Shown in pieces: positions 1-32,779 of a stretch of 32,779 bases of DNA. The notes under the pieces are model-generated. The model ran no database searches. It had not been told where the DNA came from and was given only the letters and a program-made list of their open reading frames with translations. Within the stretch, counting starts at the first letter, position 1, and each line of letters opens with the position of its first letter. A program made the translations under genes and the position numbers. This DNA is from an uncultured Eggerthellaceae bacterium (GTDB taxonomy: Bacteria > Actinomycetota > Coriobacteriia > Coriobacteriales > Eggerthellaceae). The stretch lies in NCBI GenBank assembly GCA_947626665.1, contig CANQTB010000004.1:1-32779 (forward strand). The letters run 5' to 3'.

Positions 1-138
1 TCAGAAAGAAGATGTGGGTCGACTTGCCGCCGCCCTCGCCCCCCTCGAACGTGATGAACGTTCCCCAGGGGCGCACCGCGGGCGTCGACGCGGACGGCGG
101 AACGGGCGCGATCGGGTTTCCCCTGTCAGGACGATTCG

Positions 139-142
<4 letters not shown>
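1..142 (-). CDS. tmk: thymidylate kinase, N-terminal part (runs off left edge)
   Basis: Thymidylate kinase phosphorylates dTMP to dTDP in the cytoplasm. Reading the minus strand from a GTG at 142 gives an open frame with the block GTFITFEGGEGGGKST, the family's P-loop; only about 47 codons are inside the window. The GTG overlaps the stop of the malic enzyme gene as GTGA, which suggests translational coupling. That start would give about 28 residues before the P-loop strand, longer than usual for the family. A second in-frame GTG at 76 would give a normal-length N-terminus and cannot be excluded. The frame and P-loop are seen directly; the choice of start is uncertain. Confidence 0.82.
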
Positions 143-1311
<1,169 letters not shown>

Positions 1312-1389
1312 CAGTTCACATCCTTAAATCCACGCTTCGCATCAACGTTCCAGTGTAACGTAATTGCCCCCCTTTCCCGAAATCTCACT

Positions 1390-1758
1390 GGTGCAATCGA
1401 CCGGGGGACGATCTCACCAGTCGCGCTGGTGGTCGAAGAACCGAAGGATCATCGACCACCGGTTTGAACTGGGAAAAGGCTGATTGTTCGAGCGTCTTCT
1501 CGATTGCTGAAATGCATTTCCCCAGGTCAGGCGTTCGAGTCAACTCCAGGTGGTCGAAGAACCGAAGGATGTTCGACCACCATCGGGGGGTTAGAGTGAG
1601 ATCCAACGGGGGGCTTAACTTACCAAAAGCGTACCTACACAGGCGATTTTCGAACGCGACTGGTGCAATCGACCGGGGGTCGATCTCACCAGTAGCGCTA
1701 TTGGTGCAATCGTCCCCCGGTCGATCTCAGGTGCAATCGTCCCCCGGTCGATCTCACC
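1390..1758 (+). repeat. composite hairpin repeat, copy A
   Basis: An intergenic repeat made of two module types. Type M (29 bases) has arms GGTGCAATCGA and TCGATCTCACC around a C/G-rich centre; it occurs at 1390-1418, 1662-1690, about 1703-1730 and 1730-1758, the last two with the centre inverted. Type N (33 bases) has arms GGTGGTCGA and TCGACCACC; it occurs at 1428-1460 and 1549-1581, 88 bases apart. A collinear partner, copy B, lies at 4474-4815. All modules can form hairpins. The copies are clearly related but diverged. I do not recognise a named repeat family. Confidence 0.85.
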
Positions 1759-1767
1759 AGTAGCGCC

Positions 1768-1776
1768 TGATACACT
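1768..1776 (+). promoter_or_regulatory. extended -10 promoter of the fumarase operon
   Basis: TGATACACT at 1768-1776 is an extended -10 element 31 bases before the fumarase ATG. ACACT-GTC-AGTGT (1772-1784) forms a small dyad over it. The expected -35 position falls inside the last M module of repeat copy A, so the repeat probably shapes this promoter. Confidence 0.5.
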
Positions 1777-1806
1777 GTCAGTGTTCGAACAAGCCGAGGA
1801 GGGCGT

Positions 1807-2700
1807 ATGATCTCAACGTCCAACGACGATATTCGCCCGCTGACGGCGCTCAATGCGGATACGGTCGCAGCGTGCGCCTACGACGCGATCCGCCATTGCG
1901 CCACGCATTTGCGTCCCGACATGCTCGCCGCCGTACGCGAAGCGCTCATTCGGGAAACGTCCCCACGGGCTCGCAGCGTATTGCAGTCGGTGATCGACAA
2001 TGCCGCGATCGCGGCCAACGACGGCGTTCCCCTCTGCCAGGATACGGGCAGCGTCTGGATCGACGTCGAGATCGGCCCCGACCAATGCCTTCCCGGCGAT
2101 CTGTTCTCAAACATTGACGCCGCCGTCGCTCGCGCGTACGACGAGGGCCGTCTCCGTTATTCAATCGTCGCCGACGCGCTCGTCGATCGCCGTAACACCG
2201 AAACCAACGCGCCGGCGTTTTGCGAAATCCATCTTCGTCCCGAACCCGGCGCACGGCTTTCGGTCATGCTCAAAGGCGGCGGCTCCGACAACGCCTCCCG
2301 CGTTGCGATGCTCGTACCGGGCGTCGGCCGCGCGGGCATCCTCGAGACAGTGGTTTCCTGGGTGCGCCAAAAAGCCGCCAACGCCTGTCCCCCGCTCTTC
2401 ATCGGCATCGGCGTCGGCGGCACGTTCGACACGGTCGCGCATCTCGCGAAAACGGCGCTCCTTCGTCCCATAGGAACCCCGAACGCCGATCGCGAAGTCG
2501 CGGCATTCGAACAGGAGCTGCTCGCAGCGGTCAATGCGACTGGCATCGGCCCGGCGGCGCTCGGCGGCGACACGACCGCGCTCGGCGTCGCGATCAACAC
2601 CGCCCCTTGCCACATCGCGGCGCTGCCGATGGCGATTAATATGGGCTGCATCGCCCTGCGTTCCGCCTCAATCGAACTGACGGAGGCCGCCAATGAGTGA
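1807..2700 (+). CDS. class I fumarate hydratase, alpha subunit
   Basis: The alpha (N-terminal type) subunit of an iron-sulfur, class I fumarase that interconverts fumarate and malate; the same fold serves L-tartrate dehydratase. The three expected cluster cysteines are Cys77 in PLCQDTG, Cys194 in NACPP and Cys281 in INMGC. LKGGGSDNAS (155-164) and GIGVGGT (200-206) are further family signatures. The 297-residue length is normal for a split alpha subunit. AGGAGG lies just upstream of the ATG. The beta-subunit gene overlaps its last 8 bases, so the two subunits are co-translated. The adjacent malic enzyme favours fumarase over tartrate dehydratase, but this is an inference. Confidence 0.93.
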   Translation: MISTSNDDIRPLTALNADTVAACAYDAIRHCATHLRPDMLAAVREALIRETSPRARSVLQSVIDNAAIAANDGVPLCQDTGSVWIDVEIGPDQCLPGDLFSNIDAAVARAYDEGRLRYSIVADALVDRRNTETNAPAFCEIHLRPEPGARLSVMLKGGGSDNASRVAMLVPGVGRAGILETVVSWVRQKAANACPPLFIGIGVGGTFDTVAHLAKTALLRPIGTPNADREVAAFEQELLAAVNATGIGPAALGGDTTALGVAINTAPCHIAALPMAINMGCIALRSASIELTEAANE

Positions 2701-3268
2701 ACCGCGCTCCCTGACGCTGCCGCTGTCCCGCGAGAGCCTCGCGTCGCTTCGCATCGGCGATGAGGTATTGCTGACCGGGCCGCTCTATACGATGCGCGAC
2801 GCGGGCAGCCTTCGAGCTCTCGAAGCGCTCACGGCCGAGGGCGCGCTGCCGTTCAATCTCGCCGGACAGACGCTCTTTTACGTGGGACCGACCCCTGCCG
2901 CGGCCGGACGTGCGCTCGGCGCCGTCGGACCGACGACCGCATCCCGCATGGATTTCGCAACACCGGCGCTGATGGACGCCGGAATCGTCGCGACGATCGG
3001 CAAGGGCAAGCGCGACCTATCGGTCATCGAGGCTTGCAAGCGCAACGGCGGCGTCTATTTCGCCTGCGTCGGAGGCATAGCGGCCCTCCTCGCGACCCAT
3101 GTGCGCGGCGCGGAGACGATCGCCTGGGACGATCTCGGCACCGAAGCGCTGCGCCGTCTCGACGTCGTCGATCTGCCGGCGTTCGTCGCCATTGACAGCC
3201 ACGGCGGTGATCTCTATCGGACGATCGAGGAGAACGCGATCAACGCCGCGACCACCGACGCGCTTTAA
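2693..3268 (+). CDS. class I fumarate hydratase, beta subunit
   Basis: The C-terminal-type (beta, swivelling domain) subunit that completes the class I fumarase with the upstream alpha subunit. Visible blocks are GDEVLLTGPLYTMRDAG (22-38), the FYVGPTPA segment, GPTTASRMDFATPALMDAG, IGKG and YFACVGGIAALL. At 191 residues it is a normal length. As I recall the family, the RDA motif is usually followed by a conserved His (RDAAHKR); here the segment reads RDAGSLRA, with Ser39 near the expected His position. The ATG lies inside the end of the alpha gene and the next gene starts 10 bases after the stop, so all three plus-strand genes may form one transcript. Confidence 0.9.
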   Translation: MSEPRSLTLPLSRESLASLRIGDEVLLTGPLYTMRDAGSLRALEALTAEGALPFNLAGQTLFYVGPTPAAAGRALGAVGPTTASRMDFATPALMDAGIVATIGKGKRDLSVIEACKRNGGVYFACVGGIAALLATHVRGAETIAWDDLGTEALRRLDVVDLPAFVAIDSHGGDLYRTIEENAINAATTDAL

Positions 3269-3278
3269 GGCTGATGCC

Positions 3279-4469
3279 ATGGTCCGAGGTAAACACGCCC
3301 GCAAAACGCCACCCACCGCGCCTCTGCAATCACTGGCGGAGCGAATGCGCCCCGCCGGAGGGACGATCGCCACATTCGCGGCGGCCATCGTAGCCGTCGT
3401 CGTCCTCGGCTTCGCATTCGGCGCGTCTCCCACGCCGACCGTCGACGATTATGCGGGCAAAACTTCGCTCGCCGAGCGCTCGCTTCCCCAGACGACAAGG
3501 CTCGTCGATCCGACCGCCGTCGTCACCGAAACCGAGGAGACCGATGAAACCGCGACCCCGGACGATGCCGATGCCGCGCCCGAGCCCACGCCGATTTCCA
3601 TTCCGGGCATTCCGCCGACGATCGCCGATCTGCTGGCGCTTCCCGATCCGGGCGGCGTGTTCGCCTTTTGCTGCGCCGATCCCGCCCGTGCGCCGATGCT
3701 GACGGGCGAGGCCCTTAACGCCATCATCGAGGCGCAATCGGCGTTTACGGCGGCGGGCGATTCCGTCGGATTTCTTTTCATGAATCTCGCAAACGGCGTC
3801 GGCGTCGCCTCCAACATCAACGAGCAGTTCTACTCCGCTTCGACGATGAAGGCGCCGTTCGCGACGTTCGTTTGCTCGGTTTTGATCGATGGCGGCCGAG
3901 TCACCGTCGACGATTCGCTCGCGATCTCCTACGCGTCTGAATATCTTGAGTCCGGCCTCGATTCGCTCCGCGTCGAAACGCTCCTGGAAGACGCCATTCT
4001 CTATTCGGATAACGATTCATATCGGGTGTTGCGTGCGAACTTAGAATCGCTCGGCTTCAGCCCATGGCTGGCGTCGCTGGGGCTCGATGCCGACCGTCTC
4101 GCCTGGTATTGGTATCCCCGCTATGACGTGCGCGAGGCTGCGGTGCTCTGGCTGGCGACCTATGACTATCTCAGGAGCGAGGCGCCCCACGCCCCGTGGC
4201 TCGGCTCATTGCTCGGCAATACCGAAGTGTCGTTCATTCGCGACGGCATCGGGGCCGAACCGGGGATCGTCATTCAAAACAAAGCCGGCTGGATCGGCGA
4301 AGATGGGCTCGCGGCGACGAGTGACAATGGACTTTTGACGAGCGACGGAACGACGTATCTACTCTGCATTTTGAGCGACGCTCCCGACGGCGAACGCTCC
4401 GAGCACGCCGTCGCCACGCTCGCTCGCGCGCTTTTCGACGCCCGCGCGGCGCTCAACCCCACTCCTTAA
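3279..4469 (+). CDS. membrane-anchored beta-lactamase-like serine hydrolase
   Basis: A 396-residue protein of the class A beta-lactamase/penicillin-binding fold. A basic N-terminus (1-27) is followed by one membrane segment (about 28-49), then a Thr/Pro/acid-rich linker (about 50-115) and an extracellular catalytic domain. The active-site triplets are visible: STMK (188-191, nucleophile Ser188), SDN (243-245) and KAG (335-337), the last replacing the usual KTG or KSG. Such proteins hydrolyse beta-lactams or act on cell-wall peptides; which one cannot be told here. The ATG at 3279 is chosen because it follows the fumarase stop by 10 bases with AAGG upstream and gives a sensible membrane anchor; longer upstream reading overlaps the fumarase beta gene in another frame. 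Confidence 0.85.
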   Translation: MVRGKHARKTPPTAPLQSLAERMRPAGGTIATFAAAIVAVVVLGFAFGASPTPTVDDYAGKTSLAERSLPQTTRLVDPTAVVTETEETDETATPDDADAAPEPTPISIPGIPPTIADLLALPDPGGVFAFCCADPARAPMLTGEALNAIIEAQSAFTAAGDSVGFLFMNLANGVGVASNINEQFYSASTMKAPFATFVCSVLIDGGRVTVDDSLAISYASEYLESGLDSLRVETLLEDAILYSDNDSYRVLRANLESLGFSPWLASLGLDADRLAWYWYPRYDVREAAVLWLATYDYLRSEAPHAPWLGSLLGNTEVSFIRDGIGAEPGIVIQNKAGWIGEDGLAATSDNGLLTSDGTTYLLCILSDAPDGERSEHAVATLARALFDARAALNPTP

Positions 4470-4473
4470 ACTT

Positions 4474-4815
4474 GGTGAGATCGACCCCCGGTCGATTGCA
4501 CCAGTCGCGTTAGTGGTCGAAGAACCGAAGGATCTTCGACCACCGCTTTGAACTGGGATAACTCCGCTAACTCCAGCGCTCTGCCGATCGCCAAAAGACA
4601 TCTCCCCAGGTCAGACGTTCGAGCTAACTCCAGGTGGTCGAAGATCCTTCGAATCTTCGACCACCATCGGGGGGGTCAGAGTGAGATCCATCGGGGGATT
4701 AACTTACCAAAATCGATGCTACGCAGGCGATTGTCGAACGCTCAAGGTGCAATCGACCGGGGGTCGATCTCACCAGTAGCGATCAAGGTGCAATCGACCG
4801 GGGGACGATTGCACC
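4474..4815 (+). repeat. composite hairpin repeat, copy B
   Basis: The second copy of the composite repeat, collinear with copy A. M modules lie at 4474-4502 (inverted relative to copy A), 4746-4774 and 4787-4815; the last is nearly a perfect palindrome. N modules lie at 4512-4544 and 4633-4665, again with 88 bases between them. In the second N module the centre is inverted, giving 13-base perfect arms. It directly follows the serine hydrolase stop and occupies almost the whole 400-base gap before the tRNA fragment. No gene is supported in this gap. Confidence 0.85.
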
Positions 4816-4852
4816 AAATGGCAAAGTGGGATGCGAATGGCGGAGGTCGGGG

Positions 4853-4858
4853 TATAAT
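4853..4858 (+). promoter_or_regulatory. -10 box of the chromosomal tRNA-Gly gene
   Basis: A perfect TATAAT 12 bases before the first base of the tRNA-Gly fragment. No good -35 hexamer is seen at normal spacing. The promoter appears intact even though the tRNA gene behind it is broken. Confidence 0.55.
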
Positions 4859-4870
4859 CCTTTTTGGCGA

Positions 4871-4911
4871 GCGGGTGTAGTTCAATGGTAGAACTTCAGC
4901 CTTCCAAGCTG
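4871..4911 (+). pseudogene. 5' fragment of tRNA-Gly(TCC)
   Basis: The sequence starts with the acceptor strand GCGGGTG, then a normal D-arm (GTTC AATGGTA GAAC) and an anticodon arm with loop CTTCCAA, anticodon TCC and U33. After AAGCTG the match to tRNA-Gly stops within the 3' side of the anticodon stem. No variable loop, T-arm or CACCCGC acceptor strand follows. The break inside the anticodon arm is a known type of target for tyrosine integrases, and the integrase gene lies 300 bases away, so this is probably the left attachment site of the element. Confidence 0.75.
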
Positions 4912-5095
4912 TTGCACTACCCGGCTTCTATCTTCTTAAAAATCCCCTCTGACCTCGGAGTTTTCTCATGGCGTCTTTCATTTTAGCAAGCGCGCGGGAT
5001 GAAAGACGGGAAATTTCGTATCGTTTTCATTTTGGCTTGGTTTGAACCCTGAATGCACGAGCGCCGTCTTTGCGACGGCGCAAGAATCATCGATA
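4912..5095. other. probable left end of the integrated element, no gene
   Basis: From 4912 the sequence no longer matches the tRNA-Gly started at 4871, so the element boundary is placed here. There is no supported gene. It holds a perfect 8-base hairpin (5061-5081) just downstream of the minus-strand tRNA-Gly. The exact crossover cannot be fixed without the right end or an empty site. Confidence 0.5.
5061..5081 (-). terminator. hairpin downstream of element-borne tRNA-Gly
   Basis: Arms GCGCCGTC (5061-5068) and GACGGCGC (5074-5081) around a 5-base loop, 14 bases after the tRNA 3' end. No T-run follows on either strand, so termination is only likely, not shown. Confidence 0.45.
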
Positions 5096-5170
5096 TGGAG
5101 CGGGCGACGGGAATCGAACCCGCGAATAGTGGCTTGGAGGGCCACGGCCTTACCGCTTGGCTACGCCCGC
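5096..5170 (-). tRNA. tRNA-Gly(TCC), CCA end encoded
   Basis: Read on the minus strand, it has acceptor arms GCGGGCG/CGCCCGC, a D-arm GCC-AAGCGGTAA-GGC, a perfect 5-pair anticodon stem GTGGC/GCCAC, a T-arm GCGGG-TTCGATT-CCCGT, discriminator T and a genomically encoded CCA. The anticodon loop is CCTCCAA, so the anticodon is TCC, which reads GGA codons. Position 33 is C instead of the near-universal U. The D-arm differs strongly from that of the broken chromosomal tRNA-Gly(TCC) at 4871, so it is not a simple duplicate. It lies between the presumed element end and the integrase gene, which makes it element cargo. Confidence 0.88.
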
Positions 5171-5181
5171 ATCATGATCGC

Positions 5182-5213
5182 ATTATACCCTAACGATCGG
5201 CCTGGTCCGTCAA
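5182..5213 (-). promoter_or_regulatory. promoter of the element-borne tRNA-Gly
   Basis: On the minus strand a TATAAT (5187-5182) lies 11 bases before the tRNA, and a TTGACG (5213-5208) lies upstream with a 20-base spacer. The -10 is perfect; the spacer is longer than ideal. The tRNA therefore need not depend on read-through from the integrase gene, which ends at 5216. Confidence 0.5.
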
Positions 5214-5215
5214 TG

Positions 5216-6634
5216 TCATGCTAGACCGGCACCGGCTCCCGCTGAGCGGATGTAGCTGATATAGCGTTGGCCAATGCCCAGGGCGGTGTTAGGCACGTAT
5301 CCAGCATAGAGGTCCAGTGTGTACGACGGACTCTCGTGACCCATGAGCACTGACACGGTCTTAATGTTCTCGCCGTTGGCGAGATTTTGGGTGGCATAGG
5401 TATGACGCAACGCATAAGGGCGGATGCCAGAGAACCCATTCTCGTCAATGAACTCGACCCATTGCTTTCTCCAGGTGTTGTAGGCATAGGGTGTGACGCC
5501 GTTCGACATGAGCGCCATGCGCATGGACGGAATGAGTCCCATGTCCTCAATCATCTCGGATTTCATGGCGATCCATTGCTTAGCCGTATCGGCGAATAAT
5601 GTATCGATGGGAATCGTCCGCCTACCGGCGTCGGTTTTTGGGTAGTCGACGATTTTGATGCCACCATGAGGAACGACGCTCGTGATGATGACCGAAGGTG
5701 CATCCCCAAACGCGAAGCTGCCCGCACGAAGGGCCTGCATCTCTTCAGGACGCATGCCGGTGCAAAAGAGGGCGAGGAGACTCACCTTGAACCATGTGAG
5801 CACAAGTTTCTCAACGGCCTCAAGAAACCGTGCGGCCTCGTCAGTCATCAAGGGATCGATGAGGGGCTTGTTAGACTTGAAGACGCGGCTCAAGAACCGT
5901 GCATGCGCAGGGTTTCGCGGTGTGTGCTCTTTATCAAGTCCGTAGTTGTAGAGCTCACGCAGGAACTTGAGAACCTTCGCTTGGGTGCTTGAACCGGCAA
6001 TCTTCGGCTCCTTAAGGGGCTTAACGAGTGACTTCTTCTCTTGAGCCCACTTGGCAGTCTTCCGGTTCTCCTCACGTGCCTTCTGTTTCTCTTCCGCCCA
6101 TTGGCGCGAAAGTCTAGGAATGGCGATCAGGCATGACTCTATGTCGTCCGGCGTCACCTCAAAAAATGGCTTATCGCCAATCGTGGGCCGAATGTAGCGC
6201 ATGAAGCCCCGCTCGTTTTTGATCGTTTCCGCAGAAACGGACCCATGACTTCTCACCTCGATGTACCGTTCAGCATACTCGGTGAGCGAAGCGGTGCAGT
6301 AGCCCTTGTCGTTGAGTGGAAAGGACGGTGTGCTCTTGCCAGCCGCCTCCATCTTCATCTCATAGGCGTCTTTAGCTCGAACAAGCTCGGCGTTCTTCTC
6401 ATCCTCAAACGCTCGCTCCGCGTCTTGAAGCTCGCGACGATTGAGAACGTAAACGCGCTTGGTGTATTTGATCTTGCCGTCGAGATAGACTTGGCAGTCT
6501 TCGGGCACGCGTATGCAGAGCTCATAGGCCGTCGTCCTTGGATCGGGCCGCTTTATCCTGGGTTTCCCCCTACGTTTTCTCGCCTCGTCGAGGTTGTAGG
6601 ACTTATCGCATCTCAACTGCTGCACAGAGCTCAC
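5216..6634 (-). CDS. int: tyrosine recombinase / integrase
   Basis: A 472-residue phage-type integrase that would insert and excise the element. An N-terminal arm-binding region and a core-binding SAM-like domain (about 110-260) precede the catalytic domain. Catalytic residues are visible: Arg295 in CTGMRPEE, a Lys near 334 in KTDAGRR, Arg410-His411 in YALRHTYAT, His433 in MGHES and the nucleophile Tyr443 in LDLYAGY. The His of the usual HxxR motif is Tyr407 here, a variant seen in other integrases. The gene overlaps the excisionase-like gene upstream by 32 bases, as in many int-xis pairs, and lies about 300 bases from the broken tRNA-Gly that is the probable attachment site. Confidence 0.93.
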   Translation of the reverse strand: MSSVQQLRCDKSYNLDEARKRRGKPRIKRPDPRTTAYELCIRVPEDCQVYLDGKIKYTKRVYVLNRRELQDAERAFEDEKNAELVRAKDAYEMKMEAAGKSTPSFPLNDKGYCTASLTEYAERYIEVRSHGSVSAETIKNERGFMRYIRPTIGDKPFFEVTPDDIESCLIAIPRLSRQWAEEKQKAREENRKTAKWAQEKKSLVKPLKEPKIAGSSTQAKVLKFLRELYNYGLDKEHTPRNPAHARFLSRVFKSNKPLIDPLMTDEAARFLEAVEKLVLTWFKVSLLALFCTGMRPEEMQALRAGSFAFGDAPSVIITSVVPHGGIKIVDYPKTDAGRRTIPIDTLFADTAKQWIAMKSEMIEDMGLIPSMRMALMSNGVTPYAYNTWRKQWVEFIDENGFSGIRPYALRHTYATQNLANGENIKTVSVLMGHESPSYTLDLYAGYVPNTALGIGQRYISYIRSAGAGAGLA

Positions 6635-6899
6635 CTTCTCCCGTCGGGCGATCCCTGTAGAGATAGTTGAGCAGCGCGAGCTTCGGGATGAGCCACCGCG
6701 ACCCCATCCGGCTTCCCTGCATCTCGCCTTTGTTGAGCAGCTTGCGGACTTCCTGATCGGTCACCCCCGTGAACGAAGCCACGTCGACGGGCGTCATCAT
6801 ATAGGGGTAGTCCGCAAGCATGAACAGGTAGAGTCCATCGGGGTCGGCCGCTTTGAGCCGATCCTCATCTATCTTCAGATCGCCGTACTTGTCTTCCAT
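6603..6899 (-). CDS. excisionase-like helix-turn-helix protein
   Basis: A 98-residue protein directly upstream of, and overlapping, the integrase gene. Its middle (about 33-75) has the MerR-like/HTH_17 pattern used by excisionases: MTPVDVASFTGVTDQEVRKL, then a short hairpin GEMQGSRMGSRWLIPKLALL in which the protein would contact DNA. The ATG at 6899 is preceded by GAGAGGGGG. The role as excisionase or directionality factor is inferred from size, fold pattern and position. Confidence 0.8.
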   Translation of the reverse strand: MEDKYGDLKIDEDRLKAADPDGLYLFMLADYPYMMTPVDVASFTGVTDQEVRKLLNKGEMQGSRMGSRWLIPKLALLNYLYRDRPTGEGELCAAVEMR

Positions 6900-7342
6900 C
6901 GCTACCCCCTCTCAGAGTGAAAGGCGGCATTGTGCCGCCCATGATGGTCAGTTGTCGGTCGCGCCTCAACGCTGCGTTTGATCCAATCGCAGCGTTGACA
7001 ACGCGCCGTTTCGCCTGGTGTGGCGCCCTTTCGCTTCGAGGAGGGTCATGGCGCGTCCGGGATGCGCGCTCGCAACCTTGCCGGCAATCGGGCTATGAAT
7101 CTGTCAAGTTGCAGAAAGCGGGAAGCATCTCCCGCATCCGCAAGCTGATACGTTTCGTGCTGCGTTTCCTTTGCGAACGGCCGTAGCGTAATGGCATTTC
7201 AAGGGCGTTTACGAAAAATGTTCGAGTATCGAGCCAATTGTCCTCATTTCGAGAACAATGTTTCTATGAGAGCGTTTTCAAGGGCATTAAAGGCTTGACC
7301 CTCACGCCGCGTTAGGCTGCACACTTGCACCAGGAGGTGCTT
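6900..7342. other. control region between xis/int and the TipA-like gene
   Basis: No gene is supported in these 443 bases; the one longer open frame has no ribosome binding site or recognisable sequence. It holds a perfect 11-base inverted repeat (TCAACGCTGCG at 6966-6976, CGCAGCGTTGA at 6988-6998) behind the xis start, a 9-base dyad with one mismatch at 7237-7259 and a direct repeat TTTCAAGGGC at 7197-7206 and 7276-7285. These look like operators for the two divergent units. Confidence 0.55.
7295..7325 (+). promoter_or_regulatory. MerR-type promoter with 19-base spacer and central dyad
   Basis: TTGACC (7295-7300) and CACACT (7320-7325) are separated by 19 bases, the long spacing typical of promoters activated by MerR-family proteins. 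The spacer contains the dyad CCTCACG-CCG-CGTTAGG (7300-7316). It lies just before the TipA-like gene, pointing to autoregulation. Confidence 0.65.
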
Positions 7343-8119
7343 ATGAACAATCTGGTTGAGCAGCAGTATCGAGTGAAAGAGCTCGCCGAACTCTCCGGTG
7401 TGAGCGTGCGCACGCTCCACTATTACGAGGAGATCGGGCTGCTTGCACCTGAGCGCACCGATTCGGGCTATCGCATCTACGGCGAGGCGGATGTCCGACG
7501 TCTTCAGGAAATACTTGCGATGCGAGCATGCGCGATGCCGCTTGGCAAGATCAAGGAGCTGTTAGCCTCGTCCGAAAGCGATGCAAAATCCGCGCTCATG
7601 GGCCACCTCCAACGCTTGCAAGCACAGAAACGCGAACTTGAGGGGGCTGTCGCCAAAACCCGCAGCGCCCTCTCACTTATCAAAGGGATGGAAGCTATGA
7701 ACGATGCCCAGAAATTCGAGGAGCTCAAACGGGCGAGCATTGAGAACTTCGAGGCGACGTACGGACGCGAGGCCCGCGAGCTCTACGGCGACGAGACCAT
7801 CGACGCGTCCAACGCCAAGTTCGCTCAGATGAGCGAAGACGCCTGGAACGCTAAGAAGCTGCTAGAAAAGGCCGTTATCGCCCAACTCAAGGTGGCGATG
7901 GCCACAGGCAACACCACAAGCACGGCGGCACAGGAGCTCACCGAGATGCACGCCGCCTGGATTCAGATGCACTGGCCGGATGGCACTTACACGCCCGAGG
8001 CCCACAAGTCACTCGCAGAGGGCTATCTCGCCGACGAACGCTTCATTGCCTACTACGACAGCGCCGCCGGCGACGGCGCCACAAAGTTCCTCGTGAAAGC
8101 GCTGCTTGCGAACCTATAA
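7343..8119 (+). CDS. TipA-like MerR-family transcriptional activator
   Basis: A 258-residue regulator. The N-terminal winged helix (about 10-75) carries RVKELAELSGVSVRTLHYYEEIGLLAP and DSGYRIYGEADVRRL. A coiled-coil dimer helix follows (about 75-120), then a C-terminal TipAS-type domain (about 125-258) with ELTEMHAAW and EGYLADERFIAYYD. In TipA-family proteins this domain binds thiopeptides and other drugs and triggers autoactivation of the promoter. The start at ATG 7343 is set by AGGAGG 6 bases upstream; an upstream TTG in frame is not needed. The promoter just ahead has the matching MerR layout. Ligand and regulon beyond itself are unknown. Confidence 0.9.
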   Translation: MNNLVEQQYRVKELAELSGVSVRTLHYYEEIGLLAPERTDSGYRIYGEADVRRLQEILAMRACAMPLGKIKELLASSESDAKSALMGHLQRLQAQKRELEGAVAKTRSALSLIKGMEAMNDAQKFEELKRASIENFEATYGREARELYGDETIDASNAKFAQMSEDAWNAKKLLEKAVIAQLKVAMATGNTTSTAAQELTEMHAAWIQMHWPDGTYTPEAHKSLAEGYLADERFIAYYDSAAGDGATKFLVKALLANL

Positions 8120-8131
8120 AGGCCTTCGTGT

Positions 8132-8164
8132 CGGACGGCAACGTAGGCGACGTAACGCCGTCCG
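8132..8164. terminator. hairpin between convergent genes
   Basis: Arms CGGACGGC (8132-8139) and GCCGTCCG (8157-8164) lie 12 bases after the TipA-like stop and before the end of the opposing gene. It may act on both strands. There is no T-run. Confidence 0.5.
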
Positions 8165-8192
8165 CCTTCCCGATATTGTTCGAGCATCAGTT

Positions 8193-8648
8193 CTACTCGC
8201 TCTTCCAACGCTTTAAATAAGGCAGCACGGTGGCCAGAAACGAAACGGCCTCATCGAAACTGCCTCCTGCTTGAGATACGTAATGGCGAGCCGTGGCCTC
8301 GATGAAATCGTCGAGTTCGACATCTTTGGCCGTGAAATCGCCGTTCTGGTAGCACCACTTGCAGTAGCTTTCGGAAGGTCTGCCGTCGGACTCGGTGCCG
8401 TGAATCGCGGGATCGGCGATGGGCATGCCGCAACACTGGCAGAAATATTCGGCGGGCATGTCGAAGAAGCGCTCCAGCGGCACGCCGAACGTGACTGCGA
8501 TGAGTTTCACCATATCGATGCCCGGCTCGGTCTCGCCGTTTTCCCATCTTGATATCGCCTGGCGGGTTACGAAAAGCCTGCGCGCCATCTGCTCTTGGGT
8601 AAACCCCTGCTCCGCGCGCACTTCCGCGATGGTGTCCTTGATGGCCAT
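8193..8648 (-). CDS. XRE-family regulator with zinc-ribbon domain
   Basis: A 151-residue protein with an N-terminal Cro/CI helix-turn-helix (about 5-60: RAEQGFTQEQMARRLFVTRQAISRWENGE) fused to a putative zinc-ribbon domain. The metal ligands would be Cys70 and Cys73 (CQCCGMP) and Cys96 and Cys99 (CKWC). This domain pair is common among Gram-positive regulators of unknown signal. The ATG at 8648 has AAGGAG 5 bases upstream. It is convergent with the TipA-like gene and transcribed in the same direction as the membrane-protein cluster behind it. Target genes are unknown. Confidence 0.85.
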   Translation of the reverse strand: MAIKDTIAEVRAEQGFTQEQMARRLFVTRQAISRWENGETEPGIDMVKLIAVTFGVPLERFFDMPAEYFCQCCGMPIADPAIHGTESDGRPSESYCKWCYQNGDFTAKDVELDDFIEATARHYVSQAGGSFDEAVSFLATVLPYLKRWKSE

Positions 8649-8753
8649 GGGGCTCCTTTCAAGCGATAGCTGGGCGATTTCAAGGGTACGAGAGCGAAAG
8701 CGCTGCGTTCAAGAAACAAGCCGTTGCGTCCTTGGGTGGAGATCCGTGAGGTG

Positions 8754-9464
8754 TTACCAGATGCGAAATGGCAAAAACATCTCAAACAGCATGGCCAGCA
8801 GAATCGACAAACCCAACATGATCGCCGTTTCTTTGGCTGATCGGCGTAAAACCACAATCCCAAGACTAAGCATCACGACGTTAAGCCACGAGCGCACATC
8901 AATGTAGAGAAGCCCATAGGCAAACGCGGTATTGATGAGCGCGCTGAGGATAATCGAGGAAACGACGAGCGCGACAGGCCCCGTTCCCTTTGCATACCAA
9001 GTGATATAGGCAAGCACGGGAGAGACGATGGTCAAAGCGATCCATATCCGGGCATAACCGGCCGGATAAAAGCCCGCCACGAAATAGCTATAGAGGTAAT
9101 AGCTGGCCACAAATCCCGCGAAAAAGACCAATACATTAATGGCGGCCCGCAAAGGCGTTTTACTTAACACCGCCACGCAAAGCGCAATCACGATCCAGGG
9201 TGCGAACCCGCCTAAGAAGTTATGCAGATCAAGTGCATTGTCGATGGCCATGAGAATCGCGGGCAAGTCATAGGTCTCATAGTTTACATAATGCGGTGAT
9301 GAATCCAGGTATTTGGAAAACGTGCCGAGACTAATCCCGAGAAGCAAGACGCCGAGCGTGACGCCAAGCTTTGCAATCAAAGAGCCCGATTTTTCAGGCT
9401 CCCTTATTTTGTTGAGAAATTCCGTCATCGGTATCTCATGATATCGCTCCGTCGAGGTTCTCAT
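8754..9464 (-). CDS. multi-pass membrane protein of unknown function
   Basis: About 236 residues with six or seven hydrophobic segments, for example GVTLGVLLLGISLGTF, GFAPWIVIALCVAVL, AAINVLVFFAGFVASYYLY, IWIALTIVSPVLAYITW, LVVSSIILSALINTAFAYGLLYI and AIMLGLSILLAMLFEMF. I do not recognise the family with confidence. The ATG at 9464 is 8 bases after the stop of the TfoX-like gene, which suggests one transcript; an ATG at 9428 (MTEFLNK) is an alternative start. There are no catalytic motifs in the loops. It is presumably an integral membrane protein of the cargo island. Confidence 0.7.
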   Translation of the reverse strand: MRTSTERYHEIPMTEFLNKIREPEKSGSLIAKLGVTLGVLLLGISLGTFSKYLDSSPHYVNYETYDLPAILMAIDNALDLHNFLGGFAPWIVIALCVAVLSKTPLRAAINVLVFFAGFVASYYLYSYFVAGFYPAGYARIWIALTIVSPVLAYITWYAKGTGPVALVVSSIILSALINTAFAYGLLYIDVRSWLNVVMLSLGIVVLRRSAKETAIMLGLSILLAMLFEMFLPFRIW

Positions 9465-9471
9465 TATTCGC

Positions 9472-9780
9472 TCACCGCTTTTTGGGCGCAGGCAACTCCT
9501 CATACATGGCCTGAACCATGGCTACAAGGCGCTCGACACCGTCCACATCCGCCACGAGCATTGGCTTTGCACCATCGTAGGGCGTCTCGTAGTGCGCGTC
9601 CGCGAGTGCCGCAACCGCCGCATCCGTAGGTTTGAGCAACAGCCGGTCATCGTAGATACCGCCGAAGAGCTTCCCCCGGTAGTAGAGCAGATACTCACCC
9701 ATCATCTTTCGGTGGGTGATCTTGTCGAGCCCAGAGAGATGTTCGAGCACAAAGTCCAGATAAGCTTCGGTGGAGGGCAC
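9472..9780 (-). CDS. TfoX N-terminal domain protein
   Basis: A 102-residue protein matching the stand-alone N-terminal domain of TfoX/Sxy: KITHRKMMGEYLLYYRGKLFGGIYDDRLLLKPT, followed by PYDGAKPMLVADVDGVERLVAMVQAMYEELP. In Gammaproteobacteria Sxy helps to switch on competence genes; the role of single-domain homologues in Gram-positives is unknown. The start is a GTG at 9780 with GAGGTGA about 8 bases upstream. It is followed closely by the membrane protein gene. Confidence 0.85.
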   Translation of the reverse strand: MPSTEAYLDFVLEHLSGLDKITHRKMMGEYLLYYRGKLFGGIYDDRLLLKPTDAAVAALADAHYETPYDGAKPMLVADVDGVERLVAMVQAMYEELPAPKKR

Positions 9781-9863
9781 GAGTGATCACCTCGTCAATA
9801 GATTCGAGTCCGGTCTTTGAGTTGGTGGCGGGAGAAACTCACGATACTTAACATCCAGCGCCG

Positions 9864-10517
9864 TCACTCCGCTATCCGCAACATTCGAGACGCCCATCGC
9901 AGAAGCAACGCGGTGGCATCCTCGAAGCTCTGATCGTCGAGCTCTTTCGTCGCCAGAGCGAGAATCTGCCGCTCCTCATCGTTTATGCGCTCGACGAGTT
10001 CCGATGTGCGAGCGTAGTAATTACCCGTATCAAGCCACACCCGCGCCTGCATGACGAAGCGGGCGGTCTTGACATGGGCGGCAACGGCTCCAAAGTCGCG
10101 CCCGTGGAGAAAGTTGTGGCTGCAGGCATGATAGATGTTGCCGGCGCCCATGCGTATGGCCGCGCGGGCATCATCGGCGGCCGGCCGCTCGATCAGGTCA
10201 TCAATGACACCGACGATGCTTTTGGTGTCGAAGTAAAACTGGAAAAGATCGCCCCTATCCCAGGCTTTAAGCTCGTCAACCCCTGAGACGAAGCCGCAGA
10301 GCAGCTCAGAGTGCTTCATGGCATCGGTCAGGTCGCGGTAGCGTCTGAGATCGTCGATATCGACGGAATCGAGTATGAATACGACATCAATGTCGCTGTC
10401 GGCTCGCGCTTCGCCGCGACCTCGGGAGCCCTGTAGGCCGATGAAACGGATGCGATCTCCAAACGCACCTTTCATGGCGGTAACGTAGTTCGTCATCCAT
10501 TGCTCCATGTCGATCAT
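9864..10517 (-). CDS. nucleotidyltransferase-domain protein
   Basis: A 217-residue protein with the polymerase-beta-type nucleotidyltransferase signature GSRGRGEARADSDIDVVF: Gly30-Ser31 and the metal-binding Asp42 and Asp44. The C-terminal half is helical. The family includes aminoglycoside adenylyltransferases and the MNT subunits of HEPN/MNT toxin-antitoxin pairs. The helical C-terminus here contains no clear Rx4-6H HEPN motif. The substrate cannot be predicted. The start is at 10517 behind a weak GGGGACA, with a second ATG three codons later. Confidence 0.75.
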   Translation of the reverse strand: MIDMEQWMTNYVTAMKGAFGDRIRFIGLQGSRGRGEARADSDIDVVFILDSVDIDDLRRYRDLTDAMKHSELLCGFVSGVDELKAWDRGDLFQFYFDTKSIVGVIDDLIERPAADDARAAIRMGAGNIYHACSHNFLHGRDFGAVAAHVKTARFVMQARVWLDTGNYYARTSELVERINDEERQILALATKELDDQSFEDATALLLRWASRMLRIAE

Positions 10518-10700
10518 TGAGTGTCCCCATTCTTATGGCGATCCACATCATTGTCGCTCTCCAAAACCGTCCGCTATCGTTCTATTCCCCATACATGATG
10601 CCAGGTTTCGTTGTAACTGAGGGATTACGCAATCACGGCGCTTGGGCACTACTTGCAGATCGTCCGGCCCGCAGCATCGCTTAGTATGGGTGTCGTCTTG

Positions 10701-10967
10701 CTATTCATCATCCTCTTCGAGGGCGTCGTCGTCTCCATCGTCGCAAGCAACCTTGATCTTGTCGGTCGCATCCCAGGCGTTGTCCACGAGCTCGACGCTT
10801 TTCTGAACATCTACACTGAGGGCCCTAAGCTCACCTTCTTGAACCGGCATATCGGGCAGCCCGTCAATTACGCGCCCGATTATGGCGATGACGCCCGTTA
10901 AGATTTCCGATGCTTCGGAAAGACTGTCGTTGATGAGGATCTTCGCTTGCCTAAGACCGTTTTCCAT
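10701..10967 (-). CDS. small acidic protein, function unknown
   Basis: An 88-residue open frame whose ATG has a strong GAGGAGG 8 bases upstream, which is the main reason to accept it. The sequence is largely helical (about 1-70, with a hydrophobic patch ASEILTGVIAIIGRVIDGL) and ends in an acid-rich tail, CDDGDDDALEEDDE. I recognise no family. It is the last minus-strand gene before the long non-coding stretch that precedes the UPF0102-like gene. Such acidic helical proteins can be adaptor or inhibitor proteins, but nothing here shows that. Confidence 0.6.
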   Translation of the reverse strand: MENGLRQAKILINDSLSEASEILTGVIAIIGRVIDGLPDMPVQEGELRALSVDVQKSVELVDNAWDATDKIKVACDDGDDDALEEDDE

Positions 10968-11730
10968 TTTGGACGCCTCCTCGCGGCGGTGGGCATGAAA
11001 GCCCGTGGGCCCGGTAGAATGGAGCTATCGCGGAGGCTGCTTCCTTAAGCATGAAGGAAAGCATCCACCACGGTTACCAGGCCGGATTCCGTTGGGCGTC
11101 CAACATCCTCGAAGGCAGATGCTCTCCTTGATGGATGTTGGTATTCGATTCAACGGCGCCCGCCTCACGACGGGCATCCGACCTGGTGCCCATCATTGTA
11201 ATGGATGCGACTAAACTTCAGGTATCTCGTATGAATGGCACTGCGGTAAACGCGCATTATCAGCTCGCTATCAAGCAAGTCGATGACTCTAACGGCGTCT
11301 TGAGCGCCTGGCCTTGGGTTCTCGCCGAAACGTTTTATCACGCCGGTCTCTGGCATTTCGTCTTCACCTCATACAACGCTCTCATCAACTGCGTTTCCAA
11401 CCTTGCAACAGGCTGACAAAACCGCTGCTATCATTCGTCGCTGCTCCCATCACCGTCTTGACCTCCCTGCCGGCTGCCCACCGAGGGTCGCCTTTCACGC
11501 AACGCGCAGGTTCGCAGATGAGGGCTTGTCCCTTGCAAGGGTCGGCGACACTTTTTCAATGCTTATGGCTATCCTCGGGACCGCTCTCATAACCATTGAA
11601 AAACTGACGCCAACGAAGACCTCCCGATGGTTGGCTTCGCCTTTGCCCCCTTGCAATGGCGCCCTCACCCGCGCACGTCCGCCTTGCGAGGCGGCCCAAC
11701 GGGGGCAGCCCAAAGACAAGGAGGTCAATC
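10968..11730. other. 763-base non-coding region with long inverted repeats
   Basis: No gene is supported: the open frames here lack ribosome binding sites and recognisable sequence. It contains a 16-base inverted repeat with one mismatch (11552-11603), the perfect palindrome CCCTTGCAAGGG (11530-11541) and a hairpin CCGCCT-TGCG-AGGCGG (11679-11694). It is probably a leader or a maintenance/control site of the element. Confidence 0.5.
11552..11603. repeat. 16-base inverted repeat
   Basis: TTTTTCAATGCTTATG (11552-11567) pairs with CATAACCATTGAAAAA (11588-11603) with one C-C mismatch, leaving a 20-base loop. On the plus strand the U-rich side comes first, so it is not a standard terminator in that direction. 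Confidence 0.65.
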
Positions 11731-12090
11731 ATGTCGAATCTGAAGAGTCGTGCCGTGAAAGCCGCGGAGAAATTCCTCGCCTGCAAAGGCTACGATGTGC
11801 TGGAGACCGAATGGAGCTGTTTTGCCGGAGAGATCGACATCATCGCCCGCGATGGCGACACCATCGTCTTCGCCGATGTGAACGCCAAAGATGCCGGAGC
11901 CACAGGCTTTCCTGAAGAGTCCCGCTCGAAATCCGATCGTGAGCGCCTGGAGAAGATCGCGCTCGCCTACCTGGCCGATCACGATACTGGCGAGTTGCGC
12001 ATCCGCTTCGATGACATCGCCCTTGTGGTCCTCGGAGGAAACCGCGCCATCGTTCGCCATCACGTCAACGCTCTTGGGGCCGCCGCTTAA
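11731..12090 (+). CDS. UPF0102 (YraN-like) endonuclease-fold protein
   Basis: A 119-residue protein of the YraN/UPF0102 family, which has a restriction-endonuclease-like fold. The family core is clear: AVKAAEKFLACKGYDVLETEWSC, then FAGEIDIIARDGDTIVFADVNAKD and a C-terminal IRFDDIALV. In the usual motif the last strand reads VFVEVK, with Glu and Lys as presumed catalytic residues; here it reads VFADVN, so the Glu is Asp and the Lys is Asn. The ATG at 11731 is set by AAGGAGG 6 bases upstream. Copies of this family are found in mobile elements next to DarB-like genes; a DNA-processing role is an inference. Confidence 0.8.
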   Translation: MSNLKSRAVKAAEKFLACKGYDVLETEWSCFAGEIDIIARDGDTIVFADVNAKDAGATGFPEESRSKSDRERLEKIALAYLADHDTGELRIRFDDIALVVLGGNRAIVRHHVNALGAAA

Positions 12091-12169
12091 GACCTCCGAA
12101 GCGCCTCCGCCCCTTTAGCTGGCGCGGCCTCGGGCTCAACGCTCGGGGTCGCGCCCTTTCTCATGTCCA

Positions 12170-15100
12170 TCAACGCTCAACGGCGCCGACGACGAGATGC
12201 TCGCCGAGACCGGTGCGTGCCCGCATGAGCTCGGTGATTCGCGCACGGGCGTCACTCAGGCTCTCCCGATGGGCGAATGCGCCGATCGGTGCCGGCTCTG
12301 CAATCGGCGCGCCATCGTCGCGGCGGGGTGTCGGCGCAGGGTCTCGCTCGACGTCATGCGAAGCCCCTTCGACGTGATCCCGCGCAGACTCATCCGAATC
12401 GGCGATATCAGAGGGCGCTTCATGGCCATCCATGTCAAGCGCTGCGTTGAGCTCGGCGAGCCGCGCGCTTTTGGACGTGAGCTCGGCTTCCTCGGCGAAG
12501 GGCTTGTCAAGCTCCGCCTTGGAGGCCTCCATTTGGTGATGGAGCTCCTGGAGGCGCTCTTTGGCCTCCTCCAAGCGATCGGGCAGGTGCGCGAGGGCGT
12601 TGTCGATGCGGATGAGATTTCCATGGACGCTTGTGCCAAGCTCGACGGTGTGGGAGGCCGCGCCCCGCAAGGTGAGCTTGTAGTCGAAGCCGGAAAACGA
12701 GGCCACCATCGAAAAGCCCCGATAGTTTCCGATATCGACTGGCTTGGAGAGCTTCGATTGCTTGCACGCCGCGATCATCGCCTCGCCGGCCTCGGCCTTT
12801 TCCGTGAAGAACCGGCCACCCACCGTCATGCCGCCAAACTCTCCATCGGGCGCTGTGTGGGCATTAAGCGTTTCAATGTCGCGCTCGTAAGCCGCAATCG
12901 ACTCCTCGGTTTTGGCGATGCGTTCGGGGATGCGCATGAGGATGTCGTCTTGAAGGCGGAAGCGCTGGCTTTCGAAGTCGGACTTGAGCACTTTGAGGCG
13001 CGCCACCTCGACATCGAGGTCCATCTTCTCCTTGATGCGCGCGTCTCCCGCGCATAGAGCCTTGATCTCGGCATAGGAAAGCGCCGTCTCGTCGATGTCC
13101 TCGCAGCTTCGCACGGGGGATTTCGAGGTCATGATCTGGCTGATGAACCTCTGCTTGTTTTCCACGGTCTGCCAAAGATAGGCGTCAAAGGTGTTTTCGG
13201 TGACGTATCGATAGATGCGCACGAGAGGGTTGGCGTTTCCCTGGCGCACGATACGCCCCTTTCGCTGCTCCAGGTCACCTGGCCTCCACGGGCAATCGAG
13301 ATCGTGCAGGGCGATGAGACGATCCTGCACGTTTGTGCCGGCGCCCATTTTCTGGGTGCTTCCCATAAGCACCCGCACGCTGCCCGCGCGCACGGAGGCG
13401 AAGAGCTCCTTTTTGCGAACTTCGGTGTTGGCGTCGTGAATGAAGGCGATCTCATCTTCGGGAATGCCGCCCGCGATGAGCTTTGCCTTGATGTCGTCGT
13501 ACACCGAAAACTCGCCCTCGCCATCGGCTTTACCCTTGGGCGTTGAGATGTCGCAGAACACGAGCTGGGTGAGCTTGTCCGTGGCTCCCTCCCGATAGAT
13601 GGCGAGGATGTTTTTCACGCAGAGGTTCACTTTGCTTCCCGGATCGTCGGGCAAAAGAGGATTCACGATGCGCTGGTCGAGCCCGAGCTTGCGGCCATCC
13701 GAGGTGATCTTGAGCATGTTGTCGACGCTTGGGTCCACCAGCCGATTGTGCACCTTGGCCGCGCGCTCGGAGAGCGTGGCAACCATCTCGCGCTGGTGAT
13801 CGGTGGGCTTGGCCACGACGTTGTGATATTCCACATCGGGAACATCGAGCCCGAGCTCGTCTGCGGTCTTGATGTCTGCGGCTTCCTTCCAAAGCGTCAT
13901 GAGCTCAGGGACGTTGTGGAACTTGGCGAAGCGGGTGCGGGCGCGATACCCCGTGCCCTCGGGCGCAAGTTCGATGGCGGTCACGGTCTCGCCGAAGACG
14001 CTCGCCCAGCTATCGAAGTGCGCAAGCCCCCGCTCTGTGAGCATGTCGTGCTGAAGGTAGCGCATCATGGTGTAAAGCTCGGTCATGGAGTTTGACACAG
14101 GCGTGCCGGTGGCGAACACGACACCGCGTCCGCCGGTGATTTCGTCGATGTAGCGGCACTTGAGCAGCATGTCGCTTGACTTCTGGGCCTCCGAGGTGGA
14201 AAGGCCGGCGACGTTTCGCATCTTCGTGTAGAGAAAGAGGTTTTTGTAGGAGTGGGCCTCGTCCACAAAGAGCCTGTCGCAGCCGAGCTCTTCGAAGGTG
14301 ACCACATCGTCTTTACGCTCCTCATTGTTGAGCTTCTCCAAACGGGCCTGAAGCGACTTGCGCGTCTTTTCCATCTGCTTGATCGTATAACGCGCGCCCT
14401 CCTCCTCTTTGAGCTCGGCGATGCCCTGCTCGATTTCATCGATCTGGGCCGTGAGAAAGCGGACTTGACGCTCGCGTGAGAGCGGTATCCGCTCCAGCTG
14501 ACTGTGACCGAGGATGACCGCATCCCAGTTCCCCGTGGCGATGCGGGAGCAGAACTTCTTGCGGTTCGCGCGCTCGAAGTCGCGCTTTTTGGCCACGAGG
14601 ATGTTTGCCGCCGGATAGAGCCGCAAAAACTCCGACGCCCATTGCTCGGTGAGGTGGTTCGGCACGGCGATTAGCGATTTCGTGCAAAGCCCGAGGCGCT
14701 TCGATTCCATGGCGGCCGCTGCCATCTCGAAGGTCTTGCCGGCCCCCACCTCGTGGGCCAAGAGCGTGTTTCCACCATAGAGGATGCGCGCAATGGCGTT
14801 TGTCTGATGCGGGCGCAGCGTGATCTCGGGGTTCATGCCAGCGAAGGCTATGTGGCTGCCGTCGTATTCCCGAAGCCTCACGGCGTTGAAAAGCTCGTTG
14901 TACTTTTGCGTGAGCGCGCGCCTGCGCTCCGGATCGCTCCAGACCCACGAGCTCCAAGCGTCTTTGATCATCTGCTGCTTTTGCTGGGCTTTGGTGGTCT
15001 CGGCCTTGTTGAGAACGCGGTGCTTTTTGCCCTCTGCGTCCTCCACGGTGTCATAGATGCGCACATCGCGCAGATTCAACGTGTCTTCCAGGATGCGGTA

Positions 15101-18100
15101 GGCATTAGCCCGCGGGGTGCCGTAGGTGGTGCGCGCCGCCACATCCCGATACGACGTGCGCGTCTTTCCCTCCACCCGCCATTCACCGGTGACGTTTGCG
15201 TACTTCACGCGGACGTTGCGCCGCTCATAGCGGGGCGTCTCGAACGTCTCGTGCATGAACTGCTCAACGTAGGACACATCCACCCAGGTGGCCCCAAGCC
15301 TGACATCGATCTCGGTGGCATCGAGGTCTTTGGGCTTCGCCTGTGTGAGCGCCTCGATGTTTGAGCGCACCGACCCTCGACGCTCATCGTTCTCATCCAT
15401 CGCTTCCAGCAGGTTTTCGTGGGCGCCGAGCTTTTTCCGTATGTCGCCGGATAAAAACTCATCGGCGGCAACGTAGGGAGCGCTCTCCTGTGAAAAGTCT
15501 TGGAAGATGACACCTTGAAGCTCGTCTACGAGCGCAGACGCCTCACGTCCCGTGAGACGCTCCATAAGTTCCACGTCGACGCGCCCCGCCTCGGCGATGG
15601 AGACCGAGAGCGCCTCGGCGGCGGTGTCGGCGTGATCGGCCGGAACGTGTGAGCGGATGGTGCGCTCAAAAAACATATCCGCTTTACGAGAGGGGTTTCC
15701 CTCTTCATCGAGAATCTCCAATGAGCAGAGGAGCGGATATGAGCTGTCATCGGAAAACGCGAGCGAGTTTGCGCGGGAGTTGAGAGCACCGAAGCGTTTG
15801 GTGAAGCTGTCATAGAGGATGGTGAGCTCGGCCTGGGCGTCATGCACATCATCATCGGTTGCATCTTTCAGCTGTAGATCGATGAGGTGCCGCGTGCAAT
15901 CGCGAAGCGCGATCATTCCCTTCACGCGCTCGGCGGCGGTCGCATTGAGTGTGCGCCGTGTCATGACGCTTCCCTCGCGGAAATAGATGTCGCTACCGAC
16001 AAGCGCAAATGAGAAGTTTTTAACCGATGGGTTGGCGGGAATCGTCTCCCGTGTCGCCTCTGTCCGGTTGGCCTCGTCGATGCTTAAGGCCTCCGCAGGC
16101 TCGAAGGTGCCGCGAATCGAGCGCACGGCGTGCTCCAAAAGCTCGCCGAGTTCGGCGCCCGCGAAGGACTTCACCGTGAGCTCGTCGTGGCCGTATTGGG
16201 TGGAGCGATCGGTGATCTCTCCGAGCACCATCTCGGGGTGATCGATGAAGTAGCGGTTGAGTGTGTAGCCTTCGGGCGTTGTTCCCACCTCGACCCAGCT
16301 CGGAGTCTCGGCAGAAGGAATCTCGCGCTTTTTCAGAAAGAGGATGTCTGAGACCACCTCGGTGCCCGCATTGGCCTTGAAGGCGTCATCGGGAAGGCGT
16401 ATCGCGCCCAAAAGATCGGCGCGGCTCGCGATATAGCGGCGGGCGTCGTCTTTTTGCTTGTCCATGGTGTAGCGCGAGGTGACAAAGGCCACGATGCCGC
16501 CCGGTCGCACCTGATTAAGCGTCTTTGCGAAGAAGTAGTCGTGGATGGGAAAGCCGTAACGTTCAAAGGCCCTATCGGCCACCTGGTATTGGCCAAAGGG
16601 CACGTTTCCGACGGCGAGATCGAAGAAGTCCTCGCGCTCGGTCTTCTCAAAGCCCGTGATCTCGATTTGAGCTTCGGGATAGAGCAGCTTCGCGATGCGC
16701 CCGCTTAGAGAATCGAGCTCCACGCCATAGAGCTTCGAGTCTTTCATGGACTCGGGCAAAAGCCCGAAGAAGTTTCCAATGCCGCACGCGGGCTCAAGGA
16801 CGTTTCCACCTTGAAAGCCGAAGGACTCGATCGCGCTATAGATGGCCTTTATGACCGTGGGACTCGTGTAGTGAGCGTTTAAGGTCGAGGCCCGCGCGAG
16901 CGCGTACTCGTCATCGGTGAGCAGCTCTTTAAGCTCGGCGTGTTCCTGCGCCCAGGACGGCTTCGCCTCATCGAACACATCGGGGATGCCTCCCCAGCCC
17001 ACGTAGCGTGAAAGCGTCTCTTGCTCATCGGGCGTGGCGGGACGGTTTTCAGCCTCGATGTGCTTGAGCGTGCGTATGGCCTCCACGTTCATCTGATACT
17101 TGGCCTTGGGGCCGCCGTGGCCAAGCGCGTCATCTGTGATGCGGAAGTTCGTCGCCCGCTGTATCGGCTTCGCCTCTACGACGCTTTCAGGTGCGCCACC
17201 ACGAACACCAGTGCTGATGTCTGGCATCTTTTCAGTCTCGCCAGCGAGATCGAAAAGTGATTGCTCGCCGTCAAGCTGCGCGATTGGAGGAAGGGCGCTT
17301 GAGAGCTCTTCTCGGGATTCCTCAAAGCGTTTTCTCTCATCGGGCGTGAGGTAGTCATCGCGCAAGGCGATTGAGCGCAGATGACGCTCAAGCTCGGGCC
17401 AGCCAAACGTCGCCTCTTGGCGCACGTCCCCGAAGGTCCAAACGCGAAGACCGCGCGCTGAATAATCGGCGAAAGCGCTCGTCCCATCATGAAGCGTGAT
17501 CGAGTGGCCGCCTATGCCGTATTCGCCCTTGAGGAACTTGATGGCGTCTTGGGCGCTCGGCCGCCGTTCATACAGTGCGCGGATGCGCAGCTTGCCGTTC
17601 TCAAACCCGCTTCCTCGGCGAAGCTCCGCTTCGATGTCGGCGGGTGAAAGCGCAAGCACGCCCACGGGCGTGACAGCATTCGACTCAACGGATGCGGAGG
17701 GCTCTTCGTCAAGATTGAGGTTTAGTTGCAGATGAGCTCGTCGATCACGATTTCCTCCGCTTGCGCCCGGCAGGTGTTCATGAGCCCCACCCACCTCATC
17801 TGATCGTGGGCTTTGAGGTTCTCGGTCACTCCCGCCCGCTGCGCGAACGTGCTCGTGAGTTCCTCCATCCGGCTCCTCGCCGTCTCGTCGATCTCGATCA
17901 GGTGAGCCGTGAGCGTCCCCGAGAGCAGAAGCTCGTTGTAGAGGACCGGTCGATGTTCCTTGAGATAGCGCTTCCTCATGGAGCCCCACCGGGTGAGCGT
18001 CACCTCGGTCTTCGGGCTTTGACTCTCGTCGCTTCTGTTCATCTGCTCGTCCATGGTCATTCTCCTCACTTACATTACGGCTTTTGGTGGCGCGTCCTAT

Positions 18101-18796
18101 ATCTTGCAAAACATCACGCGCAAGCGTTGAGGTGGCAACGCCAAGCGCACGCACAGCCTCGGGCGTCGCAAGCACCGTCGCTTGTGCGACGTTCGCTTCG
18201 AGCGTGCGCAATCCATCTGGATCAAGTCCGCAACGGGCGTAGAGCACTCGCGTGACGCTCATCCCTAATGCCTGCGCAAACGCCTCTCGGTCATCCTCGC
18301 TGGCGTCGGGGCCGAGCGTGTCGCGTCCGTTGTCGCGAAGCCACGCATTCCCGAGCCTATGGGCGATCTCTGAGAGCTGGCGTTCAAGGCCTGCGCTTGC
18401 ATCGGCATCGTAGGCCTTGGAAAGTTCAAGCGCCACGCTGCGTTTTTGAGAATCTTGAAGCCGCCACTGGCCAAGCGGGCGCGCATTGGCGCGCATAGCG
18501 GTGTCGGACACGTCGAACACGTAACGCAGTCGCGGCGCATCCCCGGCGTCATCTATGAGCGCTATGCCCTTTGAGCCGCGCTTCACATAGCGGCCCATCT
18601 TCTGAGACCAGAAATCGTATTCGGCGAGCGCGGTGGCATCAGGGCGCTGGGCGAAGATGAGCACCTGCTCGGCGAAGGTGTACTTGTAGTTTTGCGCCGC
18701 CGTGTCGAGAAAGCGCGCCCACTGCTCGCCATCGCCTATGAATCCGTCGATGGTGCGATGGGCGAGCTCGGTGTAGCTATCGAGTTTGGTGGCCAT
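12170..18796 (-). CDS. giant adenine methylase-SNF2 helicase (DarB/COG4646 type)
   Basis: A 2208-residue protein typical of integrative elements and related to phage P1 DarB. The N-terminus (about 1-110) has the LtrC/ArdC-like pattern FLDTAAQNYKYTFAEQVLIFAQRP and WSQKMGRYVKRGSKGI. A methylase domain follows, with the SAM motif EPACG (668-672) and catalytic motif NVPFG (731-735). The SNF2 helicase has Walker A GAGKT (1351-1355), DEAH (1512-1515) and motif VI QRKGRIVRQGN (1844-1854). The C-terminal part is coiled coil. Host residues about 248-359 form a low-complexity, charged linker that coincides exactly with a nested tnpV gene in another frame. Homologues are thought to protect incoming DNA from restriction. 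The ATG at 18796 has only a weak GGGATGG upstream. Confidence 0.92.
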   Translation of the reverse strand: MATKLDSYTELAHRTIDGFIGDGEQWARFLDTAAQNYKYTFAEQVLIFAQRPDATALAEYDFWSQKMGRYVKRGSKGIALIDDAGDAPRLRYVFDVSDTAMRANARPLGQWRLQDSQKRSVALELSKAYDADASAGLERQLSEIAHRLGNAWLRDNGRDTLGPDASEDDREAFAQALGMSVTRVLYARCGLDPDGLRTLEANVAQATVLATPEAVRALGVATSTLARDVLQDIGRATKSRNVSEENDHGRADEQKRRESKPEDRGDAHPVGLHEEALSQGTSTGPLQRASALGDAHGSPDRDRRDGEEPDGGTHEHVRAAGGSDREPQSPRSDEVGGAHEHLPGASGGNRDRRAHLQLNLNLDEEPSASVESNAVTPVGVLALSPADIEAELRRGSGFENGKLRIRALYERRPSAQDAIKFLKGEYGIGGHSITLHDGTSAFADYSARGLRVWTFGDVRQEATFGWPELERHLRSIALRDDYLTPDERKRFEESREELSSALPPIAQLDGEQSLFDLAGETEKMPDISTGVRGGAPESVVEAKPIQRATNFRITDDALGHGGPKAKYQMNVEAIRTLKHIEAENRPATPDEQETLSRYVGWGGIPDVFDEAKPSWAQEHAELKELLTDDEYALARASTLNAHYTSPTVIKAIYSAIESFGFQGGNVLEPACGIGNFFGLLPESMKDSKLYGVELDSLSGRIAKLLYPEAQIEITGFEKTEREDFFDLAVGNVPFGQYQVADRAFERYGFPIHDYFFAKTLNQVRPGGIVAFVTSRYTMDKQKDDARRYIASRADLLGAIRLPDDAFKANAGTEVVSDILFLKKREIPSAETPSWVEVGTTPEGYTLNRYFIDHPEMVLGEITDRSTQYGHDELTVKSFAGAELGELLEHAVRSIRGTFEPAEALSIDEANRTEATRETIPANPSVKNFSFALVGSDIYFREGSVMTRRTLNATAAERVKGMIALRDCTRHLIDLQLKDATDDDVHDAQAELTILYDSFTKRFGALNSRANSLAFSDDSSYPLLCSLEILDEEGNPSRKADMFFERTIRSHVPADHADTAAEALSVSIAEAGRVDVELMERLTGREASALVDELQGVIFQDFSQESAPYVAADEFLSGDIRKKLGAHENLLEAMDENDERRGSVRSNIEALTQAKPKDLDATEIDVRLGATWVDVSYVEQFMHETFETPRYERRNVRVKYANVTGEWRVEGKTRTSYRDVAARTTYGTPRANAYRILEDTLNLRDVRIYDTVEDAEGKKHRVLNKAETTKAQQKQQMIKDAWSSWVWSDPERRRALTQKYNELFNAVRLREYDGSHIAFAGMNPEITLRPHQTNAIARILYGGNTLLAHEVGAGKTFEMAAAAMESKRLGLCTKSLIAVPNHLTEQWASEFLRLYPAANILVAKKRDFERANRKKFCSRIATGNWDAVILGHSQLERIPLSRERQVRFLTAQIDEIEQGIAELKEEEGARYTIKQMEKTRKSLQARLEKLNNEERKDDVVTFEELGCDRLFVDEAHSYKNLFLYTKMRNVAGLSTSEAQKSSDMLLKCRYIDEITGGRGVVFATGTPVSNSMTELYTMMRYLQHDMLTERGLAHFDSWASVFGETVTAIELAPEGTGYRARTRFAKFHNVPELMTLWKEAADIKTADELGLDVPDVEYHNVVAKPTDHQREMVATLSERAAKVHNRLVDPSVDNMLKITSDGRKLGLDQRIVNPLLPDDPGSKVNLCVKNILAIYREGATDKLTQLVFCDISTPKGKADGEGEFSVYDDIKAKLIAGGIPEDEIAFIHDANTEVRKKELFASVRAGSVRVLMGSTQKMGAGTNVQDRLIALHDLDCPWRPGDLEQRKGRIVRQGNANPLVRIYRYVTENTFDAYLWQTVENKQRFISQIMTSKSPVRSCEDIDETALSYAEIKALCAGDARIKEKMDLDVEVARLKVLKSDFESQRFRLQDDILMRIPERIAKTEESIAAYERDIETLNAHTAPDGEFGGMTVGGRFFTEKAEAGEAMIAACKQSKLSKPVDIGNYRGFSMVASFSGFDYKLTLRGAASHTVELGTSVHGNLIRIDNALAHLPDRLEEAKERLQELHHQMEASKAELDKPFAEEAELTSKSARLAELNAALDMDGHEAPSDIADSDESARDHVEGASHDVERDPAPTPRRDDGAPIAEPAPIGAFAHRESLSDARARITELMRARTGLGEHLVVGAVER
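17722..18054 (-). CDS. tnpV: TnpV-like protein, nested out of frame in the methylase-helicase gene
   Basis: A 110-residue open frame wholly inside the 2208-codon gene, on the same strand but in another frame. It reads as a bona fide protein: WGSMRKRYLKEHRPVLYNELLLSG, then LIEIDETARSRMEEL and a C-terminal WVGLMNTCRAQAEEIVIDELI. This pattern and length match TnpV, a small protein of unknown function first named in Tn4451-type elements. GAGGAG (18067-18062) lies 7 bases before the ATG at 18054, an ideal ribosome binding site. The overlapping frame encodes a low-complexity linker, so the TnpV frame appears to be the constrained one. An ATG at 18060 is a less well placed start. Confidence 0.82.
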   Translation of the reverse strand: MDEQMNRSDESQSPKTEVTLTRWGSMRKRYLKEHRPVLYNELLLSGTLTAHLIEIDETARSRMEELTSTFAQRAGVTENLKAHDQMRWVGLMNTCRAQAEEIVIDELICN

Positions 18797-19468
18797 GTCA
18801 TCGCCATCCCAAAGGGTTTAAGACAGCTGGCGATGACGGCGAAAGGGCAAGACAGGCCATGGCATAGCCTTCTTCCTGTAATTACGTTTTGGGAGACAAG
18901 TCCACGACGACGCTCGCCAAAGGCGCTGCATCCGCTCATGGAAAGGCGATGATGTGTGCCGCCGCGTCATGCCGGCGGCTCGGGCCCGCTGTCAAAAGCC
19001 CGGATGGTATTAGAGAAGAAATCTCGCCTTCACTGGTATTTTCCCACGAAACGCCCCGTCTGAACAATAATTCGGCAATTTCACATCCTGTTTGCCCAAA
19101 GTCGGCGAATGCCCCAAACCAACCGTTAAGCCTCCTACCTCTACGTGTCTGATAACGATTTCGCTCGAGCGCGTTCATTCCCGCCATAGCGGGCAATTTT
19201 TCGCGGCCTACGCGGCCGCCTCGCGGCAGGGCATGCAGCCCTGCACCCGCTCCCTTCCCTCAAGCGCCGGGTGGCTTGCCATAGGCCGAGCCTGTCGCCG
19301 CCAAACCTCACGACATCTCCACAAAGCCGCTTCGCGCCTTGGTGCAGATGACGCGCACACGCTTCGTGAAGCTTGTCGCTTTCGGCCCGTCCCATGGCGT
19401 GGGGCACTTAAGCCGAGTGCGTGCGAGCCGCAATCGGCGGCAAGCGATTCATCCAAGGAGGTCAGCAA
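18797..19468. other. 672-base divergent control region with structured leader
   Basis: It separates the methylase-helicase gene (minus) from the PcfJ-like gene (plus); no gene is supported. A TTGACA-like -35 for the minus strand lies at 18995-18990, without a convincing -10. Towards the PcfJ gene the plus strand has several hairpins: CCCGC-CATA-GCGGG (19180-19193) followed by a T-run, and GCAGGGC-ATGCA-GCCCTGC (19226-19244). The T-run after the first hairpin would suit a terminator or attenuator ahead of the transfer genes. Confidence 0.5.
19180..19201 (+). terminator. possible attenuator hairpin in the pcfJ-like leader
   Basis: A 5-base-pair GC stem (CCCGC/GCGGG, loop CATA) followed by CAATTTTTT. 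The stem is short, so this is only a candidate. It lies about 270 bases before the PcfJ-like start. Confidence 0.35.
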
Positions 19469-20842
19469 ATGGATGCCATCAACATAAGCGAGCTAGTGCT
19501 CACCGGAAGCGAGACGACGAGACCCCAGGCCGCCAGGAAGAAGAACAATCCGCCGGTCTATGAGGTGGTCGTGAACTCGGGAGCAGACGTCGCCATACGC
19601 CGCACCCAGGGAAGATCGCGCCGTCTGCTCGTAATGCTTGTGAGCCAAGGCCAGTACTACGTGAAAAACGAGGGAACCGGCGAGGTGCGCGAGCTCGATG
19701 AGAAGACGCTTGCCTCATTCATGTCAGGCTCGGGAGGCTCCATCACCGTGAACAACCAATGGCTCGATGAGCTCTTAGCGGAGAAGGGCGAGCGGGACTT
19801 CCTCTTGCGCGTAATGAACACGGAATGGTTTAGCGAAACGGCCAAAAGCGGCATTTGGAATATGGGCGATGCGAGGCCTCGGTTCTCATGGGAGCGCGAT
19901 GTTTGCGATTTCGCCACGCCTATGAAGCTCATAGCCAACCACGGAGCGCTCGCCAAAACCGTAAAGGAGTCCATCGACGATGCCGACGAAGGGGCGCTCA
20001 AGTGTCGCATCAAGAAATCGTTTCCTGCCTTTTGCGCCGTTGAAAACGCCTACGGTCTTGATCGGGCGAGGCTCTTCATCAAACGCTACATCGAAAGTGG
20101 CGTTGAGGTGGCGCTTGACGGCGATGTCATGGGCGCCATCCTCAACACCTCCGCCGAAAGCGACACCATAGGAATCTATCGACACAGCACACGATACTCC
20201 ACCAACATCAACGGCTTCGGAAGAGACGGTCGTGGGACGCCCATTGTCTTTTCCTTCGATAAGTTCTGCGACTACCTGCTTTGCCAAAGCTGCCGCGAGG
20301 GCTTTGCCCGCGAAATCCGCGAATGGCTCATCACCTGGCGCGACGCACTCGTGCTCCAGTATCGCTGCTTTGACAAGGTGACCGACAAATACCCCGAAAA
20401 CCTCCTCTCCGCCCACATGCGCCTTTCGACCACCTCCCAATCCCTCAAGCAAAAGATCGATGAAAAGCTCTGGGCGGGTGCTACTTCGGCCATGGAAGCC
20501 CTTGACTGGAAACCTGATTCAGAGCGCTATCTCATAAGCCACCCCACATGCCCCGACGACATGCGACGCGAGGCCGCTTCCCAGTCAAACTGCCTCGCCT
20601 CTTACATCGACGCCGCCGCTAAAGGGCGGACGCTCATCGCGTTTCTGCGCCGCGCCTCAGACCCGGAGTCCTCATTTGTCACCATCGAGGTCTCCCCGGA
20701 AGAAAAGCGAATCATCCAGGCGAAGGCACGCTTCAACAGAGAGGTGAACGACGACGCGCTCGCGTTCATCGGCAAATGGTGTGTCGCAAGGTCGATCAAG
20801 CCCGGCTGCCTCCGTGATCGGCTTGCAGCCATGAGCGCCTAG
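19469..20842 (+). CDS. PcfJ-like mobile-element protein
   Basis: A 457-residue cytoplasmic protein. The C-terminal region (about 365-445) matches the PcfJ-like domain: HPTCPDDMRREAASQSNCLASYIDAAAKGRTLIAFLRR, then SFVTIEVSPEEKRIIQAKARFNREV. PcfJ was named from the conjugative plasmid pCF10, where its function is not settled. The N-terminal part is not recognised. ATG 19469 is chosen because AAGGAGG lies 8 bases upstream; a longer in-frame start has no such site. A strong hairpin follows the stop, and mobC and the relaxase come next on the same strand, consistent with a role in transfer. Confidence 0.85.
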   Translation: MDAINISELVLTGSETTRPQAARKKNNPPVYEVVVNSGADVAIRRTQGRSRRLLVMLVSQGQYYVKNEGTGEVRELDEKTLASFMSGSGGSITVNNQWLDELLAEKGERDFLLRVMNTEWFSETAKSGIWNMGDARPRFSWERDVCDFATPMKLIANHGALAKTVKESIDDADEGALKCRIKKSFPAFCAVENAYGLDRARLFIKRYIESGVEVALDGDVMGAILNTSAESDTIGIYRHSTRYSTNINGFGRDGRGTPIVFSFDKFCDYLLCQSCREGFAREIREWLITWRDALVLQYRCFDKVTDKYPENLLSAHMRLSTTSQSLKQKIDEKLWAGATSAMEALDWKPDSERYLISHPTCPDDMRREAASQSNCLASYIDAAAKGRTLIAFLRRASDPESSFVTIEVSPEEKRIIQAKARFNREVNDDALAFIGKWCVARSIKPGCLRDRLAAMSA

Positions 20843-20863
20843 CGCTCGTGCCGACAGCTTCGG

Positions 20864-20889
20864 CGGGGGATGGATGAGCCCATCCCCCG
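20864..20889 (+). terminator. strong hairpin after the pcfJ-like gene
   Basis: Ten-base perfect arms CGGGGGATGG (20864-20873) and CCATCCCCCG (20880-20889) with a 6-base loop, 22 bases after the stop. There is no T-run, so it may act as an mRNA-stabilising or partial terminator hairpin. Confidence 0.6.
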
Positions 20890-20938
20890 AACGCTCTATA
20901 AACCCTAATCAACCGTCCCAACGACAAGGAGGATCTCC

Positions 20939-21166
20939 ATGAACGAAACCGAGAGAAGGGGCATCGCCTACGTGCCAGAAAACTCGGAGGACGGACACGT
21001 CTACCGATGGTCCGACTTCCTGAAGATCGCCAAGGGAAACGTTGCGTTAGCCGAAGAGCTCGTTTCGCTTTGCACCTGGCAGCATCCCGAGACCGAAATC
21101 GACCAACTTCTGCGCGACGAGATCATCGACGAAACGGAGGATGGCTATGTCTTCAAAGCAGACTGA
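20939..21166 (+). CDS. small acidic protein, function unknown
   Basis: A 75-residue protein with AAGGAGG 9 bases before its ATG. The sequence is acidic, has no hydrophobic segment and contains a likely helical middle (WSDFLKIAKGNVALAEELVSLC) and a short beta-like end (DETEDGYVFKAD). I do not recognise a family. It sits between the PcfJ-like gene and the candidate transfer origin, so a transfer-related role is possible but not shown. Confidence 0.72.
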   Translation: MNETERRGIAYVPENSEDGHVYRWSDFLKIAKGNVALAEELVSLCTWQHPETEIDQLLRDEIIDETEDGYVFKAD

Positions 21167-21549
21167 AACCCGCATTATCCAACAACGTCAAACCCCAGAA
21201 ATGCACTCGTTGCACGTCGTTGGACGTCCGCCGCCCACTCAATGCTCCTATCGTGTAAGAAGCCGTCTGAGAGCCGAAATCTCAATGAACCGACCAAACA
21301 CTCATAAGGAAACATCCAAGGCTCTCAGGCGGCGATCGCAGCAAGTATCCCATGGCGTTAACACGCCATGAAACTTGGGGCAGCCGGCGATGTTTACACC
21401 CAAACCACCCTCTCGGATGGCGATTGGAAGCAATCATCGCTGCGCGGCCGCCCGAAAGCCCGAACGGTCGGTGACGCAGGCGCGCCATCGCCGTCGAGCT
21501 TTGCGGGGGAGGCCCCGCGCCCCTCGAAGATGCAAAGGTGAGGATTTCG
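21167..21549. other. candidate transfer origin region upstream of mobC
   Basis: These 383 bases lack a gene and lie directly before mobC and the relaxase, the usual place of oriT. Three inverted repeats are seen: TCCAACAACG (21178-21187) with CGTCGTTGGA (21215-21224), one mismatch; GCCGTCTGAGAGCC (21262-21275) with GGCTCTCAGGCGGC (21320-21333), one mismatch; and the perfect CATGGCGT-TAAC-ACGCCATG (21351-21370). The nick site cannot be identified by eye. Confidence 0.5.
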
Positions 21550-21954
21550 ATGGACACGATGGTCATGGTGGGATTTCGACTGGAGCGCTCAGACGGAGCG
21601 TGGCTCACCGAGCGCGCGAACGCGACCGGCCTTTCGGTTTCGGTCTATCTGCGCCAGCTCGTGAGACTCGCTCGTGCCACCGATGACGCCTTGGGCGAAG
21701 CCGCCCTCTTCGAGCGCCACACCCAGCACCTCATCTTTCGAGAGCTCCGGCGCCAGGGAGTGAATCTCAACCAAGGCGTCCATGCCTTAAACACCATCGC
21801 CATGCAGTTGGAGCGAGGGCGAAGCACGGGCGATTGGATGCGCGAGCTCTTCGAGCGCGCGTCACTTGCCTTGGATATGGCTACCGACGCCCATGACGAC
21901 ATCGAATCGACCATCGAGACATTGAATGACCGAATCCTTCTAGGAGGCGCGTGA
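21550..21954 (+). CDS. mobC: mobilization accessory protein MobC
   Basis: A 134-residue protein with the ribbon-helix-helix start (VGFRLERSDGAWLTERANATGLSVSVYLRQLVRLA) and the MobC-family core (ELRRQGVNLNQGVHALNTIAMQLERG). MobC proteins bind oriT and help the relaxase open the DNA strands. ATG 21550 is set by AAGGTGAGG 7 bases upstream; a GTG at 21538 is a less likely start. Its TGA stop overlaps the relaxase ATG by one base, so the two are translationally coupled. Confidence 0.87.
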   Translation: MDTMVMVGFRLERSDGAWLTERANATGLSVSVYLRQLVRLARATDDALGEAALFERHTQHLIFRELRRQGVNLNQGVHALNTIAMQLERGRSTGDWMRELFERASLALDMATDAHDDIESTIETLNDRILLGGA

Positions 21955-23246
21955 TGGCAATCCTCAAGCAGATCGCCGGACACACAGGTTGCGCCCGCAT
22001 CAAGCACTACCTGGAGCGCGGAGGCCGCGCCATCGAGCGCGAGTTCATGAACTTCTACTGGCAGCTCGGCGAAAACGAGATCGAGCCTGCCGATCACGCT
22101 CCCGAGGGCTTTGACTGGGCGGTCGCCATGGATGCAACCCGTGTGTCCGAAAACAACCACCTGCCCTATAACGGTCGCCTCGCGCGCACCTTCAAGCACT
22201 TCGTCATTTCTCCCGACCCCAAAGACAGAATCACCTTCGATGAGCTGAAAGCGCTTGCGCACACCTGGCTTACAGAAGAGTTTCCCGACTTTGAGGCTGC
22301 CATCGTCTATCACGACGACAATGATGGTCACATCCCGCACGCTCATATCGTCGTGAACAACACGAATCTCAAAACCGGACGCCGCATGCACACAGACGAC
22401 GCCCGCGATCTCAACCGCGATCTCCAGAAAATGGCCAAGGCCATGGAGCTCGCCCATTTCGATGACGACCGAAAGCGGGCCTTGGCAAAATCCCAGATAG
22501 GCCCCTCCAAAACGCCGCGCACCCATCAGGCCATCCACTACAGTCGCGCCGAGGAGCGCATAGCGCGGGAGGGCGGCTACTCGTGGCTTTCAGACATTCG
22601 CTCGCGAGTGGATGCGGCCAAGCACCTTTCTGCCGATGTGGTCGAGTTCAAGAAGAACCTCGAAACCCTCGGCGTCACGGTCGAGGACTCCAAGAGCCGC
22701 CGCCATCGTCCCGATTGGGTATTCAAACTTGCTGACCAGCCCACCTGTCGTGTGTGCGGGGAGAAGCTCGGCGCTCTTTATGGGCGCACGGAGCTGACAC
22801 TCTTCTTCAACCGGCAAGGGAGAAACGCCTTATCCACACGGGGCGAGCTTCTCGATCACGCAAAGACCGCCGTCACGTTAAACGACCTCTCAGAGCTTCA
22901 CGAGCTCGCCCGTTCACTTTCCCTTTGCTCACGCCATCACATCGTCTCGATCAGGGGCATTGATGAGGCTATCGCCCGCACCGAGAAGCTTGCTTCCAGC
23001 GCCGAAGGACGCCGAAGCATAGCGCTCTCCCAACAGATCGAGGAGCTTAAGCGTGCCAAGGACTTCTTGGCCACCCGAAACCTCTTGCCGCTGCGTGGGA
23101 CTGCGACCGCTCCCGCCAAACCCGAACGCACAGGCCGAACGAGTCCCCGAGGAGACGATGGCGTTTACCGCAACACCCACCCGTCGTCATCGTCACGTCC
23201 GACTATCGAGCCGCAACGCCGCGATGCCGTAGAGAGGGGCCGCTAG
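21954..23246 (+). CDS. MOBP-type relaxase
   Basis: A 430-residue relaxase/mobilization nuclease that would nick oriT and stay bound to the 5' end during transfer. The N-terminal domain (about 1-170) has a candidate nucleophile Tyr19 in IKHYLERGGR, the FKHFVISPDP strand and the metal-binding histidine motif YHDDNDGHIPHAHIVVN with His120, His126, His129 and His131. A CRVCGEKL CxxC pair lies near 264. The C-terminal part is basic and unstructured. The ATG overlaps the mobC stop and has AGGAGG upstream. No coupling protein or type IV secretion gene is in the window, so the element may be mobilizable only, or these genes lie further right. Confidence 0.92.
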   Translation: MAILKQIAGHTGCARIKHYLERGGRAIEREFMNFYWQLGENEIEPADHAPEGFDWAVAMDATRVSENNHLPYNGRLARTFKHFVISPDPKDRITFDELKALAHTWLTEEFPDFEAAIVYHDDNDGHIPHAHIVVNNTNLKTGRRMHTDDARDLNRDLQKMAKAMELAHFDDDRKRALAKSQIGPSKTPRTHQAIHYSRAEERIAREGGYSWLSDIRSRVDAAKHLSADVVEFKKNLETLGVTVEDSKSRRHRPDWVFKLADQPTCRVCGEKLGALYGRTELTLFFNRQGRNALSTRGELLDHAKTAVTLNDLSELHELARSLSLCSRHHIVSIRGIDEAIARTEKLASSAEGRRSIALSQQIEELKRAKDFLATRNLLPLRGTATAPAKPERTGRTSPRGDDGVYRNTHPSSSSRPTIEPQRRDAVERGR

Positions 23247-23783
23247 ATGCAGATTCTCATCACATACGCAGATGGGAAGCGGACGGTCTTTGACACGGGT
23301 TCGCTCAAGCCTTTTGGAGCCGACGCGATGCTCATCGAATGCGAGCTTTCCCTTGACGATGTCTCAGAGGGAGGGCTTTGGGTGTCCATCCATCACTACG
23401 ACGCGAATTCTAAAGATGCTACCCAAGGCGAAACCCCAACCGCTCTGCGCCATCGGGGATGGCGATTTCTGCTGGCCTCGCCTGACGAGGCGGAAGACAT
23501 CATCGAGGTTCTCATGGACGGAAAGCCCGTGCTTGGGCGCATCGGCGACGAACTCGTGAAGACCACGGTCCTCGACGCCAGGGCGCGGCTTCTTCTCCAT
23601 AACGCCGAAGCCCTATCCCTTATCGCCAAGATCGCCGACGCCGATGGCTTCCTCACACGGGCGGAAGACGCGCTCCTGCCGATTGACGAGAACACGACAA
23701 CCGCCGATTTCCTCGGCATACCCGCCGAAACGCTCAGCGCCGCGCTTGCGGCCGACCGGGCCCAGAAGAATCTCGCCATCTAG
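23247..23783 (+). CDS. conserved-looking hypothetical protein of the mob operon
   Basis: A 178-residue cytoplasmic protein whose ATG immediately follows the relaxase stop, so it is translated from the same message. It has a beta-rich N-terminal half (MQILITYADGKRTVFDTG, LWVSIHHYD, RGWRFLLASPDEAEDIIEVLMDG) and a helical C-terminal half with an Ala-rich end. No membrane segments or catalytic motifs are seen and I do not recognise a family. The position suggests a transfer or regulatory accessory. Confidence 0.72.
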   Translation: MQILITYADGKRTVFDTGSLKPFGADAMLIECELSLDDVSEGGLWVSIHHYDANSKDATQGETPTALRHRGWRFLLASPDEAEDIIEVLMDGKPVLGRIGDELVKTTVLDARARLLLHNAEALSLIAKIADADGFLTRAEDALLPIDENTTTADFLGIPAETLSAALAADRAQKNLAI

Positions 23784-23807
23784 CTTAAAACCAAGAAAGG
23801 ACTCATC

Positions 23808-24539
23808 ATGGGAACCATCAAAAACACCATCCTGGGAACCACTCGAAAAGGCAGGGCTCTCCGCGCATCAGGTTTGTGCGTTGCGCTTGCGGTCGCGTTG
23901 ATCGGAATCGTCGCTTTGGCCCATCCTGCCACCGGTGAAAGTCAGCCGATCAGTTTGAAGGATGCAGTTGATCAGTCGAGCGTCCAAGAGGCCGGGGGTG
24001 TCGATGCGCCCGCCGCTAGTCCTGCTTCACCCGAAAACCTGATGGTCGAATCCGGAGAAGCGGAATCCACGCCTCCACAAGAAACGAATGAGGAGGATCC
24101 CGGCGAAATGGTCGTGAACGCTGATGCGCCCGCAGTCGCCTCAACAGACCAAAGTCAGGCACCACGAAACAACCCGTCTGGCGCTGAAACCGCATCAGGC
24201 ACAGCGTCCTCAACGTCAACGCCTGGACATACGCACACATGGATCGATCAAACCGAGATCGTCCATCACGATGCCGTTTACACCACCGTCTGGCATGACC
24301 CTGTTTATGAAACCAAAACCACCTACCACGACGTATGCGTCCAGTGTGGAGCCATCCTCGACGGCGGTAAAGCCGCCGAGCACTTAAAGAGCGGCACCTG
24401 CACCAACTACCGCACCGGCGTCCCCTACACCGAGCAGGTGCTCATCTCCGAGGGCTACAGCGAGCAGGTGCTCGTCACCGCCGCCTACGACGAGACGATC
24501 GTGGTTGGCCGCTACTGCGCCTGCGGAGCAAAACTTTAG
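23808..24539 (+). CDS. exported His/Cys-rich surface protein
   Basis: A 243-residue protein with a basic start and one hydrophobic segment (about 22-42, ASGLCVALAVALIGIVALAHP) acting as signal peptide or anchor. A long Ser/Glu/Pro-rich stalk (about 45-138) leads to a C-terminal domain made of two related halves. Each half has tandem Tyr/Val/Thr strands (DAVYTTVWHDPVYETKTTYHD; EQVLISEGYSEQVLVTAAYDE) and ends in a cysteine pair, CVQCGA and CACGA. Four cysteines plus many His residues suggest metal binding. The ATG follows AAAGGA. Similar Cys-ended repeats occur in surface proteins on elements of gut bacteria; the function is unknown. Confidence 0.75.
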   Translation: MGTIKNTILGTTRKGRALRASGLCVALAVALIGIVALAHPATGESQPISLKDAVDQSSVQEAGGVDAPAASPASPENLMVESGEAESTPPQETNEEDPGEMVVNADAPAVASTDQSQAPRNNPSGAETASGTASSTSTPGHTHTWIDQTEIVHHDAVYTTVWHDPVYETKTTYHDVCVQCGAILDGGKAAEHLKSGTCTNYRTGVPYTEQVLISEGYSEQVLVTAAYDETIVVGRYCACGAKL

Positions 24540-24579
24540 AACATGTCGCGTCGAAAAAGCCTAAGCATATGGTCGGATT

Positions 24580-26817
24580 CTAATCTTGATGATTGGCGCC
24601 TATGGTTGTCTTCGCTTTAGCCACCACAGCGTCACACCAATCGACCACATAAAACGGCACCTGGTCAAACTCCTGCTCGTCGAGTTGATAGAGGTAGCTT
24701 CCGCCAATATGGCACTCCTCATCAGCAAATCTTTTAATGATGTTTGTGCTATCGGCAAGGCTCGCATCTCTTTTAAGCATCAAACGCACGAGTAGGAGTT
24801 TGTCATGCGAGGAAAGATCAGGTTCGTCATAAAGACCTATAAGATGGCCCATGCAATCGGCATAAAATTTGACTTCATCCCAAAAATCAATCTTCCAGCC
24901 AGTTAAATCCTTGACAAGGTTTTCACACATCTCGACATCGCGCTTATGTTCGTCAGCCCACCCCAAATCTTTCATTGTTGCATCGCGATCTTTTCCATGA
25001 ATGATGCTGGAGAGAAGAGCAAAGGTCCACGCATACCGCGTTCGGCGTTCTAAACTGTTTTTCCGAAGCAGTTCGCAGTATTGCCTAACTCTCACATATC
25101 CAAATATGCGAGGACGATCCTTGCACCGTTCAATTTCTTTTCGTAGCAATTGTGTGTATGGAGCCATGGAATCATTTCTCAGTTCTTTGGAGCAGAGCTG
25201 CCCTTTTTTGTTGATGCTGAGAAACAGTCCTTTCGTTGATCTATTTCTGCGACCAGGTATCTTAATCGTGAGTAGGTCCCTTACGACCAGTGGGTCGTGT
25301 GTCGCCACGACTACGGTTTTGCGATTCAGGTTTTCCGAAAACACTGTCCGATGAGAAGAGAACAATGCATATAGAACGCCGTAACGCTTGTCGTAGTCAA
25401 ATGACGAAATTGGGTCATCGAGTACAATGAGCCCATCGGGTGCTTTTATGGCTTCATGCATGAATAAGATCAGTGACAAGGCGTTTTGTTCGCCGTAACT
25501 TAAGGCTTCTTTGGGGTTGGTCACAGACTTGGAAGCCCCAATGGGTACGAGGAATATCTGAGCTTCTGAAGACTGAATATTGCACTCAATCTTTATTTCG
25601 TAGTTGTACCCGCACTGTGTGAGGAAGCGGTTGATCTCTTCCACATGTCCTTCAATACTCGACGCAACTTGCGCAATGAGCTTCTTGCTGTCTTTATTAA
25701 GGTCAGCTTGTGCTGCAACAATCTTGTTGATTGCGTTTATGACACCTTTTAGCGCCTTTTCTGGTATGGTTGTTGACCCTTTCTTTGTTTTCAGAAATAA
25801 ATTGCAGCTAGAGAGCGTAATAGCACAAGGCTCTAACTCGGAAATAAGCTCAGCTGCTTCGATGTTCTGGGGCTTCTGCAGCGCTTCCCTGATCATGTTG
25901 ATAGCTTCAAGCGTCTCTTTCACCTTTATTTCCATCGACGCTAACTGTTCGAGTTGCAAGGCATCCGGTGCTTTATTGCTAATGATGATCTCCCTAAGAA
26001 GATGGGCGCATGGCCTTGAGAGAATTTCCCTATGCTCGTGATAGGCAGAAGCGACTTTCTCCCACTGCTTGATGGCATCGTTCGAACGGGACGTATCGTA
26101 TTCAAAACAATCTTTGATCCGCTCTGGATCTCTAGTGCCGCAATAAGGGCATATGTCTGTAGGTGTTGACCCATGAGGCTCCGTTCGCCATTTAAGCCAC
26201 AGGGCTTTATCGGCATCCACCAATCCTTTCACAACGGGGTGAAGGAATTGAGGCAGTGGTTCCAAGGGTGATCCGTTTTTATATGCTTTAATAATTGGTG
26301 CAGCAGCGGTAAAAGCGCCATCTTTGTTGGTCTTGCCAAGATTGCTTTGAAGACTTGAAAGTATTTTTTCGGTCTTCATCATTTCATCGGAATCAAGCGC
26401 ATGCCGCAGAGCGACAATATATGCATCCCGCTTCTTTTCTTGCTTGCGAATCTCTTTGTTCCGCACGTAGAGTTCGAAGGCGTTTTCATGAATAGAACTG
26501 CTTACAAAACAGTGATCTTGAATCCATTCGTCGTTGAAAAAACATAGATTCTTTGGCTTCGGAAAGACTTTAGCTTCTGGCTTTAACGCAAAATTGTTTG
26601 CCTCTCTGAAAGCGAATGGCTCAAGATCGGTTGCACCCTCAACGTCATCTAAAACTGCATGTTCCAAAGCCTTGCAAAGCGTCGTTTTCCCAGTTCCGTT
26701 TGATCCAAAAAAGATGTTCAGACTGTTACGTGCGATCACGAGAGGACTTGATTCGAGTGACCTAATGTTTCTGCAGTTTTGTAGTTCTAACGAATAACAA
26801 TTCTTCAATTTCACCAC
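24580..26817 (-). CDS. AAA ATPase with CxxC hook, candidate RloC/PrrC-like anticodon nuclease
   Basis: A 745-residue protein with ABC/SMC-type ATPase parts: Walker A GSNGTGKTT (38-46), a helical region with a CPYCG hook (223-227), signature LSYGEQ (439-444), Walker B LIVLDDP (463-469) and H-loop His507. The early FFNDEWIQDH block is typical of the AAA_13 group that includes PrrC and RloC. RloC combines such an ATPase and zinc hook with an anticodon nuclease whose active site in PrrC is Arg-x3-Glu plus a distant His. Here Arg578, Glu582 (RQYCE) and His607 (SIIHG) fit that layout, though the spacing to His is shorter than in PrrC. The start is a GTG at 26817 behind GGAG. The gene is visibly more AT-rich than its neighbours, a sign of separate acquisition. 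Another AAA_13 defence ATPase remains possible. Confidence 0.7.
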   Translation of the reverse strand: MVKLKNCYSLELQNCRNIRSLESSPLVIARNSLNIFFGSNGTGKTTLCKALEHAVLDDVEGATDLEPFAFREANNFALKPEAKVFPKPKNLCFFNDEWIQDHCFVSSSIHENAFELYVRNKEIRKQEKKRDAYIVALRHALDSDEMMKTEKILSSLQSNLGKTNKDGAFTAAAPIIKAYKNGSPLEPLPQFLHPVVKGLVDADKALWLKWRTEPHGSTPTDICPYCGTRDPERIKDCFEYDTSRSNDAIKQWEKVASAYHEHREILSRPCAHLLREIIISNKAPDALQLEQLASMEIKVKETLEAINMIREALQKPQNIEAAELISELEPCAITLSSCNLFLKTKKGSTTIPEKALKGVINAINKIVAAQADLNKDSKKLIAQVASSIEGHVEEINRFLTQCGYNYEIKIECNIQSSEAQIFLVPIGASKSVTNPKEALSYGEQNALSLILFMHEAIKAPDGLIVLDDPISSFDYDKRYGVLYALFSSHRTVFSENLNRKTVVVATHDPLVVRDLLTIKIPGRRNRSTKGLFLSINKKGQLCSKELRNDSMAPYTQLLRKEIERCKDRPRIFGYVRVRQYCELLRKNSLERRTRYAWTFALLSSIIHGKDRDATMKDLGWADEHKRDVEMCENLVKDLTGWKIDFWDEVKFYADCMGHLIGLYDEPDLSSHDKLLLVRLMLKRDASLADSTNIIKRFADEECHIGGSYLYQLDEQEFDQVPFYVVDWCDAVVAKAKTTIGANHQD

Positions 26818-27077
26818 GCTCCGACCTCCATTACGACCTGATAGGCATTATGCGCGATATTCTGATTATGACAGAACATTCGTTCTGTTAGCAGGCGATG
26901 TTGGCCAGTTTTGCTATGAGAGAACAAGGTTTTCGTTTCAAGAGCGTACTCCAGCCCAGCCTCATCTCTCTTTGCTCTAGCTTCGGCTTGTTGAAGCCGA
27001 TCTGCTCGTCCGTATTGAGAACATGCGATGTAGCCGCTAACCGGTTTGTAGTGACCCTGTGCGCTCAGTTCGTCCAT
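26811..27077 (-). CDS. small hypothetical protein upstream of the AAA ATPase, doubtful
   Basis: An 88-residue open frame whose TGA overlaps the GTG start of the ATPase gene (GTGGTGA), an arrangement typical of coupled genes. The ribosome binding site is weak (CGGAG about 14 bases before the ATG). The same frame is open for about 26 more codons upstream, with CVQC and KALRDFGAAAT just before the ATG, but no start codon lies between the upstream TGA and the ATG. It may therefore be a small gene or the remnant of a longer one. No family is recognised. Confidence 0.35.
   Translation of the reverse strand: MDELSAQGHYKPVSGYIACSQYGRADRLQQAEARAKRDEAGLEYALETKTLFSHSKTGQHRLLTERMFCHNQNIAHNAYQVVMEVGAW
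26871..26888. promoter_or_regulatory. LexA-box-like dyad upstream of the AAA ATPase
   Basis: ACAGAAC-ATTC-GTTCTGT is a perfect 7-base dyad. Its core GAAC-N4-GTTC resembles the Gram-positive SOS box CGAAC-N4-GTTCG, with A and T in place of the outer C and G. It lies 54-71 bases before the ATPase start. If functional, the ATPase would be damage-induced. Confidence 0.35.
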
Positions 27078-27542
27078 CGTGGCTGCTGCTCCGAAGTCCC
27101 TGAGTGCTTTTGATTTGTCCGTACACTGAACACAGACGACTGCTATGGCTCACATCTGCATAGACACCTCGGATGCGCACCATATCCCGAGTACGAGGCT
27201 TCTAGTATCCCGTTGGCATCGTGTGACCACATAACGTCATCGAGCTGCCAGAGGACGGTGCCTTGCCGCAGATTGTGTCATTTCAATCGCGCCTAACCGT
27301 TGTGGGCATCGTCGCTTCTCGCTCGTGTTAAAGTGATCTCTTGCCTAGATAACGAATAGTGAGCGCATTGTGCTCTTTCCAGAATCCGAAAAGGAGGCTA
27401 CTCGCTCCGGCGACCTCCTTGATTCTGGAATGGTTTGCTTACAACGTTATCTAGGCAATAGCGGTGGTGGAGTTGAGTAGTCTCCTTAACGTTGCCTAGC
27501 TCTTGCTCCTTCCACATAGGCATAGTGTTGAAGGAGGCACCA
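27078..27542. other. non-coding region between divergent ATPase and lipoprotein units
   Basis: No intact gene is supported in these 465 bases. It must hold promoters for both directions; a large nested palindrome fills 27341-27458. Short open frames lack ribosome binding sites. The part from 27078 to 27330 may be decayed coding sequence, but no family can be named. Confidence 0.5.
27341..27458. repeat. 118-base nested palindrome, MITE-like or structured RNA
   Basis: Outer arms TTGCCTAGATAACG (27341-27354) and CGTTATCTAGGCAA (27445-27458) match perfectly over 14 bases. Inside, TTCCAGAATC (27377-27386) pairs with GATTCTGGAA (27421-27430), and AAGGAGG (27391-27397) pairs with CCTCCTT (27414-27420). 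CGTTGCCTAG at 27490-27499 repeats part of the outer arm. No obvious target duplication flanks it. It lies 85 bases before the lipoprotein start. Confidence 0.75.
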
Positions 27543-28658
27543 TTGGACCATCCAGCCCCAAAAACGAAGTTTCGGTTAGCCCTTGTTTTATTGGCGATGG
27601 CCTTGATGATCCTTCTTGCGACCGGCTGCTCGGGAGGCAATGCCTCATCGGACTCGCCAGCAAGCGAAGCGGGCGACGCTCCCGTCGACAACCATGCCGG
27701 CGAAGTGGAATACTCCTGGTCCGGCCTCACCTTCTATCTCGATGAAGTCTATGGGGACGGCTGGGGCGAAAGCGCCAGCCAGTACGTTACTGATGTCGGC
27801 TCTGGTCTCAGTTGTGTGCTCTACAGTGAGGCCCATATACCCATAACAGATGAACAGGCTCATAGCGTTGAAGACGTGCTTGGCCGGTCGATTAGTGACG
27901 TTGGGTACCCCTATTTCGTAAAAAATCTGGGCGATCTCTCATTTCATATCTTCATTTATAGAAATGGTGAGACTCAAAGCCCTGAGCACTACGATGAGGC
28001 TGCACCCATGCCGGCATTCAGTGGCTTCGATGTGAAGATCAGCCTTGCTAATGATTGCACGGCTCTCGACTCAAGGGAAGCCGGGACAATCACTTATACT
28101 CTTTTTGAACAGAACGCATCGACAAAATATTACGTTATGGGGCATGATTCCGATACAGGCTACGGCTTTGTCGTACGGGTTGGTCATTTTCCTTACGCTA
28201 CTGAGACCATTGACCTGGAAAAAGAATTTTTGCGGCCTGTGGCTGAGGAGGTTTATGCCTCGGCTGTCTTCGATCCCTCAAAAGTCACTTTTGATTCCTT
28301 AGCTACAGAGCCTTCTGTGCCATCGCCTAGTACCAGCGGCAATCAGTCAAGCTCTCGAACAGAAGCGCCCGCCTATGATAAGGACGAACTTATTGTCGAT
28401 ACCGACGGCAAGATGGTGTACCACGTTCAAGCCATCGACAACACTATTCATTTCACTGGGGAATACACGGGCACGGGAAACTTCATTGTTCAAGTTCTCA
28501 ACGACAATCAAGAGCTGGACACTTTAGTGTGCAATGAGATTGGCGACTGGAAGCTCGACAGTAGCGCAAAAGTCACTAAGGGGTTGCATTACTACATTTC
28601 CATCGAGTGGAACAATGGCTCTTGGAATGCAACATGGACAGGAACCGGTGGAGCATAA
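27543..28658 (+). CDS. lipoprotein of unknown function
   Basis: A 371-residue protein that would be anchored to the outer face of the membrane. A basic start is followed by the hydrophobic stretch LALVLLAMALMILLATG and a lipobox LATGC; the first mature residue would be the Cys near 29. Ser/Ala/Asp-rich spacer follows. The mature part has a beta-rich domain (about 50-250), a Ser/Pro linker (about 258-285) and a C-terminal beta-sandwich-like domain (about 290-371, VDTDGKMVYHVQ to WNATWTGTGG). The start is TTG at 27543: AAGGAGG lies 5 bases upstream and no other codon fits. It is flanked by defence-type genes; no family is recognised. Confidence 0.8.
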   Translation: MDHPAPKTKFRLALVLLAMALMILLATGCSGGNASSDSPASEAGDAPVDNHAGEVEYSWSGLTFYLDEVYGDGWGESASQYVTDVGSGLSCVLYSEAHIPITDEQAHSVEDVLGRSISDVGYPYFVKNLGDLSFHIFIYRNGETQSPEHYDEAAPMPAFSGFDVKISLANDCTALDSREAGTITYTLFEQNASTKYYVMGHDSDTGYGFVVRVGHFPYATETIDLEKEFLRPVAEEVYASAVFDPSKVTFDSLATEPSVPSPSTSGNQSSSRTEAPAYDKDELIVDTDGKMVYHVQAIDNTIHFTGEYTGTGNFIVQVLNDNQELDTLVCNEIGDWKLDSSAKVTKGLHYYISIEWNNGSWNATWTGTGGA

Positions 28659-28768
28659 GCGACCACCCAAGCTGTTTTAAGCGTTGTATATTCCATTGAA
28701 AGTGGTTCCGGGCCCGAAGGCCATTTTCGTCTGTAGCATTTGCATGCCCATAGGCTAAATTGATCCAC

Positions 28769-28813
28769 AAGCGGGGCACGTCCAGACTTGAACGTCGGGA
28801 CACGGCCCCGCTT
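28769..28813. terminator. hairpin between convergent lipoprotein and helicase genes
   Basis: Arms AAGCGGGGC (28769-28777) and GCCCCGCTT (28805-28813), 9 perfect pairs, with a 27-base middle that can partly pair. It lies between two convergent genes and may serve both. Confidence 0.5.
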
Positions 28814-28870
28814 CTGCATACTCAGGAGCAGTTCCCGCCGTTCGGGCGCACTTATCACAGCCTCAGGAGT

Positions 28871-31756
28871 TCACCCGTTTTCGATCACATACGGAAAACT
28901 CAACGGCCCAACATAGAGCTCCCTTGCCTGATCGCCCTCGAAATCCATGATCGACTGTTGCGTCTCCGCATCAAGCAGATCGAGGAACCGATACTCCCCG
29001 TCAGCCATCTTGCTTACGCTTAACACCTGCACGAACACTTCCGGGTAGTCCCGCAGGTATTCCACGTATCCGCGCAGCTTCGGTATCGCGTCGCTTAAGA
29101 AATCCCCGTGCGGGTCCACAATCGCCGGTCTGATAACCCCATCTTTCCGAACGAAGAATATGAAATCGGGCCGCAACGACCGTCTTCCGTCGGGCATCGC
29201 ATAGGGGATGCTGAACACGCTCGGCTGATAGTTGTTGGGGATGCGGTAAAACGCCACCGTACGCTCTCGCGCCATCTCAGTGCGCAAAACATCGATCTCC
29301 CAGTTGTTAAGCGCCAGAGGCGCAAGGCCATCGGCAGGGTCGTAAAGGATGTGCCGTGCATAACGCGGCAGGTTTCCATCGGCGATCAGGTTAGTGGGAA
29401 AGTCCACCTCGCTATCCCGGATACCACTCGTCAGTTGACGCAGGGTGTCAAAGTGTTGCCGCTCTTCCTCACTGAGGTAAGCCCGCTCCGTCGAATACTT
29501 GTCGAAATACTGCTTGCGCTTGGTGTCGGCCCAGCGCTCCAACGCCTTCACGATGGGCTCGGTGCGGGCCACGCTGGCGAGAATCAGGTTGACATCCCAG
29601 TTCTCCAGCCCCTCGCCCAAAATCTTCTGCTTGCGATAGGCGTTCACCAGGTCTTTTCCGCCAAACTCCACGAGTGCCCGCTCGGCTGCCTTGTTAAGGC
29701 CATATTCGTCGATCAATGGGCTTTCACTTCGTCGCGTTACTGCATCATCGTGACGACGGTCGATGGTGATGACCTGCATTTCCGCCACTTCGACGTTATG
29801 GCGCTCTTTCTTATACTCCGTCGGATAGGCGACGATCTCGGCATCGACGCGATTGCAGAACTCGTTGCGCACATCAGCGCCGGCGCCTTTGTCGAGCCCC
29901 GTTTCCATGAGAAGCGTGGCCGTGTCGATGAGCGATACGAACTGATTTCTCGGCTTCTTGGGATTGATGCGCTTGCGAAGTGTTCCCCAGGCGGCTCGTA
30001 TCCCTTTGAGCTCCTCGGCGGTGAATACCTCCACAGGCCCAGTGTGCTCTTCTTCGGCACTCGCTTCTTCAGTCGCGCTGTCCGGTGGCTTCTCATCATT
30101 CTCATGTTGAGCAGTGGCGCGTTTTTGCCCAGGATGTATCGTTTTCTGCCTCGGCACCGTTGCGGTCTGGTTTTGCGGCGCAGGTTGATGGTGCTCGCTT
30201 ACGTGTTCGGTCTCGGTCTCGTCAACGTTTTCGCTTTCGTCATCATCGGTCGTCAATTCCATCGAGGGCTGTTCGTTGGTGACTTCCTCAGTGACAACCT
30301 CCTCGGCGATTGCCTCCTCGATCTCCTCATCCTCGGGCTCCATCATCATCAACTGCCAACTGATGGTGACCGGATTCGTAAGTACCTCTTTGACGACAGA
30401 CCCGCCGATGAAGTCGTCGCTTTTGCCCGTCAGGTAGTCGATGACCGATTGGGTGGCGTCTGGGTCGAAAGCCGGTAGAAAGCACGCTACTGAGTTGAGC
30501 GTTTCGTCGGCTTCAACGCGACGTGCCAACGGCGTTCTCACCATGCGCCCGATGAGTTGCGCGATATAGGTGTCGTCACTGCGCCTGCGCTGTGAGTAGA
30601 TCACTTCAGCACGCGGGCAGTCCCAGCCGTTCGAGATAGCCTCCTTGGCAAACAGTACCCGCACGCTGCGCGTCTCTTGGATGTTTTCGGGCTCCATGTA
30701 GGGCATGAAGTAGTTGGGCGCGGGCAGGCGATCTTTATGCTCGCCGAATACGTTGGCGAAGCAGGTCTGCGTGTTCAGGTGCGGCAACTTGCGCGTTATC
30801 TGATCGCAGAGCGATTTCAGCGCCGCGTCCGTGATGTTGTCCGCCACCTGCACGACGAGCAGAGGAGCGACAGCGGGGGTGATACCCTCGGCATCACAGT
30901 AAGCCTTCCAGGCTGTCTCTGCTGTTTTGAGCCGCTCACAGGCCATGTCGAGGTACTGGTGCTCAACGGCGTCGTCTTCTTCGGGAACGCGGAGCTCGAT
31001 GGTGTCTTTCAGCAACCCCGATTCCTGCACATCTTTCGGGGACACGTCCACGGCGGGCATGAGCGTCCGATTGCCGCGCTGCCTCATCGCCTGCTCAAAC
31101 CGCTGAGGCGTCGCCGATATGCCGACAACGATGGGCATGGGCGAGCGTCCTTCGAAACCATCGATCAGGTGCGCATAGATCGTCGCCGTATCCCGTTCGC
31201 TTGTGGATGCATTCGTGCCAATGCCACGGTGCGCCTCGTCGATAAACAGATAGAGGTGACGGCTCGGGTTTTGTATCGTGGCGTTGAGGATGTCCCAAAA
31301 TATCCGCCCGCCGTTGAGCTCGGTCGCCTTACTGAGGATGCTGTTGCGGGAGAGCATCTGCTTGTTGAGGAAGTACACGTGACGGGGTTCGAGTGTTTCA
31401 TGGGTCGCACCGAAGTCACTGTCAACCACTTCAAGGTGGCGTTCGTCAGTGAACCAACTCGCGAGCTTGTCGGAGACTTCCACGAACCGGGCTCGTGTCT
31501 GATCGTTGAGGCTCGGCGAATCTGAGAGCCAAAGCACGCACGCCTTCGGGTCGGCTTCTATGCCCGCATCTGCATCACCAAAGAACAATCCCTCGATGAT
31601 TGCCGCTGCCATGACAGTCTTTCCAGCACCCGTCGGCGCGGTCAGGCTCACGGCAGAGAGGCTTTCGTACTGGTCATAGTTGCTGCGCATGATGATGAGC
31701 CGCTTTTGCAGCTCGTAGACGGCATCTTCCTGAAAGGCTTTGAGCTCGACCTTCAT
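28871..31756 (-). CDS. type III restriction-type helicase-nuclease (Res-like)
   Basis: A 961-residue DEAD/DEAH helicase of the ResIII class. Seen in order: Walker A APTGAGKT (40-47), DEAH (173-176), motif III SAT (214-216), motif VI QLIGRMVR (400-407), an unusually acidic low-complexity linker (about 474-572), a helical region and a C-terminal nuclease-like domain with LRPDFIFF and AIVDPHG (about 860-882). In type III systems the Res subunit cuts DNA only together with the Mod methylase. The ATG overlaps the stop of the upstream methylase stub as TAATG, the usual mod-res arrangement. Because the mod gene is broken here, the protein is probably inactive as a restriction enzyme unless supplied in trans. 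The acidic linker has no counterpart I recall in classical Res proteins. Confidence 0.85.
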   Translation of the reverse strand: MKVELKAFQEDAVYELQKRLIIMRSNYDQYESLSAVSLTAPTGAGKTVMAAAIIEGLFFGDADAGIEADPKACVLWLSDSPSLNDQTRARFVEVSDKLASWFTDERHLEVVDSDFGATHETLEPRHVYFLNKQMLSRNSILSKATELNGGRIFWDILNATIQNPSRHLYLFIDEAHRGIGTNASTSERDTATIYAHLIDGFEGRSPMPIVVGISATPQRFEQAMRQRGNRTLMPAVDVSPKDVQESGLLKDTIELRVPEEDDAVEHQYLDMACERLKTAETAWKAYCDAEGITPAVAPLLVVQVADNITDAALKSLCDQITRKLPHLNTQTCFANVFGEHKDRLPAPNYFMPYMEPENIQETRSVRVLFAKEAISNGWDCPRAEVIYSQRRRSDDTYIAQLIGRMVRTPLARRVEADETLNSVACFLPAFDPDATQSVIDYLTGKSDDFIGGSVVKEVLTNPVTISWQLMMMEPEDEEIEEAIAEEVVTEEVTNEQPSMELTTDDDESENVDETETEHVSEHHQPAPQNQTATVPRQKTIHPGQKRATAQHENDEKPPDSATEEASAEEEHTGPVEVFTAEELKGIRAAWGTLRKRINPKKPRNQFVSLIDTATLLMETGLDKGAGADVRNEFCNRVDAEIVAYPTEYKKERHNVEVAEMQVITIDRRHDDAVTRRSESPLIDEYGLNKAAERALVEFGGKDLVNAYRKQKILGEGLENWDVNLILASVARTEPIVKALERWADTKRKQYFDKYSTERAYLSEEERQHFDTLRQLTSGIRDSEVDFPTNLIADGNLPRYARHILYDPADGLAPLALNNWEIDVLRTEMARERTVAFYRIPNNYQPSVFSIPYAMPDGRRSLRPDFIFFVRKDGVIRPAIVDPHGDFLSDAIPKLRGYVEYLRDYPEVFVQVLSVSKMADGEYRFLDLLDAETQQSIMDFEGDQARELYVGPLSFPYVIENG

Positions 31757-32076
31757 TATCGCAACGCTCCCTCGGCTGCTATCTCAAAATTGCGAAGGTA
31801 GCTCTCGTAGAGCTGTACCACATCGCGCCCGACGAGCGTCTGATTGATGCTCTGATACCGCCGCTCATCGTCGGTGACCACGTAGATCGTCTCAATATCT
31901 GGCCGTTTCTCGACTGCCTCGATAAACTCCTTGGCGCTGGCGTAGTCGAATAGGATGGCATAGGCATCAGCAATAGCGTAGTTGCGGCCGCCCTGGGTTT
32001 CAATGATGCGCCCTTTGCTAATGTGCGATAAAGAAGTAATAGAAGTGTAAAAAATTTTGCCGTTCCTATCCGGCAC
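31756..32076 (-). pseudogene. C-terminal stub of a type III-like DNA methylase (mod)
   Basis: The 106 codons lack any methylase motif but look like the C-terminal end of Mod-type methylases that pair with Res-like helicases: GGRNYAIADAYAILFDYASAKEFIEAVE, IYVVTDDERRYQSI and VVQLYESYLRNFEI. A TAA immediately precedes the first possible codon (GTG at 32076), so the frame does not continue upstream. The next sequence is the end of a serine recombinase gene, so the methylase has evidently been split by insertion, with its N-terminal part expected beyond the right edge. It overlaps the helicase gene as TAATG. Confidence 0.68.
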
Positions 32077-32096
32077 TTAGGGCTGTGTCGGATAGG
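32065..32096. repeat. inverted repeat at the probable end of the inserted element
   Basis: CCTATCCG (32065-32072) and CGGATAGG (32089-32096) are perfect 8-base arms with a 16-base spacer. They straddle the boundary between the methylase stub and the recombinase gene. They may be the recombinase binding arms of an attachment site or a terminator for the recombinase gene. Confidence 0.5.
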
Positions 32097-32103
32097 TCAG
32101 GCG

Positions 32104-32779
32104 TTAGGCTTCCGGCAAGTCTATCTTGCCGACAAAGCTGTAATAAATCTCAATGTCCTGCCTGCGGGTGCCGTTCTCGTCATAGCTGCACTCATGCACG
32201 ACGATTTTCTCAATCATTTCCCGCAAGAGGGTGGGGGTCAATTCTTCAAAAGCAAGGTGCTTTCTCACAATCCCCATGAATTTCTCGGCGTTGACGGTGG
32301 CGGCCTGCGACTTGGAAAGTTCCTCCTGCAAAGCGGCAGCCCGGTCTTTCAGTTCCCGCTGCTCCTGCTCATAGTCCGCCGACAGCTCCATGAAACGCTC
32401 GTCGCTGATTTTGCCGCTTACATTGTCCTCATACAGCCGCTTGATAATGCGGTTCACTTCGGCAATGCGTGTCTGGGCCTGTTCAAGCTGCTTCGTGGCT
32501 GCGGCGGTCTTTCTCTTGCCGCCGATTTCGTTCTGCTGGATGAGCAGCTTTACAAAGCGGCTCTCATGCCTGGCGGCGTATTCCGTCACTTGCCGGAGAT
32601 TGGAAAGCACGCCCGCCGTCAAAAGGTCGGTGCGGATAAAGTGTGCCGTACAGTCACGGGTACGCTTCTTGTAGCTGCCGCAGATATAACAGTCCTGCTT
32701 GCGGTTCTTGTTCTGATACCGCTGCTGATACAGCACATGGCCGCAGTCGGCGCAGAACAGCATACCAGAGAACAGCCCC
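32104..32779 (-). CDS. large serine recombinase, C-terminal part (runs off right edge)
   Basis: The visible 225 codons are the C-terminal region of a TnpX/TndX-type large serine recombinase. They include the zinc-ribbon-like FSGMLFCADCGHVLYQ with CYICGSYKKRTRDCTAHFIR, a long coiled coil (KKRTAAATKQLEQAQ region to LQEELSKSQ) and a C-terminal domain ending in ECSYDENGTRRQDIEIYYSFVGKIDLPEA. The reading frame is open to the window edge, so the catalytic Ser domain lies outside. Codon use differs from its neighbours. These enzymes move elements such as Tn4451 and Tn5397. Its gene end lies 28 bases from the methylase stub, so it most likely marks the terminus of a second, nested element. Confidence 0.88.
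   Translation of the reverse strand, partial: GLFSGMLFCADCGHVLYQQRYQNKNRKQDCYICGSYKKRTRDCTAHFIRTDLLTAGVLSNLRQVTEYAARHESRFVKLLIQQNEIGGKRKTAAATKQLEQAQTRIAEVNRIIKRLYEDNVSGKISDERFMELSADYEQEQRELKDRAAALQEELSKSQAATVNAEKFMGIVRKHLAFEELTPTLLREMIEKIVVHECSYDENGTRRQDIEIYYSFVGKIDLPEA

Follow-up and report, generated by a model that had tools for sequence, protein, structure and literature searches.

Insertion of an IME_Rho_tet-family element into a type III restriction-modification mod gene on an apparent mobile island

Introduction

The main text of the paper that describes IME_Rho_tet presents it as an integrative mobilizable element (IME) that carries a serine recombinase, a relaxase, and tet(W) or tet(32) (Sidibe et al. 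2026, PMC12904643), that has 21-bp terminal inverted repeats (TIRs), and whose 3' boundary lies 81-90 bp beyond the stop codon of the recombinase gene (PMC12904643). According to the same main text, 45% of resolved insertions are in MAFF2 genes and many off-target genes are hit as well, and transfer still needs experimental validation, excision and transfer being undemonstrated; restriction systems receive no mention there (PMC12904643). Serine-integrase IMEs in streptococcal ICEs insert in and disrupt maff2, snf2, and traG, and are nested in larger elements (Coluzzi et al. 2017, PMC5357655). In the type III restriction-modification (R-M) enzyme EcoP15I, the C-terminal domain (CTD; aa 539-644) of one Mod contacts Res, dimerization is mediated by other domains (the N-terminal and MTase domains), and Mod2 methylates alone (PMC4490356).

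Here we describe a junction between these two kinds of system, at the right-hand end of a 32,779-nt contig from an uncultured Eggerthellaceae bacterium (CANQTB010000004.1; hereafter the window, that is, the whole stretch of DNA analysed). An initial annotation had proposed that a second mobile element with a large serine recombinase is inserted in a mod gene, leaving Res without Mod, and that the insertion could act as a genetic switch. The results establish the insertion and assign the switch a much lower standing.

Results

The window contains an intact res gene preceded by the end of an interrupted mod gene, on the minus strand:

28871-31756, minus strand: res, type III restriction subunit, 961 aa, intact (PF04851, ResIII, E 1.5e-12)
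31756-32013, minus strand: true mod remnant, that is, the last 85 codons (31759-32013) and the stop; C-terminal domain of a ~709-aa type III methylase
31756-32076, minus strand: chimeric 106-codon ORF comprising ~20 codons of element end and 85 codons of mod; no gene counterpart in homologues

Res, reported as intact by the initial annotation, proves to be so: it aligns full length with plasmid Res, it conserves the TGAGKT and DEAH helicase motifs, and its residues 1-956 are 50-51% identical to Res of six genomes from the same taxonomic order. The res start overlaps the mod stop as TAATG. The 85-codon remnant matches positions 627-706 of 709 of the PADLOC MTase_III model PDLC03645 (E 2.3e-12), the profile match reaching 32022, and tblastn likewise matches it to the type III Mod C-terminus. 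In alignments with full-length plasmid Mods from Dietzia, Glutamicibacter, Xanthomonas, Deinococcus, Micrococcus, and Microbacterium, each with Res directly downstream, the alignment opens at the invariant residue G627. The closest relative found for the remnant, the Mod C-terminus of locus L180, is 58% identical, and at the junction L180 has the codon AAA (Lys), followed by GGC CGG ATT ATA. The possibility that the stub is an independent small gene was checked and rejected: in homologues, the stub is the C-terminal domain of a Mod of ~709 aa. The contig holds 85 codons, not a complete Mod with catalytic motifs, and the locus is an interrupted remnant of a member of the type III R-M systems. 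The bin (1.97 Mb, 241 contigs) contains no PF01555 methylase and no other Mod fragment or intact mod copy, the contig ending at 32779 inside the inserted element, probably because the element is common to many genomes.

Simple repeats occur in the mod genes of relatives from the same taxonomic order. A G10 tract in L183 (genome G332) and a G tract in L180 (G210) lie at frame breaks, a G9 tract is in frame in L181 and L182 (G330 and G306), and (ATTT)4 lies at a frame break in L189 (G152). These genes look phase-variable, and tract slippage appears to be the more ordinary switching route in this Mod family, as in phasevarions.

The DNA upstream of the remnant has the features expected of the end of an element of the IME_Rho_tet family:

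32014-32779, minus strand: right end of an IME_Rho_tet-family IME, cut by the contig end
32104-32778, minus strand: C-terminal 224 aa of a 539-aa large serine recombinase (Zn_ribbon_recom and DUF4368)
32046-32104, minus strand: strong terminator-like hairpin followed by a U tract, in the stretch from the recombinase stop to the end of the element (-21.9 kcal/mol, z -5.1)
32016-32039, minus strand: 3' TIR, 20 of 24 bases matching the left end of a complete copy, L096
32014-32015, minus strand: AA crossover core common to the element end and its target, placed from the ends of other copies and from rejoined flanks

The 766 bp ending at 32014 are 99.7-100% identical in DNA sequence to those of more than 20 other gut genomes, and more than 50 further genomes match at 87-93%. 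Nearly all of these matches end within a few bases of 32014 (80 or more independent copies), and past 32014 the flanking DNA differs in every genome, a shared MAFF2-type target excepted. Because the matches stop at 32014 and the flanks differ, the mobile element ends at 32014. The recombinase fragment is identical to the C-terminus of the 539-aa recombinase in Sharpea, Gemmiger, Slackia, Butyrivibrio, Anaerotruncus, and others, and the element end lies 90 bp after its stop codon. Element end and start of Mod homology meet at exactly the same place, and since 766 bp of identity stop at a known element end, precisely where Mod homology begins, chance is excluded. We conclude that, as first proposed, an element with a large serine recombinase is inserted in mod.

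The border itself requires revision. The recombinase gene does end 27 bases from the start of the 106-codon ORF, but the element continues beyond that point to 32014/32015. The ORF and the in-frame TAA just upstream of its GTG start (32076) are both present as annotated; because the element end is at 32014/32015, however, the TAA, the GTG, and the first ~20 codons are element sequence, and 85 codons, not 106, are Mod. The AA core is presumed, from sequence, to supply the last two bases of a mod Lys codon, AAA, which the AAA codon of L180 fits.

Complete copies in other genomes have the left end AATGCTCATGTACGG and the right end TTAGCAAA. The ends are inverted repeats (20 of 24 bases) and, when joined, read AGCA-AA-TGCT, symmetrical about AA. 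One form, of 12,012 bp, carries a tet(W)-like gene, a MobA/VirD2 relaxase, RepA_N, an IstB/DnaC-like ATPase, and the 539-aa recombinase; a second form (L093) shares the right 6.3 kb only. The remainder of the element is absent from the bin. The IME copy L100 (G148), of 12,012 bp, is flanked by MAFF2 on the left but not on the right, which points to rearrangement or misassembly. The IME copy L097 (G145, Enorma) has been shortened to 3.6 kb by an internal deletion and retains both termini, its left part with tet(W), and the end of the recombinase gene. Positions 7987-8510 of L008, the erm(50)/tet(W) plasmid pTZC1 of Cutibacterium acnes, hold an unannotated right-end remnant of the IME, 87% identical, that adjoins tet(W).

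The target is of MAFF2 type (consensus CAGGGCATGAAGCA) in 56 of 77 readable copies and is another site in the other 21. Off-target genes, as judged from translations, include MATE, MerR, RecQ-like, and adhesin-like genes, and inspection of these sites by eye showed no enrichment of defence genes. The mod site resembles the consensus weakly, and better than ~90% of the AA sites in the window. In L096, the flanks rejoined around AA form a single uninterrupted 452-codon MATE ORF. Because rejoining restores the MATE frame, integration in L096 was conservative, and conservative insertion at AA makes precise excision mechanically plausible.

The locus as a whole looks like an element nested within an apparent tRNA-Gly island, the other features of which are:

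5096-5170, minus strand: tRNA-Gly(tcc), presumed left edge of the outer island
5216-6634, minus strand: tyrosine integrase adjoining the tRNA, presumed left edge of the outer island
21538-23246, plus strand: NikA/MobC-like and MobA/VirD2 relaxase genes (relaxase at 21951-23246)

The tRNA and integrase (5096-6634) are likely the left edge of the island, which includes the relaxase and several defence-like genes; its right edge would be beyond the contig. A 2208-aa protein (12170-18796), with a methylase-like part at residues ~640-830 and an SNF2/DrmD-like helicase part at ~1320-1890, has weak similarity to DISARM, BREX, and MADS proteins, and a 745-aa ATPase (24580-26817) matches the PADLOC candidate defence family PDC-S06 (E 9e-114).

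Discussion

The observations are very probably explained by insertion of a known IME in the type III mod gene of a mobile island, that is, by an ordinary off-target landing of a promiscuous, spreading transfer element, from which excision may be possible. According to this explanation, an IME_Rho_tet-family element landed in mod, and its insertion, presumed conservative by extension from the copy in which conservative integration is demonstrated, would leave mod codons 1 to ~626 on its far side, beyond the contig, and the final 85 codons beside intact res; these 85 correspond to the domain that contacts Res in EcoP15I. Conservative insertion would place mod codons 1 to ~626, ending xAA, directly before AATGCTCATG. 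A deletion beyond the element is also possible, the left element end and the N-terminal half of mod being absent from the bin.

The hairpin and U tract at 32046-32104 lie on the strand and on the side that lead into the mod remnant and res, and the element's own terminator would cut both off from upstream transcription, probably silencing res too. The contact of Mod CTD and Res in EcoP15I, together with a terminator ahead of the remnant and res, implies that restriction is most likely lost; by analogy with EcoP15I, removal of the Res-contacting domain probably suffices. In the most likely outcome, restriction would be off, and modification would be off as well or would rest with a truncated methylase working alone; modification may survive from the truncated Mod, or may be lost. 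The initial description of the locus as Res without Mod is accordingly not established: the missing part of Mod lies beyond the contig end, every catalytic motif is encoded upstream of the cut, and res itself is probably silent.

A more specific outcome, tentative but the best placed of the alternatives, is that a truncated Mod of ~626 aa plus ~14 element codons methylates but cannot engage Res, yielding an r- m+ cell. In homologues the catalytic motifs (DPPYN and FSGSGTT) and PF01555 precede the cut by a wide margin, a frame continuing into the complete copy L096 at its left end gains 14 codons before reaching a stop, and the division of labour in EcoP15I, in which the ModA CTD contacts Res, dimerization is by the N-terminal and MTase domains, and Mod2 methylates alone (PMC4490356), is consistent with activity of such a protein. 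Against this, the N-terminal part of Mod is beyond the contig, the CTD may be needed for folding, and the left end of the inserted copy is assumed to be identical to that of L096. That this state would in addition be reversible by excision, the genome remaining marked while restriction is off, is unlikely; if true, a transfer element landing there would disarm host restriction without losing protection.

It is equally improbable that the operon was already decayed, mod having become a pseudogene before the IME inserted. Relatives' Mods are often frameshifted, but here the remnant is open, invariant residues and the TAATG overlap are kept, and Res is intact.

Very improbable, on present evidence, is the proposed genetic switch, in which excision of the IME from a fraction of the population would restore intact mod-res, so that R-M alternates between on and off states. 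Precise excision is within the capacity of large serine recombinases that use an AA core, the rejoined target of L096 is a clean ORF, and the phase-variation signatures in relatives' Mod (G9/G10 and (ATTT)4) suggest that switching of this family may be favoured. After excision, the rejoined mod would read as its 5' part followed directly by GGGCGCATCATTGAA. Nevertheless, the circular attP junction, TTAGCA-AA-TGCTCATG, was not found in viral contigs (the element left end is in five of these, none with mod, and the mod target flank is in none); the bin lacks an intact mod copy, the opposite end of the element, and any N-terminal piece of mod; and off-target sites elsewhere (21 of 77 copies) hit unrelated genes. 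A limited literature search found no earlier case in which an element of this kind switches an R-M gene, and the main text of the IME_Rho_tet paper itself calls for experiments, excision and transfer being undemonstrated (PMC12904643). Rejoining of mod upon excision is predicted by conservative AA-core insertion in relatives, but an excised form was not found. We regard the insertion as solid and the switch as a hypothesis.

An assembly chimera, in which an element end common to many gut genomes was wrongly joined to the mod-res contig of a 241-contig MAG, is rejected as barely credible, the join being at the exact recombination base of ~80 independent copies, where Mod homology starts.

We return to off-target insertion of a known IME, from which excision could restore mod. 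The junction documents, to the base, a tet(W)-spreading IME family in an R-M gene of another mobile island, and it indicates that transfer elements can disarm defence genes by insertion. By recombinase type, TIR, boundary, and preferred MAFF2 target, the inserted element is, as judged from its sequence, a member of IME_Rho_tet, a known kind that also includes TnB1230 and the ICE_RbtetW_07 insert. The visible 224 aa of recombinase and the DNA are identical to those of complete tet(W) copies, the 3' boundary is 90 bp after the recombinase stop, and the right end forms a terminal inverted repeat with the left end of L096. The MobA-type relaxase and tet(W) are known from copies with identical ends, 766 bp being visible here; the difference is the target, a type III mod gene. 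IMEs of streptococcal ICEs similarly disrupt genes and are nested in larger elements, but are site-specific for ICE genes (PMC5357655), whereas the gene disrupted here is an R-M gene. The disrupted system resembles EcoP15I-like type III R-M (PDLC03645) in its mod-res order, its ResIII helicase, and the identity of the stub as the Mod C-terminal domain, and its homologues have a beta-class methylase; here, mod is interrupted. Relatives resemble phase-variable type III mod genes (phasevarions, PMC2667262) in having G9/G10 or (ATTT)4 tracts at mod frameshifts; the interruption at this locus, in contrast, is an element insertion and not tract slippage.
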